Assembly: GCA_005879535.1 (NCBI GenBank)
Contig: VBKI01000091.1
Coordinates: 72,710 to 136,709, forward strand
DNA from: Deltaproteobacteria bacterium
GTDB taxonomy: Bacteria > Myxococcota > Myxococcia > Myxococcales > 40CM-4-68-19
Reading direction: 5' to 3'
DNA length: 64,000 nucleotides
Shown here: piece after piece, positions 1 to 64,000 of the stretch
How the letters are laid out: each line of letters starts with the position of its first letter
How positions within the stretch are numbered: position 1 is the stretch's first letter
Position numbers and translations under genes: made by a program
Notes under the pieces: model-generated
What the model was told of the DNA's origin: nothing
The model's database searches: none
The model's input: only the letters and a program-made list of their open reading frames with translations

Positions 1-1
1 C

Positions 2-214
2 GCGCGCCAGCCGCTCCGGGCCGGCGGCTACTCGCTGATCGGCGAAGTGGGAGAGGTGCGCGAGGACGGGACCGTGCTGGTGCAGGGCGAGCTGTGGAAA
101 GCCACCAGCGCGGCGCCGCTCGTTCCCGGCGATCGGGCCCGGGTGCTCGCCGTGCACGGACTCACCCTGATCGTGGCGCCTGAGGGCGCCCCACTGACAA
201 AGGCAAGCTCATGA
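2..214 (+). CDS. NfeD-family protein, C-terminal fragment (5' end outside window)
   Basis: The first 70 codons form the end of a protein whose start lies upstream of the window. The residues include [19 protein letters not shown], then a short beta-rich stretch with GELWKATS and [13 protein letters not shown]. This is the soluble OB-fold that closes NfeD proteins. NfeD proteins are membrane-anchored partners of SPFH/stomatin proteins, and the membrane and ClpP-like parts, if present, are not visible. The TGA stop overlaps the ATG of the SPFH gene by 4 nt (ATGA), so the two are translationally coupled. This is the usual NfeD-stomatin arrangement and strengthens the call. Confidence 0.8.
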
Positions 215-1011
215 TCTACTGGGTCTTCGTCGTCCCCGTCCTGTTCTGGATCATCTCCGGCCTGCGCGTCATCCAGGAGTACGAGTCGGGCGTCATCTTC
301 CGGCTCGGCCGCTTCGCGGAAGTGAAGCGCGCCGGGCTCAACTGGATCGTTCCCGGGGTGGACCGGATGGTGAAGGTGGACCTCCGCACCGTGACCCGCG
401 ACGTTCCACCGCAGGACGTGATCACGCACGATAACGTCAGCCTGAAGGTCTCGGCCGTCATCTACTTCCGGGTGATCGACGCGGAGAAAGCAATCATCCA
501 GGTGGAGAACTTCCTCTACGCCACCTCGCAGCTCTCGCAGACCACGCTGCGCAGCACGCTCGGCAAGCTCGACCTCGACGATCTGCTGGCCCAGCGCGAG
601 AAGATCAACAAGGAGCTCCAGCAGGTCCTCGACCTGCACACCGAGCCCTGGGGCATCAAGGTGACCGCGGTCGAGGTCAAGGCCATCGATCTTCCGCCGG
701 AGATGCAGCGGGCGATGGCGCGGCAGGCAGAGGCGGAGCGCGAGCGGCGCGCCAAGGTGATCGCCGCCGAGGGCGAGTACCAGGCGGCGGAGAAGCTGGG
801 GATGGCCGCGGACGTGATCCAGGCGCATCCGTCGGCGCTGCAGCTCCGCTATCTGCAGACGCTGGTCGAGATCAGCGCCGAGAAGGCGAGCACCACCATC
901 TTCCCGGTGCCCATCGACCTGCTCACGCCCTTCATCAAGCTTGCGCAGGGAGCCGCCGATCAGCAGCAGCTTCCGCCGCAGCGGGTTCCCATCGGAGTGA
1001 CGCGTGAGTGA
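211..1011 (+). CDS. SPFH/Band-7 (stomatin/slipin-like) membrane protein
   Basis: This 266-residue protein has one N-terminal membrane segment (about residues 2-20, rich in V, F, I and W). A Band-7/SPFH domain follows, with signatures such as [19 protein letters not shown] and [17 protein letters not shown] charged Ala/Glu/Arg coiled-coil (about 165-200) comes next, with a C-terminal tail ending in a Gln/Pro-rich stretch. Slipins form large ring-like membrane scaffolds and usually work with NfeD in membrane protein quality control. The upstream NfeD end overlaps it by 4 nt, and the downstream kdd GTG start overlaps its 3' end by 8 nt, so all three may be co-transcribed. The functional link to lysine catabolism, if any, is unknown. 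Confidence 0.88.
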
Positions 1012-2008
1012 TCCGTACGGGCTGCGGCGGGTGGTGCGCCCCAAGGGCGTGCTGCCGCAGCAGGCGGAGGTGATCGATCCGCGCCTGCCGCTCGGGCCCG
1101 ACGAGGTCGCCATCGACGTCGAACGCCTGAACATCGACGCGGCTTCTTTCCGGCAGCTGCAGGAGGAGTGCAAGGGCGACGTCCCGCGGATCGCCGCCCG
1201 GATCCGCGAGATCGTCGCGGCCCGCGGAAAGATGCAGAACCCCGTCACCGGGTCCGGAGGGATGCTGATCGGCAGGGTGGCGGAAGTCGGACCGGAGCAT
1301 CCCGCGCGCGGCGAGCTGGAGCGTGGCGACCGGATCGCGACGCTGGTGTCGCTCACGCTGACGCCACTGTCACTCGAGGAGATCCAGGCGGTGCATCCGC
1401 ACGCCGAGCGCGCCGACGTGCGCGGGCGCGCCGTGCTGTTCGCCACCGGCTTGTGGGCGCGGCTCCCCGAGGATCTGCCGGAGGCAACGGCTCTCGCCGT
1501 GCTCGACGTCTGCGGAGCTCCGGCGTGGGTGGCTCGGCTGGCGTCCAAAGGTCAGCGCTTGCTGGTCGTAGGCGCGGGCAAGAGCGGATCGCTCGCCTGC
1601 GCGCAGGCCCGCAGGAACGGCGCCCACGTCACCGTTCTCGATTACCGGCGGGACGTCGCCCAGGGCCTCGTCTCGGACGGGCTCGCCCACGCGTGGCTTG
1701 CCGCGGACGCGACGCGCCCGCTCGAGGTCTACGCGCTGACGAAGGGCGAGTTCGACGTGGTGGTGAACTGCGCCAGCGTTCCCGGCACCGAGATGGCGAG
1801 CATCCTCTCCACGCGCCAGGGCGGAGAGGTCCTCTTCTTCAGCATGGCGACCTCCTTCACGGCCGCGGCGCTGGGCGCCGAAGGAGTCGGCAAGGACGTC
1901 CGCCTGACGATCGGCAACGGCTACGCGCAGGGGCACGCGGAGCTGGCGCTGGATCTGGTCCGCGAGACGCCGGCGCTGCAGAAGATCTTCGCTGCCCGGG
2001 TGGCCTAG
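1004..2008 (+). CDS. kdd: L-erythro-3,5-diaminohexanoate dehydrogenase
   Basis: This 334-residue protein matches the Kdd family in length and sequence: the [12 protein letters not shown] segment near residue 80, a Rossmann dinucleotide motif [11 protein letters not shown] near 188, and CASVPGTE near 255. Kdd oxidises 3,5-diaminohexanoate to 3-keto-5-aminohexanoate with NAD(P)+ in the lysine fermentation pathway, in the cytosol. The call is supported by kamD, kamE, kal and kce 4.7 kb downstream on the same strand, which encode the neighbouring steps. The GTG start lies inside the SPFH gene (8-nt overlap). The stop codon directly abuts the GTG of mobA. Kdd is separated from the rest of its pathway by mobA, a convergent pair and a hydrolase gene. 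Confidence 0.9.
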
Positions 2009-2593
2009 GTGGCGCGGGACGCCTGCGCCGTCGTGCTCGCGGGCGGCGAGAGCCGGAGATTCGGCAGCGACAAGGCACTCGCCCGATTCCGCGGTGAGCC
2101 GCTGATCGCGCGCGTGGTCCGCGAGCTGCGGAACGTCGGATTCAACCAGGTCGCCATCGCCGCGAAGGAACCGGAAAAGTACGCCGACGCGGCACCGGGG
2201 GCCGAGCTTCTCCGCGATGTCCGCCCCATTCAAACTCCGCTCGCAGGGCTCGCCGCCGGACTGCGCGCCTCGCGGCACGCGCTGGTCTTTGCCTGTGCCG
2301 CGGACATGCCCTTTGCGGCAGATGCCGCGTTGATCGACGCCCTCACCGCGGCCATCGCCGGACACGATGCCGCCGTGCCCCACGCCGCCGGCTCGCTGCA
2401 GCCTCTTTGCGGCCTCTGGTGGAAGGACGCGTGCCTTCGCGCTGCCGAAGCGCTGCTCGCGAGACCGCGGCCCCCCGGCCCACGCGCCATCCTGCCGCTG
2501 GTCCGCGCCGCACGCCTCGATTGGCCGGATCCCCGTCCGTTCCTCGACGCGGACACCCCCGAGGTCCTACGCGAGCTGGAGCTCGCTTCGTAA
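2009..2593 (+). CDS. mobA: molybdenum cofactor guanylyltransferase-like nucleotidyltransferase
   Basis: This 194-residue protein opens with the MobA nucleotide-binding loop LAGGESRRFGSDKAL (residues 9-23). It continues with TPLAGLAAGL and CAADMPFA, the latter matching the metal-binding D of the family. MobA transfers GMP from GTP to molybdopterin, giving the guanine dinucleotide cofactor. The protein is near the usual family length. Related NTP transferases of MocA type share the fold, so the exact substrate is less certain than the fold. The GTG start follows the kdd stop with no gap, indicating co-transcription. The 3' end overlaps the convergent aminotransferase gene by 27 nt. Confidence 0.78.
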   Translation: MARDACAVVLAGGESRRFGSDKALARFRGEPLIARVVRELRNVGFNQVAIAAKEPEKYADAAPGAELLRDVRPIQTPLAGLAAGLRASRHALVFACAADMPFAADAALIDALTAAIAGHDAAVPHAAGSLQPLCGLWWKDACLRAAEALLARPRPPGPRAILPLVRAARLDWPDPRPFLDADTPEVLRELELAS

Positions 2594-3757
2594 GGCGGTG
2601 GCGAGCCGCGCGAACTGATCCTCGGAGTTGTACGCCTGCGCCGAGATCCGGATCAGCTGCCGGGGCAGCGCCGGAAACGGCATGACCGGAACCTCGATGT
2701 CATGCCTCTCGAGCAGCGCCCGCTGCAGCGGATGCCAGAAGACGCCGCGCGCCAGGGGCATCTTGCCTTTCGCGTCCGGCAGCGGAACCGAAGCGAGCGA
2801 TCCCAGCATCTCCTCGGGCGCCGGCGCTTCGACGCGGAGCGCCTCGCAGAGCAGCTTCCGGCCGCGCACCGCCAGCGCATGGTTGCGCTCGATCAAGTCC
2901 GGCCACCCTCCGGGAAACAGGGAGCCGAGAAAGCGCAGCGCGTGCGGGATGCAAAGAAAGGGAGTGGGATCGTCGGTCCCGGTCCAGTCGAACTCCAGTC
3001 GGAACCGCGAGCGCTCCGTTCGCGCGGCGTTCGCCCCGTGGCTGATCGTCAGGGGACGGATGCGCTGCTGGCGATCGCGCCGCACGTACAGGAACGCGGC
3101 TCCCTTCGGCGCGCAGAGCCACTTGTGGCAGTTGCCCGTGAAGTACGCGGCGCCGATCCCGCGCAGATCCAGCGGCATCATCCCCGGCGCGTGCGCTCCG
3201 TCGATGAGGGAGTCGATGCCCCTTTCCTGAAGACGCCCGACGATCTCCTCGACAGGAAAAATGATCCCGGTCGGGCTGGTCACATGATCGAGCAAGGCCA
3301 GCCGGGTCCGGGCCGTGACGGCACCGAGCACCGCATCGACGACCTGCGAGGGCCCGGCGATGGGCCACGGCACCGCCGCCACCACGACTTTCGCGCCGCG
3401 CCGTTCCTGCCAGCGCAGCGCGTTCCGGCAGGCGTTGTAGGCGTGGTCGGTGGTGAGCAGCTCGTCGCCCGGCTCGAGCTCGAGCGAGCGGATCACGGTG
3501 TTCACGCCGCTGGTCGCGTTCGGAACGAACGCGAGATCGTCCGGATCTGCCCCGATGAACCGCGCCAGATCTCCCCGGGCTTCGTCGAGCAGGCCCTCGA
3601 GATCGCGTGCCAGGAACTGCAGCGGCTGCCGCTCCATGCGCGCGCGCAGCTCCGTCTGCGCCTCGAGCACCGGCTTCGGGCAGGCTCCGAACGAGCCGTG
3701 GTTGAGGAAGTCGATGCGCGGGTCGAGCGTCCAGTGCTGCGCGAGCGGATTAGCCAC
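2567..3757 (-). CDS. class-V PLP-dependent aminotransferase, isopenicillin-N-epimerase-like
   Basis: This 396-residue protein begins with the family's FLNHGSFGACPKPVLEAQ block (residues 18-35). It has NATSGVNTVI near 80 for cofactor phosphate binding, LIDGAHAPG near 187 with the PLP-pairing Asp, and FTGNCHKWLCAPKG near 208 with the Schiff-base Lys. These features fit class-V aminotransferases of the isopenicillin N epimerase/cysteine-desulfurase-like branch. The substrate cannot be read from sequence. It is transcribed against mobA (27-nt tail overlap). Its ATG overlaps the end of the upstream DUF4230 gene by 8 nt, so the two minus-strand genes form a small operon. No penicillin-type biosynthesis genes are nearby, so epimerase activity is not implied. 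Confidence 0.85.
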   Translation of the reverse strand: MANPLAQHWTLDPRIDFLNHGSFGACPKPVLEAQTELRARMERQPLQFLARDLEGLLDEARGDLARFIGADPDDLAFVPNATSGVNTVIRSLELEPGDELLTTDHAYNACRNALRWQERRGAKVVVAAVPWPIAGPSQVVDAVLGAVTARTRLALLDHVTSPTGIIFPVEEIVGRLQERGIDSLIDGAHAPGMMPLDLRGIGAAYFTGNCHKWLCAPKGAAFLYVRRDRQQRIRPLTISHGANAARTERSRFRLEFDWTGTDDPTPFLCIPHALRFLGSLFPGGWPDLIERNHALAVRGRKLLCEALRVEAPAPEEMLGSLASVPLPDAKGKMPLARGVFWHPLQRALLERHDIEVPVMPFPALPRQLIRISAQAYNSEDQFARLATALRSELQLA

Positions 3758-4376
3758 GCTTCGGCTCGGGCGGGAGCTGATCGACGAAGGCGACCTCGGT
3801 GAATCCGAGCCCGACGAAGAGCGAGCGCAACGACTGCCGCGCCGACTCGCGGGCGCGTTCCTGAAGGTCCTTGTCGGCGCCGACCTCCGCCTCGAAGGCG
3901 TTCCGCGCGCGCTCGAAGAGCTGCGCCGTCTGGGCGGAGCTCAGGTTCGAGCCGATCACCTCGACCTCAGCGGGGCGCAGCTCCACCTGCGTCTGGACTC
4001 GCGGCAAGACCACTTCCACCCGGCGCCCTTCGACGCGTAGCGAGGCGGTATCCAGCTTGCGAAGATCGAGTCCGAGGTGCGCGACGGCAAAGACGATGGC
4101 ACGCCCGCGCGGTGGCCTCACCGAGTAGCTCGCCCACTCGACGAGCGAAGCCCAGGCGGTGGCCTGCTCGCGCGGGTCGGGAGAGAAATCGATCTTCTTG
4201 TAGAGCGAGACGTCGAGAGTCTCCAGCCGCGCCACCTCGCGGATCTTCAGCACCAGCGCCTGCGCGTCGGGCAGTCGCGGCTCGCGGTGCGTGAAGTGCC
4301 AGACGAGGGCGGCGCCGAGCACGAACGCGAGCAGCAGGGCGGCGAGGGCGAGCAGGTTTCGCATTCGAGTGAGCAT
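3750..4376 (-). CDS. DUF4230 membrane-anchored protein
   Basis: This 208-residue protein has an N-terminal hydrophobic anchor (about residues 6-26, Leu/Ala rich, ending LVWHFTHRE). The rest is a soluble domain with the pattern of DUF4230 proteins: VLKIREVARLETLDVSLYKK, then FAVAHLGLDLRKLD, VEVVLPRVQ and VIGSNLSSAQ. Its function is unknown. The single anchor suggests it faces the periplasm. It is the first gene of a two-gene minus-strand unit with the class-V aminotransferase. Its start lies about 30 nt from a plus-strand promoter for the divergent hydrolase. Confidence 0.75.
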   Translation of the reverse strand: MLTRMRNLLALAALLLAFVLGAALVWHFTHREPRLPDAQALVLKIREVARLETLDVSLYKKIDFSPDPREQATAWASLVEWASYSVRPPRGRAIVFAVAHLGLDLRKLDTASLRVEGRRVEVVLPRVQTQVELRPAEVEVIGSNLSSAQTAQLFERARNAFEAEVGADKDLQERARESARQSLRSLFVGLGFTEVAFVDQLPPEPKRG

Positions 4377-4405
4377 ACCGCGTCGCGGGGTTACGTTTTC
4401 TTACA

Positions 4406-4434
4406 TTGACCTCCGTCGGCCCTCTCTCTACGGT
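4406..4434 (+). promoter_or_regulatory. sigma70-like promoter for the 3HB-oligomer hydrolase
   Basis: TTGACC (4406-4411) and TACGGT (4429-4434) are separated by exactly 17 nt in a locally AT-richer stretch. They lie 30 nt before the TTG start at 4464. A small inverted repeat TTGAG/CTCAA (4437-4441 and 4447-4451) sits between the -10 box and the ribosome binding site. Assignment rests on spacing and the good -35 match only. Confidence 0.5.
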
Positions 4435-4463
4435 GATTGAGAGTCGCTCAACGGAGGCTTTTC

Positions 4464-6623
4464 TTGGCGAAGCGCACCCTCCTGCTGTTCCTGGCCGTGG
4501 CGGCGTGCCGATCCGGCTCCGACGAGAATGCGCTGCCGTCCTTTGTGGTCCCGGGGTCGGTCGTCACCACGTCGTACGACGGCGGCAGCGACGATCTGCT
4601 GACCGGCGGCCTGGGCGTGGCGGGCCTGGGGCAGGCGACGCCGATCAGCCCTACCACTCCGCCTGCGCCGGGATTCGTCGATCCGGCGAATCCCACGGCA
4701 GCGGAGTTGAGGACTCGAGCGATCTACGTGAACTACCGCGCGCTCGTGGATCCCATCTTCAACGGCGGCTACGCCACCCTGTACGGCCCGAACGTCGACG
4801 TGAACGGGAATCCCACGTTCAACCCTGGCCGGATCGCCGGTGAAGAATGGCTTGCCTACGACGACGACGGCACCGGTCGCGTCAACGTCACCATGATGGT
4901 GCAGGTGCCCGCGAGCTTCAATCAGGACAAACCGTGCATCGTGACCGGCACGTCGTCGGGATCGCGCGGGGTATACGGCGGCATCGCCACAGCGGGAGAC
5001 TGGGGCCTCAAGAACGGCTGCGCCGTCGCCTACACCGACAAGGGCAGCGGGATGGGCGTCCATGACCTGCGGAACAACACCGTCAATCAGATCGACGGCA
5101 TCCGTGACGCCGCCCCCGACGCCGGCACCGGATCCAACTTCACCGCCGCGCTGACCGACGCCGAGCGGACTGCGTTCAACACGGCGAGCTCGGACCGGCT
5201 CGCCGTCAAGCATGCGCACTCGCAGCTCAACCCGGAAAAGGACTGGGGCCTCTACACGCTGCACGCCATCGAGTTCGCGTACTACGTGCTGAACCAGAAG
5301 TTTGGCACGCGCAGTAGCGACGCCGGCAGCGCTACCGTCGCCCGCAAGTACCATGCCGGTCAGATCCTCACGATCGCTGCGAGCGTCTCGAACGGCGGCG
5401 GCGCGTCGCTGGCGGCGGCCGAGCAGGACGGGCAGCACTGGATCAGCGGCGTCGTCGTCGGCGAGCCCCAGGTCCAGGTCGCATCGACCTCCGCCATCCA
5501 GCGCGGCGGAAGCGCGGTCGCGGCCAAGGCGAAGCCGCTCTACGACTACATGACCCTTGCCGCGCTCTACCAGGGCTGCGCCGCCGGGGCCGCAATCTAC
5601 TCCTCGAACGCCAACATGAACTTGCTGACGGCCACGCAGATCACCAACCGATGCGCGGGCCTGAAGGCGAAGAGTCTGCTGACCGCGACCACCCAGCAGG
5701 CCCAGTCCGACGAGGCCCTGCAGAAGCTTCGCGACGCCGGCTATGAGGCGGACTCCGACCTCCTCCACAGCACGCACTTCAGCACGTACGCCACGCCGGC
5801 AGTCGCGCTCACGTACGCGAACGCGTACGCGCGGGCGAGCGTGAAGGACAACCTCTGCGACTACAGTTTCGCCGCGGTGGATTCACAGGCGAGCGGCCTG
5901 GTGGTGCCTGTCAACTCGACGACCGCGAACGCGCAGGGGCTGGCACAGATCTTCGCCAACGGCAACGGCGTTCCGCCCACCGGACCCATCGAGATCATCA
6001 ACAACAAGGCCGTCGGCGGACCGCACCGGGATCAGGTTTCGCTCTCCGCCTCGACCAACGCCGCGGACTTGAACATCGACGGCGCGGCCTGCTTGCGCGG
6101 CCTCTGGACCGGCACCGTCGACGGGTCGGGTGCGCCGCTAACCGGGACCCTGCTGTCCCAATCGAACGCGTTGAAGTCCGCCGTGCAGCAGGTGCAGCGC
6201 AGCGCGAGATTGCACGGCATTCCCACCATCCTCGTCCAGGGGCGCAACGATGCGCTGGTGCCCGTCAACCACGCCTCGCGCGCCTACTACGGCGCGAACA
6301 AGCTGGCGGAGGGCGCGAACAGCCCCCTCTACTACTACGAAGTCACCAACGCGCAGCACTTCGATACCTTCATCGGGGCGTTCGCCGGCTACCAGACGCG
6401 CTTCATCCCGCTGCACCGCTACGTCATCGAGTCGCTCGACTTCATGTACAAGCATCTGCGCGATGGCGCTGCGATCCCTCCCAGCCAGGTGGTCCGCACC
6501 ACGCCGCGCAGCTCGGGCAACAACCTGATCTCCAAGTCACAGAACGTACCGGACATTCCCGCGACCCCCGTGGCCGCGAACTTGATCACCTTCTCCAACG
6601 GCACCCTCAACATCCCGGAGTAG
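4464..6623 (+). CDS. secreted D-3-hydroxybutyrate oligomer hydrolase-family lipoprotein
   Basis: The 719-residue product matches the 3HB-oligomer hydrolase family: TGTSSGSRGVYGGIATAGDW, YTDKGSGMGVHDL, the nucleophile-elbow-like SVSNGGGAS, and GRNDALVPVNHASRAYYG late in the protein. Such enzymes split soluble oligomers of D-3-hydroxybutyrate, released from PHB, into monomers. I prefer the TTG at 4464 because CGGAGG ends six bases earlier. It yields a lipoprotein signal, AKRTLLLFLAVAAC, with Cys in a good lipobox. A TTG at 4437 is in frame but gives a poorer leader. The enzyme is therefore probably lipid-anchored outside the cytoplasm. It lies directly upstream of the lysine-degradation genes, which also yield C4 acyl products. 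Confidence 0.85.
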   Translation: MAKRTLLLFLAVAACRSGSDENALPSFVVPGSVVTTSYDGGSDDLLTGGLGVAGLGQATPISPTTPPAPGFVDPANPTAAELRTRAIYVNYRALVDPIFNGGYATLYGPNVDVNGNPTFNPGRIAGEEWLAYDDDGTGRVNVTMMVQVPASFNQDKPCIVTGTSSGSRGVYGGIATAGDWGLKNGCAVAYTDKGSGMGVHDLRNNTVNQIDGIRDAAPDAGTGSNFTAALTDAERTAFNTASSDRLAVKHAHSQLNPEKDWGLYTLHAIEFAYYVLNQKFGTRSSDAGSATVARKYHAGQILTIAASVSNGGGASLAAAEQDGQHWISGVVVGEPQVQVASTSAIQRGGSAVAAKAKPLYDYMTLAALYQGCAAGAAIYSSNANMNLLTATQITNRCAGLKAKSLLTATTQQAQSDEALQKLRDAGYEADSDLLHSTHFSTYATPAVALTYANAYARASVKDNLCDYSFAAVDSQASGLVVPVNSTTANAQGLAQIFANGNGVPPTGPIEIINNKAVGGPHRDQVSLSASTNAADLNIDGAACLRGLWTGTVDGSGAPLTGTLLSQSNALKSAVQQVQRSARLHGIPTILVQGRNDALVPVNHASRAYYGANKLAEGANSPLYYYEVTNAQHFDTFIGAFAGYQTRFIPLHRYVIESLDFMYKHLRDGAAIPPSQVVRTTPRSSGNNLISKSQNVPDIPATPVAANLITFSNGTLNIPE

Positions 6624-6634
6624 CGCCCGCCTTG

Positions 6635-6653
6635 CCCAAGGAGCTGCCTTGGG
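6635..6653 (+). terminator. perfect 7-bp hairpin between hydrolase and kamD
   Basis: CCCAAGG (6635-6641) and CCTTGGG (6647-6653) form a perfect stem with loop AGCTG. No T-run follows. It could be a weak or Rho-assisted terminator for the hydrolase gene. Its left arm and loop also contain the only AAGGAG Shine-Dalgarno-like sequence ahead of kamD, 28 nt before that ATG. Confidence 0.35.
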
Positions 6654-6671
6654 ATAGACGCACCCGTCCCC

Positions 6672-8234
6672 ATGGCGCAGCTCTTCGTCGACGCTGAGAA
6701 GATCGCCCGCGCGCGCGAGCTCGCCCGCAGCGCCGCGATGGGTGTGCAGGCGTTCATCGGTCGCCACACCACGGTCTCCATCGAGCGCACCGTCCTGCGG
6801 CTGCTCGGGATCTCCGGCACCGGTGCCCGCGGTGCTCCGCTGGCGAATCTGATGGTCGACCGCCTGCGCGACGCCCGCGTGTTGCAACGGGGCGCGGCGT
6901 ACTGGCTGGGCCGCGCCCTGCGCGCGTCGCCGGGGAAGGATCCGCTGCAGGCGATCGAGCGAATCGCGGCGCATCCCGAGAAGCTGCCACCGCTTCCCGC
7001 CGCCGAGGACCAGCAGCTCCGCGAGGAGATGCGCGCGGAGACGCGCGCCGCGGTCCGGGAGCTGCAAGCGCGCATCGACGAGCGCAAGCAGCGCAAGCGC
7101 GACCTTCGCGTCGGATCGTTCGATGGCGCGCCCTGGAAGTACGTCATCGTCGCCACCGGCAATATCCACGACGACGTGGAGCAGGCGAAAGCCGCCGCCG
7201 AGCAGGGCGCCGACGTGATCGCCGTCATCCGCAGCACGGCGCAGTCGCTGCTCGACTATGTTCCGCACGGCGCCACCACCGAGGGATTCGGCGGCACCTA
7301 CGCGACCCAGGAGAACTTCCGCATCATGCGCGAGGCGCTCGACGAGGAGTCGAAGCGCCTCGGGCGCTACGTCCACCTGACGAACTACAGCTCCGGTCTC
7401 TGCATGCCGGAGATCGCCTTCATGGCCGCGTACGAGCGTCTGGACATGCTGCTCAACGACGCCATGTACGGCATCCTCTTCCGCGACATCAACATGCAGC
7501 GGACGTTCTGCGACCAGTATTTCTCCCGCCGCATCTGCGCCTTCGCGGAGATCATCATCAACACCGGCGAGGACAACTACATCACCACCGCCGACGCGGA
7601 CGAGGCGGCGCACACCGTGATCGCCTCGCAGCTGATCAACGAGACCTTCGCCCGCCTCGCCGGCATGAAGGAGGAACTGATCGGCTTCGGCCATTCCTTC
7701 GAGATCGATCCGGCCCGCGAGGACACGCTCTTGCGCGAGTTCGCGATGGCGATGATGGTCCGGGAGCTCTTCCCTCGCAGTCCGATCAAGTACATGCCTC
7801 CCACCAAGCACAAGGAGGGCGACATCTTCTTCAGCCACGCCTACGACGTGATGTCCGATCTGGTCGCCATCGCCACCGGGCAGCGCATCCAGCTCCTGGG
7901 CATGATGACGGAAGCGATGCACAATCCCTTCCTCATGGATCGCTACGTGGCGCTCAAGTCCGCCTCGTACGTGTACCGGGGCGCGCGGCACCTGGGCGAC
8001 GAAATCCGTTTCCAGCCCGACGGGATCGTCGCCCGGCGGCAGCGCGAGGTGTTCGACCAGGCCCTCGCGCTGCTCGAGGAGGTTGCCAAGGACGGGATGA
8101 TGGCTGCCATCGGCAAGGCGCGGTTCGGCGACACCGCGCGCACACCCGAAGGAGGGAAGGGGCTCGACGGAGTGGTGGAGAAGGCCCCCGACTACTTCAA
8201 CCCCTTCCTCGAGATCCTCGAGGGCGCGGCGTGA
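6672..8234 (+). CDS. kamD: beta-lysine/D-lysine 5,6-aminomutase, alpha subunit
   Basis: This 520-residue protein matches the large (alpha) subunit of lysine 5,6-aminomutase along its length: [20 protein letters not shown] at residues 16-35, [12 protein letters not shown] near 57, [21 protein letters not shown] near 160, [13 protein letters not shown] near 236, and [18 protein letters not shown] near 371. The TIM-barrel subunit carries the substrate and radical chemistry. With KamE, PLP and adenosylcobalamin it moves the terminal amino group of beta-lysine to C5, giving 3,5-diaminohexanoate. The start ATG has no obvious Shine-Dalgarno sequence. Its stop overlaps the kamE GTG by 4 nt. No cobalamin riboswitch was recognised upstream. 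Confidence 0.93.
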
Positions 8235-9064
8235 GCACCGAGAAGGAAAAGCAGCTCATCCGGCCGTACGGCGATCGCAAGGACGACGGCGTCATCCAGC
8301 TCTCCTTCGTCCTGCCCGTGCCCAGCAGCGAGAAGGCGAAGGAAGCCGCGGCGACGGTGGCGAAGAAGCTGGGCCTCTCCCACGTGCTCGTCGCCTGCAT
8401 GGAGAAAGCGGGCGAGGGCTACAGCTTCTTCGTCGTGTACGGCCGAACGCACATGCAGCTCGACTACAATTCCATCGAGGTGCCCGAGGTCGTGCACCGC
8501 AAGCACGGCTACGACGAGCTGAACGAGGTCATCCGCCGCGACCTCGGCCGCCGCATCGTGGTGGTCGGCGCCTGCATCGGGACCGATTCGCACACCACGG
8601 GCATCGACGCGATCATGAACATGAAGGGTTTCGCCGGCGACTACGGGCTCGAGCGCTATCCGATGTTCCGCGCCGTCAACCTCGGGTCGCAGGTGGACCC
8701 GGAGCACCTGGTCCAGCGCGCCAAGGAGGAAAACGCCGACGCCGTCCTGGTCAGCAAGGTCGTCACCCAGCGGGACGTGCACAAGGAGGACGCCCGGGCA
8801 CTGATCGACGCCGCGAAGCAGCAGGGCGTGTTCGAGAAGACCATCTTCCTCTTCGGTGGCCCGCGGGTCGATCACAAGACTGCCCTGGAGCTGGGGTTCG
8901 ACGCCGGGTTCGGTCCCGGCACCCGGCCCAGCGACGTCGCGAATTACATTTATTATCGTCTACTGGAAAGAATGGGCCGCCCGCCACCACCACAGAAGAC
9001 GGCCCATGGTACGCAGGACGCCACGGTCCCGGCGACCGGCGAGAAGCTGGGAGAGACGCTGTGA
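8231..9064 (+). CDS. kamE: lysine 5,6-aminomutase, beta (cobalamin/PLP) subunit
   Basis: This 277-residue partner of KamD has a short N-terminal dimerisation part and then a cobalamin-binding Rossmann domain. The B12 signature DSHTTG falls at residues 119-124, so His121 is the expected lower axial cobalt ligand. [14 protein letters not shown] follows, in which Lys132 is the expected PLP Schiff-base lysine. The 11-residue His-Lys spacing equals that of the characterised clostridial enzyme (His133/Lys144, from memory). It starts at GTG with a 4-nt overlap with kamD and ends with a 4-nt overlap with kal, so subunit synthesis is coupled. A low-complexity linker follows the domain near the C-terminus. 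Confidence 0.93.
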
Positions 9065-9444
9065 AGGTGACGCTCAGGGTCAGGCTCTCCGCGCACGACG
9101 CGCACTACGGTGGCGGGTTGGTCGATGGCGCGCGCGTGCTCGGCCTCTTCGGCGACGCCGGCACCGAGCTGCTCATCCGCAACGACGGAGATGAAGGCCT
9201 CTTCCGCGCGTACGAGTCGGTCGAATTCCTCGCCCCGCTGCACGCCGGCGATTTCGTCGAGGTGGACGCGGAGCTCGTCTCGGTGGGAAAGACCAGCCGC
9301 AAGGTGCGGTTCGAGGCGCGCAAGTACATCTCGCCCCGGCCGGATGTTTCCGACTCCGCCGCCGACCTGCTGCAGGAACCGGTGGTGGTCTGCCGCGCGG
9401 TGGGAACCTGCGTGATCCCGGCGGCAAAGCAGAGGCGCAAGTGA
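9061..9444 (+). CDS. kal: 3-aminobutyryl-CoA ammonia lyase
   Basis: This 127-residue hotdog-fold protein has the Kal pattern [20 protein letters not shown] early and [20 protein letters not shown] in the centre. Kal removes ammonia from 3-aminobutyryl-CoA to give crotonyl-CoA, the last dedicated step of 3,5-diaminohexanoate breakdown. Length and position between kamE and kce fit known lysine-fermentation clusters. The GTG start overlaps kamE by 4 nt, and its stop overlaps the kce GTG by 4 nt. On sequence alone it could be another short thioesterase-like hotdog protein. The neighbourhood makes Kal the strong choice. Confidence 0.9.
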
Positions 9445-10271
9445 CTCCTGCGATCATCACCGCCGCGATCTGCGGAGCGGAGACCACGCGCGAGATGACG
9501 CCGTACCTGCCGATCACCGCCGACGAGCTGGCGGAAGAAGCGGCCCGGTGCCAGCAGGCGGGCGCCTCCGTCATCCACCTCCACGTCCGGCACGACGACG
9601 GTACGCCGACGCAGGATCGCGCCCTGTTCCAGAAGGCGCTCGATGCCATCCGCCGCCGGACCGACGTGATAGTCCAGACCAGCACTGGCGGCGCGGTGGG
9701 CATGAGCGCCGACGAGCGGGCGCAGCCGCTCGAGTGCGCTCCGCCGCCGGACATGGCGACGCTGAACGCCGGGTCGCTCAACTTCGGCGACGACGTCTTC
9801 CTCAATCCATTTCCGCTGGTGCGTGACTTCGCCGGCCGCATGCGCGCCAGACGAATTGCTTACGAGCTGGAGTGCTACGACGTCGGTCACGTCGAGGCCT
9901 GCCTGCGCCTGGCCGAAGAGGGCGTGATCGATCTGCCGGCCCATTTCGACTTCGTGATGGGCGTCCGCGGAGGGATCCAGGCGAGCGAGGACAACCTGAC
10001 GTTCCTGGTCATGAAGCTGCCGCGCGGCTGTACATTCAATGTCGCGGGAATCGGGCGCCATCAGCTTCCGATGGCGGAGCTGTCGCTGCGGATGGGCGGG
10101 CACGCTCGCTGCGGGCTCGAGGACAACGTCTATCTGAGCAAGGGCGTGCTGGCGAAGGGCAGCTTCGAGCTCGTCGCGAAGATCGCGGAAATGGCGCGCG
10201 CCAGCGGCCGGGAGGTCGCCACGCCGGTGCAGGCGCGCGAGATCCTGCGCATTCCCGGGAGGCGGCAATGA
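9441..10271 (+). CDS. kce: 3-keto-5-aminohexanoate cleavage enzyme (BKACE family)
   Basis: This 276-residue TIM barrel of the BKACE (DUF849) family has [11 protein letters not shown] at the N-terminus, [15 protein letters not shown] near residue 50 with the paired zinc-binding His residues, [10 protein letters not shown] near 80, and [10 protein letters not shown] near 170. Kce condenses 3-keto-5-aminohexanoate with acetyl-CoA to give acetoacetate and 3-aminobutyryl-CoA, the substrate of Kal. BKACE enzymes vary in beta-keto acid specificity, but the adjacent kamDE and kal make Kce by far the best reading. It starts at GTG (4-nt overlap with kal). Its TGA overlaps the ATG of the next small gene. 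Confidence 0.92.
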
Positions 10272-10564
10272 GATGGCGCATCGCCAGGTTTCGCGTCCGC
10301 GCCTCCGAGGCGGCGGCGGCGGAGAAGGCGATCATCGCCTTCGTCTCCAAGGTCGCCGACGAGCCGGGCACGCTTCGCTACGAGTCGTTCCGGGAGGCCG
10401 ACGGCGTCTCCTACGTGCACTTGATGGGATTCGCCGACGAGGTCGCGGAAGAGGCGCACAAGAAAACCGACCACGTGAAACAGTTCGTCGCCGATCTGTA
10501 CCCCAAATGCGAGGCGCCGCCGGTCTTCGTCGATCTGAAGATGATCAGCGGCGCCGGTCGCTAG
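10268..10564 (+). CDS. small ABM-domain (antibiotic-biosynthesis-monooxygenase-like) protein
   Basis: This 98-residue protein has the ABM ferredoxin-like pattern: a beta start (WRIARFRVRASEA), a helix ending in DEPGTLRYESF, and the helix AEEAHKKTDHVKQFV typical of these dimeric alpha/beta proteins. Family members include quinol monooxygenases and stress proteins with no settled role. Its ATG overlaps the kce stop by 4 nt, so it is the last gene of the kamD-kamE-kal-kce unit. That location suggests an accessory role in the pathway, but nothing in the sequence gives a substrate. Confidence 0.7.
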   Translation: MRWRIARFRVRASEAAAAEKAIIAFVSKVADEPGTLRYESFREADGVSYVHLMGFADEVAEEAHKKTDHVKQFVADLYPKCEAPPVFVDLKMISGAGR

Positions 10565-10726
10565 CGCGCTCTTGCAGAGGCGCCGCGGCAATTCCGCGGG
10601 CGGGCGGACAAGCCCACGACGCTGCTGTTCGATCGGGCGGTCCAGACGTTGGGCGGGGTACGCTCCTTGCCGGTCAGGTCGTAGCCTCCTTGCAGCAGCC
10701 GTGCGCTCGCGCACCGGAGGCATCGT

Positions 10727-12109
10727 ATGCGTCTCACGGCGATCTGCTCTTGCATCGTGATCGGGTGCGGTCTGGCGAGTTGTGGAACCAGTTCGGCTTC
10801 GCCAGGATCGGGCAGCGGCGGATCCGCCAGCGATGGAGGAGTTGCATCCGACGGCGGCGGGAGCAGCACGGATGCGGGGACCGGCCAAGGCGGCGCGAGC
10901 GATGCAGGGACGGCAGCAGATGGTGGTGGCGATAGCGGTCCGGGCGGCGGGTCTGACGGCGGCTCCGGCGGTGGTGGCGGGGGGTCGGGTGGCACGGGCG
11001 ATGGTGGGTCGGGCGGGACGACCGCATCCGACTGCGACAGCCTGATGCCCGCGGCGCCGGGCGCGCCATTGCAGTTCCGTTGGGCCGGCCGGGATCTGGT
11101 TAACGGCTCATGCTCCATCGGTGATGTCGACGGCACCGGTCACATCGCTTTGCTCTGGCAGGACAATAACCAGCCGGGTGACAGCCACTATTTGTTCGTC
11201 GATTCGTCCACCGGCAGCTCCGCTGGATCGTACACGGGGACGTGGCTGCTCGGGCTGATCGGGCAGCTCAGCGGGTTCATGGGCGCCGACTGCTTCGACA
11301 CGTATTGCACACAAGGGGACTACGTCGTGCTCAGCCCGACCGGAGGGCTCCTCTACAGGAGCGGTCCCGATGAAACACCGGGCAGATCGCTATTCAACGA
11401 TCCGACCGGCGGAATGATCCGCGAGCGCGTGAAGAGAGACAGCGGCAACTTCCTTCTCCTGCTCGACGCGATCGAGGCTTCCGGCGGCATCCGCTGGACG
11501 CGTCAGATCCCCGACGTCTTCCCGGACAGCGGCTTCACCCCGCACGCGACAGTCGGCGTGGACCGCAAGGGCAACGTGCTCGCGATCTGGTCTCGATCGG
11601 GAGAGAACCGGGGACAGTGGTTCGACCATGATGGCAACGCCGGGCCGGTGTTCGTCACGACCACGAATTCCGTGGGGGAGCTCGTGGACCGCGTAGGCGA
11701 TGGACTCTTCGTCTATGGCGGCATCCAAGGGGTAAGCAAGCCGGTGTGGATCGGACAGTTCGAGCCGTTCGCGACGACGATGTCGGACCCGCCCGAGTGG
11801 CTCCGTGATTCGCCGATCGGCTCCACCCTGCACATGGTCCACGATGGGCGCGGATACGCGGTTCTTCCCCGCGAGGAATCCAGCGAGACCTGCGAGCAGT
11901 CGGTGAGCATCTTCTCTCCCTCCGGGCAGCTCTGCGGGACGACGACCTTCAGCGTCGGCGGCGGAAACTGTTTCACGGAACGCATGACCATCGGGTACGA
12001 CGGCACCGCAGTGCAGCAGCTGCCGCGCGCCCGCGAGAGCAACTGTGCAGCCAGCCCCGGCGTTTCCTGCGACTGCACCTATCGGTACTGGCCCGGGTAC
12101 TTCAGGTAG
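10727..12109 (+). CDS. Gly/Ser/Asp-rich secreted lipoprotein of unknown function
   Basis: The product is 460 residues. The ATG is preceded by GGAGG with six-base spacing. A short signal ends in the lipobox LASC with Cys19. Residues about 20-100 are a flexible, almost pure Gly/Ser/Asp/Ala linker, common in myxobacterial surface lipoproteins. The remainder is a soluble beta-rich domain with VNGSCSIGDVDGTGHIALLW and repeated bladelike segments such as PHATVGVDRKGNVLAIWSR, which suggests a propeller-like fold. Cys residues are paired near the C-terminus. No enzyme family was recognised. It stands alone, convergent with the carboxyltransferase gene 12 nt away. Confidence 0.78.
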   Translation: MRLTAICSCIVIGCGLASCGTSSASPGSGSGGSASDGGVASDGGGSSTDAGTGQGGASDAGTAADGGGDSGPGGGSDGGSGGGGGGSGGTGDGGSGGTTASDCDSLMPAAPGAPLQFRWAGRDLVNGSCSIGDVDGTGHIALLWQDNNQPGDSHYLFVDSSTGSSAGSYTGTWLLGLIGQLSGFMGADCFDTYCTQGDYVVLSPTGGLLYRSGPDETPGRSLFNDPTGGMIRERVKRDSGNFLLLLDAIEASGGIRWTRQIPDVFPDSGFTPHATVGVDRKGNVLAIWSRSGENRGQWFDHDGNAGPVFVTTTNSVGELVDRVGDGLFVYGGIQGVSKPVWIGQFEPFATTMSDPPEWLRDSPIGSTLHMVHDGRGYAVLPREESSETCEQSVSIFSPSGQLCGTTTFSVGGGNCFTERMTIGYDGTAVQQLPRARESNCAASPGVSCDCTYRYWPGYFR

Positions 12110-12121
12110 AGCGCCACGCCG

Positions 12122-13657
12122 CTAGACGGGGGCGACCTCGCGCTTGCGCCAGGGGCGCTCCACCTGCTTCCCCTGGCAAAGCGTCAGGTAGTGCGCGAGC
12201 AGCGGGCGCGTCTCGCGGGGATCGATGACGTCGTCGACATAGCCCAGCGCCGCCGTGCGCTCGATGTCGATGTGCGGCCGGATCGCCTCGGCGAGCTGCT
12301 TCTTCACTTCGTCGGTCTCCTTGTTCGCGGCGATGGCCACCATTCCTTCCGCGCCCATCACGCTGATCTCCGCTCCCGGCCATGCGACGAGAAGATCCGG
12401 CTCGTATGCGCGCCCGTTCATCACGTAATAGCCGGCGCCGTACGCCTTGCGCATCACCACGGTCAGCTTGGGCACCGTCGCCGACGCCACCGCGTACAGC
12501 ATCTTGGCTCCGTGCCGGATGATTCCCTGCTGCTCGACCTTCGACCCGACCATGAACCCGGGGACGTCCTGCAGGAACACCAGCGGGATCTCGAACGCGT
12601 CGCAGAGGTTCACGAAACGGGCCGCCTTGTCGGCGGCGTTCACGTCCAGGACTCCCCCGGCCTGCATCGGGTTGTTCGCCACGATCCCGACCGGCCATCC
12701 GTCGATGCGCGCGAGACCCGTCACGATGTTTCGCGCCCAGCGCGGCTTGATCTCGAAGAGCTGGCCGCCGTCGACGATCGCGGCAATGACCTTGTGCACG
12801 TCGTATGCCTGCCGCGGGTTGTGCGGAACGATGTCCAGCAGCGCTTCCTCCCTGCGGTCCGCGGGATCCGACGAGGTGCGCCGGGGAGGCTTCTCGCCCG
12901 CCCGGGAAGGGAAGTACGACAGATAGTCGCGGACGGCGGCCAGGCATTCGGCGTCGTTCGCGGTCTCCAGATCCGCGACCCCGCTCACCTCGGTGTGGAC
13001 CTTCGATCCGCCCAGCGCCTCCTCAGTGACATCTTCTCCGACGATGCTCTTGACGAGGTAGGGTCCGCCGATGGCGAGCGAGGACGTGCCCCGAACCATG
13101 GGGACGAAATCCGCGAGTCCCGGAATGTAGGCGGTGCCCGCAGCGCCCGGACCGACCATCGCCGCCACCAGCGGAACGACTCCGCTCATCACCACCTGTT
13201 CGCGAAAGAGATAGCCCGTATCGGCGAAGGAAGTGATCCAGGCCGCCTCCTCCGGATCGGCGGAAAGGCGCGCGCCCGCGGAATCGACGAGCCAGATCAT
13301 CGGAATGCGCTCGCGTAGCGCCAGCTCGCGCAGGCGCGCCACCTTCCGCTCGCCGACGGGGCCGATGCTGCCGCCGAGGACGGTGAAGTCATACGACGCC
13401 ACGCAGACCGGCCGGGACTCGATGAATCCGGTGCCGCAGACGACGCCGTCCGCCGGCGTGGGCGAATCCAGCTTGCCCAGATGCGTAGCCAACAGTCCGA
13501 TTTCCCGGAATGTTTTTGGATCGAGCAGGAGGTCGAGGCGGGCGCGGGCGTCGAGCTTTCCACGCTCTTTCTGACGCGACAGACGCGCCTCGCCGCCCAT
13601 TTTCCGGGCCTGGGACCTGCGACGCTCGAGCTCTTCCATTTTGTTCCGCATTGACAT
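12122..13657 (-). CDS. biotin-dependent acyl-CoA carboxylase, carboxyltransferase subunit (PccB/MccB-like)
   Basis: This 511-residue protein has both halves of a carboxyltransferase. The N-terminal half contains CVASYDFTVLGGSIGPVGERK, VDSAGARLSADPEE and MVGPGAAGTAYIPGLAD. The C-terminal half contains the CoA-site-like VANNPMQAGGVLDVNAADKA, FLQDVPGFMVGS and KAYGAGYYVMNG. It uses carboxybiotin to carboxylate an acyl-CoA; propionyl-, methylcrotonyl- and related acyl-CoAs are all possible. The biotin carboxylase/carrier subunit is not in this window. It is a single minus-strand gene. ATG codons at 13657 and 13651 are both possible starts, and neither has a clear ribosome site. Confidence 0.88.
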   Translation of the reverse strand: MSMRNKMEELERRRSQARKMGGEARLSRQKERGKLDARARLDLLLDPKTFREIGLLATHLGKLDSPTPADGVVCGTGFIESRPVCVASYDFTVLGGSIGPVGERKVARLRELALRERIPMIWLVDSAGARLSADPEEAAWITSFADTGYLFREQVVMSGVVPLVAAMVGPGAAGTAYIPGLADFVPMVRGTSSLAIGGPYLVKSIVGEDVTEEALGGSKVHTEVSGVADLETANDAECLAAVRDYLSYFPSRAGEKPPRRTSSDPADRREEALLDIVPHNPRQAYDVHKVIAAIVDGGQLFEIKPRWARNIVTGLARIDGWPVGIVANNPMQAGGVLDVNAADKAARFVNLCDAFEIPLVFLQDVPGFMVGSKVEQQGIIRHGAKMLYAVASATVPKLTVVMRKAYGAGYYVMNGRAYEPDLLVAWPGAEISVMGAEGMVAIAANKETDEVKKQLAEAIRPHIDIERTAALGYVDDVIDPRETRPLLAHYLTLCQGKQVERPWRKREVAPV

Positions 13658-13719
13658 GAGGAGTCCGTATCACGGAGCATTTGGAAAAACCGGAATTCCC
13701 TGGACTGGAGCACCGTCGG

Positions 13720-14148
13720 ATGGCCGCCCCGCAAGCCGCCCCTGACCTTCCTGAAAAAGGAGCAGAAGCGGATCCGCTTCTGGGGCGCGTTCTCAACGAT
13801 CGGTACACGATCGTCTCCGCCGTTGGACATGGCGGAATGGGGCGGGTTTACAAGGCATTGCAGGCGCCGCTCGACCGGGTCGTCGCCCTCAAGGTGCTCG
13901 GCGCCGGCCACGACCGCGATCCCAACTTCTACAAGCGCTTCTTCCTCGAGGCGAGCGTCACGGCGAAGCTGACGCATCCCAATACCATCACGCTCTACGA
14001 TTACGGGCGTACCGAGGACGGCGTCTTCTTCATCGCCATGGAGTACCTGAACGGCCGGACGCTCTCGCAGGCGATGCAGGCGGACGGACCGCTTGCCCAG
14101 GAGCGCGTGATCCACTCATCCACCGCGATCTCAAGCCGGCCAACGTGA
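13720..14148 (+). pseudogene. serine/threonine protein kinase, N-terminal fragment (broken gene, part 1)
   Basis: This reading frame contains the N-lobe of a eukaryotic-type kinase: glycine loop VGHGGMGRVYKAL, the VALKV lysine, helix-C FFLEASVTAKLTHPN, and hinge MEYLNGRTLSQAMQ. It then leaves the kinase frame at ERVIH (about 14101-14115) and stops at 14146-14148. The catalytic-loop motif HRDLKPAN is present at 14121-14144 but in another frame. The helix that normally links hinge and catalytic loop, about 20 residues, is absent. The break is therefore a non-triplet deletion, not a single-base slip. I use ATG 13720 (GGAG nine bases upstream); TTG 13681 is also possible. As drawn, the product would be an inactive N-lobe. 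Confidence 0.75.
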
Positions 14149-15314
14149 TGCTGCTCACGCAGCAGGACGATCACGACTTCGTCAAGGTGCTGGACTTCGG
14201 CCTGGTGAAGTTCTTCTCCGGCGAGACCACGGAAAGCGACATCACCAACGCCGGGACCTTCATGGGGTCGCCGCACTACATCGCCCCGGAACAGGCGCGC
14301 AACCGGAGCCCCGATCAGCGCTGCGACATCTATTCGCTGGGGGTGCTGCTCTATCACATGCTCACCGGGCGCGTGCCGTTCACGGCCACGGCGCCGGTCG
14401 ACATCATCCTCAAGCATCTGCACGACGCGCCGGTGCCGCCCGCGGAGGCGCGCCCAGATCTCAAAATCGTCCCGGAGCTGCAGGAAGTCGTGCTGCGCTG
14501 CATGGCCAAGGACCGCGACGGGCGGTTCCAGTCCATGGACGAGCTCCTCGGGCAGCTCAAGGCGGTGCGCTCTCGATTGACGGGCGCGACGCCGCAGACT
14601 TCGACGCCGGAGCCGCGAGCGAACGCGTCCAGCGGAGCGATCGCGCAGACGCCTCCAACGCCGCCGCCCGGCCTGCGCACGCCAAGCCAACCGATGAGCG
14701 CTCTGCGGGCGACGCCGCCGCGTGGGATGTCGCGGCCGCCGCCGCCGCCGCCGGCGGACGCGTTCGCGGAGCAGGCGACGCCGATCAGGCGGCCGACAAC
14801 CGCACTTGCAGCATGGCGTCAGGTGCTTTCGCCGACCATGGTCGCCGCGCTGAAAGTCGGCGTCGCGCCGGCCTTGATTCTCGTCGCGGGGATCGGCGCG
14901 GCGGCTTACGTGTTGCGAGCCCCCCTCCACGTTCCGGTCGTGCACGTGCCGCCTCCGTCGCTGCAGCCGCGGCCGTCCGTTGCCGCTCCGGCGGCTTCGC
15001 CAGTGGTAACGATTCCGCCGGCGCCTCCGGCGCCGTCGGTGACCTTCGTGACCGTCACCAGCGCGCCTTCCGGCGCCGAGGTACGGGACACGAATGGCGA
15101 CCTTCTCGGGAGGACCCCGCTCCATCTGCGCGTGCCCTCGGGGCGGATCCTTCAGATCACGGTGCGGCGGGACGGATACCGGCCGGTATCGCTCAGCCGC
15201 AAGGTGGAAGGCGAGCACGCGGCAGTGAGCGTGACGATGAGGAGCGCGAAGTCGGGCGCGCCCGAGTCGAGGCCACAGAAGAGATCGACCGGATACAAGG
15301 ACGACCCGTACTAA
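14118..15314 (+). pseudogene. serine/threonine protein kinase, C-lobe with TM and PEGA domain (broken gene, part 2)
   Basis: Starting from IHRDLKPANVML, this frame holds the catalytic loop, DFG motif (VLDFGLVK), activation segment and APE motif (GSPHYIAPEQA) of the same kinase. A Pro-rich linker follows, with a single membrane segment (APALILVAGIGAAAYVL, about 14870-14920). An extracytoplasmic Pro/Ala spacer and a C-terminal PEGA domain (FVTVTSAPSGAEVRDTNG to VSLSRKVEGEHAAVS) complete it. Translation could restart at GTG 14145 or ATG 14148. Such a product would lack the ATP-binding lobe. The lobe is otherwise intact, suggesting recent breakage or an assembly error. It is followed 18 nt later by the TonB receptor gene. 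Confidence 0.72.
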
Positions 15315-15332
15315 GAGGGGGATGACGACGGC

Positions 15333-17966
15333 ATGAACAATACGAACAGCGCGACCCCATTGGCCGCGCGCGCAAACGTGTGCGCTGCGCTTGCGCTCGT
15401 TGCCCTCCTCGCCCCCGCTACGGCGCTCGCCGATGCGCGGTCGGATGCGAAGCGGCACTTTCGCGACGGCATGTCCCTGATCGCGGCGGGGCAGGTGGAG
15501 CGCGGGATCGCCGAGCTGAAACAGGCCTACGCCATCAAGCCTCACCCCGATGTGCTGTACGACATCGCCAAGGCATACGTCGATCTGGGAAACATCTCCG
15601 AAGCCCTCAACTACTTCCGGCACTACGTCGCGACGGATCCCGCCGACAAGGAGCAGGTGATGAGCGTGATGCAGCGGCTGCAGGCCGCCATCGCGCCGGC
15701 GGCTCCGCCGCCACCGCAGAACATCGACGTGCAGAAGCTGCTCGCGCAGCTGCAAGCGCTGATCGACCAGCAGCGGGGTCACCAGCAGCCGCCGTCGGCT
15801 CCAGCGCCCGCGGCCAGGCCGGCAGTCGCCAAAAAGGCGGAACCGGCAAGGGCCGAGCCGGAAGAGGACATGTTCGAGGCGGAGACCATTTCCGCGAAGA
15901 CCCGGGCCACTGCGCGCGAGATCGCCGCCGAGCTGTCCGCGCACGAGAGCAGCGCGGAGGACATCTTCGAGGAGCAGGTGGTGACGGCATCCGCCCGATC
16001 CAGCTCGGAGACGAAGTCTCCGGCCTCGCTCACCGTCATCACCGGCGACGAGATCCGCATGAGCGGCGCGGCCACCGTGCCCGAGATCCTGCGTCGCGTT
16101 CCCGGGATCGACATCGCCGAGATGAACCCCAGCGACACGAACGTCTCGATCCGCGGCTTCAACCGGCGCCTCGCCAACAAGGTGCTGGTGCTGGTCGACG
16201 GCCGTTCGGTCTACCAGGACTTCCTCGGCGGCACGTTCTGGCCGCTGATCGACGTCAACATCCAGGACATCGATCGCATCGAGGTGATTCGCGGACCCGG
16301 CTCCGCCCTCTACGGCGCCAATGCTTTCTCCGGCGTCGTCAACATCATCACCCGCACCGGCGACGAGATCGCCGGCGCACGGGCGGCGGTGCAGGCGGGC
16401 GACCACCGGACCTTCCAGGGCGCCATCACCACGGGCGGCAAGACCGGCAAGCTCACCTACAAGACGTCGTTCGCGTACGAGCGCGCGGACAAGTGGACGC
16501 GCGACTTCACCGACGGGCGCGTCGATCTCTCTTCGCAGTTCCCACAACCGGACCGTAGCCGCGAGATCCAGCGCGGCGAAGTGGCGGCGAGCTACGACTT
16601 CGGCAAGACGCAGGTGAGCGGCGGGGGCGGCTTCGACAACGTGGCCATGCAGGTGGTTCCGCTCGGCGCGCTGCGGACGTTCGGCGCCACCGGTCAGAGC
16701 GGATTCGTGCGGGCGGAGGTGGGAAGCGGCCCGACGAAGGTGAAGGCATTCTGGAACGCGCTGCGCCTCACCACCGGGCCTGAGTACTGGCCGGACGGAA
16801 TCCTCTCCCTGAAGAGCAGCGTGCGCAGCGACGTGGTCGATCTCACGACGATCACCGGGTTCGACTTCAAGGCCTACGGCACGCACCACCTGAACATTGG
16901 CGCCGGCTACCGGTTCAAGAGCCTGCAGTGGGGATATCTCGCCAGCCGGGCTGACGGAAGCGCGTACCAGGAGCACCACTTCAACGTCTTCCTCCAGGAG
17001 GAATGGGAGATCACCCGCAAGCTCTCGCTGGTCCTCTCGTACCGGATGGACCGCAACCCCCTTCTCGCCCAGCAGAGCGTCACCGCGGGCGGCCTCGTGC
17101 ACTCGCCGCGCGGAACCGTCCTCTACGAGGTGAAGCCGGATCAGGTGCTCCGCTTCACCCTCGGGACGGCGTTCCGCGCCCCCACCTTCCTCGAGAGCTA
17201 CGTCGACCTGTTTGCGCCCATTCCCGACCAGCCGGCCATGGGCGTGCGGTTCCAGGGCAGCACGACGCTGCGGCCGGAGCAGATGCTGCAGGCGGAGCTC
17301 GGATATCGCGGCCGCTTCGGCACCTTCCAGCCCGACGTGGTGATCTACGCCGAGCGCGTGCAGAACCTGATCACCGACGGAGCCCTGCGCCTCCCCGCGA
17401 ACTCCTCGGAAGCGGTCGATCCCGTCACCGGGCAATACGTCGCCGGCTACACCGGATTCGAGAACGAGCCTGGCAGCTACTTCGGGGCGGGCGCCGAAGC
17501 CGGCGGCAAGTGGTCTCCGGCCGACGGCGTCGATCTCGGTTTGAACTACTCGTACGAGCGGATGTTCGCCTGCAGCGTGACCAGCACCGGCGGCTGCACC
17601 GACAGCATCTCCGCGGCGAATCAGGTGTCCGCCGCTCTCGCCAACACCGCCCGACACAAGCTGAACGTCACGGCCACCTGGCGGACCAAAACGAACTTCG
17701 ACCTCGGGCTCGGCGTCCATTTCGTCTCTGCCGCGACCTGGTTCGAGAAGTCGTTCGACGTGAACAGCCAGGGCGGCGTGATCTTCACCCCCTACGCGGT
17801 CCCGGCGCACACGATGGTGAACGGACGCGTCGGGTACCGATGGATCAAGGACAAGCTCGAGACCGGCGTGGCGTTCTACAACCTGCTCGGCGACGAGCAG
17901 CGCGAGCACCCCTTCGGCAACCAGATCGGGCGCCGCGTGCTCTTCACCGCGTCGGGTGCGTTCTGA
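15333..17966 (+). CDS. TonB-dependent outer-membrane receptor with N-terminal TPR region
   Basis: This 877-residue protein has a cleavable signal (about residues 1-34, ending LAPATALA). A TPR-like region follows (about 37-110: HFRDGMSLIAAGQVERGIAELKQAY split over two helices). Next is a Pro/Ala/Gln linker, then a TonB-box-like EEQVVTASA near 213. The plug domain (SLTVITGDEIRMSGAATVPE, VSIRGFNRRLANKVLVLVDG, IEVIRGPGSALYGANAFSG) and a C-terminal 22-strand-type barrel ending in Phe complete it. It imports a substrate across the outer membrane using TonB energy; the substrate is unknown. The TPR fused before the TonB box is atypical for classic siderophore receptors. The start has GAGGGGGA upstream. 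The next gene begins on its stop codon. Confidence 0.92.
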   Translation: MNNTNSATPLAARANVCAALALVALLAPATALADARSDAKRHFRDGMSLIAAGQVERGIAELKQAYAIKPHPDVLYDIAKAYVDLGNISEALNYFRHYVATDPADKEQVMSVMQRLQAAIAPAAPPPPQNIDVQKLLAQLQALIDQQRGHQQPPSAPAPAARPAVAKKAEPARAEPEEDMFEAETISAKTRATAREIAAELSAHESSAEDIFEEQVVTASARSSSETKSPASLTVITGDEIRMSGAATVPEILRRVPGIDIAEMNPSDTNVSIRGFNRRLANKVLVLVDGRSVYQDFLGGTFWPLIDVNIQDIDRIEVIRGPGSALYGANAFSGVVNIITRTGDEIAGARAAVQAGDHRTFQGAITTGGKTGKLTYKTSFAYERADKWTRDFTDGRVDLSSQFPQPDRSREIQRGEVAASYDFGKTQVSGGGGFDNVAMQVVPLGALRTFGATGQSGFVRAEVGSGPTKVKAFWNALRLTTGPEYWPDGILSLKSSVRSDVVDLTTITGFDFKAYGTHHLNIGAGYRFKSLQWGYLASRADGSAYQEHHFNVFLQEEWEITRKLSLVLSYRMDRNPLLAQQSVTAGGLVHSPRGTVLYEVKPDQVLRFTLGTAFRAPTFLESYVDLFAPIPDQPAMGVRFQGSTTLRPEQMLQAELGYRGRFGTFQPDVVIYAERVQNLITDGALRLPANSSEAVDPVTGQYVAGYTGFENEPGSYFGAGAEAGGKWSPADGVDLGLNYSYERMFACSVTSTGGCTDSISAANQVSAALANTARHKLNVTATWRTKTNFDLGLGVHFVSAATWFEKSFDVNSQGGVIFTPYAVPAHTMVNGRVGYRWIKDKLETGVAFYNLLGDEQREHPFGNQIGRRVLFTASGAF

Positions 17967-20900
17967 ACGGCGCTGCCGGGCGCATCCTTGCGGCCGCGGC
18001 GATGGGAACTCTGGCGTGCGGAAAGCCGGGCGTCGCGCCCGGCCTCGATCAGTACACCTGCGACGGCGGCCCATGTGCCGCGCCGGGCGTCATCCGAGGG
18101 CAGGTGGTCTACGACGGTCCGGCGCGAGGCGACGCCATCCTCCTGCTCTTCGATATCCGGGCGCTGCCGCCGCCCGAGGGGAATGGCACGGGCGCAGTCG
18201 CGGTAGCCCGGGTCAAGGAGTCGGCGCTGTTCCAGCGGACCGGCGACGCAGGCGCAGGCCCGTTCTCCGCTCCTTTCACGTTCACGCAGGTTCCCTCCGG
18301 GCGGAGCTATCGGATCCGCGCGTTCATCGATGCGACACGCGAGTTCGTTCCGGTCTTCGACTACGCGCAGCAGCCGCGCGCCGGAGATCCGGCAGGAACC
18401 TCGGGCGACATCGCCGTGGCCCCGGCCCAGACCGTGAGCGGCATCGAGGTCGCCCTGACGCAGACCGTTCGATACGATCCGCCGTCGTTCGAGCTCGCAG
18501 GCGGCTCGCGGACGCTGGACCAGGACATGGACCAGCCCTATCGGCTCAAGCTCCGCATCGCGCGCCTGTCGGTCCAGGGCGCAAGGTTCGACGGGGCGCA
18601 CTTCGCGCTCGAGCTGGACCGCGACGCGCAAGGCAACCGGCGCAGCACGTTCAACGACGGCCTCGACGACGTCTTTCCGCGCGTGTTCCTCCGCCAGATC
18701 GCCGGCCTCGACCAGGCAATCGTGCCTTGCCGGACGATCTCCACGCCCGTGCTGCCGGCGCTCGTGAACCTCGCCCCCGACGCGCCTCCCATCGTTCAGG
18801 ATTCGATCGACGTCCTCGTCGAGCCTTTAGCGTTCCACGCCGCCGATCTTTCGCCGCTGCCGCGCATTCCGGCCGGCAAGTACCAGGTGGTGGTCGTCCA
18901 GCGCAGCGGCCAGATGTGGACGGTCCCCAATGATCTCGGCGACGAAGCAAACGCTGCGACGCCGTACTACGCGCCGTCGCAGGGCGAGAGCATCGCGTTC
19001 GCGTCGGGCGCGCCTTTGCCGAACAGCGTCAGCGGCACCGTCGTGTGGGTCGGCGATCCGTCGATCAAGAGCGGCAACATCGTGGTGCAGGCGTACTTCG
19101 ACGATCCGTACGACCCGCCCCCTCCGGTCGGCGCCGCGTCGCCCGTGCGCGTGCAGATCATCCCCGCGGCGGCGGTAATTCCGGACGCTCAAGGCTTCAG
19201 GGCGTCCTACCGCATCGGCGGCCTGCCGCAGGGAACCTACCTCGTACAGGCGCTGGACGACGTCGACGGAAACTTCTCGACGCTGTCGCTCCTGCGGACG
19301 CCCACGCGCGGCGACCTGGTCGGCGCCATCGTCGAGCCGTCGACGGCGAGGCCGGCCGCGATCGCAGTCAGCGGCGACGTCACGGGGGAGGACGTCAGTC
19401 TCGCGCTCCGGCTTCCCGGCGATCCGCCGGCGTTCGAGGTCGATGGAGCTGGCGCTGTGCAGATGCCCGCCGACCAGGTGACGCCGCTGCGCTTCGCCCT
19501 GCGCGCGAGACCGCTCTCGTTTCCGGCGGGGAAGGCGGCCGCGCCCCGGTTCGCCGTGCAACTCGTGCGGAACTCGGGCGGCGCGGCGGTGGACACCGAT
19601 CATGACGGGCTACCCGACGTGTGGCCCCGCGTGTTCCTCGTCCGGCTGGACCCTTCGGATCCTTCCGGCTTGACGCAATACGTGTCGCCCGACCTGCATA
19701 CGACGCGCAGGCAGATGATCCCTGCCGCCGTCGACCCGACTCCGTTCCTGCCCGCGCTGCAGCCGCAGCCGGGTGGAAATGCGCCGCCGGTGCTGACGGA
19801 CAAGCTCTCGATCGTCGTCCGCCCCGCGCTGTTCGATGCCGGAACGCCGGGCGCTCCGCCGCAACGGCTGCCCTCGCTGCAGCCCGGTACGTACCGGATC
19901 GTGCTCGTCGCGCAGACCGGACAGGCCTGGCAGGTCCCAAATGAAGCCGGCTCGGCGGCGCTCGATCCGGCCGTGGTGTGTCCCGAGTCAGCCTTGACCT
20001 GCAATCCCGCGACGGTGCAGACGCAGTCGCAGAGCCGCGCCTTCCGGGTCGGCTTGCCCTCCCACCCCGTCTACACGGGCGCGATCGCGGGATCGCTGAC
20101 CGCGAACGCGGGCTCGATCGCGTCGGCGTACGTGTTCGCATACGCGGCGTCGGCGCAGCCGCCGTTCGGAGCGCCCCTGTCGGCGGACTTCCACCTGGGA
20201 ACGGAATTCCAGGGCGGCAAGGTCAGCTACACGCTGCCGAATCTTCCCAGCGGCGATTACCTGGTGACGGCCGTCGTCGACACGAGGGGCGACTTCGCCC
20301 CCGCAGCGCCAGTGTTCGCGATGGCCCCTGGCGCGGGGAGCCTCGTCGCGGCTCCCGTGACCGTGACGGTCGGCGCCTCGGTCGTCAGCGAGGATCTTCT
20401 CGCAAGCGCGCCGATGCCGCCGCGGCCAAGCTTCCAGCTCGCGGCGGCGAGCGCCGGCGCCGACGTCGATCTGGCGTTCAACGGAGGAAGCCTCGCGACG
20501 ATGCAGATCCAGATCGCCGCGGTCCTCAGTGCCAAGGTCGCGGCGGTTCACCCTGACACGTCGGCCGGACTCGCCTTGGCCTGCGGTGCCAACGGAAGGC
20601 CGACGACGGCCTCCGTCTCGATCGAGCTGATCAAGCTCCTGAGCGATGCGACGGGGCTCGCTCCCGAGCTGGACGCGCAGGGAAAGGCAACCGTGCTTTC
20701 AGGCTTTCTCGACTCCACCGAATTCGCCTCCGTCAGCTGCACGCCGGGGAGCCTCTATCCCGCGTCGGGCCTGCTCACCATCGGCATTCCGACGGTGGCG
20801 TCGGCGAAGGTGGATCTGCTCGACCCGCGCGTCGCCCCGATCGCGGTTCCGCTCGCCGCCGGGCGTTACGCCTTGAGCGTCACCTCCGCGGCGGGCCAGA

Positions 20901-21022
20901 CCTGGCGCATCCCGAACCAGCTGCAGCCCGCGCTTCTCGACCCCGCAGCGCTGATCGCCACACCGGCCGCCGCGCAGATCGTCTTGCGGACGCAGCAGGC
21001 GGCAGTGAACGTAATGCCTTAG
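17963..21022 (+). CDS. large lipoprotein with three ~300-residue repeat modules, partner of the TonB receptor
   Basis: The 1019-residue product has no recognised family. No ATG, GTG or TTG lies at a sensible place. The best start is a CTG at 17963 that overlaps the receptor's TGA (CTGA) and gives a signal ending in MGTLAC, a fair lipobox. The mature part is three tandem modules (about residues 42-325, 353-660, 704-985). Each ends with a PxGxYxxxxxxxGQxWxxPN signature: GKYQVVVVQRSGQMWTVPND, GTYRIVLVAQTGQAWQVPNE and GRYALSVTSAAGQTWRIPNQ. Modules 1 and 2 also have DG(L)xDVxPRVFL. The DTDHDGLPD in module 2 looks calcium-binding. Carbohydrate- or peptide-like substrate capture for the receptor is plausible but unproven. 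Confidence 0.8.
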   Translation: MNGAAGRILAAAAMGTLACGKPGVAPGLDQYTCDGGPCAAPGVIRGQVVYDGPARGDAILLLFDIRALPPPEGNGTGAVAVARVKESALFQRTGDAGAGPFSAPFTFTQVPSGRSYRIRAFIDATREFVPVFDYAQQPRAGDPAGTSGDIAVAPAQTVSGIEVALTQTVRYDPPSFELAGGSRTLDQDMDQPYRLKLRIARLSVQGARFDGAHFALELDRDAQGNRRSTFNDGLDDVFPRVFLRQIAGLDQAIVPCRTISTPVLPALVNLAPDAPPIVQDSIDVLVEPLAFHAADLSPLPRIPAGKYQVVVVQRSGQMWTVPNDLGDEANAATPYYAPSQGESIAFASGAPLPNSVSGTVVWVGDPSIKSGNIVVQAYFDDPYDPPPPVGAASPVRVQIIPAAAVIPDAQGFRASYRIGGLPQGTYLVQALDDVDGNFSTLSLLRTPTRGDLVGAIVEPSTARPAAIAVSGDVTGEDVSLALRLPGDPPAFEVDGAGAVQMPADQVTPLRFALRARPLSFPAGKAAAPRFAVQLVRNSGGAAVDTDHDGLPDVWPRVFLVRLDPSDPSGLTQYVSPDLHTTRRQMIPAAVDPTPFLPALQPQPGGNAPPVLTDKLSIVVRPALFDAGTPGAPPQRLPSLQPGTYRIVLVAQTGQAWQVPNEAGSAALDPAVVCPESALTCNPATVQTQSQSRAFRVGLPSHPVYTGAIAGSLTANAGSIASAYVFAYAASAQPPFGAPLSADFHLGTEFQGGKVSYTLPNLPSGDYLVTAVVDTRGDFAPAAPVFAMAPGAGSLVAAPVTVTVGASVVSEDLLASAPMPPRPSFQLAAASAGADVDLAFNGGSLATMQIQIAAVLSAKVAAVHPDTSAGLALACGANGRPTTASVSIELIKLLSDATGLAPELDAQGKATVLSGFLDSTEFASVSCTPGSLYPASGLLTIGIPTVASAKVDLLDPRVAPIAVPLAAGRYALSVTSAAGQTWRIPNQLQPALLDPAALIATPAAAQIVLRTQQAAVNVMP

Positions 21023-21112
21023 TGCGGCGAACCGGCCCAGGTCTGAGAGCGCAAAAAGAACCCGGAGCGCGCTGCCGTCACGCCCCGAGCCGCGGTCCAA
21101 TGGCGAAGCGCG

Positions 21113-21313
21113 TTATCCGCGCTGCGCTGCGGGGTCGTCGTCGAGCATGTCGTTCGGCGACGGCACCTTGCGGAGCTCACCTTTCGCGATCTTCCAGGCC
21201 TGCTGCACGACCCAGGAAAGCGAGCGGTCGAGCCGCTGCGCCTGCGACTGTATCTCGTTGAGCATCTCTTCGGGGAAGTACAGGCTCTGTTTGCGCGCGT
21301 CGTTGGCCGACAT
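21113..21313 (-). CDS. small basic ribbon-helix-helix-like protein, paralogue 2
   Basis: This 66-residue protein contains the core KQSLYFPEEMLNEIQSQAQ and a second helix RSLSWVVQQAWKIAK. It resembles the short Myxococcota family that I recall as TIGR04563: a short beta-like strand followed by two helices, as in ribbon-helix-helix DNA-binding proteins. Its ATG directly follows the TAG of the neighbouring paralogue, so the two are co-expressed. The C-terminal tail is acidic (MLDDDPAAQ). Function is unknown; DNA binding is inferred from the pattern only. Confidence 0.75.
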   Translation of the reverse strand: MSANDARKQSLYFPEEMLNEIQSQAQRLDRSLSWVVQQAWKIAKGELRKVPSPNDMLDDDPAAQRG

Positions 21314-21517
21314 CTATTCGCGCTCCTCGGACGGCCGCTCGCCGCCGATGACGTCGTTCACCGAGGGGAAGCGCATGATCTCGTTGCGGGCGATCTTCCA
21401 GGCCTGCTGAACGATCCACGAGAGCGAGCGGTCCTGCCGGTTCGCCTCCTCTTGGATCTCCCGCAGCATATCTTCGGGGAAGTAGAGGCTCTGCTTCCTC
21501 TTATCGGTACCTGCCAT
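21314..21517 (-). CDS. small basic ribbon-helix-helix-like protein, paralogue 1
   Basis: This 67-residue protein is close in sequence to the downstream paralogue: KQSLYFPEDMLREIQEEANR and RSLSWIVQQAWKIARNEI. I chose ATG 21517 because GCGGAGG lies six bases upstream and because it aligns with the start of the sibling. A longer frame to 21571 adds 18 residues without family similarity. The pair probably arose by tandem duplication and may form a heterodimer. The conserved RSLSWxVQQAWK block suggests a shared interface. Promoter elements must lie above 21518, and none was clear. Confidence 0.78.
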   Translation of the reverse strand: MAGTDKRKQSLYFPEDMLREIQEEANRQDRSLSWIVQQAWKIARNEIMRFPSVNDVIGGERPSEERE

Positions 21518-21960
21518 CAAATCCTCCGCGGAGGGGGCGACCGCCGCTCGCGGTGCGCGCACAACCGTCACCTTTGTCTAGACGTGGACGACAGCGGGGT
21601 CAAGTAAGCGACCAGCCGGCGCCAAGGTGCAGACGCGGCGGCCCTCGGCGCCGCTTTCGCGCCATCGGAACCAGCGAGGGAGCAAGCGACCGGTCGCTGG
21701 CATGAAGGTCGCACTGCCACATCGCCAGGACGGACTCGAGGAGCTCTGCGATGGCGATCGCTGGCGTGATTACGACGAAAGACGTACTGCGCCACAGCGG
21801 GACCATCGTGCGCGAGTTCGGGGCGGCCGCGTATATGCGGTGCTGCGTGGCAATCCTGCTGCGGAAGCGGACGACGTTTTTGATGTGCGTTTTGGCATTC
21901 GTTTGAGACGGGCACAGTCTCAAACCAATCGGCGCTGAGCCACCTGCGGTGGCCGCGCCG

Positions 21961-21995
21961 AAAAAAAGGCTGGCCTCAGCGTCGCTGGGCCAGCC
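21961..21995 (-). terminator. intrinsic terminator reading leftward
   Basis: GGCTGGCC (21968-21975) and GGCCAGCC (21988-21995) form a perfect 8-bp stem with a 12-nt loop. Seven A residues (21961-21967) precede it, so on the minus strand the hairpin is followed by TTTTTTT. This is a textbook Rho-independent terminator for a leftward transcript. No protein gene enters it from the right. Confidence 0.7.
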
Positions 21996-21998
21996 CAT

Positions 21999-22032
21999 GA
22001 GCCTGGAGGGGGAGGGGGGGACCCCCAGGCTC
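21999..22032. repeat. second hairpin (8-bp inverted repeat with G-rich loop)
   Basis: GAGCCTGG (21999-22006) pairs with CCAGGCTC (22025-22032). The loop is almost pure G on the plus strand (C on the minus). It lies directly next to the leftward terminator, so both could belong to one short structured minus-strand RNA. Confidence 0.4.
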
Positions 22033-22122
22033 ACTCCCAATCCTTGTCCGCGGCAAGGCGCCGCGCCACCGTCAGAACCCGCTGTCTGCGCTGGATGTTC
22101 CCGCTGCTGACCCGATGCCCCC

Positions 22123-22138
22123 TTTTCCGTCAGGAAAA
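22123..22138. promoter_or_regulatory. AT-rich palindrome upstream of tilS
   Basis: TTTTCC-GTCA-GGAAAA is a perfect 6-bp inverted repeat with a 4-nt centre, about 70 nt before the tilS start. Being AT-rich in a GC-rich genome, it could be a regulator-binding site. No family is assigned. Confidence 0.35.
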
Positions 22139-22208
22139 TTGGGTTCTCAACAGTCTACGCGCAAGGCCGTACGCCGAAATGGCGCCACGCGGCGCTACAC
22201 TCAGGCCC

Positions 22209-23524
22209 GTGGGAAATCTGGCGGACAGCGTCGAACCTGCCGTCTCCTCGGGCTTGTCGCCCAGCACCAACGTCCTGATCGCCTGCTCCGGCGGCCGTGA
22301 TTCCGTTGCTCTTGCGGCCTCCGCTGTCCGGTTGAACGTCCGGTGCGCGATCGGACACGTGGACCACGGGCTTCGCCGGGAATCCGCGTCCGAGGCCGAG
22401 CGGGTTCGCGAGCTCGCCAAACGGCTGGGGACCCGGTTTTATCTCAAGAAAATCAATGAGTTGAACCTGAGCGCGGAGGGTCTGGAGGCGGCCGCCAGAA
22501 CCGCCCGATACTCGGCGTTGACTGTTCTCGCCCACGAGGCTTCCGCGACCGCGGTCGCGACCGCGCATACCCGGACGGATCAGGCGGAAACGCTGCTGCT
22601 CCGCCTCTTCCGCGGCGCGGGACCGGGCGCGCTGGCGGGCGTCCGGCGCAGGCGAGCGCTTGCTCCCGGCGTCGAGCTGTTGCGCCCCCTGCTCGACGTT
22701 TCGCGCGCAGCGACCGAGGCGTACTGCCGCGCCCAGGGACTCGACTGGGTCGACGATCCACACAACGCCGACCCGGCCCGCGCTCGCACGCGGATTCGCG
22801 CCCTCTGGCCCAAGCTCCTCGAGCTCAATCCGCGCCTCGAGGAGGCGCTGGCGGGCGCCGCCGAATTGTTCGCCGAAGAGGACGAGCTCCTCAACGCGTT
22901 GGCGCAACGCGGCGCCGACCGGCACCCCGCGTTGCAGCGGCGCGCCCTGCTCCTCGCCGCCAATGACGCCGGTCTTCGCCCCGAGCGCCACCACCTGGAA
23001 GCGATCCTCCGTCTGCTCGACCGCGGTGAAGGCGCGCTCGACGTCCCCGGTGGGAGGGCGGTGGTCAAGTTCGAGCGCCGCCGTCCACCGCATCCGCGGC
23101 CGGCCGAGGTAGCGATCCCGGCGCCCGGCCGTTACCAGTGGGGGGCACGGGTCCTGGAGGTTGCGGGCAGCTCCGGAGAAGGAGTGGAAGTCGACGTGAC
23201 GGAGGCGCCGTTTCCCTGGACGCTGCGCGGCCGCCGGCCCGGCGATCGGTTTCGTCCTGGCGGCGGCAGGGCGAAGAAGGTCGCCGACCTGCTCATCGAC
23301 GCGCACATTCCGAAGGACGTCCGCGACCAGCTCGCGCTCCTCGCCGACGCGAAAGGCCGCGTCTTCTGGGTCGAGGGACTGCGCCCTTCTGCGGCCTGCC
23401 GCAGCGGTGGCGTCTCCTTCCGCCTGCTCCCGGAAATGAAGCCTTCGGACGGACCGTTACCGTCCAGGCGGCGGCACGAATCCCGTTCTGCTACGATGGA
23501 TCCGAGGCCAGACGAGGAGCCAAG

Positions 23525-23528
<4 letters not shown>
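22209..23528 (+). CDS. tilS: tRNA(Ile)-lysidine synthase
   Basis: This 439-residue protein has the PP-loop ATPase signature [14 protein letters not shown] near residue 21, then [21 protein letters not shown] and [19 protein letters not shown], all typical of TilS. It attaches lysine to C34 of the tRNA(Ile) CAU anticodon so that it reads AUA. I start at GTG 22209 ([11 protein letters not shown]), because the 55 codons upstream have no family similarity and a TACACT box lies just before. The stop overlaps the ftsH GTG by 4 nt. The tilS-ftsH order is common in bacteria and supports both calls. Confidence 0.9.
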
Positions 23529-25585
<2,057 letters not shown>

Positions 25586-25850
25586 GCGTTCACGGCGCGC
25601 AACCAGAACCAGGTCAGCGTCTCGTTGTACTTGACCTGCGCGCCCACTCGCACGACGTACTTGAGCAGTATCTCGCGCGCCTTTTCCGGCTGCCCACGGA
25701 ACACCAGCGCGAGCCGCAGGTGCGCGGCGTGGTTCATCTGGTGGTTCGGCAGGGTGCCCGACTTGAGGGCGTCGATGAAGGCGGCGTCGTCCATCATGGG
25801 AGTTTACAGCGCGCGCGCTGTGATCGCTCGCTTTGTGTAGAGTCGTGCCG

Positions 25851-26984
25851 GTGCGGCTGCTCGAGCTCCAGAACGAGTCCGATTCGCTCCAGGCCTGCGC
25901 GGCCGCTGGACGCTCGGTCGCCGACGGGAACCTGCGCGGTTGGGCGGCGCTGCTGACCGGCGCGGAGCCGGCCCTCGCAGAGGGATTGCGCCAATCCGGG
26001 ATCGTCGTCCTGCAAGGCTCGCGCGGCGCGCTCGCCCTCGGGAGCATCGCGCAGATCTGGCTCGCAGCGCGAAGCCTCGCGGACGCGCTGGAACGGCAGC
26101 CGCTGCGCGAGGCGGCCCAGGATCTGATGCGCCGGGCCGCAAACGTCGAGTCGCCGGCGCGAGGCACCGCCTGGAAGCTTCCACGAAGCCACCTGCCCGA
26201 GGGGCGCACGCTGGTGATGGGAATCGTGAATGCGACACCAGACTCTTTCTCGGATGGGGGCGCCTACGACCCGATCGCGCAGGGCCTGAAGTTGGCGGAG
26301 GATGGTGCAGACATCATCGACGTCGGCGGCGAGTCAACCCGGCCCAACGCAAGTCCGGTGGATGCGGTAGAGGAACGGCGTCGCACTGAGCACGTGGTTC
26401 GCGAGCTGTCCCGGCGAACGGGGCTGCCCATCAGCATCGACACCACCAAGGCCGCGGTGGCCGCGCCCGCGCTCGACGCCGGGGCCGAGATCGTCAACGA
26501 CGTTTCCGGACTGGCACGCGATCCGGAGCTGTTCCGCGCCGCAAGCGGCGCGGCGGTTTGCCTGATGCACATGCGGGGGACACCCGCCGACATGCAGTCG
26601 CGCGCCACCTATTCCGATCTGCACGGGGAAGTTGCGCAGGAGTTGACGGAAGCACTCGAGCGCGCCCGCGCCGCCGGGATCCCCGACGAGCGCATTGCGC
26701 TCGACCCCGGCCTCGGATTCGCCAAGACCGGCGTGCAGAACCTGACGCTTTTGCGCCGGCTGCGGGAACTCACGCAGCTCGGGCGACCTCTGGTCGTCGG
26801 CGCTTCCCGCAAGTCGTTCATCGGCGCCGCCACCGGAAGGCCGGCGCCGGAGCGGCTCTTCGGGAGCGTCGCCGCAGCCGTGATAGGGGCGTCGAATGGG
26901 GCTTCGGTGTTGAGGGTGCATGACGTCAAAGCCACGCGAGAGGCGCTGGCCGTTGCCGATGCCGTCGGGACGTCCGTTGCCTGA
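25851..26984 (+). CDS. folP: dihydropteroate synthase with N-terminal extension
   Basis: The DHPS core starts near residue 123 with [15 protein letters not shown]. It continues with [34 protein letters not shown] and [10 protein letters not shown], and ends with [15 protein letters not shown]. The enzyme joins p-aminobenzoate and dihydropterin diphosphate in folate synthesis. About 115 residues before the core are unusual compared with the short E. coli type; they contain [15 protein letters not shown] and [15 protein letters not shown] chose GTG 25851 over TTG 25833, because a -10-like TGTAGAGT lies just upstream and similar GTG starts follow such boxes at tilS. It lies in the conserved ftsH-folP-glmM order. 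Confidence 0.92.
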
Positions 26985-27054
26985 CACTCGCCCGCAGTCT
27001 TGCCGCCCCGCCAACCAGGCACCAAGATTGCGTCTCACTTCAGGAGCATTCAAC

Positions 27055-28443
<1,389 letters not shown>

Positions 28444-28477
28444 ATTCGGTACACTGCGCCGCGGAGGGCCTCGCCCG

Positions 28478-29188
28478 ATGCGGCTCGGCGTCAACATCGA
28501 TCACGTCGCCACCTTGCGGCAGGCGCGCAAGGGCCGCTATCCCGATCCGGTCGCCGCCGCCGCCCTCGCCGAGCTGGGCGGAGCGGACCAGATCACCCTT
28601 CACGTGCGCGAGGATCGGCGGCACGTCAACGACCGCGACCTGGATGTGCTCCGCAAGACCGTGAACGGCACCCTGAATCTGGAGATGGCCGCGGTTCAGC
28701 CGATGCTGAACCTGGCGCTCCAGCACCGCCCCGACACGGCGACCCTCGTTCCGGAACGCCGGGAAGAGCTCACCACCGAGGGCGGTTTGGACGTCATCTC
28801 CAACCGCGAGGAGATCCGCCGCGTGGCGCAATCGCTGCGCGACGCGAGCATCGAGGTCTCCCTCTTCGTCGACCCCGACCTGGAGCAGATCAAGGCCAGC
28901 CACCGCGCCGACGCCCAGGCCGTCGAGCTGCACACCGGTCGCTACTGCGAGGCGCGCACCTCGAGGGACCGCGCCCGCGAGCTGGCCCGCATCGTCGAAG
29001 GCGCCAAGGCGGCGACCAAGCTCGGGCTCCGCGTCGCCGCCGGCCACGGCCTCGACTACTGGAACGTCAAGCCCGTGGCGGAGATCGCCGAGATCACCGA
29101 GCTGAACATCGGCTACGCGATCGTCTGCCGGGCGATCCTCACCGGCCTCGAGCGGGCGGTGCGCGACATGAAGGACCTGATCGGATGA
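28478..29188 (+). CDS. pdxJ: pyridoxine 5'-phosphate synthase
   Basis: This 236-residue protein starts RLGVNIDHVATLRQARKG and has QITLHVREDRRHV, LNLEMAAVQPML, the glutamate-bearing VELHTGRYCEA, and AAGHGLDYWNV near the end. These cover the PdxJ active site. It condenses 1-deoxyxylulose-5-phosphate with 3-amino-2-oxopropyl phosphate to make pyridoxine phosphate. The product feeds the PLP enzymes of this window, including KamE and three aminotransferases. GGAGG lies ten bases before the ATG. Its stop overlaps the next ATG by 4 nt, so pdxJ-nnrD-tsaE form one coupled unit. Confidence 0.96.
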   Translation: MRLGVNIDHVATLRQARKGRYPDPVAAAALAELGGADQITLHVREDRRHVNDRDLDVLRKTVNGTLNLEMAAVQPMLNLALQHRPDTATLVPERREELTTEGGLDVISNREEIRRVAQSLRDASIEVSLFVDPDLEQIKASHRADAQAVELHTGRYCEARTSRDRARELARIVEGAKAATKLGLRVAAGHGLDYWNVKPVAEIAEITELNIGYAIVCRAILTGLERAVRDMKDLIG

Positions 29189-30723
29189 GGCTGCTGACCG
29201 CCGCCGGGCAGCGCGAGCTGGATCGGCTCGCCGCGGCGGAGGCGGCGCTGCCCACCCGGGTCCTGATGGAGAGCGCTGGGGGCGCCGTCGCGCGCGCGGT
29301 GCTCGAGCTGCAGCCGAGAAAGGTGGTCGCCTTCTGCGGCCCGGGAAACAACGGCGGCGACGGATCCGTCGCCGCGCGCCTGCTGCGTGAAACCATCCCG
29401 GAGGTCTACGTCTGGTTCACGCGATCGCCGGACGGCCTGAAAGGCGACGCCGCTCTGGCTGCGAAGGCGTGGCAGGCGGCGGGCGGCGAGGACGCGAAAA
29501 AGACGCTGCGCGGCGGACCCGGCGTCGTCCTCATCGATGCCGTGTTCGGCAGCGGTCTTTCCCGTCCGCCCGAGGGCGCGGAGGCGGAGGCCATCCGGGC
29601 GATGAATTCCGCCCGCGAGCGGGGCGCGAAGATCGTCGCGGTCGACGTGCCCAGCGGCATCGACGCGGACACCGGGCACGTCTATCCCGTGCACGTCGCG
29701 CGGGCCGACCTGACGGTGACCCTGCACGCGCCGAAGCGCGGACTGTATCTGCATCCCGGAGCCGACTGCGCCGGGCGCATCGCCGTTGCGCCGATCGGGA
29801 TTCCGCGTGCGCTGGAAGAGAAGCTTTCGGGGCCGGTGTGCGAGCTGATCGACGAGGAATGGGCGCGAGCGCAGATCCCGGCGCGGCCGCGGAACGCGCA
29901 CAAGAACGACTTCGGGCACGTGCTGGTCATCGCCGGATCGGCCGGAAAGACCGGAGCGGCTGCCCTGGTTTGCGAAGCGGCGCTGCGGGCCGGGGCCGGG
30001 CTCGTGACGCTCGCCGCAAGGCCGGAGGTCGGGGCGGCCCTCCACGGCGTCCCCGAGGCGATGTTCGCGGCGTTGCCCGGAAGCGGTCCGCTCGCTGCGG
30101 CGGACCTGCCGCCGCTGCGCGAGGCACTGAAGGGAAAGAGCGCGCTCGCGATCGGGCCGGGGATTCACCGGGGCCCGGAGACCGGGCCTCTGATCGGTGA
30201 GCTGGTCGCGGGCGCGGAGGTGACGGTGCTCGATGCCGACGCGCTGAATGCGCTCGCCGAACATCGGGACCGGATCGCCGAATGGTTCCGCAAGGCGCCC
30301 ACCCGGCCGCTGCTCACGCCGCACCCGGGCGAGTTCGCGCGCCTCACGGGCGAGGAGACCGAGCGCGCTCTCTCGGACCGCGTCGAATCGGCGGTACGCG
30401 CGGCGCAGCGCTTTGGCGGCTGCGTCGCGCTCAAGGGAGCGCACACCGTGATCGCCGACCCGGAAGGATCCAGCGCCATCTGCGCCGCCGGGAATCCGGG
30501 GATGGCGACCGCGGGGACGGGCGACGTCCTCACGGGCATCGCCGCCGCCCTGCTGGCGAGGCGCTCCGGCATCGGCGGAACGTCCGAGCGGGGCCGGCTC
30601 GCCGTCTTCGTCCACGCGATGGCCGGCGACCTCGCCGCGGCGGAGATCGGCGAGACGCCCCTGGTGGCCAGCGACATCGTCCGCATCGGCCTGCCGCGGC
30701 TCTTCCGGCGCTGGGGACGATGA
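29185..30723 (+). CDS. nnrD: bifunctional NAD(P)HX epimerase/dehydratase
   Basis: This 512-residue fusion has an N-terminal YjeF_N epimerase part (VVAFCGPGNNGGDGSVAARL, LIDAVFGSGLSR, AVDVPSGIDADTGHV). The C-terminal carbohydrate-kinase-like ADP-dependent dehydratase shows HKNDFGHVLVIAGSAGKTGA, LLTPHPGEFARL, ALKGAHTVIA and the late signature GNPGMATAGTGDVLTGI. It repairs hydrated NADH and NADPH. The ATG overlaps pdxJ by 4 nt. The tsaE ATG overlaps its stop by 4 nt. The nnrD-tsaE order is a familiar one. Confidence 0.94.
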   Translation: MRLLTAAGQRELDRLAAAEAALPTRVLMESAGGAVARAVLELQPRKVVAFCGPGNNGGDGSVAARLLRETIPEVYVWFTRSPDGLKGDAALAAKAWQAAGGEDAKKTLRGGPGVVLIDAVFGSGLSRPPEGAEAEAIRAMNSARERGAKIVAVDVPSGIDADTGHVYPVHVARADLTVTLHAPKRGLYLHPGADCAGRIAVAPIGIPRALEEKLSGPVCELIDEEWARAQIPARPRNAHKNDFGHVLVIAGSAGKTGAAALVCEAALRAGAGLVTLAARPEVGAALHGVPEAMFAALPGSGPLAAADLPPLREALKGKSALAIGPGIHRGPETGPLIGELVAGAEVTVLDADALNALAEHRDRIAEWFRKAPTRPLLTPHPGEFARLTGEETERALSDRVESAVRAAQRFGGCVALKGAHTVIADPEGSSAICAAGNPGMATAGTGDVLTGIAAALLARRSGIGGTSERGRLAVFVHAMAGDLAAAEIGETPLVASDIVRIGLPRLFRRWGR

Positions 30724-31181
30724 TCGTCCGGGAGCTGCTCCTCAGGACTCCCGCGGCGACGCGCGCCCTGGGGAAGAAGCTCGGTGCAATCCTGCAACCG
30801 GGAGACTTCGTGGCGCTCACCGGCGAGCTCGGCGCGGGAAAGACGCTGTTCGTCAAGGCCGTCGCCGAGGGCGCCGGAGCCGAGGCTGCGAGCTCTCCGA
30901 GCTTCGCGCTCGTGAACCGCTATCGCGGCCCGGTGCTCCTGCAGCATCTCGACCTGTATCGCGTTTCCGGTCCCGGCGAGCTGTTCTCCCTCGGATTCGA
31001 TGACCTGCTGGCCGAACCGGCAGCGACTCTCTGCGAATGGGCCGACCGCGCGCCGGGCGCATTGCCCGCCGATCGGCTGGAGATCGCCTTCGAGCACGCG
31101 GGCGCGAGGTCGCGCAAGGTGCGCTTGCATGCCACAGGTTCGCGGGCGGAAAAGCTGCTCGCCGCCATCGCCTCCTTATGA
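30720..31181 (+). CDS. tsaE: tRNA threonylcarbamoyladenosine biosynthesis ATPase TsaE
   Basis: This 153-residue protein has the Walker A sequence GELGAGKTLFVKAVAE near residue 41, the downstream SSPSFALVNRYRG, and LQHLDLYRVSGPGEL, which is the family hallmark. TsaE works with TsaB and TsaD in t6A synthesis on ANN-decoding tRNAs. The start is ATG 30720, overlapping nnrD by 4 nt. A longer upstream frame in this phase is only antisense-like noise and was not used. The next gene starts 7 nt after its stop. Confidence 0.94.
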   Translation: MIVRELLLRTPAATRALGKKLGAILQPGDFVALTGELGAGKTLFVKAVAEGAGAEAASSPSFALVNRYRGPVLLQHLDLYRVSGPGELFSLGFDDLLAEPAATLCEWADRAPGALPADRLEIAFEHAGARSRKVRLHATGSRAEKLLAAIASL

Positions 31182-31188
31182 TGAAGCG

Positions 31189-32265
31189 ATGACCAGCACC
31201 ATCACCTGTCCGCACTGCGGCCTTGCCCAGGAACCGGCTTCCGACAGCGTGTGCCGCGGATGCGCGAACCCGATCGCCGGCGTCGTCGCTCCCGCGAAGT
31301 CCGTGCTCGGCCTCGGCAAGGCGGTGGCAGCAAAAGCGCTTCCGCTCGGCGCCCGCGTCGCCGGAGTGGTGCTGCTCCTCAACGCCGGGGCGAACGTTCT
31401 CTCGATGATCAAGGAAGGTGCAGGGACCGGCCCTCTCGCCAACCAGGAAGTCAAAGGGATGATCGTCGATCTCGTGGTCGGCGGCGGCCTTCTCGCCGGC
31501 AGAGCCACGCTGCAGAAGTGGGCCATCGTCCGCGTCGTCCTCGGATTGATCGTGTTCGGCGCGATGTTCGGCGCGCAGCACGACATGACGTCGCTGACGC
31601 TGCAGGCCGGCTTCTCCGCCGCGCTTCTGTTGCTGCTCGTCGGCGACGCGGGAAAGGCGCGGATTGGCGCGGGCGCGGGTCTGAGCGTCGCATACCTGCT
31701 CCTGGCGACGGCCGGGGTGATGCAAACCTGGACCGGCTCGAATCCGGCGGCGGCGGCGCTGCTCACCTCGAAGGGGGACATCTCGCCAGCGGCGGGGCGC
31801 CTGAAGGGCGAGAAGTTCGACTACTGCCTGTCGGTACCCGAGCAGCACTGGTACCTGCGCGCGCCCCAGCTGGCGTCGCGCGACAACCCGTCCTCCGATC
31901 GATGGCTCACGCGCCCGGATCTCGACGCGCACGTGATGATCATGGGCGAAGCGGTCGAGCCGACGCTCCGGATCAACCAGGACAAGTTCGAGCGGGCGGT
32001 GATCGACGAGATGAAGGGCCGTTTGACGAAGTTCGAGAACCTGGGCCGCGAGCCCCTGCCCGGCGGCGCGATGCTCCACTTGCGGGGTCACGCGAAGACG
32101 CTCGATCTCGAGTACTACCGTGGCCTGTTCGCTTACGGGAACCGCGGGTACCAGGTGGTCGCCTTCGCGACCCCGAAGTCGTTCGCCCGCGCCGAGCCGG
32201 AGCTGGCGGCGATGGTGCGCTCGTTCCAACCGGCTTGCCAAGGCCGACCCGTCACCGCCCGCTGA
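31189..32265 (+). CDS. zinc-ribbon multi-span membrane protein, unknown function
   Basis: This 358-residue protein starts with a small zinc ribbon: CPHCGL then CRGCANP (two CxxC pairs, residues about 6-24). Four to five membrane spans follow (about 40-190), including LVVGGGLLAGRA, LIVFGAMFGAQH, FSAALLLLLVG and VAYLLLATAGVM. A C-terminal soluble domain of about 160 residues (from GEKFDYCLSVPEQHWYL to ALVRSFQ-type end) may be a lipid- or surfactant-like binding fold. No family could be named. It lies 7 nt after tsaE. The N-terminal ribbon is cytosolic if it precedes the spans as usual. Confidence 0.75.
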   Translation: MTSTITCPHCGLAQEPASDSVCRGCANPIAGVVAPAKSVLGLGKAVAAKALPLGARVAGVVLLLNAGANVLSMIKEGAGTGPLANQEVKGMIVDLVVGGGLLAGRATLQKWAIVRVVLGLIVFGAMFGAQHDMTSLTLQAGFSAALLLLLVGDAGKARIGAGAGLSVAYLLLATAGVMQTWTGSNPAAAALLTSKGDISPAAGRLKGEKFDYCLSVPEQHWYLRAPQLASRDNPSSDRWLTRPDLDAHVMIMGEAVEPTLRINQDKFERAVIDEMKGRLTKFENLGREPLPGGAMLHLRGHAKTLDLEYYRGLFAYGNRGYQVVAFATPKSFARAEPELAAMVRSFQPACQGRPVTAR

Positions 32266-32267
32266 CC

Positions 32268-33056
32268 TCACTGCGGCAAGATCGAGGTCACCGTCAGCCG
32301 CAGACGCTCGTCCACGACCACCAGCGCTTCCTCCGGGAGAAGACGCCAGGCCCGTTTTCCCCCCGGAGGAGGCTCGCCCGGGTCCTCGCTGGCGATCGCG
32401 ACGTATCCGGATTCTCCGTGCCGGTCCGGCGCGGGTGAGGAGAGAAACAGCGTCCGCCCTCGCCTGCAGGCGAGGAGCACGCGGCCGTCCGTGGCCAGGA
32501 ACGTGGTGCTCGCCCTGTGCTCTCCGTGCTCGGCGATCTCCCGCACCAGGGCGACCGTCTCCGCCATCGCCGCCCCGGCAGCCTCCGCGTTCGCGCGCTC
32601 GAGCTCGCAGCGCCGCCGCAGGAGGGAGAGGAAGAGCAGGAAGCAACGTTCGCTGTCCGTCTCTCCGCGCAGCTCGTCCCGCAGCGACGGATCGATCAAC
32701 GCTTCCAGCGGCGCGCGCACGCGGTCCCAGTCCGGGATGGTGCCGTTGTGCGCGAAGAGCCACGGCCCGCGCTGGAAGGGATGTGTGTTGTCCTCCGCCA
32801 CGCGGCCGACGCTGGCCTTGCGGACGTGGGCAAGGACCGTCTGCGCACTTACAAACTGCGACAGCTTCTCGAAATCTGCGTCGCCGTGGGCAGGAGTGAG
32901 ACTGCGGACCACACGCGGCACGCCGTCTTCGTACCAGCCGACGCCCCAACCATCGGGATGCTCACGGCTTTGCACGCGGAGTGCGTTTGCGCCGTGAAAG
33001 AGCTCATGGGATACGGCGTCGACGGCGCGTGAGCGGCAGCCAAAGAGACGGCACAT
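32268..33056 (-). CDS. class-II glutamine amidotransferase (YafJ-like)
   Basis: The 262-residue protein begins MCRLFGCRS, so removal of Met exposes the N-terminal nucleophile Cys. It then shows EHPDGWGVGWYED, VLAHVRKASVG, NTHPFQRGPWLFAHNGTI and RGETDSERCFLLFLSLL, matching GATase class-II proteins of the YafJ/EgtC branch. It probably hydrolyses or uses the amide of glutamine or a gamma-glutamyl compound. The acceptor is unknown, and no ergothioneine gene was seen nearby. It is convergent with the zinc-ribbon protein and stops 3 nt from it. Confidence 0.88.
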   Translation of the reverse strand: MCRLFGCRSRAVDAVSHELFHGANALRVQSREHPDGWGVGWYEDGVPRVVRSLTPAHGDADFEKLSQFVSAQTVLAHVRKASVGRVAEDNTHPFQRGPWLFAHNGTIPDWDRVRAPLEALIDPSLRDELRGETDSERCFLLFLSLLRRRCELERANAEAAGAAMAETVALVREIAEHGEHRASTTFLATDGRVLLACRRGRTLFLSSPAPDRHGESGYVAIASEDPGEPPPGGKRAWRLLPEEALVVVDERLRLTVTSILPQ

Positions 33057-33216
33057 CCAAGAGCATCATACCATGGCGCCCCCTATCGACCGCGAGCGAG
33101 GGGACCTAAAATGGCGTCGCGGCTACGGGGAGAGTGCATCAAGGGTAGCGTTCTCCCTGGCGGTCGTGCTGTAATTTTGTTTGGCCGCTGCGGGGCCGCC
33201 GGGAGGGGTGACGCAG

Positions 33217-34221
33217 ATGTGGGCAGCGCTGGCGCTCGTGCTCGCCTCCGCGACGACCGCGCCGGTCGTAGCGCTGCTGCCCTTGCGCCCCTTGGGAGCG
33301 CCGCCGGACGTCGTTCACGCCCTGGAGGTCACGCTCCGCAATGAGCTGGCGCAGCTTCCCGAAGCCAGGTTGGCGTCTGCGAGGGACGTCGCGGCCGCCC
33401 TCAAGCGCGAGCCGGGGTGCGAGACGAGGGTCGCATGCGCCGCCGCCGCCGCCGCCCACGCCGGGGCACGCCTGCTGATCATGGGCACCACCAGCCAGCT
33501 CGGCGATTCGTTCATGGTCGACTTGAAGCTCATCGATTCCCGCTCCGGGCAGGAGCTCCGCCGCGCGACGCATCCCGTGAGCGGCTCTCAGGAGGCGCTG
33601 ATCGAGAAGGTGCGCGAGGCCGCCATCCACCTGCTCGCGCCGTCCCGCTTCGTCGGCGCCCTGCGCGTCGATGTCCCCGGAGCTGCGGGGGCGCAGCTCT
33701 ATCTCGACGGCAAGCACGCGGGAACGTTGCCTCTGGCGCAGCCGCTGGAGGGACTGGCGCCCGGCCAGCACGCCATCCGGGTCAAGGACAGGACGCAGGA
33801 GACCAGCACGTTCGTCGAGGTCCGGTTCGGGCGTACCACCGACGCCCAGCTCGAGCTGGGCGCCGCCCCGGTGGTCGCGGTTCCCGCGGCGGCGCTTCCG
33901 GTGGCGATCGCGACCGCGGCTCCGCGAAAACCGGCATGGGTCCGGCCGGCTGCCATCGCTGCCATTGGAGCGGGAGTGGCGAGCGCGGTGATCGGCCTCG
34001 CCTTCAATGCTCGCGGCGGATCTACCGCTGCCAGCTCCAGCAACGGGGTCCCGGTCAGCCAGCTGCAGAGCCCCAAGGCGCAGGCATTCCCCGACGGCGA
34101 TCAAAACGCGAGCATCGCCCGCGGCTTCTACTTCGCCGCCGCGGTGCTCGCGGCCACCGGAGGAGGGCTTCTCTGGTGGGACGTGCAGACCGATTCCATC
34201 GGCGTCACCACGCACTTCTGA
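33217..34221 (+). CDS. secreted/periplasmic PEGA-like protein with C-terminal membrane segments
   Basis: The 334-residue product has an N-terminal signal-like region (MWAALALVLASATTAPVV). An alpha/beta domain follows (VALLPLRPLGAPPDVVHALE to RLLIMGTTSQLGDSFMVD), resembling TolB-N/curli-type regulators that assemble names of secreted parameters. A PEGA-like beta repeat (RVDVPGAAGAQLYLDGKHAG) comes next, then two hydrophobic segments (AAIAAIGAGVASAVIGLAF and FYFAAAVLAATGGGLLWW). ATG 33217 is chosen because GGAGGGG lies upstream. Longer frames to 33181 lack a leader. Myxobacteria carry many such proteins of unknown role. Confidence 0.7.
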   Translation: MWAALALVLASATTAPVVALLPLRPLGAPPDVVHALEVTLRNELAQLPEARLASARDVAAALKREPGCETRVACAAAAAAHAGARLLIMGTTSQLGDSFMVDLKLIDSRSGQELRRATHPVSGSQEALIEKVREAAIHLLAPSRFVGALRVDVPGAAGAQLYLDGKHAGTLPLAQPLEGLAPGQHAIRVKDRTQETSTFVEVRFGRTTDAQLELGAAPVVAVPAAALPVAIATAAPRKPAWVRPAAIAAIGAGVASAVIGLAFNARGGSTAASSSNGVPVSQLQSPKAQAFPDGDQNASIARGFYFAAAVLAATGGGLLWWDVQTDSIGVTTHF

Positions 34222-34299
34222 GCGGCGGCCGGAAATCTGCCCCCGCGCAGGTGCCATGCTAGCGTCGGATCGACGCCTTTCTTCGACGGGAGGACCCGC

Positions 34300-34920
34300 G
34301 TGTCCCGCAGCGCCGCGATCTGCCTGCTTCTGATTGCGTTCGCCGGCTGCCGCAGCAGCGCCCCGGATCCGAACTTCCAGCAGGCGAATGCGATCTACCA
34401 GCAGCTCTACGCGACGCAGCTCGACGACGCGTACGGCGACCCGAAGATGGACGAGGTGGTAGCCCTGCTGCACAAGGTGAGCGCGCGATCGGTCGACGCG
34501 TCCAGGGCGCAGGCCATGCTGGGCCTGATCCAGCGCGGGCGCGAGGAGCTGGCGAAGCAACTCGCCGAGCGGGAGAAGATGGCCGCCGCGGCGGCGCAGA
34601 GCGTCGCCTCCGCGCAGGTGAACATCGATCCCTCGAAGGTGCTGGCGGCGAGCGAGGCCGACGCCGGACCGCCGGTGGATCCGTTCGGCCCGGGCGCTTC
34701 GATGGCGGACCTCAACGCGCACAACGGCGGCTGCCTGGTGGACAGCGAGCCGTTCACCGAGCAGGGCACCGGCGTCGCGGGAACGGTGTACCGCGTAGCT
34801 CCATCGGACACGTGCAAGGGAAAGCTGCCGGGGCTCAGCGGGCAGATCGTGCTGGTCGTCAACGGCAAGATCTATCGGCGCACCGCCGATCCCAGAGCTG
34901 GCTCGGCGCAGCCGCGATAG
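34300..34920 (+). CDS. small lipoprotein, unknown function
   Basis: The 206-residue product starts at GTG 34300 with GGGAGGAC eight bases before it. The short signal SRSAAICLLLIAFAGC gives the lipobox with Cys17. The mature part begins with helical NFQQANAIYQQLYATQLDDA and contains a Glu/Ala-rich coiled-coil (residues about 85-120). The tail has GCLVDSEPFTEQGTGVAGTVY and ends in a short Arg/Ser/Ala-rich stretch. No domain was recognised. It lies 36 nt before psd in the same orientation. Confidence 0.75.
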   Translation: MSRSAAICLLLIAFAGCRSSAPDPNFQQANAIYQQLYATQLDDAYGDPKMDEVVALLHKVSARSVDASRAQAMLGLIQRGREELAKQLAEREKMAAAAAQSVASAQVNIDPSKVLAASEADAGPPVDPFGPGASMADLNAHNGGCLVDSEPFTEQGTGVAGTVYRVAPSDTCKGKLPGLSGQIVLVVNGKIYRRTADPRAGSAQPR

Positions 34921-34956
34921 CGCAAGGCGGCACGGCCTGCTACACAACGCAGCCCG

Positions 34957-35805
34957 ATGGCCGAGCTGTCGTACACGCTGTTGCGCCTGCTGCCCAAGAA
35001 CACGCTCTCGCGCGCGGTGGGCGCCGCCTGCCGCGCGAGCGCGCCGAAGCCCGTGGTGCGGGCGGTGATCCGCGCGTTCGCGCGCAAGTACGGCGTCGAC
35101 TTGAGCGAAGCGGAGCGCCCGATCGACGAGTACCCGACGTTCACCGAGTTCTTCACCCGCCGCCTCCGGCCTGGAGCGCGCGCCATCGCGCCCGGAGAGC
35201 TCCTTCCGGTCAGCCCGGTCGACGGCACGGTGGGAGAGCTGGGCGAGATCGTCGAGTCGCGCCTCTATCAGGCGAAGGACAAGCACTACACGCTCGCGGA
35301 GCTGATCGGCGGGCCCCAGGCGGAACAGGACGCGCGGCAGTTCGGCGGTGGCGCGTTCTGCACCATCTATCTCGCTCCCTACGACTATCACCGCATCCAT
35401 GCGCCGCTGGGCGGACAGATCTCCGGGTACGTCAACATGCCGGGGCAGCTCTGGCCGGTGAACCCGACCGGCATCCGCAACGTGGACAAACTGTTCTGCG
35501 TGAACGAGCGCCTGACCACGTTCCTCAAGACGCCGCGCGGCGCTTGCGCGGTGGTTGCCGTGGGAGCGACGAACGTGGGCCGGATCCGCGCCGTCTACGA
35601 CGACGTCGTCACCAACGCGCGCCGCACGCGGCAGCCGGAGCGGAAGCTGTACGAGCGGTCGCTGCGGGTGGAGAAGGGCGGCGAGCTTGCGGTGTTCGAG
35701 ATGGGCTCCACGGTGGTGGTCCTTTTCGCGCCCGGGGTGAAGCTCGCCGACCGGTTGCGGCCCGGGCTCGCGATCAAGCTGGGCGAGGCGCTGGAATCGC
35801 CATGA
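34957..35805 (+). CDS. psd: phosphatidylserine decarboxylase
   Basis: The 282-residue protein contains [31 protein letters not shown] (catalytic Asp), YHRIHAPLGG (catalytic His), and the self-cleavage motif MGSTVVVLFAPG near residue 249. Cleavage between Gly and Ser generates the pyruvoyl prosthetic group; many family members have LGST at this place. It converts phosphatidylserine to phosphatidylethanolamine at the membrane. The ATG lies 36 nt after the lipoprotein stop. Its TGA overlaps the hisS ATG by 4 nt. Confidence 0.95.
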   Translation: MAELSYTLLRLLPKNTLSRAVGAACRASAPKPVVRAVIRAFARKYGVDLSEAERPIDEYPTFTEFFTRRLRPGARAIAPGELLPVSPVDGTVGELGEIVESRLYQAKDKHYTLAELIGGPQAEQDARQFGGGAFCTIYLAPYDYHRIHAPLGGQISGYVNMPGQLWPVNPTGIRNVDKLFCVNERLTTFLKTPRGACAVVAVGATNVGRIRAVYDDVVTNARRTRQPERKLYERSLRVEKGGELAVFEMGSTVVVLFAPGVKLADRLRPGLAIKLGEALESP

Positions 35806-37097
35806 GCCAGAAGATCCGCGGCGTGAAGGGCACCCGCGACGTCCTGCCCATCGACACCTACGTGAAGGACGACGATCCGTGGGTCCGCATCGGGCACTAC
35901 CAGCTCGTCGAGCAGACCGCCCGCGACCTCTTTCCCCTCTACGGATACCGCGAGGCGCGCACGCCGATCCTGGAGCGAACCGAGCTCTTCGTCCGCAGCA
36001 TCGGCGAGGTCACCGACATCGTCGGCAAGGAGATGTACACCTTCGACGACCGCGGCGACTCGGTGACCCTGCGGCCGGAGGACACGGCCTCGCTGGTGCG
36101 CGCCTACGTCGAGCACAACGTCAATCAGCAGGAGCCGGAGACCAAGTGGTGGTACGTCGGCCCCATGTTCCGGCGGGAGCGGCAGCAGAGGGGGCGCTAC
36201 CGCCAGTTCACACAGATCGGCATCGAGGCGTTCGGCAATCCGGGCCCGCGGATCGATGCGGAGCAGATCGAGATGCTCGACCGCTGGCTGAAGACGCTCG
36301 GGATCCCGTTCGCGATGCACCTGAACACGCTCGGCGACGGCACCTGCCGCCCCCGGTACCGGGAGGCGCTCCAGTCGTATCTGCGCTCCCGCGCCAGCGA
36401 CCTTTGTGAGGACTGCCGCAAGCGCACCGAGACCAATCCCATCCGCGTGCTCGACTGCAAGAACCCCAAGTGCCAGGAAGTCGCCGCGGGGGCGCCGCAG
36501 ATGGATGCGTTTCTCTGCGACCCGTGCAAGGCGCACTTCGCCGGGGTGCAGGAGACGCTCCACCGCCTGGGGGTTGCCTTCGTCGTGGACCCGAAGCTGG
36601 TGCGCGGCCTCGATTACTACACGCGCACGACGTACGAGGCGATCGCCACTTCCGGTCTCGGCGCCCAGAGCACCGTGGCCGGCGGCGGACGCTACGACGG
36701 ACTGGTGAAGGAGCTCGGAGGTCCCGACGTCCCGGGGATCGGCTTCGCGGCCGGCGTCGAGCGGCTGGCGCTGCTCGTCGCGCAGCAGGGCAAGGAGAGC
36801 GCGACGCGCCCCCTGGTCTTCATCGCGCCGCTGGGCGACGCGGAAGCGGCCCGCGCCGACGAGCTCGCGCAACAGCTGCGCGCCGCCGGGCTTCCCGCAG
36901 AGGTGAGCTTCAGGAAGGCGAATCCGGGAAACCAGCTCAAGCGGGCGGACGCGCTCGGGGCACGATTCGCGCTGGTGCTGGGAGATGCCGAGCTCAAGGC
37001 AGGGCGGGCGCGGTTGAAGGAGCTCAAGACCGGCGCCCAGCACGAAGTCTCGCTGGACGGCTTCGCCGAGGAAGTGAAGAAGCTCGCGGGGCGCTAG
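35802..37097 (+). CDS. hisS: histidyl-tRNA synthetase
   Basis: The 431-residue enzyme starts SQKIRGVKGTRDVLPIDT, which is motif-1-like for HisRS. It carries TLRPEDTASLVRAY, motif 2 GPMFRRERQQRGRYRQFTQ, the histidine-specific VRGLDYYTRTTYEA, the motif 3 region GIGFAAGVERLALL, and a C-terminal anticodon-binding domain. A Cys-rich insertion (LCEDCRKRTETNP and LDCKNPKCQ, then LCDPCKAHF) suggests a structural zinc site, as seen in many bacterial HisRS. The ATG overlaps psd by 4 nt. It attaches histidine to tRNA(His). Confidence 0.96.
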   Translation: MSQKIRGVKGTRDVLPIDTYVKDDDPWVRIGHYQLVEQTARDLFPLYGYREARTPILERTELFVRSIGEVTDIVGKEMYTFDDRGDSVTLRPEDTASLVRAYVEHNVNQQEPETKWWYVGPMFRRERQQRGRYRQFTQIGIEAFGNPGPRIDAEQIEMLDRWLKTLGIPFAMHLNTLGDGTCRPRYREALQSYLRSRASDLCEDCRKRTETNPIRVLDCKNPKCQEVAAGAPQMDAFLCDPCKAHFAGVQETLHRLGVAFVVDPKLVRGLDYYTRTTYEAIATSGLGAQSTVAGGGRYDGLVKELGGPDVPGIGFAAGVERLALLVAQQGKESATRPLVFIAPLGDAEAARADELAQQLRAAGLPAEVSFRKANPGNQLKRADALGARFALVLGDAELKAGRARLKELKTGAQHEVSLDGFAEEVKKLAGR

Positions 37098-37117
37098 CAC
37101 GACGCGCCTGCGCTCGG

Positions 37118-37537
37118 TCACGACTTCCGGCTGGTCTCCCGCAACCGCCGGGTGAGCACCTTCATCACCCCCATGGCGATCTCGGGCCGCTCGCCGAGGA
37201 TGTCGCGGAAGTCGTCGCGGCCGATCTTGAGCAGGACGGCGTCCTCGACCGCGGTGACGCTGGCGGAACGAGGCTCCGAATCGAGCACCGCCATCTCGCC
37301 GAACACGTCGCGCTCGCCCAGACGCACCAGCTCCTTGTTGCCCTGGTGCACCTTCACCTTGCCTTCGACGATCAGATAAAGGGCGTCGCCCGGCTCGCCC
37401 TGCGCGAAGACCTGGTCGCCCGCGGCGAGCGGCTGCTCCTCCGCGATCTCGGCGATCTGGGCCAGCTCCTCCGAAGGAAGCGCGCGGAACAGGTCGATGC
37501 TCTTGAGGAAGAGGACCTTTTCGACGGTCGAGATCAC
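37118..37537 (-). CDS. cyclic-nucleotide-binding domain protein
   Basis: The 139-residue protein is a single cNMP-binding fold: LFRALPSEELAQIAEIAEE, GDQVFAQGEPGDALYLIVEG, and the phosphate-binding cassette FGEMAVLDSEPRSASVTA. No DNA-binding domain is attached, so it acts as a stand-alone sensor. Its GTG start overlaps by 4 nt the stop of the transporter-HEAT gene upstream. The two are thus coupled, and this domain probably regulates that transporter in trans. It is convergent with hisS. Confidence 0.85.
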   Translation of the reverse strand: MISTVEKVLFLKSIDLFRALPSEELAQIAEIAEEQPLAAGDQVFAQGEPGDALYLIVEGKVKVHQGNKELVRLGERDVFGEMAVLDSEPRSASVTAVEDAVLLKIGRDDFRDILGERPEIAMGVMKVLTRRLRETSRKS

Positions 37538-40401
37538 GCCGTGGCCCTCGGCGCGACGGGGGCGAGCAGGGCGCGCACGGTCCGCTGGACGGACGGCGCC
37601 GGGTCTGCGGCAAGCTGTGCCAGCAGGCCGGGCGCTTCCGCGGGCGCCACGCGAGCCACCGCCAACGCGGAGGCTTCGCGCAACGGCGCCGAGGGGGCGT
37701 GCAGCGAGGACCGCAGGGCAGGCAGGACGGCGGCGAGCAGCCACGGCGCATCGAGGACCCAGCGCGCGGTGCAGGCTCCCACCCACAGCCCGCACTCGCC
37801 GCGGATCAGCGCGTCGGCGAGCTCGAGGGCGGGGCGCGCATCGGCCAGCACCTGGTCGCCGCGGCGCTTGGTCTCGTCGAGCGTCGCCATCACCTGCCGA
37901 TTCCACGGCTCGGGGAGCGTGTTGTCGAGCACCTCGATGGCGTTCCCCCGCGCTGCTGCGGACTCGGAGCGCAGGTACTCCGCGACGACGTCGAGCCTGA
38001 CGTCGGGCAACAGGACCTGGAGGAGCACCAGCGCCTGGAGCACGCGGGCATCCCGCTCCTCCAGCAACGCCATCGCCAGCAGCTCTCCCGCGCCGCGCGG
38101 CGCGTGTGCGGCCGCGCGCAGGGGTAGCTTCTTGAAGATCGCCAGCGCCGTCCGCGCCGCGGAGAGCTCGGCGTGCGCGGCGCGATCCACCCGCGCGATT
38201 TCGATGCGGATCCCGCGCTGGCGCCGGGTGAGCCGCGCCAGCGAGCGCGCCGCGGCCTTGCGCACCGCCGGCTCCCGGGCGGTGAGGGCGGCGACGAGCG
38301 CGTCCGCAGCTTCGCGCGTGGCCAGTCTCTGCAGTACGAGCGCCACGCCGCGGCGGCAATCGACTTGGGACGCTTCGTCGACGAGGATGCCCTGGAGCGC
38401 GCCTTCGATCCCCGGACCGTAGGCGGCGAGCGCGCCGGCGGCCTCCAGCGCCGTCTCCCGGCGCTGGAACTGCTCGACGATGGCCAGGATCAGCTCCGGA
38501 GCGCGCAGCTTGCCGGCGGCGGCGATCGCCCTGCGCCGGACCGCGTTCTCCGGGTCGCAGAGGAAAACGAGCAGCGGACGGAAGAACCCTCGCACGCCGA
38601 TGTTGCCGAGGGCGTCCGCGGCAGCCGCGCGATCGCGCGGGTCGACGGCCGCCAGAAGCTGGTTGAGCGGCTCGGCGGCGGCCAGCACGCCGTCGATTCC
38701 GGCGTGGCGGATGAGCGCGACGCACGCGGCGGCTCGAACCACGGCCTCGGGCGCGGTACGAACGTCGAGAAAGGGCAGCACGGCGGAAACGGCCGCCTCC
38801 TGCTCGATGGCGCAGACCGCTCCCAGCGCCGCCGCGCGCACCTCCGGAACCGGATCCCGCATCAGCGCGCGCATCTGCGGCAGCGGCTCGGTCGTGCCGA
38901 GCGCGCCGAGCTGCTCGAGAGTCGCGGCCCGCACGGCGGCATCCGGGTGCTGCAGCAATTGCCGCAACTCGGGCGTGAAGTCCGCCGCCTGGGAGAGCTG
39001 CCGCACCAGGGTGACAGCGTGGAGGATGGTCCCCGGGTCGCCGCCCAGCGCCGTGCGCAACGCGCGCAACGTCGCCTCGTTGAGGCCGGAGAACTCCATG
39101 CCGGAGAGATCGAGGTGCCGCCGTTCCAGCGACTCGACGAGGCTGCGGACATACTCGCCGCGGGCGCGCACGAGCAGCCCGATCCAGACCGCGACGAGCA
39201 CCAGTACGGCGGCGGTCAGCGGGCGGCCGCTTCCACCCGAGTGCTTGTAGAGCAGCAGGACCGCCCCGGCGCAGGCCACCGAGCTGGGCTTGAGGACGCC
39301 GTCGATGAACGCTTTCGCACGCCCGCGGACATGCGGCTGCACCGGCACGTACAGGAGCTGCATCGAGGCGTCGTTGATGGTGTAGCGGAAGATGGTATCC
39401 GAGCCTTTCGCGAGCGAGCTGACGAAGAGCCCGGGAGCCGAGAACGCGACGGAAGCGCCCGAGCCGAGCGCGAGCCCGAGCGGCAGAGGCAAGAGCGAGG
39501 CGAGGATCCCGTACCGCTCGAGCACGCGCCCGGTCACCCAGATCTGTACCGCGAGCGCCACACCGCCGCAGATGCCATAGAAGCGGCCGAAGTACCCGGC
39601 GAGGTCGTTCTCGTCCAGCACTGCCGCAGCGGAAAGCTTGAACTGGAAGTCGACGATGGTCACCGCCGCGGCGCTGACCGCTCCGATCAGCGCGACGATC
39701 GTCAGGTGCCTTTGCGAGAGGAAGGAAAGGCCGGCGCGGGAGAGCACTCGTGCCTTCCTCACCGGGCGGGAGCGAAGCGGCAGCGGGGAAGGCGAGGCCA
39801 GCCGCGAGCCTGCCTGGGCCAGAGTCGCGCAGAGAATGAGCTGCGCCACCATCAGGAGCAGCAGGTTCTGCGCCCCGAAGACCTGCGCGTATCGTCCGAT
39901 GAGAAGTCCGAAGATCACGTTCGCAAGCGTCCCGCCGCCGCCGATGAGCCCGAAGAGCCGCTTCGCCTCGCGAGCATGGAAAACGTCGTTGGCCAGCGTC
40001 CAGAACTGGATCACCACCAGCGACCCCATCGCCTCGACGAAGACGTAGAGGCCGGCGTAGACCCAGACGGCGTCGGTGACGGTCAGCACCGCCCAGAAAG
40101 CCGCGCCCAGCGCCGCGCATCCCAGCGCGCTCACGGCGTTGAGCAAACCGCGGCGCATGCGGTCGGCGATCCGCGCGTACAGCCAGGAGACGAGCACGAT
40201 GGCGATCGAGCTCCAGATGTACATCCCGGCGAGGCCGCGGGCGGGGCGATTCGAGAGGTAGAGGGCGTCGCGGACCGAGCGCCCGACCACCACGGCGCCG
40301 ATCGCGTTCGCCGCATACAGCGCCATCAGGGCGACGCGACGCTGCTCCCCCGGGCGGATGCGCAGGCCGGCTTCGAGCGCACGTTCGATCCTGCCTGCCA
40401 T
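37534..40401 (-). CDS. ATP/ADP translocase-like (NTT/Npt) membrane transporter fused to HEAT repeats
   Basis: The 955-residue product has about 12 membrane spans in its first half, beginning ALMALYAANAIGAVVVGRSV and SVRDALYLSNRPARG. The RDALYLS segment is typical of the TLC/Npt nucleotide-transporter family. The second half, from about residue 440, is a solenoid of HEAT repeats such as HPDAAVRAATLEQLGALG and DPVPEVRAAALGAVCAI. Free-living bacterial relatives with this fusion are known, but their substrate is unclear; ATP/ADP exchange is not implied. I start at ATG 40401, because GAGAG lies upstream; GTG 40419 adds six codons. It is immediately followed by the cNMP-binding gene (4-nt overlap). 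Confidence 0.78.
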   Translation of the reverse strand: MAGRIERALEAGLRIRPGEQRRVALMALYAANAIGAVVVGRSVRDALYLSNRPARGLAGMYIWSSIAIVLVSWLYARIADRMRRGLLNAVSALGCAALGAAFWAVLTVTDAVWVYAGLYVFVEAMGSLVVIQFWTLANDVFHAREAKRLFGLIGGGGTLANVIFGLLIGRYAQVFGAQNLLLLMVAQLILCATLAQAGSRLASPSPLPLRSRPVRKARVLSRAGLSFLSQRHLTIVALIGAVSAAAVTIVDFQFKLSAAAVLDENDLAGYFGRFYGICGGVALAVQIWVTGRVLERYGILASLLPLPLGLALGSGASVAFSAPGLFVSSLAKGSDTIFRYTINDASMQLLYVPVQPHVRGRAKAFIDGVLKPSSVACAGAVLLLYKHSGGSGRPLTAAVLVLVAVWIGLLVRARGEYVRSLVESLERRHLDLSGMEFSGLNEATLRALRTALGGDPGTILHAVTLVRQLSQAADFTPELRQLLQHPDAAVRAATLEQLGALGTTEPLPQMRALMRDPVPEVRAAALGAVCAIEQEAAVSAVLPFLDVRTAPEAVVRAAACVALIRHAGIDGVLAAAEPLNQLLAAVDPRDRAAAADALGNIGVRGFFRPLLVFLCDPENAVRRRAIAAAGKLRAPELILAIVEQFQRRETALEAAGALAAYGPGIEGALQGILVDEASQVDCRRGVALVLQRLATREAADALVAALTAREPAVRKAAARSLARLTRRQRGIRIEIARVDRAAHAELSAARTALAIFKKLPLRAAAHAPRGAGELLAMALLEERDARVLQALVLLQVLLPDVRLDVVAEYLRSESAAARGNAIEVLDNTLPEPWNRQVMATLDETKRRGDQVLADARPALELADALIRGECGLWVGACTARWVLDAPWLLAAVLPALRSSLHAPSAPLREASALAVARVAPAEAPGLLAQLAADPAPSVQRTVRALLAPVAPRATA

Positions 40402-40490
40402 CTGCTCTCGAGAGTACACGCCGCGCGCCGGAGCGCGCCAGGAACTGACGCCGCCGGATGTCTACGCTTCTCCCACCCGTGGAGCGGGCG

Positions 40491-43373
40491 TCAGAACACG
40501 CCGCCGAGCGCGGCGTAGCAGTCGAGGATCGCGACCGGTCCCGACTCCAGCCCTCTCGCGCACCCGAAGCGCAGATCGGTCGGCAGGATCCAGCCGAGCA
40601 CGACCTCGGCGCGCAGCTCCGCGCCGGCGCCGGTGTGGAGGTGGAAGTCGTGTCGCGAGAACGTGAACGCGTCGCCGACATCGGCAAAGACCGCGGCGTG
40701 CAGGCGGCGGAGGTAGACGGGCAGGGTCCACGCTCCGGTCTCGACGTCAAAGAGGGGAAAGCGGTACTCCGCGGTCCCCAGCGCATAAGCGGTGCCGTGA
40801 AAGGAGTCTCGCGCGAAACCTCGAAGGCGCGGCGTCCCAGCCGCCGGGTTGAGGACGCTCCGTACCAGATCCCCCTGCTGGAAGCCGCCGAGGAAGAAAT
40901 CGTGCCGGTTCGACAGATCCCCGTTCGAGACACCGAACGAGCCGCGCAGGGCCAGCGCATGGTGCCAGGGAACGCCGCGCGTGCTCCAGGGCAGGGCGAA
41001 GAACTTCGATGCGGACGTCGTCGCCTGCCAGAACGAGAACTGGCTTCCGAGAGCAGGGTCGGAAAGACGCAGGGAGAGGGCGAATCGCTGGCCGCGCTCG
41101 CTGGAGATGCTGCGGACGAAGCGCCTCACGTCGGACCACGAGTACGTCAGCGTCGCCGCGGCGAGCAGCCCCGGCGACGTGGGAACGCCGAGCGGATTGG
41201 TGTCGACGGCCAGGTTCTCCAGCTCGTACGTGAGCGAGAGCGACTGCGAGCGTTCCACCTCTGAGAACGGGAACGAAGCGGTGATCGAGCCGCCGATGGA
41301 TCGCTCGAAGTAGTAGCCCGGCGCATCCAGTCCGCCGGCTGCCTGCGGCGCGCCGAGGTCCCGGGTGAACTCCAGCGTCAGGTCGGGATAGAGCGAGTGA
41401 TTGACGTAGATGAGGTCAAATCCCGGCTCCTTCCCGTAGATGCTCCACCAGGCGGTGGCGGCGTATTCGTGCCGGTCCACGGCGTCGAATCCCGCCGTCA
41501 GCGCCCCCACCGTCGTTCCGTATCCGTCGGCCGCCGCGTACGGGAGCCAGAAATGCGGCCTCAGCGTTTCCCAGGGCGAGTAGGGCCGCGTCGGATAGAT
41601 CTCCTCCTGCGGCACCGCCGTGACCGGCGGACGCTGCTCGGCCAGCGGCGCCGCCGTGACCGGGCGCCAGGAGTCGGGCTCGAGCGGCATGCGTCCGACG
41701 TCGTATCCGCGCGAGCTGTAGGTCACGAGCGCGAGCTGCGTTCCGTCCGGCGAGGGATCGGGCTCGAAGGCCCCCAGCACGACGTTCGTGACCTGGCGCA
41801 GATCGCCCGGCCTCCACGCGTACAAGTTGTAGACGCCATTGCGATCGCTGCTGAACAGGAGCCAGCGCCCGTCGCGCGTCCAGGCGGGGTCGCGGTCCAG
41901 CGCCCGATCCCGGGTGACGTCGGTGACCGCGAGCGAGGCGCGGTCGACGATGCGCACGTCCCAGGCGCCGTCGCGGTGGTGCAGAAACGCGACCCGCGCG
42001 CCGTCGGGCGAGTAGCGCGGGCTGTCCACCGGCTCGGCGTGCGGGTCCTCGAAGAGGACCCGGGGACCTTCGGCCCGCAGCTCCGCGATCGCCGTCCTTC
42101 CCCCGCTGCGCCTCCAGACGAATGCGATGTTGCCGTCGCGCGAAACGTCGGGGCTCCGCGCGCGCAGACCGCGGCTCAACCTGCGCTCGTCGCCGGTACG
42201 CGGATCGACGGAGTAGAGGTCCTGGAGGATCTCGAACTCCTGGAATACCTGCGCACGCGCGTACACGACGCGCCCGTCCGGGCCCACCGCGAGCGTCGAG
42301 TCCCCCGAACCATCCGACCAGAGATTCCCGACGTGCCGGTCGCCGGGACGGGTCGACTCCGTCATGGGAACAGGCGGTCCGCAACACTTGTCCGGACGGA
42401 CCGCGCGGATCTCCGCCAGCCGATCCGGCCCGGCGTTCGTGTAGTACAGCGTCGACGCGTCGGGGCTCCAACGCGGTGTGCGGACCCATTCCCCGAGCCG
42501 CGTGAGCGGCTCGATGGCCGTGGGCCCCGACGCGCCGACCTGCGCCTGCAGTCGAGATGCGCGCCGCAGCTCCTCCGCCGCGAACTGGTCGTAGAGCTGG
42601 AGATAGGTCGGTCCCAGCACCCGCTCGGCGCTGAAGTTCATCGCGAAGGGGACGGGCCGCGATCCGAAATCGTGCGACAGGTCCCGCAGCGCGCCGAGGC
42701 CGTATTCGTTCCCGATGAAGGAGAGGAAGCGCGATCCGACGGTGTACTGGCCGAAGCCGCGCGGCCATTCGAGCGGAAGGTTGGAGAGCGTGTCGATCCG
42801 CGGAAGCTTGCCCTCCAGGACCTCGGCGCGCAGCACCATGTCCTCTTCCGACGCGCGCACGCGTCCCGCCGCGCTCACCTCGCTCTCGGCGAAGGTGGCC
42901 ATGCCCTCGATGAACCAGATCGGCTGTCCGCCGTTGGTGATCCACAGCTTGCCGAAGACGTCATTCACCGCCTGCGGAAGGCCGAGCACGGTGTCGAGGT
43001 GGAGGATGTGCGTGTATTCGTGCGAGATCAGCTCGTAGACGTTGTCGTCGAAGTCGGCGAGCGTGCTGCGCGCGTCCGGGGGCGGAGCATAGGCGTGGAT
43101 CAGGTTGTAGAGGATGGGGCTGGCGCTGCCGTTGGCGAAGTCGGTGTCGTCCTGCACCACGATATGCGTCCGTCCGTCCGGAACATGGTCCAGAAGCGGA
43201 ACCAGGCGCTGGTACGAAAGCTCCGCGGCCCGCGCGACCCGCTGCGCGTACCGGTACGTTCCCTGGTGGTAGTGGACCTCGAAATGGGGTGTGTCGAGCG
43301 TCTCCCAGACGAACCGCGGGTCCAGCGCGACCGCCGGCAGACCCGCGAGCAAGAGGAGCGCGAACAGCCGCAT
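40491..43373 (-). CDS. secreted HEYTH metallopeptidase-beta-propeller-outer-membrane barrel protein
   Basis: This 960-residue protein has a short signal (LFALLLLAGLPAVA). A gluzincin-like domain follows, with HEYTHILHLD near 115 and WFIEGMATFAES near 153, giving the His-His-Glu zinc pattern. A TolB/PD40-type propeller follows (about 290-590; blades WSPDASTLYYTNAG, PRYSPDGARVAFLHH, PSPDGTQLALVT). The C-terminal about 330 residues have alternating aromatic/hydrophobic strands ending in LGGVF, as in BamA/surface-antigen barrels. It may be a cell-surface protease or sensor. The gene for the alpha/beta hydrolase lies directly before it with no gap. Confidence 0.82.
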   Translation of the reverse strand: MRLFALLLLAGLPAVALDPRFVWETLDTPHFEVHYHQGTYRYAQRVARAAELSYQRLVPLLDHVPDGRTHIVVQDDTDFANGSASPILYNLIHAYAPPPDARSTLADFDDNVYELISHEYTHILHLDTVLGLPQAVNDVFGKLWITNGGQPIWFIEGMATFAESEVSAAGRVRASEEDMVLRAEVLEGKLPRIDTLSNLPLEWPRGFGQYTVGSRFLSFIGNEYGLGALRDLSHDFGSRPVPFAMNFSAERVLGPTYLQLYDQFAAEELRRASRLQAQVGASGPTAIEPLTRLGEWVRTPRWSPDASTLYYTNAGPDRLAEIRAVRPDKCCGPPVPMTESTRPGDRHVGNLWSDGSGDSTLAVGPDGRVVYARAQVFQEFEILQDLYSVDPRTGDERRLSRGLRARSPDVSRDGNIAFVWRRSGGRTAIAELRAEGPRVLFEDPHAEPVDSPRYSPDGARVAFLHHRDGAWDVRIVDRASLAVTDVTRDRALDRDPAWTRDGRWLLFSSDRNGVYNLYAWRPGDLRQVTNVVLGAFEPDPSPDGTQLALVTYSSRGYDVGRMPLEPDSWRPVTAAPLAEQRPPVTAVPQEEIYPTRPYSPWETLRPHFWLPYAAADGYGTTVGALTAGFDAVDRHEYAATAWWSIYGKEPGFDLIYVNHSLYPDLTLEFTRDLGAPQAAGGLDAPGYYFERSIGGSITASFPFSEVERSQSLSLTYELENLAVDTNPLGVPTSPGLLAAATLTYSWSDVRRFVRSISSERGQRFALSLRLSDPALGSQFSFWQATTSASKFFALPWSTRGVPWHHALALRGSFGVSNGDLSNRHDFFLGGFQQGDLVRSVLNPAAGTPRLRGFARDSFHGTAYALGTAEYRFPLFDVETGAWTLPVYLRRLHAAVFADVGDAFTFSRHDFHLHTGAGAELRAEVVLGWILPTDLRFGCARGLESGPVAILDCYAALGGVF

Positions 43374-44303
43374 TCAGCCAGTGCGCCGCGCCGTCGAGGA
43401 TCCGCGCGCGGGAATGCTGGCCAGGAACTTCTCCAGCCGAAGCGCGATCAGCTCGGGATGCTCGATGGGGGCCACATGCGTCCCGCCCGGCACCGTCAGG
43501 AGCTCCGCGCCCGGAATGCGCGACCGCATCTCCTCGCTGAGCCAGTAAGGCGTGAACGTGTCGTCGGTCCCGGCGACGATCAGCGTGGGGGCGCTCACAT
43601 GCGGCAAGTGATCGAACGCGGTGTGCTCGCTCGCGTGCTTCAGCATCCCCAGGAAGAGCTGGGGATCCATCCCGGCGAGATGCCGGAAGTAGGGAAGGAA
43701 ATCGTCGCGGCGCACCAGCCGGCCGTTCACCTCGAAATGCGTGGCGATCTGGTAGGCGAGCTCCCCGCTCGCGGCCAGGCGCCAGATGAGGCTCATGGCC
43801 TGGGGGTACTTTCCCGCGGCCACGATCATCGACGGCAGCAGGATCTTCAGCGCTTTGCTGTCGTGAAAGGTATCCAGAGGCAATCCGTACGAGCCGCAGA
43901 TCAGGACCAGGCCCAGGACCTGATCGGGCCGGCGGCGGTGGTGCTCGAGCGCGACTTGCACGCCCATCGAGTGGCCGAGCAGCACCGCCTGCGAGGTCCG
44001 CGTCGCTTGCAGGACGCTCTCCAGATCGGAGGAAATGTCGTCGAAGCCGACTCGGGTGGAATCACGCGGGACACCGCTGCGCCCGTGGCCGCGGTAGTGC
44101 CAGTGGACGATCCGGTGTCGCGCGGCGAAATCGCGCAGGACGTATTTCCAGGCGAATCCGTCGCAGCCGATCCCGTCGCAGCAGACGAGCGCCGGAGCGC
44201 CGTTCCCGACCGCCGACCAGTGGATTCGCGTGCCGTCGCGGCCCTCGGCGAATCCCGTTTCGACCCCTTGCAGCTCCGCCTGCATGCCGGAATGGTAGCG
44301 CAT
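43374..44303 (-). CDS. alpha/beta hydrolase
   Basis: The 309-residue protein has the fold's oxyanion region CCDGIGCDGFAWKYVLRDF and HYRGHGRSGVPRD, the nucleophile elbow LLGHSMGVQVALEHH (Ser), an acid in VAGTDDTFTPYWLSEEM, and a catalytic His in GGTHVAPIEHPE. It is a single-domain cytosolic esterase/lipase or C-C hydrolase. The substrate is unknown. ATG 44303 is used; ATG 44285 is an equally good start and would skip six residues without similarity. Its TGA directly abuts the start of the protease-propeller gene, so the two are probably an operon. Confidence 0.86.
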   Translation of the reverse strand: MRYHSGMQAELQGVETGFAEGRDGTRIHWSAVGNGAPALVCCDGIGCDGFAWKYVLRDFAARHRIVHWHYRGHGRSGVPRDSTRVGFDDISSDLESVLQATRTSQAVLLGHSMGVQVALEHHRRRPDQVLGLVLICGSYGLPLDTFHDSKALKILLPSMIVAAGKYPQAMSLIWRLAASGELAYQIATHFEVNGRLVRRDDFLPYFRHLAGMDPQLFLGMLKHASEHTAFDHLPHVSAPTLIVAGTDDTFTPYWLSEEMRSRIPGAELLTVPGGTHVAPIEHPELIALRLEKFLASIPARGSSTARRTG

Positions 44304-44355
44304 GTACCTGCCGCACGCTGGCCCGATCCGGCAACGCGTCTTAATATCGGCGGGG

Positions 44356-45282
44356 ATGCACGATCATCTTCACGCAAACGACCGCGCGCATCCCCACGGT
44401 CCGGAGCGCGTCGGCGAGCAGCGGCGGCTGGTGCTCGCGCTCGTGGTGGCGATCGTCGCCACGGTGGCAGAAGCGGCGGGCGGGTGGGTATCGAACAGCC
44501 TCGCCCTGCTGTCGGATGCGGGACACATGCTGGCGGACGCCGCCGCGATCGGGCTCTCGCTCTTCGCGCTCCGCGTCGCCACCCGACCGGCGGACGCGAA
44601 GCGGACCTACGGGTACTACCGTCTCGAAATCCTGGCTGCGCTGGTCAACGGCGGCGCTCTGTTCGCCATCGCCGCGGCGATCGCCGTCGAGGGCTACCGC
44701 CGGCTCATGCATCCGGAGCCGGTCCACGTGAGCACCATGGTGCTGCTCGCCTGCCTCGGGATCGCCCTCAACGCGGTCGGCATGTGGATCACCAGCGCCG
44801 GAGCGCACAGCAGCATGAACCTGCGCTCCACCTTTCTGCACCTCGCCGGAGATCTGCTCAATTCCGTCGGCGTGCTCGTCTCGGCGGTGCTGATCGCCTG
44901 GACCGGGCGGCTCGCGGCGGACCCCATCGTCAGCTTCCTCATCGCTGGGACCATCGTCTGGAGCGCCATCCGGCTCTGCCGCGAAGCGGTCGACGTCCTC
45001 CTGGAGGGCGCGCCAGGCCACATCCCGGTCGTCGACGTCTCCTCGGCCATTGCCAACGTGCCGGGCGTGGCGGCGGTGCACGACCTCCACGTCTGGACCA
45101 TCACCAGCGGGCTTGTGGCGCTGTCCTGCCACATCGTGGTGACCTGCGACGGACCAGGCTGCCGCAGCCACGACGAGATCCTCACCGAAGCAAAGGCGGT
45201 GTTGCGCGACCGGTTCGCGATCGAGCACACCACGATCCAGTTCGAGAGCGAGCAGTACCGCCATGAAGAGGTGGTGCATTAG
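44356..45282 (+). CDS. cation diffusion facilitator (zinc/cobalt/cadmium exporter, CzcD-like)
   Basis: The 308-residue transporter starts MHDHLHANDRAHPHG, a His-rich cytosolic metal-binding leader. Six membrane spans follow. The transport-site motif SDAGHMLADAAAIG appears in span 2 and FLHLAGDLLNSVGVL in span 5, each with the H-x3-D metal ligands. The C-terminal cytosolic domain contains AVHDLHVWTITSGLVALSCH. It exports divalent metal using the proton gradient. ATG 44356 is preceded by GGCGGGG; the longer frame from 44302 overlaps the promoter space of the divergent hydrolase. Confidence 0.92.
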   Translation: MHDHLHANDRAHPHGPERVGEQRRLVLALVVAIVATVAEAAGGWVSNSLALLSDAGHMLADAAAIGLSLFALRVATRPADAKRTYGYYRLEILAALVNGGALFAIAAAIAVEGYRRLMHPEPVHVSTMVLLACLGIALNAVGMWITSAGAHSSMNLRSTFLHLAGDLLNSVGVLVSAVLIAWTGRLAADPIVSFLIAGTIVWSAIRLCREAVDVLLEGAPGHIPVVDVSSAIANVPGVAAVHDLHVWTITSGLVALSCHIVVTCDGPGCRSHDEILTEAKAVLRDRFAIEHTTIQFESEQYRHEEVVH

Positions 45283-45353
45283 GCGCTGCCGCACCGACGG
45301 TGCGGCTTTGCGCCTACGTTTCGAGCGTGATTTATCGCCAACGGGGGTTCGAA

Positions 45354-46340
45354 ATGCGTTCCGGTTCCGGCGCGCTGCAGCGGGTCTGGTCGAGGCGGCC
45401 GGCGAAGGCCATCGCGCGGCCTGGCGCCCGCGAGCTCCTGGTGCTCAGCGTCCGCGACCTGCTCGCCGCTGCCGCCCGTGAGGACCTTCTCCTGGTCGCC
45501 CTGGCGGCGCCCGCGCCGGCGGCGATTGCGGGATTCGTGCGGGCCGCGCGCGATGCGGAAGCGCCGCTGCTTCTCGTCCGCCCCTCGGGCGCGGCGGAGG
45601 AGAAGGGACCGCAGGAAGCGCGCGACGACGCCGCCTTCACGGAGGCGGCCTTCCGCACCGCCGCCGACATGCGCTTTCATGGCCCGCTCGTGCTCCTCAA
45701 GGATCCACCGCGCGCCGGCAGCGGCATCCCCGACGCCGAACGCGTGCAGCGGGAAGTGGAAGCTGGATTCACGGGAGTCTCGCTGGCGGCGGCGGATACG
45801 CAGAAGCACGTGCGGGACGCGGCGCTCGCCGCAAGCGCCGTCTGCCAGATGGAGCTCGGCCTGGAGATCGTACCGCTCGGAGGAGCCCGCGCGGCCGCCG
45901 AGCTGGCGCGGCAGCTCAGGTCGCGGGGAGCGCCCCCGAGCGCGGTCAGGATCAGCGGGCTCGAGGATCAGTCCGAGGAGCTCTCCGCGGAGCTCGGTGA
46001 CATCGCGCTATCCACGGCCATCGAGGCGGCGGCACTCGAATCGCGCAAGGGCCTGCGGCAGCTGGTGGCATCGGGCCCGTTCCTGCGCGCGCTTCGACGC
46101 GCGGTCCCTGCGGAGACGTGGGACGCGCTCCAGTCCTGGTCGGACGAGAGCGGCGCAACGCCGGAGCAGTCGGCGGCGCGGCACCAGCGCGTGCTTCGCG
46201 ACTTGCCGGCTGACGTGCAGGGCAGGCTGGAAGCTCTCTGCTGCTTCGAAGCCCTGGATCTGTTCCGCAAGGCCTCCGCCCAGCGCACGTCGGCGCGGCT
46301 GATCGCCGCCATCGCGGCGCTGCACGAAGGCGAGGATTGA
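45354..46340 (+). CDS. TIM-barrel protein, class-II aldolase-like, probably catalytically altered
   Basis: The 328-residue protein fits the pattern of class-II (GatZ/FBA-like) aldolase barrels: RELLVLSVRDLLAAAARE, then AADMRFHGPLVLLKDPP, AGFTGVSLAAADTQKHVRD, and LELGLEIVPLGG-like. In true class-II enzymes the third strand carries a His-x-Asp metal/proton site (HxDH). Here LLKDPP shows no His. I therefore infer a degenerate or altered member. The start ATG 45354 has no clear ribosome site. It lies 3 nt upstream of rsmD (overlap of 4), so co-translated with it. Confidence is in the gene, not the function. Confidence 0.6.
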   Translation: MRSGSGALQRVWSRRPAKAIARPGARELLVLSVRDLLAAAAREDLLLVALAAPAPAAIAGFVRAARDAEAPLLLVRPSGAAEEKGPQEARDDAAFTEAAFRTAADMRFHGPLVLLKDPPRAGSGIPDAERVQREVEAGFTGVSLAAADTQKHVRDAALAASAVCQMELGLEIVPLGGARAAAELARQLRSRGAPPSAVRISGLEDQSEELSAELGDIALSTAIEAAALESRKGLRQLVASGPFLRALRRAVPAETWDALQSWSDESGATPEQSAARHQRVLRDLPADVQGRLEALCCFEALDLFRKASAQRTSARLIAAIAALHEGED

Positions 46341-46882
46341 GGATCGTCGGCGGCGAGGCGCGCGGGCGGCCGCTCCGCGCCGTGCCGGGAAGGAGCACGC
46401 GGCCGACAGCGGACCGCGTTCGGCAGAGTCTCTTCGATGCGCTCGGACAGCGCGTGGACGGCCTGGTGGTGCTCGATCTCTACGCGGGCACCGGCGCGCT
46501 CGCTCTTGAGGCGATCTCGCGGGGCGCAGCGCGCGCCACCCTCGTCGAGAACGACGCGCGCGCCTGCGCCGCCATTTTCCACAACGTCGAGTCGCTCCGG
46601 TACGGCGAACGCTGCCGCCTGCTTCGCGCGGAGCTGCCGGAGGCGCTGCAGCAGCTGCGCGGCGAGCGATTCGATCTGGTCTTCTCCGATCCGCCCTATG
46701 CGCTTCGCGCCGCGCAGACGACGCTCGATGGCCTCAGCTCCAACGGCCTGCTCTCGCCGGCCGCCAGGGTCGTCGTGGAGATGGATCGCCGTGAGCCTGT
46801 TCCGGCGGCTCCGGCCGGCCTGCGGCTCGTCGACGAGCGGCGGTACGGCGATACGCGCGCGCTGATCCTGTCAGCGGAATAG
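46337..46882 (+). CDS. rsmD: 16S rRNA (guanine966-N2)-methyltransferase
   Basis: The 181-residue protein has an IVGGEARGRPLRAVPG start (RsmD-specific), STRPTADRVRQSLFDAL, the SAM-binding LDLYAGTGALALEAISRGA, and the catalytic DPPY (FSDPPYALR). It methylates the 2-amino group of G966 in 16S rRNA. The start is TTG 46337, overlapping the preceding stop. The neighbour coaD at 48125 often follows rsmD in bacteria; here a minus-strand lipoprotein gene separates them and overlaps rsmD by 12 nt. Confidence 0.93.
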   Translation: MRIVGGEARGRPLRAVPGRSTRPTADRVRQSLFDALGQRVDGLVVLDLYAGTGALALEAISRGAARATLVENDARACAAIFHNVESLRYGERCRLLRAELPEALQQLRGERFDLVFSDPPYALRAAQTTLDGLSSNGLLSPAARVVVEMDRREPVPAAPAGLRLVDERRYGDTRALILSAE

Positions 46883-48022
46883 CTGCGGGTGAATCCGGAA
46901 CGTGCGCTGGCTCCGGGCCGTGAAGGCGGTTCCGTCCACTCCAATGCCGACGAGCGGAGCGCCGAGATTCACGGTGCCGCAGGAGGATCCCTCCGCGGCG
47001 AGGATCTCCGTGCCGAACGCCATCGCCCGGCCTTCGGGCAGAAGGAAGAAGTCGCCTCGCGACGCGAGCCAGCCCGGCGCAGCGCGCTCGACCGTGTCGC
47101 CGGCCACCACGATGCCTCGCCAGCTCCGCGTGGCGACGCCGCTCTGCGGTTCCGCGGCGATGGCGATCGCTCCGCCGGCGAGCGCGGCCGTCTGCGGGGC
47201 GCTGGAGCTCCACCCCGCGATGGAGAACGGAGCGCTCGAGGCAGAGCCGTCCGCCGCCAGCCATCGCGCGGTCGCATTGGCCTCCCCCTGGATCTGCCAG
47301 ACGACGAGCGTGGCGCCCGTGGAGCTCGTCGCGCCGCTCAACATCAGGCTGCCAGCGGATCCGGTGAAGGCCCCGATCGCGGTCGTCATCCTCGAGGTGC
47401 CGTCCGCGGCGAAGGACTGCGCGATCAGCTGGCCGTCGCCGGCCCGGACGATCACCGCGCTGTCGGGCCCGGCGTAGAGCGCGCCGCCGCTCTGCGCTGC
47501 GCGGAAACCGCCGTCGTGCGCGAGGAAATCATACGTGGGCGGAGGGAGCAGGTACGAACCCTCGGAGGCGATGAAGCCGTCGCGCAGCGGCCGCACATCG
47601 ACGCCGAGGCTGGCCTTGGAGACGAATCCGTTCCGGATGGCCACGAAGAGGAAGTTCAGCTGCGGCGGGCCGACGTCGTTGCGACGGCACGACAGGACGA
47701 CGGACCCGCGCCCGTCGCTGGTCGCGCCGACGACGGCGTTGCCGGTGTCGCCGGACCCGAGCCCGGAGCAGATCGTGATCTCGGCCGCACACGTCGACGC
47801 AGCGGGAATGACGCCGGGACAAGCGCCGGTATCGACGATTGCGACACCTTCGGACGCCGCGATCGACGGGTCACACGGTCCCGCCGCGACGCCCCCGTCC
47901 CCCGGTCCGGCATCCGGCTGCTGTGGAGTTGTCGCCTGGGCATCCACGGGCGGTTGCCCGGGGACCCCCTGCGCACATCCGAACGTCAAGATCGCTGCCG
48001 TCGCCAGAGCTGCGTTGCGCAT
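46871..48022 (-). CDS. secreted lipoprotein, unknown function, inserted between rsmD and coaD
   Basis: The 383-residue product has the signal [15 protein letters not shown], with the lipobox Cys16. A Pro/Gln/Asp/Ala-rich linker follows, then a beta-rich domain with repeated blade-like stretches ([21 protein letters not shown], split by residues; [15 protein letters not shown]-like; [17 protein letters not shown]). Cys pairs appear near 55-90 and the C-terminus. It resembles other propeller-like myxobacterial lipoproteins but no family was assigned. It is transcribed opposite to its neighbours. Confidence 0.75.
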
Positions 48023-48124
48023 CCGCGGGCAAACTGGTCACGGGTCGGGCGCTGCGCACGTTTGCGTCGCCTCCTCAACAGATCGATTGACCTCGCGCGC
48101 GCTCTCCCGCAGGATGCCAGCCCG

Positions 48125-48607
48125 ATGTCCACGCGGATCGCCCTGTACCCGGGCTCCTTCGACCCGCCGACCAACGGGCACCTCAGCATCATCCAGCGCG
48201 GGTTGAAGATGTTCGACGGGCTGATCGTCGCCGTGCTCAAGAATCCCGCCAAGGACGCGCTCTTCAGCGTCGACGAGCGCGTGGAGCTCCTCCGCGGGGC
48301 CGTGGACGGCGACCAGCGGGTGCAGGTGAAGACGTTCTCCGGGCTCCTGGTGAAATTCGCGGAGGAACAGGGCGTCAACACCGTGCTGCGCGGCCTGCGC
48401 GCGGTGAGCGACTTCGAGTACGAGTTCCAGATGGCCAACATGAACCGCAAGCTCGATCCGGGGATCGAGACGCTCTTCATGATGACCGGCGAGGACTACT
48501 TCTACATCTCCAGCCGTTTCGTCCGGGACGTGGCCCGGCTGGGAGGCGACGTGACCGGCCTCGTTCCCCCCAACGTCCTGGCTGTTCTCAAGAAGAGGTT
48601 CAAGTGA
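48125..48607 (+). CDS. coaD: phosphopantetheine adenylyltransferase
   Basis: The 160-residue enzyme has [18 protein letters not shown] (the (T/H)xGH nucleotidyl-transfer motif, here TNGH), [17 protein letters not shown], and the [16 protein letters not shown] phosphopantetheine site. It makes dephospho-CoA from 4'-phosphopantetheine and ATP. It supplies CoA for the acyl-CoA pathways in the window. AGGA sits about nine bases before ATG 48125. Its TGA overlaps the GTG of the following aminotransferase. Confidence 0.96.
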
Positions 48608-49797
48608 CGAGCAGGCGTCTCGAAGCGGTGAAGCCCTCCGCCACCATGGCCATGACGGCGCGTGCCATCCAGCTCCGGCGCGAAGGCCGGGACATCGTCT
48701 CTCTCTCCGTGGGCGAGCCGGACTTCCCGGTCTTTCCGCACGTGGAGCAGGCGGTGTCCGAGGCGCTGCGGAAGGGCTACACCAAGTACACCGCTTCCAA
48801 CGGCATTCTCGAGCTGCGCGAGGCGATCTCCGACTGGACCAACCGGGCGGTCGGCGTGCGCTGGCCGGCAGCGCAGATCGTCGCCACCTCCGGGGCAAAG
48901 CAAGCGCTCTACAACGCCTGCATGGCGCTCCTCGACGAGGGCGACGAGGCGGTGATCCCGAACCCGTACTGGGTCAGCTATCCGGAGATGGTGCGGCTCG
49001 CCGGCGCGAAACCGGTCGAGCTCATGCTTCGCCAGGAGGACGGGTGGGCCCCGAGGTCCGAAGACCTCGAGCGCCTCCTCACGCCGCGCACGCGGGTCTT
49101 CATGTTCTCCAGCCCCTCGAACCCGACCGGCGGCGTCTGGAACGCCGACGTGATGCGGGGGATCGCGCGCGTGCTGGAGAAGTTTCCCAAGGTGGTCGTC
49201 CTCTCCGACGACATCTACGACAAGCTGGTGTACGGCGGGATGAAGGCGACCAACGTCCTGCAGGTCGCGCCGCAGCTGAAAGACCGCACCGTGCTCGTCA
49301 ACGGCTGCTCCAAGGCATATGCGATGACCGGGCTCCGGCTGGGCTGGGCCTGCGGCCCCGCGGAGATCATCTCGGGGATGAACAAGGTGCAGGATGCGAG
49401 CACCTCGAACCCGAGCTCGCTTTCCCAGCACGCCGCCGTGGCGGCGTTGCGCGGTCCCCAGGAACCGGTCGAGACGATGAGGGTGCAATTCGAGAAGCGG
49501 CGACACCTGATGGTCGAGCTGCTCCGACAGGTGCGCGGCGTCGACGCGCATGCCCCCGACGGCGCCTATTACGTGTTCGCGAACTTCTCAGGGCTGCTCG
49601 CCCGCAGGTATCGGGGGGAACCGGTCGCCACCACCCAGCGCCTGGCGGAACTGCTCCTCGAGGAGTTCGGCGTCGCGACCGTGTCGGGGAGCGCTTTCGG
49701 CCGCGAAGGGTTCTTGCGGCTCTCCTTCGCCACCTCGGAAGCCGACATTCGCAAGGCCATGGATCGGGTCGCACGCTGCGCGGCGGCCCTCGAATAG
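48604..49797 (+). CDS. class-I PLP aminotransferase (aspartate aminotransferase-like)
   Basis: The 397-residue protein has [64 protein letters not shown], and the Schiff-base Lys motif [19 protein letters not shown]-terminal Arg (FLRLSFATS) binds the substrate carboxylate. The sequence suits aspartate/prephenate-type aminotransferases. The substrate is not decidable from sequence. The GTG start overlaps coaD by 4 nt. It lies ahead of a ComEA-like gene. Confidence 0.92.
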
Positions 49798-49815
49798 ACC
49801 CGAAAGGAGAGCACC

Positions 49816-50117
49816 ATGATCAAGCTGCTTCGCGCCCTCGCCATCGCGGTCGCGCTGGCCTTCGCCGCGCCCTCCATCGCCTTCGCCAAATCGCAACCCG
49901 CTGACCAGAAAGCTTCGGCGAAGAAAGCCCAGAAGGTCGACCTCAACACCGCCAGCGAGGACGAGCTCAGGGCGCTTCCGGGAATCGGGGACGCCTACTC
50001 GAAGAAGATCATCGAGGGCCGCCCGTACAAGGCCAAGGACGAACTGGTCGAGAAGAAGATCATTCCCAAGGCGACATACGCGAAGATCAAGGACAAGGTC
50101 ATCGCGCACCAGGTGAA

Positions 50118-50121
<4 letters not shown>
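49816..50121 (+). CDS. ComEA-like secreted helix-hairpin-helix protein
   Basis: The 101-residue protein has a signal peptide ([21 protein letters not shown], cleaved after Ala), a Lys/Ala/Gln-rich linker, and a DNA-binding helix-hairpin-helix with [20 protein letters not shown]. This composition is typical of small ComEA-type proteins that bind incoming DNA in the periplasm during transformation. It may also have another periplasmic nucleic-acid role. ATG 49816 has AAAGGAGAG upstream. The kinase gene starts inside its last codons (4-nt overlap). Confidence 0.88.
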
Positions 50122-51943
<1,822 letters not shown>

Positions 51944-51956
<13 letters not shown>

Positions 51957-53353
51957 ATTTGCATCATCGAGGCGCCGAACGTCGGACGGTTGGGCGGCAC
52001 GGCGCTGGCGATGACGATGGCCTCGCCCCGCATCGCCTCCCCGGCTCCGACCAGCGTCTGGGCGACGTTGCTGATCATCTCGTCGGTGGTCTCGAACGGC
52101 TTGCGCACGCGGCGCGCCGTGACGCCCCAGTAGAGCGCCATCCTCCGGTACGCGACGTCGCTCGCGGTGAACGCCACGATCCGCGCTTGCGGCCGGTACT
52201 CCGCGATCTGCCGCGCGGTCTCTCCGGTACGGGTATAGACGCAGATGGTGCCGATGCCGAGCTGCTGGGCCGCGGCCGCGCAGGCGCGGGCGACCGCGGT
52301 GGCAAAGGTGCTCTCGCCGCGATCGAGAGTCGGGTCGGGCAGCGACTGGTACCGGGCGCTGCGCTCTACTTCCTCGATGATGGCCGCCATCGTCTTCACC
52401 GCTTCGACCGGATGCGCGCCGGTGGCCGTCTCCGCCGAGAGCATCACCGAGTCCGCCCCGTCGAGCACCGCGTTCGCGACGTCGCTCACCTCGGCGCGGG
52501 TTGGCTGGGGCGAGACGATCATGCTCTCCAGCATCTGCGTGGCCACGATGGCGATCTTGCCGTAATGGTTGGTGCGCTCGATGGCCGTCTTCTGGATCAG
52601 CGGCACCCGCTCGAGCGGCATCTCCACACCCAGGTCGCCGCGGGCGATCATCACGCCTTCGGCGAGCTGCGCGATCTCGTCGACCCGGTCCACCGCCTGG
52701 GGCTTTTCCAGTTTCGCGATCACGGGCGTGGTCGGCGCGTATCGCTTGATCAGCCGGATGTCGTCGGCATTGCGGACGAAGCTGAGCGCGACGTAGTCGA
52801 CCTCGTGCTGCAGTCCGAACTTGAGGTCCTCGATGTCCTTCGGGGTCAGCGCCGGGATCGAGACCGGCGTACCGGGAAGGTTGATCCCCTTGTTGTCGGA
52901 GAGGGTGCCTCCGACATTCACCCGGCAGCGCACTTCTTTTCCCTCGACGGCGATCACCTCGAGCCGGATGGCGCCGTCGTTGATGAGGACGGTGTCGCCG
53001 ATGGATACGTCCTCGGGCAGGCCTTCGTAGGAGCACGAGAACCGCTGTGCGTTTCCCAGCACCCCGGGCTCGACGGTGATGACCACCTCCGCCCCGGGCT
53101 GGAGCTGCGCCTTGCCACCGTCGATCTTGCCCACGCGGATCTTCGGCCCCTGGAGGTCGAGCAGGAGCGCCACCGGCCGCCCGGCGGTTTCCGCCGCCCG
53201 GCGCACATTGCCGATCGCGCGCAGGTGATCGTCGTGCGTGCCGTGCGAGAAGTTCAGCCGCGCGACGTCCATTCCCGCCTCGACCAGCCTGCCCAGCACC
53301 GGCTCTTCACGGGAGGCCGGCCCCATGGTGCAGATGATCTTGGCCTTGCGCAT
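51944..53353 (-). CDS. pyk: pyruvate kinase
   Basis: The 469-residue enzyme has AKIICTMGPASREEP, ARLNFSHGTHDDHLRA, LLDLQGPKIRVGKI, DYVALSFVRNADDIRLIKRY, the active-site IAKLEKPQAVDRVDEI, MIARGDLGVEMPLERVPLIQK, and MLESMI. It turns phosphoenolpyruvate plus ADP into pyruvate and ATP. The C-terminal allosteric domain is of normal length. It converges with the kinase gene and overlaps it by 13 nt. Upstream are 26-nt tandem repeats. Confidence 0.96.
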
Positions 53354-53414
53354 GCGTTGGCCGGGAGCGTAGGGCGCAACACCGGGCCCTGCAAGAAAGG
53401 AATAGCCGCTGCCG

Positions 53415-53487
53415 CGCCGAAGGCGCGGGTTAGTCGCGGCCGCCGAAGGTGCGGCTTAGTCGCGGCCGCCGAAGGCGGCTTAGCGAC
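53415..53487. repeat. 26-nt tandem direct repeat, about 2.8 copies
   Basis: Copy 1 (53415-53440), copy 2 (53441-53466) and a shortened copy 3 (53467-53487) all start CGCCGAAGG and contain TTAG followed by CGCGGC, TCGCGGC or CGAC. They lie between pyk and the zinc-ribbon gene, in pyk's upstream region. They do not look like a CRISPR array, as there are no spacers. They could be a regulator array or a slippage-prone element. Confidence 0.7.
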
Positions 53488-53519
53488 TACTTCGGAGACT
53501 GTACCGGTGATGAGAAGCG

Positions 53520-53858
53520 CTACTCCAGTTCGGCGACTTCCTCTTCTTCGTCCTCGTCGCCTTCCTCGTCCTCGCTGTCCTCTTCGTCGAGGAGCGCGGC
53601 CTTCCGGGAAACCGCTGGCGCCTCGTCGTACGGCGGCGGCATGTCCTCGCTGTTCACCTCGACGCTGGCGGTGAACTTCCTGCGCAGCGGCGCCAGCGCC
53701 GCGAACAGCTCTTCCAAGCCGCTGACGATCGCCTCGACCTGCTCGTCCGGCGCCCGCGTCCCGCACCCGGGGCAGCGAAGCACGGGGTCGCCCTGGATGT
53801 CGGAGACGTCCATCGAGAAGGACTCCTCGCATTTCTGGCACTGGAATTCGAGCTGCAT
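53520..53858 (-). CDS. small zinc-ribbon/acidic-tail protein
   Basis: The 112-residue protein starts [19 protein letters not shown] and has a second pair LRCPGCGT, forming a two-CxxC zinc ribbon. A helical middle follows ([21 protein letters not shown]), then a strongly acidic tail ([16 protein letters not shown]). The acidic tail suggests a protein-protein or nucleic-acid mimic role. ATG 53858 has GGGAGG eight bases upstream. A much longer frame upstream is antisense to icd and rejected. Confidence 0.75.
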
Positions 53859-54038
53859 GGCACAGCCTCCCGACCGGGCCACAATAGTCACGGCTTCGCG
53901 GTCGGGAAGGGGGGAGTGCGTATTTCTCCGGGGTTGTCGCTGAACCGACGTTCCAGGCTCCTTTCCACCGCAGAAACGGCCCTGTACGCGCGGCTGGGCT
54001 GGCGCTATGTTCCGCGCCCCCCGGACAGGAGCCGAGAC

Positions 54039-55367
<1,329 letters not shown>

Positions 55368-55369
55368 AT

Positions 55370-56613
<1,244 letters not shown>

Positions 56614-56622
56614 GATTGGGGT

Positions 56623-57297
56623 GTGGCCCAGGCAGAGGTTCTCGAGCGCGGCGACCTCCATTTCCTCTACACGCCGCGCGTCCGCCCCGAGGGCGGTCTT
56701 CCGTTCCAGATCGAGAGCGCGCCGCTTCGCCCGCGCGAAGTGCAGCGCCTCTACGTCGTGCTCCGCCCGGAGGGAAGACGGCTCTACAGGCGCCTGCTCG
56801 TCGGCCGCAAGCGCATGCCGGACTCTTCGCGAAGGCAGCGATTCTGGGCGGAGATCGAGCGGGTGGAAGGGAGCGCCGCGGCACTCCTCGGCGATCTGCG
56901 CCGCTTCGAGTACGAGACGAAGACGCGGGGAAGGCGCGTGCAGCCGGCAGCGAGGGCGGCGGGAGAGGGCGTCTACGCGATGCTCCGGCACGGCAGCCAC
57001 TCTCACCTTCTCTACCGGCTCGTCGATCCGGCGGAGCCGGGCGACGTGCAGCGCGCCCTCGGCATTCTTGGCCGCGGCAGCTACATCGCCGCGGCGTTCA
57101 ATCCCGAGGCGCCTGCGAAGCTCGGCCGCCGGCAGCCCGACGTCGCTCCCTTGCCGCAACGGCTGCGCGAGAAGTTCGGCGGTCGCAAGTTCGCGCCGCT
57201 TGACGTCGAGCTGCTCGACGTGCCCGGCCTCGAGGTCGTGCTGATCGGCGCGTTGGGCGCCGGAGAGGCGGCGCTCGAGGCCGGCGCGTGGAGCTGA
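56623..57297 (+). CDS. conserved hypothetical protein
   Basis: The 224-residue protein begins AQAEVLERGDLHFLYTPRV and contains EVQRLYVVLRPEGRRLYR, YETKTRGRRVQPAARAAGEG, VYAMLRHGSHSHLLYRL, RALGILGRGSYIAAAFNPEAP, and a late RLREKFGGRKFAPLD. I recognise a widespread bacterial family of unknown function with this order of motifs. No membrane segment or catalytic signature was seen. It starts at GTG 56623, nine bases after the mdh stop, suggesting a role with mdh. The next gene is on the opposite strand. Confidence 0.75.
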   Translation: MAQAEVLERGDLHFLYTPRVRPEGGLPFQIESAPLRPREVQRLYVVLRPEGRRLYRRLLVGRKRMPDSSRRQRFWAEIERVEGSAAALLGDLRRFEYETKTRGRRVQPAARAAGEGVYAMLRHGSHSHLLYRLVDPAEPGDVQRALGILGRGSYIAAAFNPEAPAKLGRRQPDVAPLPQRLREKFGGRKFAPLDVELLDVPGLEVVLIGALGAGEAALEAGAWS

Positions 57298-57298
57298 T

Positions 57299-57484
57299 TC
57301 ACAACGCTGCGTTCGCGCCGTCCGCTGCCGCCGTCAGGACGGGAGCGAACGTCCGCGACGCGGCAGTGTGGGGAGCCTGGACGAGCTGGGCGATGAACCA
57401 CACCCAGAGGAGCGCCCAGAGAGCGATGACGGCGAGTCCGGCGACGAAACCGGAGGACGTGGGGTGCAGGCGCAGGCGGAACAT
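57299..57484 (-). CDS. small single-span membrane protein divergent from the CGNR regulator
   Basis: The 61-residue protein starts FRLRLHPTSSGFVAGLAVI and has one membrane helix (AVIALWALLWVWFIAQLV), with a short periplasmic-type tail. The ATG is preceded by AGGAGG with ideal spacing. A promoter overlapping that of the CGNR gene drives it. A small one-span protein paired divergently with a regulator often is the regulated target. Function is unknown. Confidence 0.7.
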   Translation of the reverse strand: MFRLRLHPTSSGFVAGLAVIALWALLWVWFIAQLVQAPHTAASRTFAPVLTAAADGANAAL

Positions 57485-57503
57485 ATAACCTCCTAAGTTA
57501 TAC

Positions 57504-57532
57504 TTGACTGTTATCTACGCCTGGGCTACTAA
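57504..57532 (+). promoter_or_regulatory. sigma70 promoter of the CGNR regulator
   Basis: TTGACT (57504-57509) and TACTAA (57527-57532) are separated by 17 nt. The ATG follows at 57566, with GGTAGG just upstream. The site overlaps the leftward promoter by almost its whole length, so transcription from one may obstruct the other. Confidence 0.7.
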
Positions 57533-57540
57533 CCTGTCAA
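57512..57540 (-). promoter_or_regulatory. sigma70 promoter of the small membrane protein
   Basis: On the minus strand, TTGACA (57540-57535) and TAGATA (57517-57512) are separated by 17 nt. It overlaps the rightward promoter almost fully. The hexamer TTGACA is a perfect -35 box. Confidence 0.7.
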
Positions 57541-57565
57541 GTCCATCTTGAAAGTTAGGTAGGAA

Positions 57566-58210
57566 ATGGCCGGCGCACGGGAAGAAGGACATCGATTCGA
57601 CCTCGACGGCGGCACCGTCTCGCTCGATTTCGTCAATACCGTCAGCGGGATGCGCGACTCGGCCAATCCCCGCAACCGGCTCGAGGGCTTCGCCGACATC
57701 GTGTATTGGGCGGAGCAGGTCGGCGTGATCGATGCGCGCGAAGCCGCCCGACTTTACGCGACGGCGGAACACGAACCGGCGCGCGCCGCCAACGCGCACC
57801 GGGAGGCGATTCGACGGCGCGAAGCCTTGCACGACGTCGTGCTCGCCGCGGTGGACGTGCGCCCGACTCCGGGCGCCGCGCTGGAAACGGTCAACGCCTG
57901 GATCGCCGATGCGCTGGTCCATCGTCGGTTCCGCGCCACCGCGCCCGGCAAATTCGAGGCGGCGCTCGAGGACGACGGCGACCTGCTCGCGTTCCTCAGG
58001 CCGGTGGCGCTCGACGCGGCGGAGCTGCTCGAGCACGAGGTCTCCCGCGGGCTGGTCGGCGTCTGCGAGGAGCGTCTCGTCGGCCGCTGCGCGTGGCTCT
58101 TTCTCGACACGACGAAGAACCACAGCCGCCGCTTCTGCACCATGAAGGAGTGCGGCAACCGCGCCAAGCAGCGCCGCCACTACCAGCGCAAAAGGGCCAC
58201 TCAGCGATAG
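57566..58210 (+). CDS. ABATE-CGNR zinc-finger transcriptional regulator
   Basis: The 214-residue protein has the ABATE domain (FDLDGGTVSLDFVNTVSGMRD near the N-terminus). It ends in the CGNR zinc finger FCTMKECGNRAKQRRHYQRKR, which has two Cys pairs with the CGNR motif. These regulators sense a ligand through ABATE and bind DNA through the finger. ATG 57566 has TTAGGTAGG five bases upstream. Its promoter overlaps that of a divergent small membrane protein, which is the likely target. Confidence 0.9.
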   Translation: MAGAREEGHRFDLDGGTVSLDFVNTVSGMRDSANPRNRLEGFADIVYWAEQVGVIDAREAARLYATAEHEPARAANAHREAIRRREALHDVVLAAVDVRPTPGAALETVNAWIADALVHRRFRATAPGKFEAALEDDGDLLAFLRPVALDAAELLEHEVSRGLVGVCEERLVGRCAWLFLDTTKNHSRRFCTMKECGNRAKQRRHYQRKRATQR

Positions 58211-58251
58211 TCCCAAGGCAGCGCGCGGAGCACCGCGGCGCTACGGCACAG

Positions 58252-58270
58252 CCGGCGCGACCCGCGCCGG
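58252..58270. terminator. 8-bp hairpin between CGNR gene and sdhA
   Basis: CCGGCGCG (58252-58259), loop ACC, and CGCGCCGG (58263-58270) form a perfect stem with a 3-nt loop. No T-run follows. It could terminate the CGNR transcript or act before sdhA. Confidence 0.4.
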
Positions 58271-58340
58271 GGCTAGCCGCTGCATTGCAGGTCGCGCCCC
58301 CGTGCGCTATGTCGTCGCCCGGCCCGGGAGGCGCAGATCA

Positions 58341-60218
58341 ATGGCGGAGCGCTACATCGTCGTCGGTGGCGGCCTGGCGGGGCTCATGACGGTCATCAAG
58401 CTCGCCGAGGCAGGCAAACACGTCGACGTGTTCTCGATCGTGCCGGTGAAGCGAAGTCATTCCGTTTGCGCGCAGGGCGGAATCAACGGCGCCGTGAACA
58501 CCAAAGGGGAAGGCGACCACCCCGACATCCACGTCAAGGACACGCTCAAGGGCGGCGACTTCCTCGCCGAGCAGCCGCCGGTGAAGGGGATGTGCTACGC
58601 CGCCCCGCAGATCATCTACCTGCTCGACCGCATGGGGGTTCCCTTCAATCGCACCAACGAAGGGCTCCTCGACTTCCGCCGGTTCGGCGGCACGCTGCAC
58701 CACCGGACCGCCTTCGCCGGCGCCTCCACCGGCCAGCAGCTGCTCTACGCCCTCGACGAGCAGGTCCGCCGCTACGAGAGCGAGGGCCTGGTGCGCAAGT
58801 ACGAGTACTGGGAGTACCTCTCATTCCTCAAGGACGAGCAGGGCGCGTGCCGGGGCATCGCGGCGCTCAACCTGCGGACGATGGAGATCGAGGCCTTCCC
58901 CGCCGACGCCGTCTGCCTTGCCACCGGCGGACCCGGCATCGTGTACGGCCGCAGCACCAACAGCACGATCAACACCGGCAGCGCCAACGGCCGCTCATAC
59001 ATGGACGGCGCCATCTATGCCAACGCCGAGTTCGTGCAGGTGCACCCGACCGCGATCCCGGGAGAGGACAAGCACCGGTTGATGTCCGAGTCGGCCCGTG
59101 GGGAAGGCGGGCGCGTCTGGGTGCCCAAGCAGAAAGGCGACAAGCGCCGGGGAAAGGACGTTCCCGAGAACGAGCGCTGGCATTTCCTCGAGGAGAAATA
59201 TCCCCGGTACGGAAACCTGGTTCCGCGCGACGTCGCCTCCCGCGAGATCTTCGCGGTGGTGAAGGACATGGGAATGGGCGTCGAGGGCCAGGACGCCGTC
59301 TACCTCGACGTCTCGCACATTCCCGCCGCCATCCTCGATCGCAAGCTCGGCGGCATCATGGAGATCTACGAGAAGTTCCAGGGAGTCGACCCGCGGCACG
59401 AGCCGATGAAGATCTTCCCCGCCGTCCATTACTCGATGGGCGGGCTGTGGTGCGACTACGAGGCCGACGCCAACAACGATCTGGTGCAAGGCAGCCCGCG
59501 CCAGCAGACGACGAACATTCCGGGGCTCTACGCCGCCGGCGAATGCGACTACGCGTACCATGGCGCGAATCGCCTCGGCGCCAACTCGCTGCTCTCCTGC
59601 ATCTACGCGGGGATGATCGCGGGGCCGGCGATGATCAGCTACGCGCGCAACAACTTGAAGACGAAGGGCGACGTGCCAGCCTCGCTGCTCGCTTCGGGCA
59701 AGAAGCGGTGGGACGAGCGGTTCGCGGCCATCTACGGGATGAGCGGGGCGGAGAACCCATACGTGATCGGCCTGCAGATGGGCGAATTGATGATCAAGAG
59801 CGCCACGGTAGTGAAGGCCAACGCGCAGATCGACGGCGCGCTGAACGAGATCCAGACGCTCAAGGATCGCTGGAAGCGGTGCAACGTGCTCGACACGGGG
59901 CGCACCGTGAACCAGAGCGCCGCCTACGTGAACCAGCTCTGGAACATGCTGGAGATCGCGCACCTCATCCTCAAGGCTTCCCGCCTGCGCGACGAGAGCC
60001 GGGGCAGCCACTACAAGCCGGAGTTCGTCCTCCCCCGACCGAAGACCGCGAAGCCCGGCGACGATCCCGAGTTCATGGCTGCCTGGAAGGCGCGCAACGA
60101 TCGTTGGCTCAGGAACAGCATGGGAACCTGGTCGGCCGACGGGCCGAAGGTGGAATTCCAGGAGCTGCAGAGCCTGAGAAACCCCATTCTCGCGCCCGAG
60201 CCCCGGCACTATGATTAG
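58341..60218 (+). CDS. sdhA: succinate dehydrogenase/fumarate reductase flavoprotein subunit
   Basis: The 625-residue protein has FAD-binding YIVVGGGLAGLMTVIKLAE, the flavin-linked His region HSVCAQGGINGAVNTKGEGD, GTLHHRTAFAGASTGQQLL, VQVHPTAIPGEDKHRLMSES, the catalytic Arg region MGGLWCDYEADANND, and YAAGECDYAYHGANRLGANSLL. The insertions resemble the B. subtilis/Wolinella-type enzymes. It oxidises succinate and passes electrons to SdhB. ATG 58341 is preceded by GGGAGG. The usual cytochrome b subunit gene is not upstream. Confidence 0.95.
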   Translation: MAERYIVVGGGLAGLMTVIKLAEAGKHVDVFSIVPVKRSHSVCAQGGINGAVNTKGEGDHPDIHVKDTLKGGDFLAEQPPVKGMCYAAPQIIYLLDRMGVPFNRTNEGLLDFRRFGGTLHHRTAFAGASTGQQLLYALDEQVRRYESEGLVRKYEYWEYLSFLKDEQGACRGIAALNLRTMEIEAFPADAVCLATGGPGIVYGRSTNSTINTGSANGRSYMDGAIYANAEFVQVHPTAIPGEDKHRLMSESARGEGGRVWVPKQKGDKRRGKDVPENERWHFLEEKYPRYGNLVPRDVASREIFAVVKDMGMGVEGQDAVYLDVSHIPAAILDRKLGGIMEIYEKFQGVDPRHEPMKIFPAVHYSMGGLWCDYEADANNDLVQGSPRQQTTNIPGLYAAGECDYAYHGANRLGANSLLSCIYAGMIAGPAMISYARNNLKTKGDVPASLLASGKKRWDERFAAIYGMSGAENPYVIGLQMGELMIKSATVVKANAQIDGALNEIQTLKDRWKRCNVLDTGRTVNQSAAYVNQLWNMLEIAHLILKASRLRDESRGSHYKPEFVLPRPKTAKPGDDPEFMAAWKARNDRWLRNSMGTWSADGPKVEFQELQSLRNPILAPEPRHYD

Positions 60219-60224
60219 GACGAC

Positions 60225-61004
60225 ATGCCCGACAAGGTCATCGTGAGGATCGAGCGCAGCGACGGGCCGGATCGCCCGTCGCACTGGGAGGAGTTCCACG
60301 TCGAGCAGCGCCCGAACGCGAACGTCATCTCCGTGCTGATGCAGATCCAGCGCAATCCGGTGACGGCGGAAGGAAGGACGACCACGCCGCCCGCATGGGA
60401 CGCGGCTTGTCTCGAAGAGGTGTGCGGCTCCTGCACGATGGTGATCAACGGAAAGGTCCGCCAGGCGTGCTCGGCGCTGATCGATCATCTCACCCAGCCG
60501 ATCACGCTGCAGCCGATGAAGAAGTTCCCATTGCTCCGCGATCTCACCGTCGACCGGCAGAAGATGTTCGACGCCCTGAAGCGGGTGAAGGCCTGGGTGC
60601 CGATCGACGGCACCTACGATCTGGGTCCCGGGCCGAAGCAATCTCCTGAAGTGTCCGAGCTGCGCTATGTCCTCTCGACTTGCATGACCTGCGGTTGCTG
60701 TCTGGAGGTCTGTCCGCAAGTCGCCCCGGGGACTGCGTTCGTGGGCGCCGCCGCAATCTCGCAAGTCCGCCTCTTCAACTCGCATCCCACCGGAGCGATG
60801 AATGCGAGCGAGCGCCTCCACGGACTGATGGGGGAGGGCGGAGTTACCGATTGCGGCAAGGCGGCGAACTGCGTCGACGCCTGCCCGAAAGGGATCCCGC
60901 TCACGTCGTCCATCGCGGACATGGCGCGCGAGACCACCAGGCAGGCGCTGAAGGACTGGTTCTTCCGCGACGAGCGCAAGGGCGGCGCTGGACCGGCGGG
61001 GTAG
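60225..61004 (+). CDS. sdhB: succinate dehydrogenase/fumarate reductase iron-sulfur subunit
   Basis: The 259-residue protein has the 2Fe-2S cluster region ACLEEVCGSCTMVINGK, the 4Fe-4S motif CMTCGCCLEVCP, and the 3Fe-4S motif CGKAANCVDACPKG. It carries electrons from the SdhA flavin to quinone. ATG 60225 lies 6 nt after sdhA's stop. No sdhC or sdhD follows; a sensor kinase starts 195 nt later. Confidence 0.95.
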   Translation: MPDKVIVRIERSDGPDRPSHWEEFHVEQRPNANVISVLMQIQRNPVTAEGRTTTPPAWDAACLEEVCGSCTMVINGKVRQACSALIDHLTQPITLQPMKKFPLLRDLTVDRQKMFDALKRVKAWVPIDGTYDLGPGPKQSPEVSELRYVLSTCMTCGCCLEVCPQVAPGTAFVGAAAISQVRLFNSHPTGAMNASERLHGLMGEGGVTDCGKAANCVDACPKGIPLTSSIADMARETTRQALKDWFFRDERKGGAGPAG

Positions 61005-61116
61005 CTTTCGTCCTTCGGCTCGCACTTCGCCGCATCGCCGCCCGGCGCCTCGCACTGCTCGCGTGCGCTCGCTTGCGGTATCCGCGATCTTGCCTACATC
61101 CCCGGACGGTAGGGGG

Positions 61117-61145
61117 TTCCTGACCGATTGGAGCGTTCGTAAAAT
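61117..61145 (+). promoter_or_regulatory. promoter of the two-component pair
   Basis: TTCCTG (61117-61122) and TAAAAT (61140-61145) are separated by 17 nt. The gene starts at 61199, so the leader would be about 50 nt. The -10 box touches a 16-nt palindrome. Confidence 0.45.
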
Positions 61146-61160
61146 ACCGTCCGAACGGTA
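61145..61160. promoter_or_regulatory. 16-nt palindromic operator-like site
   Basis: TACCGT-CCGA-ACGGTA is a perfect 6-bp inverted repeat centred next to the -10 box. Another copy of the half-site in CGGACGGTA (61103-61111) lies inverted upstream. Position and symmetry suit a repressor or an autoregulating response regulator. Confidence 0.5.
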
Positions 61161-61198
61161 CTGAGCCGTTCCGGGGGTCCGTCCGAGAAGGACAACCC

Positions 61199-62176
61199 AT
61201 GGGCGAAGTCCTCACGTCCGGCAGCCTGTCCACGACCGCTACCGGTTTGCCTGCGGTTCGCGACCTGGGACCTCTGTACGCAGACGCGATGGAGGCGACT
61301 CCGGACCATGCCGACGAGGACGCGCTTCAGCGTGCCTACGAGATCGGCCGTCAAGGCATCGCCCGCGGCATCGGATTGCTCGAGCTCGCCACGATCCACC
61401 ACGAGGTCCTGGCCCGCGCGCTGAAGCGGATCTCCAAATCCTCGCGCATCGAGGAGGAGGTCCGCCGGGCGGGAAAGTTCTTCATCGAGAGCCTTTCGCC
61501 CTACGAGATGGCGCACCGCGGATTCAGCGAAGCGGTCTGCGCCCTGCGCAGCCTGAACGAGACGATGGAGCGGGAGATCCAGCGGATCGCCCATTCGGTG
61601 CACAACGAAGCGGGGCAGCTCCTCGACGCTGCCCGACTCGCGATCGCCGGCGTGGGCCGGGATGCGAGCCCGTCGCTGCAGGGCCGGCTGCGGGAGCTCG
61701 GCGAAATCCTCGACAAGGCCGAGACGGAGCTGCGGCGGCTCTCGCACGAGCTCCGGCCCATCATTCTCGACGACCTCGGGCTGATTCCCGCGCTACAGGT
61801 TCTCGCCGAAGGCATCTCGCGCCGCAGCGGCGTCATCGTCGAGGTGGACACCTGCCTCAAGGGGAGGCCGTCGCCGAACGTAGAGACGGCGCTCTACCGG
61901 ATCGTCCAGGAGGCGTTGACCAACGTCGTCCGCCACGCGCGCGCCAGCAACGTGAGGATCCAGCTCGCGCGCGATGCGAAGGGCGCGCTCCACTGCGGGA
62001 TCCGCGACGACGGCGCCGGCTTCGACGTCGTCACCCTTCTTTCGCGAAAGGAGCGCGGCGGTCTCGGCCTGATCGGGATCCGCGAGCGTCTGAACGCCGT
62101 CGGGGGAACGCTGCAGATCCGATCTGAAACCGGCTGGGGAACGGAGCTGCGTATCGAGATCCCTGCGGAGAAGTGA
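61199..62176 (+). CDS. sensor histidine kinase with RsbU-N-like domain
   Basis: The 325-residue protein starts with an RsbU/KaiA-N-like helical domain (about 25-105: LQRAYEIGRQGIARGIGLLE, ATIHHEVLARALK). A dimerisation/phosphoacceptor helix follows with IAHSVHNEAGQLLDAA, then an HATPase domain with IVQEALTNVVRHARASNV, DDGAGFD and GGLGLIGIRERLNAVGG. This is the NarX/LuxR-type HisKA_3 class. No membrane helix is seen, so it is soluble. ATG 61199 has GAGAAGG upstream. Its stop overlaps the response-regulator start. Confidence 0.9.
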   Translation: MGEVLTSGSLSTTATGLPAVRDLGPLYADAMEATPDHADEDALQRAYEIGRQGIARGIGLLELATIHHEVLARALKRISKSSRIEEEVRRAGKFFIESLSPYEMAHRGFSEAVCALRSLNETMEREIQRIAHSVHNEAGQLLDAARLAIAGVGRDASPSLQGRLRELGEILDKAETELRRLSHELRPIILDDLGLIPALQVLAEGISRRSGVIVEVDTCLKGRPSPNVETALYRIVQEALTNVVRHARASNVRIQLARDAKGALHCGIRDDGAGFDVVTLLSRKERGGLGLIGIRERLNAVGGTLQIRSETGWGTELRIEIPAEK

Positions 62177-62808
62177 TGTCGATTCGTCTCCTTCTTGCCG
62201 ACGACCACGCCGTGGTCCGCAACGGCCTGCGCGCCCTGCTGGAGAAGGAGGGCTTCCAGGTGTCGGCGGAGGCCTCTGACGGCCAGGAAGCGGTCCGGCT
62301 TGCCGCCGTCGTCCATCCGGACATCGCCGTCCTCGACATCAGCATGCCCCTTTTGAACGGCTTGGACGCCGCGCGCGAGCTGAAGAAGAACGAGGAGGGC
62401 ATCAAGATCGTCCTCCTCACCCGACACGACGAACCCCAGTACGTCACGGAGGCGCTTCGCGCCGGCGTCAAGGGATACGTGTTGAAGAACCAGGCGGCCA
62501 CCGATCTGGTCGCCGCCATCCAGCAGGTCGGTCGCGGCGGCGTCTACCTGAGCCCCAACATCTCCCGCGCCGTGATGGAAGCGTACGTGGCGAAGACGGA
62601 GCCCGAGGCGGATCCGCTGACTCCGCGCGAGCGCCAGGTCCTGCAGATGGTCGGCGAAGGAAAGTCCACCAAGGACGTGGCGCGCTTGCTCGGCATCAGC
62701 ACCAAGACCGCCGAGTCGCACCGGGCGCGGCTGATGCGCAAGCTCGACATCCACGAGACCGCCGGGCTGGTCCGCTACGCCATCCGACGCGGCCTCGTGC
62801 AGCCCTAG
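62176..62808 (+). CDS. NarL/LuxR-family response regulator
   Basis: The 210-residue protein has a receiver domain with LLLADDHAVVRNGLRALLE, the phosphate-accepting Asp in AVLDISMPLLNGLD, and GVKGYVLKNQAATDLV. The C-terminal LuxR DNA-binding domain has LTPRERQVLQMVGEGKSTKD and ISTKTAESHRARLMRKL. It pairs with the upstream sensor kinase. ATG 62176 is preferred over GTG 62173, because GGAG lies five bases before it. It is expected to bind sites such as the palindrome at 61145, an inference. Confidence 0.93.
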   Translation: MSIRLLLADDHAVVRNGLRALLEKEGFQVSAEASDGQEAVRLAAVVHPDIAVLDISMPLLNGLDAARELKKNEEGIKIVLLTRHDEPQYVTEALRAGVKGYVLKNQAATDLVAAIQQVGRGGVYLSPNISRAVMEAYVAKTEPEADPLTPRERQVLQMVGEGKSTKDVARLLGISTKTAESHRARLMRKLDIHETAGLVRYAIRRGLVQP

Positions 62809-62857
62809 AGCGCGCATCTCATCGGTGGTTTACCCGACGGGGCCGCCATCGTTTCAC

Positions 62858-62887
62858 TCAACCGAACTCGACGGTTCACCCGGTTGA
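62858..62887. repeat. inverted repeat between the response regulator and yvcK
   Basis: TCAACCG (62858-62864) and CGGTTGA (62881-62887) pair as a stem, with a smaller GAAC/GTTC stem nested inside. It may be a terminator without a T-run or an operator. Confidence 0.4.
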
Positions 62888-62922
62888 AGACCTTCGTCGC
62901 GGTACGGAGATCCACGTGCAGA

Positions 62923-64000
62923 ATGGGGCGAGAGGACCAGGTGCTCGGGAAGTCAGGCGCGCGTTCAGCGCAGCCGCTTCCGATTCGCCGGCCGCTGCGG
63001 ATCGCGGCCGTCGGTGGAGGAACCGGGCTCCCCGCGGTCCTCGGCGGGCTGATCCGCTCGCGTGCTTTTCACGTACCGCCCGAGGTTTCCGCCATCGTGA
63101 CGACCTGCGACGACGGCGGAAGCTCGGGCGAGCTGCGCCGTCTCTATCGCCTTCCGAGCCCTGGCGACATCCGCAACTGCCTCGTGGCGCTCACGCCCGG
63201 CGCAAATCCACTCGCGAGGATCTTCCAGCACCGGTTCCCTGGAGTCGGCGGGATCGGAGGCCATACCGTCGGGAACCTGGTCCTTGCCGCTCTCGCGCAG
63301 CGGTTGGGCAGTTTCGCCTCGGCAGTCCAGGAAGCGACGCGGCTGCTCGGAGCGCAGGGACGCGTCCTCCCGGCAACGCGGCGGCGCGTCGATCTGATCG
63401 CGGAGCTCGCGGGCGGTCGTGTGGTGCGCGGCGAGACTGCCATCGCTGCCGCCCGCGGGCGCGTGGACCGCCTGCGGTTGCGACGGCCCGTGGCGGCATC
63501 GGCCGAGGCGCTGGACGCCATCGCCAACGCCGACCTCGTGGTGTTCGGCCCTGGCAGCCTGTACACGAGCGTCATCGCCAGCCTCCTGGGCGAGGGAATG
63601 CGCGCGGCGTTCGCAGCCTGCCGCGGACTGCGGGTGCTGGTGGTCAATCTCTTCACGCAGCCTGGTGAAACCGACGGCTACGACGCCGCCGACCACGTGC
63701 GTGCTCTCCAGCAGCACGTCGGGCCCGTCGTCGACGCGGCGCTGGTGCACGCGCGTCCGCTTCCCGCACGGCTGGTGTCGTCCTATGCCGCCGACGGGGC
63801 TCGGGCAGTCGAGTACGACCGCGACGCGCTCGCCGCTCTCGGTCTGGCCGTCTTCGAGGCGGACCTGCTCGCGGCGGCCGCGGACCCGACCCGGGCCCGA
63901 CACGACCCCCGCAAGCTGGGCAAAGCGCTCCACGACATCATCCGGTTCAGAGATCGATCGCAGACAGGAGGAAAGCCATGTGCGGAATCGTCGGCTACAT
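62923..64000 (+). CDS. yvcK: YvcK/CofD-like gluconeogenesis/cell-wall regulator (3' end not seen)
   Basis: At least 359 residues: RIAAVGGGTGLPAVLGGLIR, VTTCDDGGSSGELRRLY, SPGDIRNCLVAL, GGHTVGNLVLAAL, VVFGPGSLYTSVIASLLG, and LVVNLFTQPGETDGYDAADH. These match the UDP-sugar-binding YvcK family linked to cell-wall precursor control and growth on gluconeogenic carbon. ATG 62923 (or GTG 62941, with AGAGGA upstream) begins it. The frame has no stop before the window ends and runs across the first codons of glmS. The true stop must lie outside the window. Confidence 0.88.
   Translation, partial: MGREDQVLGKSGARSAQPLPIRRPLRIAAVGGGTGLPAVLGGLIRSRAFHVPPEVSAIVTTCDDGGSSGELRRLYRLPSPGDIRNCLVALTPGANPLARIFQHRFPGVGGIGGHTVGNLVLAALAQRLGSFASAVQEATRLLGAQGRVLPATRRRVDLIAELAGGRVVRGETAIAAARGRVDRLRLRRPVAASAEALDAIANADLVVFGPGSLYTSVIASLLGEGMRAAFAACRGLRVLVVNLFTQPGETDGYDAADHVRALQQHVGPVVDAALVHARPLPARLVSSYAADGARAVEYDRDALAALGLAVFEADLLAAAADPTRARHDPRKLGKALHDIIRFRDRSQTGGKPCAESSAT
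63978..64000 (+). CDS. glmS: glutamine-fructose-6-phosphate aminotransferase, first codons only
   Basis: ATG at 63978 is preceded by a near-perfect AGGAGG with seven-base spacing. It encodes MCGIVGY, the exact N-terminus of GlmS with its nucleophile Cys. GlmS makes glucosamine-6-phosphate, the substrate of the GlmM encoded at 27.1 kb. Only seven codons are visible, so the call rests on the motif and on the linkage with yvcK. Other class-II amidotransferases start similarly (for example asparagine synthetase has MCGI), so some doubt remains. Confidence 0.7.

Follow-up and report, generated by a model that had tools for sequence, protein, structure and literature searches.

The window analysed here is a stretch of 64,000 nucleotides from a Deltaproteobacteria bacterium (Myxococcota), and the genes described below lie on its forward strand unless stated otherwise. 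A TonB-dependent receptor of 877 residues is encoded at positions 15333..17966. Pfam searches identified in this protein (i) a TPR segment (TPR_19; residues 49-115, positions 15477..15677; 33.4 bits for a cut-off of 25), (ii) a Plug domain (residues 227-335, positions 16011..16337; 89.2 bits for a cut-off of 23.9) and (iii) a TonB_dep_Rec barrel (residues 409-851; 93.9 bits for a cut-off of 27), the last two of which place the protein among the TonB-dependent receptors. The TPR segment comes straight after the signal peptide, and a TonB-box-like sequence, EEQVVTA (residues 213-219, positions 15969..15989), recognised from the sequence and from relatives, comes after the TPR linker and before the plug. 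The TPR, which is kept in relatives and predicted to be periplasmic, precedes the TonB box as the extra domain of TonB-dependent transducers does; no STN domain was detected in the receptor by Pfam, and the TPR stands in its place. Comparison of the receptors of relatives gave mean column entropies of 0.86 bit for the TPR core and 0.34 bit for the TonB box, with 1.97 bit for the linker in between. In NCBIfam the receptor stayed under every named cut-off among the matches shown, including those for SusC/RagA (TIGR04056, 49.1 bits for a cut-off of 368.25) and for the B12 receptor BtuB (TIGR01779, 128 bits for a cut-off of 599.7). The presence of a TPR segment ahead of the plug agrees with the original prediction for this region.

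The second gene (17963..21022) encodes a lipoprotein of 1019 residues with the lipobox LACG at 18011-18022. It had been proposed that a CTG overlapping the receptor stop codon is its only sensible start, and this assignment is well supported by sequence comparison: the CTG at 17963 overlaps the receptor TGA (CTGA), and the GC3 of the lipoprotein frame climbs at this point. Two sister species (loci L021 and L026) have the identical CTG at the identical place and contain no ATG, GTG or TTG from -45 to +120 bases around the receptor stop. Since the sister species share the CTG and most relatives of family f6 have an ATG at this position (ATGA overlap), the agreement goes beyond chance. The protein comprises three modules, at 18086..18931 (ending in GKYQVVVVQRSGQMWTVPN), 19025..19942 (ending in GTYRIVLVAQTGQAWQVPN) and 20081..20917 (ending in GRYALSVTSAAGQTWRIPN), all delimited by repeat comparison and an AlphaFold model. 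They are genuine repeats, as had been anticipated, with 25-30% identity to one another (pairwise E values from 9e-8 to 9e-34), although the signature at the module ends has a spacing of 8 and not 7 residues (GxYx8GQxWxxPN). The calcium-type sequence DTDHDGLPD noted earlier in module 2 is indeed present (19592-19618), and DxDxDG loops also occur in the same domain of single-module relatives. The number of modules is one in family f6, three in the genus of the window and four in two sister genera.

The module could not be matched to a named domain, in line with what had been suspected. In Pfam the best scores of the window lipoprotein were for DUF2141 (E 0.0017) and CarboxypepD_reg (E 0.079), both under the cut-off, and nothing was retrieved from NCBIfam or by a PDB sequence search. 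A profile built from 42 lipoprotein sequences retrieved only designed Ig domains and a carbohydrate-binding protein, with E values of 0.02-0.1. The protein is not SusD-like either, as had been stated: neither Pfam nor NCBIfam returned a match of the window lipoprotein to the SusD/RagB family, and none of the 42 single-module relatives (0/42) matched it in Pfam. At the structural level, a single-module relative was modelled with confidence as two beta-sandwiches (mean pLDDT 83, pTM 0.77), and the AlphaFold model of the window lipoprotein (1001 residues) is a threefold run of such pairs, of modest confidence (pLDDT 66). When the single-module model was used for fold searches, beta-sandwich proteins came up as weak matches, the best with an E value of 5e-4. 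The fimbrial anchor Mfa2 and DUF3823 lipoproteins share this tandem beta-sandwich architecture, a likeness that is weak (best E 5e-4) and differs in its TM-scores of about 0.1-0.3, the lack of a sequence match and another gene context. The 1001-residue model retrieved generic strings of Ig-like domains only, with TM-scores below 0.25. Because these matches are weak or generic, assignment to a fold family was discarded and none is claimed for the lipoprotein, which is presumably exposed at the cell surface.

The original prediction did not include the gene located directly 5' of the receptor, which belongs to the same unit. In relatives, an intact Ser/Thr kinase gene of about 500-570 codons ends a few bases 5' of the receptor gene; in the nearest relative (L003) the intact product has 550 residues. 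In the window, the coding sequence is divided between two frames, 13681-14148 and 14145-15314. The first contains the N-terminal fragment, with a likely ATG start at 13720 (13720..14148; positions 1-102 of the Pfam Pkinase profile and alignment with L003). The second (14145..15314) carries the rest of the kinase domain (Pfam Pkinase 133-253), a predicted single transmembrane helix (14841..14915, from the sequence and relatives), a Pro-rich linker, a PEGA domain (Pfam PF08308, 302-364; 15048..15236; 27.0 bits for a cut-off of 20.8) that is predicted to be periplasmic, and a C-terminal tail, GYKDDPY, followed by the stop codon (15291..15314). The frame is broken at 14115..14116, where 49 bases are missing relative to L003 (blastn, query 465|466 against subject 416|466). 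A natural two-gene arrangement was considered and rejected, given the single intact gene of relatives and the 49 bases absent here. The gap is either a true mutation or an assembly error; as the window kinase reads as broken, the system may be off in this genome or the assembly may be wrong. A sister draft genome (G002, locus L107) likewise has kinase and receptor split over several frames.

The Pkinase scores of two relatives (L003 and L041) are 170 and 154 bits in Pfam, and the HRDLKPAN, DFGL and VALK motifs are all present in 49 of the 61 tail-bearing frames; most of the frames lacking the full set are cut by contig ends or frameshifts. In 26 of 29 relatives the kinase domain is followed by a single hydrophobic segment, some 135-173 residues from the C-terminus; the kinase domain would lie in the cytoplasm and the C-terminus in the periplasm. 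This organisation, a cytoplasmic kinase domain, one transmembrane helix and an extracytoplasmic C-terminal sensor, is that of the Hanks-type PknB/Stk1 kinases and of the myxobacterial PEGA kinases. However, the protein described here has PEGA and the GYKDDPY tail instead of PASTA domains, and its gene is locked in an operon with that of a TonB receptor.

We then used lipoprotein and tail-pattern scans of 145 genomes of the order, with co-occurrence counts tallied by hand and gene calls in relatives made by a GC3-based script. A lipoprotein match was found in 97 of the 145 genomes, with the receptor adjacent in the loci examined. The order kinase-receptor-lipoprotein, with overlapping or near-touching genes, recurs in families f1 and f6, as well as in individual genomes of f7, f8 and f10; most of the f6 genomes examined (9-13 Mb) have the operon. 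The tail was seen at this kinase in 61 genomes, and the receptor follows in every one (61/61); the triad is complete at 58 of these loci, two of the remaining ones being at a contig edge and one corresponding to the deletion in genome G003 described below. Genome by genome, 92 have both lipoprotein and tail, 46 have neither and 7 are mismatches, due to two variant tails (YKDNPYQ and GFKDDPYQ), two contig edges, one stand-alone copy of the lipoprotein and two damaged receptors. Neither of the two results that would have overturned the earlier proposal, a known domain of settled role in the modules or a pair not conserved together, was obtained, but the conserved unit comprises three genes and not two.

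This result bears on the comparison with SusC/SusD (RagA/RagB), the importers of glycans and peptides, in which a TonB receptor gene is likewise followed by an overlapping lipoprotein gene. The locus had been likened to such pairs and proposed as a possible uptake system; a two-part system of this kind is not supported as it stands, since the conserved kinase-receptor-lipoprotein unit points to signalling, with or without uptake. An uptake machine in which the lipoprotein would serve as lid of the barrel or as ligand-capture partner, the TPR being incidental, appears improbable to us: the overlap of the two genes is conserved and beta-sandwich lipoproteins such as DUF3823 are among the weak fold matches, but the lipoprotein, a string of beta-sandwiches, falls outside the SusD families, the receptor scores far under the cut-off of the SusC model, and the kinase and its tail, part of the unit, are left unexplained.

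The tail of the kinase is nearly invariant, sometimes with one extra residue (Q, N or K). Its mean column entropy is 0.44 bit, compared to 0.60 bit for the kinase domain, 1.54 bit for the PEGA region and 1.57 bit for the residues just before the tail: conservation is higher in the tail than in the catalytic domain, and the sequence ahead of the tail is variable. Two scans of the collection located the pattern of the tail at a single site in almost all positive genomes of the order, and in ten genomes scanned with the relaxed pattern K[DE][DEN]P[YF]-stop, matches were found only at the receptor-linked kinase. A C-terminal peptide that is short, isolated and invariant, and that one specific protein carries, usually indicates a docking motif; the tail has these properties and is thus likely to be one. 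In a phylum-wide scan, one distant genome (G167) had two matches to the tail pattern, which were taken as chance. Separately, at locus L054 (2-397 and 545-2503, reverse strand), another PEGA kinase, ending in DLKEDPF, lies directly 5' of a TPR protein, perhaps a second pairing of a kinase tail with a TPR.

The tail might also be a site for a periplasmic C-terminal protease or a PDZ-type protein, the kinase being controlled by proteolysis and the signal of the receptor being indirect. C-terminal proteases (Prc, CtpA) do act in known transducer systems (PMC11637429). However, among the genes of the operon none for a protease was seen, and a general tag would be expected on other proteins as well, whereas the tail was found only at the receptor-linked kinase in the genomes scanned; we regard proteolytic control as very improbable.

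Two exceptions to the standard arrangement are informative. In one draft genome (G003, L106:1909-2589), a 226-residue open frame comprising a signal peptide, the TPR, the linker and the TonB box lies beside an intact full-length kinase with its tail. This receptor ends right after the TonB box and is followed by the next conserved gene: plug, barrel and lipoprotein are absent in the middle of the contig, with the flanking gene order kept. In family f6, locus L139 (5912-8746, reverse strand) encodes a second receptor of 944 residues in which TPR, PEGA stretches, plug and barrel are joined in one chain, and which therefore links TPR and PEGA independently. It is an example of a TPR-TonB receptor without a kinase neighbour, which counts against the signalling proposal made below. 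Taken together with the position and conservation of the TPR, these two cases favour a kinase-TPR module in which the two proteins may touch.

The same observations can be set against an uptake operon with its own regulator, in which receptor and lipoprotein would import a nutrient, the co-transcribed kinase would phosphorylate a cytoplasmic target without contacting the receptor, and the tail would bind another periplasmic protein or the cell wall. Neighbours in an operon are often related by pathway only, and BtuF/IsdE-like binding proteins are encoded near the operon at several f6 loci. However, G003 retains kinase and TPR after loss of the barrel, the tail follows the receptor operon genome by genome, and a TPR-PEGA fusion exists. 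We consider this explanation unlikely, if a more serious contender than the two discussed above.

We rather lean, with some reserve, towards a three-gene operon for signalling across the envelope, in which the receptor TPR would bind the periplasmic end of the kinase and the lipoprotein would be a surface accessory. The observations behind this proposal are the gene order and coupling, the domain order, the invariance of the tail, the co-occurrence and the retention of kinase and TPR in G003; from these we infer the topology, the physical contact, the direction of the signal, the ligand and the surface position of the lipoprotein. The outer-membrane receptor would bind an external ligand, aided by the modular surface lipoprotein, and its periplasmic TPR would dock on the periplasmic end of the single-pass Hanks-type Ser/Thr kinase, where its most likely hold is the conserved peptide GYKDDPY at the C-terminus. 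Once ligand is bound and TonB pulls on the receptor, this contact would be altered and, with it, the activity of the kinase in the cytoplasm, so that a signal would be relayed from outside through both membranes to the kinase, rather than a nutrient only being imported. In general terms, a kinase-receptor-lipoprotein unit argues for trans-envelope signalling, with or without uptake. The suggestion that the TPR may recruit a partner has thus gained a concrete candidate, the upstream kinase, their contact being probable at best. The TPR is the likely partner of the tail because it is encoded in the same operon, predicted to be periplasmic, conserved and in a transducer-like position. The TPR fold is nevertheless widespread, and the tail might bind a partner other than the receptor. 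The more specific idea that a TonB-driven receptor controls the cytoplasmic kinase through a TPR clamped on its periplasmic C-terminal peptide is accordingly put forward as a tentative one. The basic residues of TPR helix A1 are conserved and an asparagine of helix A2 is invariant in 50 aligned receptors; the window receptor, which is outside those 50, has D at this position, where most relatives have asparagine, and the clamp is speculative. Tail variants in DNPY showed no clear covariation with TPR residues.

The closest precedents are the FecA-type transducers, in which the domain ahead of the TonB box contacts an inner-membrane partner at its periplasmic end (PMC11637429). Like FecA-FecR-FecI, FoxA-FoxR and PupB-PupR, the system described here has a periplasmic N-terminal domain ahead of the TonB box, the plug and the barrel, genes that are co-located, and a partner that spans the inner membrane once and has a C-terminus predicted to be periplasmic. 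However, STN is replaced by a TPR, and the anti-sigma factor by a Ser/Thr kinase that has PEGA and ends in the short invariant tail; no gene for an ECF sigma factor was seen alongside, and a modular lipoprotein is added. Among the part of the neighbouring proteins that was scanned, none matched anti-sigma or sigma families. The unit would therefore resemble a TonB-dependent transducer but, with no STN domain and no anti-sigma/sigma pair, lie outside that family as defined, and it may represent a form of trans-envelope signalling unlike both SusCD and FecA-FecR. To our knowledge, and in the literature searched, known TonB-dependent signalling ends in an anti-sigma/sigma pair; no comparable operon was found in that literature, the scope of which left out most subscription journals. 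In Myxococcus xanthus, the TonB receptor MXAN4746 and the lipoprotein MXAN4747, which we do not equate with the operon genes, are both in an outer-membrane proteome (PMC3222651). If correct, our proposal would mean that a ligand at the outer membrane can act directly, through a eukaryotic-like kinase, on protein phosphorylation, and it would assign an input to one or more of the numerous orphan Ser/Thr kinases of myxobacteria. The proposal is easily tested, given a tail of seven residues and two small periplasmic domains.

Hints to the ligand are weak and mixed. Besides the BtuF/IsdE-like proteins, a ChaN-like gene lies near the operon in two f1 genomes; a search around the operon for a cobalamin riboswitch was negative. 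Near the operon, at 6672-10271, the window encodes both subunits (alpha and beta) of D-lysine 5,6-aminomutase together with a hotdog thioesterase and a beta-keto acid cleavage enzyme, apparently a B12-dependent lysine degradation cluster. A stand-alone paralogue of the single-module lipoprotein is found at five loci (L045, L047, L052, L053 and L120). Three of these (L045, L052 and L053) also encode, a few kb from the paralogue, a different TonB receptor and, after it, a 5'-nucleotidase-C-like lipoprotein, in a region whose gene order is partly common to the window (aminomutase cluster, TilS), and L052 and L053 have ChaN-like genes near the paralogue. Tandem small proteins of 66 and 67 residues, which look like the ribbon-helix-helix type, are encoded on the reverse strand of the window (21113-21313 and 21314-21517) and are kept between the operon and TilS in relatives. 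At one f6 locus (L041:11222-13399), a single receiver-domain protein is encoded 3' of the operon and, beyond it on the other strand, a Ferric_reduct and molybdopterin oxidoreductase pair that resembles MsrPQ.

Follow-up and report, generated by a model that had tools for sequence, protein, structure and literature searches.

The closest described relatives of the locus studied here are the NTT-HEAT proteins, in which an NTT-type membrane domain is fused to HEAT repeats and which are widespread, Chlamydiaceae and oomycetes included (Major et al., 2017; PMC5381601). Major, Embley and Williams (2017) reported that some of these fusions are directly trailed, several nucleotides away, by a gene for a cyclic-nucleotide-binding domain (cNBD), described three-domain NTT-HEAT-cNBD fusions along with several fusions and fissions, and proposed that the cNBD binds cAMP and tunes ATP uptake (PMC5381601). 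Both the split and the fused architectures, and the idea of control by cAMP, are already published in that work; among open-licence papers, we found no structure paper or functional study of NTT-HEAT proteins beyond it. For the membrane part, the ATP/ADP translocator AtNTT1 provides the reference: ADP and ATP binding require K155 and K527, respectively, translocation requires E245, and ADP is not bound by the K155R variant (PMC3306366). What is new here is the one-to-one co-occurrence of NTT-HEAT and cyclic-nucleotide-binding (CNB) proteins, the intact cassette of the split form as opposed to the altered cassette of a fused one, the changed nucleotide residues of the membrane domain and a recurrent outer-membrane neighbour. 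The term NTT-HEAT is reportedly also mentioned in a review on diatoms (PMC6995639). In their relevant sections, Major et al. (2017) mention neither an Omp85/TolB-propeller, DUF1571, ROK or HD neighbour nor a cassette difference between split and fused forms, and the word stem Myxococc- is absent from the main text (PMC5381601).

Results

An NTT-Type Membrane Domain Fused to a HEAT Solenoid

The window, a stretch of 64,000 nucleotides from a bacterium of the order Myxococcales, carries an NTT-HEAT gene on the minus strand at 37534..40419, which encodes 961 aa; an earlier note on this DNA, whose coordinates were correct, had used the alternative in-frame ATG at 40401 as the start, and the open reading frame extends to a GTG at 40419. 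The proposal made in that note, that a membrane domain is fused to a long HEAT solenoid, is borne out by Pfam, with TLC (PF03219) at 48.6 bits against a cut-off of 21 and HEAT_2 (PF13646) at 86.3 bits, likewise over its cut-off, and by an AlphaFold2 model computed from an alignment of 26 relatives of the protein (mean pLDDT 87, pTM 0.75). In this model, twelve long helices reach up to residue ~433 and are followed by helical repeats at 448-952; we place the NTT/TLC membrane domain at residues ~10-433, as delimited by the model, Pfam and the fold match, and the HEAT solenoid at ~448-952, as delimited by the model and Pfam.

The closest solved structures are those of the ATP/ADP translocators AtNTT1 and Chlamydia pneumoniae NTT1 (CpNTT1; Foldseek E 2.5e-9). 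These structures (PDB 9j3j/l/m and 9j3n/o) have the same 12-helix fold over ~410 residues, with Z 31 to 41, and the AtNTT1 chain 9j3m_A aligns to the model over 411 residues with Z 40.7 and rmsd 3.0 (VIA-align). Since 9j3m_A scores well above the best non-NTT chain, LacY (Z 31.4), we assign the membrane part to the NTT type. Unlike the 961-aa protein, AtNTT1 and CpNTT1 have no HEAT or CNB part, and their identity to it is 17-18%. The NCBIfam model of NTP/NDP exchangers, TIGR00769, gave 50.8 bits, under its cut-off of 387.2. Within its own genome, the NTT-HEAT gene is the sole TLC match at E <= 0.001.

A Stand-Alone CNB Protein

The gene that follows (37118..37537, minus strand) encodes a CNB protein of 139 aa, and its GTG start overlaps the NTT-HEAT stop by 4 nt, as GTGA. 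Its cNMP_binding domain (PF00027) scores 82.3 bits against a cut-off of 27.5 and no second Pfam domain was found above cut-off in the 139 aa, in agreement with the earlier statement that the overlapping gene encodes a cyclic-nucleotide-binding domain only. The order of the parts, TLC, C-terminal HEAT (PF03219, PF13646) and CNB, is that of the NTT-HEAT-cNBD proteins of Major et al. (2017), whose cNBD is fused or encoded a few nucleotides downstream, as is the case here with an overlap of 4 nt.

By sequence, the CNB protein matches the cGMP-dependent protein kinase (PKG; E 4.7e-38), PKA RI-alpha (2e-26) and MloK1 (2.3e-15). Its cassette, FGEMAVLDSEPRSASV, aligns to the phosphate-binding cassette of PKG and has the same Gly-Glu...Arg-Ser/Thr-Ala pattern as the CNB domains of PKG, the PKA regulatory subunit, CRP and the MloK1 channel; unlike in those proteins, the CNB stands alone beside the putative transporter and carries neither a kinase nor a DNA-binding or channel part. 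The earlier concern that the domain might have lost its ligand site is thus not supported at the sequence level, where the cassette is kept. The CNB gene is one of 18 CNB-domain matches in its genome, which also encodes six class III cyclase domains, so a source of ligand is plausible.

Conservation and Linkage of the Pair

The genome search for the same gene pair, suggested in the earlier note as a check, found the pair conserved. Among 60 relatives, which are not independent of one another, the 961-aa protein has a match of some kind in 46; 19 match it at E <= 1e-80, which we took as the split lineage, and all 19 also carry the CNB (searched at E <= 1e-30). At these thresholds both proteins are absent in 40 relatives, and in the remaining one (G032) a single contig carries the CNB beside a fragment of NTT-HEAT, which brings the relatives with a CNB to 20. 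G028, a genome that is 69% complete, lacks the small protein, and its large protein is partial, lying where a contig ends. The small gene adjoins the large one in all cases where coordinates were read, and in G018 (locus L124) it is inverted yet still adjacent. Moreover, in each of the eight genomes compared that are more distant (G012, G013, G015, G018, G019, G024, G049 and G052), the CNB is more conserved than its NTT-HEAT partner (53-71% versus 36-52%), for example 59% versus 38% in G052.

We also scanned named genomes with patterns taken from the split lineage, keeping 80 of 92 confirmed places, and obtained 79 loci, all of which were counted for gene arrangement, though the share of split pairs is not a census: the CNB gene is adjacent on the same strand in 52, adjacent and inverted in one (L124), fused in four, further downstream in six and missing from the flank in 13, and three loci lie at contig ends. 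Since homologous pairs recur across so many genomes, the pair is not a chance arrangement. Eight loci without a linked CNB (L106, L107, L118, L126, L129, L131, L135 and L150), presumably all from Myxococcota, belong to genomes that do encode a CNB, with 54-61% identity; in L118 and L131 it lies just beyond the fetched flank, as judged by coordinates. NTT-HEAT genes without a linked CNB also occur in Balneolota and Rhodothermota relatives, and the four genomes of these phyla that were searched gave only weak CNB matches. Going by record titles, the loci come from Myxococcota, rumen UBP6 bacteria, Neomarinimicrobiota (fused), Poribacteria, Balneolota and Rhodothermota. At L025 the NTT-HEAT and CNB genes stand in one reading frame; L055 and L033 are one and the same gene.

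Within the HEAT part, we considered as a signature of CNB docking a motif near the C-terminal end, R824, A827, E829 and D832, which is near invariant in the split lineage. The motif is also largely kept in the Balneolota and Rhodothermota rows that have no linked CNB; hence, no docking signature was found.

Residues at Key Positions of AtNTT1

Residues were counted in 26 split-lineage loci, leaving out broken or partial ones (e.g., L017, L020 and L031) and near copies (L011 and L012), and AtNTT1 numbering was deduced from a single offset, 84, which accounts for E245, E385 and K527 at once. The acidic residue matching AtNTT1 E245 is conserved as E129, which aligns opposite it and is invariant (26/26). 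D257, present in 26/26, aligns with AtNTT1 E385. K527 is not kept, its equivalent, position 381, being non-basic; four residues ahead of it, position 377 is basic (Lys or Arg) in 26/26. AtNTT1 K155, which is presumably located in an RDTKD-type motif, apparently corresponds to an Arg: Arg50 of an RSVRD motif stands opposite the Lys of the CpNTT1 RDTKD, in a weak segment of 4.6 bits outside the significant alignment. Four charged residues within the helix bundle, E129, D257, K261 and K369, are invariant in all 26 loci.

Of the ATP/ADP-translocase-like features claimed earlier for the membrane domain, the NTT fold stands, as shown by the AtNTT1 match, and the ATP/ADP substrate is weakened. With K527 lost and an apparent Arg in place of K155, simple ATP/ADP exchange by the NTT-HEAT protein is doubtful; the changed key residues suggest a substrate that probably belongs to the small anionic solutes, and transport that probably differs from the ATP/ADP exchange of plastids and Chlamydiae.

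CNB Cassettes of Split and Fused Lineages

The residue that follows the cassette Arg matters for ligand contacts. Among the 61 CNB copies parsed from the 79 named loci, 58 keep Gly-Glu and Arg-Ser-Ala, one has Arg-Met-Ala and two are without the Arg (L153 and L154); of the four CNB matches outside the 61, those of L110 and L134 are cut at the locus end, and L139 and the second CNB of L138 have RSA by eye. Among the 18 distinct copies from the order's fused lineage, the Arg is followed by Pro in 16 (15 by pattern and L043 by eye), by Leu in one and by Ile in one, and in none by Ser, Ala or Thr. The cassette of the four fused Neomarinimicrobiota proteins is Arg-Ser-Ala. In a midpoint-rooted tree of 57 NTT-HEAT rows only (at most two per group from the 79 loci, plus 19 hand-chosen, with matches of <700 residues dropped and four row pairs taken from identical or closely similar genomes), the order's fused lineage forms one deep group separate from the split lineage (support 100), and the Neomarinimicrobiota fusion likewise stands apart as a group of its own (support 100). 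The order's fused lineage is also without the R50-D51 pair of the membrane domain. Since their cassettes differ (Arg-Ser-Ala versus Arg-Pro, Arg-Leu or Arg-Ile), the split and fused lineages probably differ in ligand binding, and perhaps in substrate too.

Gene Neighbourhood

Upstream of the pair, ending 71 nt before the NTT-HEAT GTG, lies a gene for a 960-aa TolB-like propeller/Omp85 protein (40491..43373, minus strand) with PD40 and Omp85 domains, which is likely part of the same transcription unit. The protein matches TolB and BamA, and its model (mean pLDDT 72) consists of a helical N-terminal part with a HEYTH motif, a propeller and an Omp85-type barrel. A gene for an alpha/beta hydrolase (43374..44303, minus strand) abuts the Omp85 gene and is conserved ahead of it in four groups of relatives; downstream of the pair, genes for histidyl-tRNA synthetase and phosphatidylserine decarboxylase are convergent.

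Neighbours were compared over 99 loci, sorted by identity of the large protein into 36 groups, with duplicate loci sharing a group; the resulting counts are lower bounds, as further such genes may lie beyond the ends of short flanks. In at least 11 of the 36 groups, the window's Omp85/propeller protein has a homologue encoded upstream on the same strand, next to the large gene in six (g0, g2, g14, g21, g27 and g32) and within ~4 kb in five (g16, g20, g22, g26 and g29). Genes for a DUF1571 (LolA/MucB-like) protein and a ROK kinase stand behind the large gene in at least seven groups, ahead of the CNB where the locus extends there, and at least five groups encode, behind the CNB, a further HEAT protein together with an HD-domain protein. 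Another Omp85 protein is encoded close by in 5/6 Balneolota/Rhodothermota loci, as identified by Pfam (L166, L168 and L171) or by BLAST cluster (L169 and L170).

The idea that Omp85 is a universal partner was rejected: of 13 loci from the order's fused lineage (L173-L185), none has a homologue of the window's Omp85/propeller protein nearby, and in G017 and G033 the homologue is encoded far from the genome's own NTT-HEAT gene. We likewise discarded a Ser/Thr kinase with a cyclase domain as a companion of the pair, as the matches were mostly generic kinase matches; the kinase directly behind the pair in L162 has a PEGA domain and no cyclase.

Discussion

We lean, with somewhat better than even confidence, towards the view that the locus is a two-gene, two-subunit form of NTT-HEAT-cNBD, a transporter under cyclic-nucleotide (cNMP) control through a CNB protein docked on the HEAT part, with a link to the envelope; putative control of the transporter by cNMP is the best reading, and to this extent the gating by a second messenger suggested in the earlier note is partly supported. 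The larger protein, whose fold and family place it in the NTT branch of the MFS fold, would act as an inner-membrane transporter. Since linkage is obligate and fused versions exist, the small CNB protein may dock on its cytosolic HEAT solenoid; once bound to the CNB protein, cAMP or cGMP would alter the dock and hence transport, with an effect of either sign. In the window's lineage, the pair may work with the outer-membrane TolB-propeller/Omp85 protein encoded upstream, as the recurrence of this neighbourhood suggests. As the sensor is a separate, small and soluble protein, this is the easiest form of NTT-HEAT-cNBD for testing.

Alternatively, the membrane domain could be an anchor or receptor that is no longer a transporter, and HEAT and CNB together a second-messenger-controlled scaffold, for example for envelope proteins. 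The change of two of the four charged NTT positions fits this idea, as do the usual protein-binding role of HEAT parts (PMC5381601) and the nature of the neighbours, which include, besides the Omp85/TolB-propeller protein, a further HEAT protein and an HD-domain protein, as well as a Ser/Thr kinase in a single group. However, a mere anchor would not need conserved charged residues, and the invariance of E129, D257, K261 and K369, together with the basic residue at position 377 in every locus counted, leads us to regard this explanation as rather unlikely, if worth keeping in mind. A genuine translocase of ATP/ADP (or NTP) under cAMP control, matching nucleotide uptake or release to the energy state, is what the proposal of Major et al. 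(2017; PMC5381601) would predict, and the NTT fold and family and the retention of AtNTT1 E245 as E129 agree with it. Against it speak the loss of K527 and the apparent replacement of K155 by Arg, a change that abolishes ADP binding in AtNTT1 (PMC3306366), so that we judge such an activity decidedly unlikely from the residues at hand. Its physiological appeal is also limited: free-living bacteria have their own energy metabolism and, to our knowledge, no clear need to import ATP.

It is also conceivable that the CNB protein acts elsewhere, for instance on another enzyme, and that the two genes are merely co-transcribed, as might be read from the eight relatives whose CNB is unlinked within the flank (just past it in L118 and L131) and from the inverted CNB gene of G018/L124. 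We consider this highly improbable, given the exceptionless co-occurrence in the 60 relatives and the fact that these two parts have become fused independently in Neomarinimicrobiota.

Returning to the cNMP-controlled transporter, the Omp85/TolB-propeller neighbour gives rise to the hypothesis of an envelope role, which the relevant sections of Major et al. (2017; PMC5381601) do not contain. In its boldest version, which we hold to be unlikely, an NTT-fold transporter of the inner membrane, licensed by the cNMP-binding subunit on its HEAT arm, would pass an anionic or lipid-like substrate to the TolB-propeller/Omp85 protein as its dedicated outer-membrane partner, with the LolA/MucB-like DUF1571 protein carrying it through the periplasm in some lineages; if so, envelope traffic would answer to cAMP or cGMP. 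The altered cassette of the fused lineage leads to a further hypothesis, namely that this lineage may have lost or changed its sensing of cNMP.

Genes flanking the NTT-HEAT loci

In the window, the gene for a 960-aa protein that joins a helical domain to a TolB-like propeller and a barrel of the Omp85 type (40491-43373, minus strand) lies beside the gene encoding NTT-HEAT (an NTT/TLC-fold membrane domain with a HEAT solenoid), a position that is conserved next to NTT-HEAT genes; its helical domain carries HEYTH, a metalloprotease-like motif. An Omp85 gene is found near NTT-HEAT in the Balneolota/Rhodothermota loci L166, L168, L169, L170 and L171, as is the gene for another protein, roughly 600 aa in length and matched by no Pfam family (L171, 2858-4810). 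These five loci have no linked gene for the cyclic-nucleotide-binding protein (CNB).

Directly 3' of CNB, the Archangium-type loci carry genes for another HEAT-repeat protein and for one with an HD domain (HD_5) (L105, 8365-11496, and relatives), and in L162 the NTT-HEAT/CNB pair is directly followed by a Ser/Thr kinase with a PEGA domain (8422-10395). NTT-HEAT, DUF1571 and ROK kinase genes follow one another in one operon in L118, L120, L126, L127, L128, L131 and L134, often with two tandem NTT-HEAT copies, and with CNB downstream in those loci long enough to show it.

Cassette variants, and a cyclase domain near a CNB domain

In the fused NTT-HEAT-CNB lineage of the order (L032-L054, L173-L184), Arg-Pro replaces the Arg-Ser of the phosphate-binding cassette, and the R50-D51 pair of the membrane domain is missing. 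The CNB copies of L153 and L154 (rumen bacterium and Poribacteria) lack the cassette Arg. In the window's own genome, on C50, a class III cyclase domain (80661-81209) lies less than 400 bases from a CNB domain (81570-81824) on the same strand.
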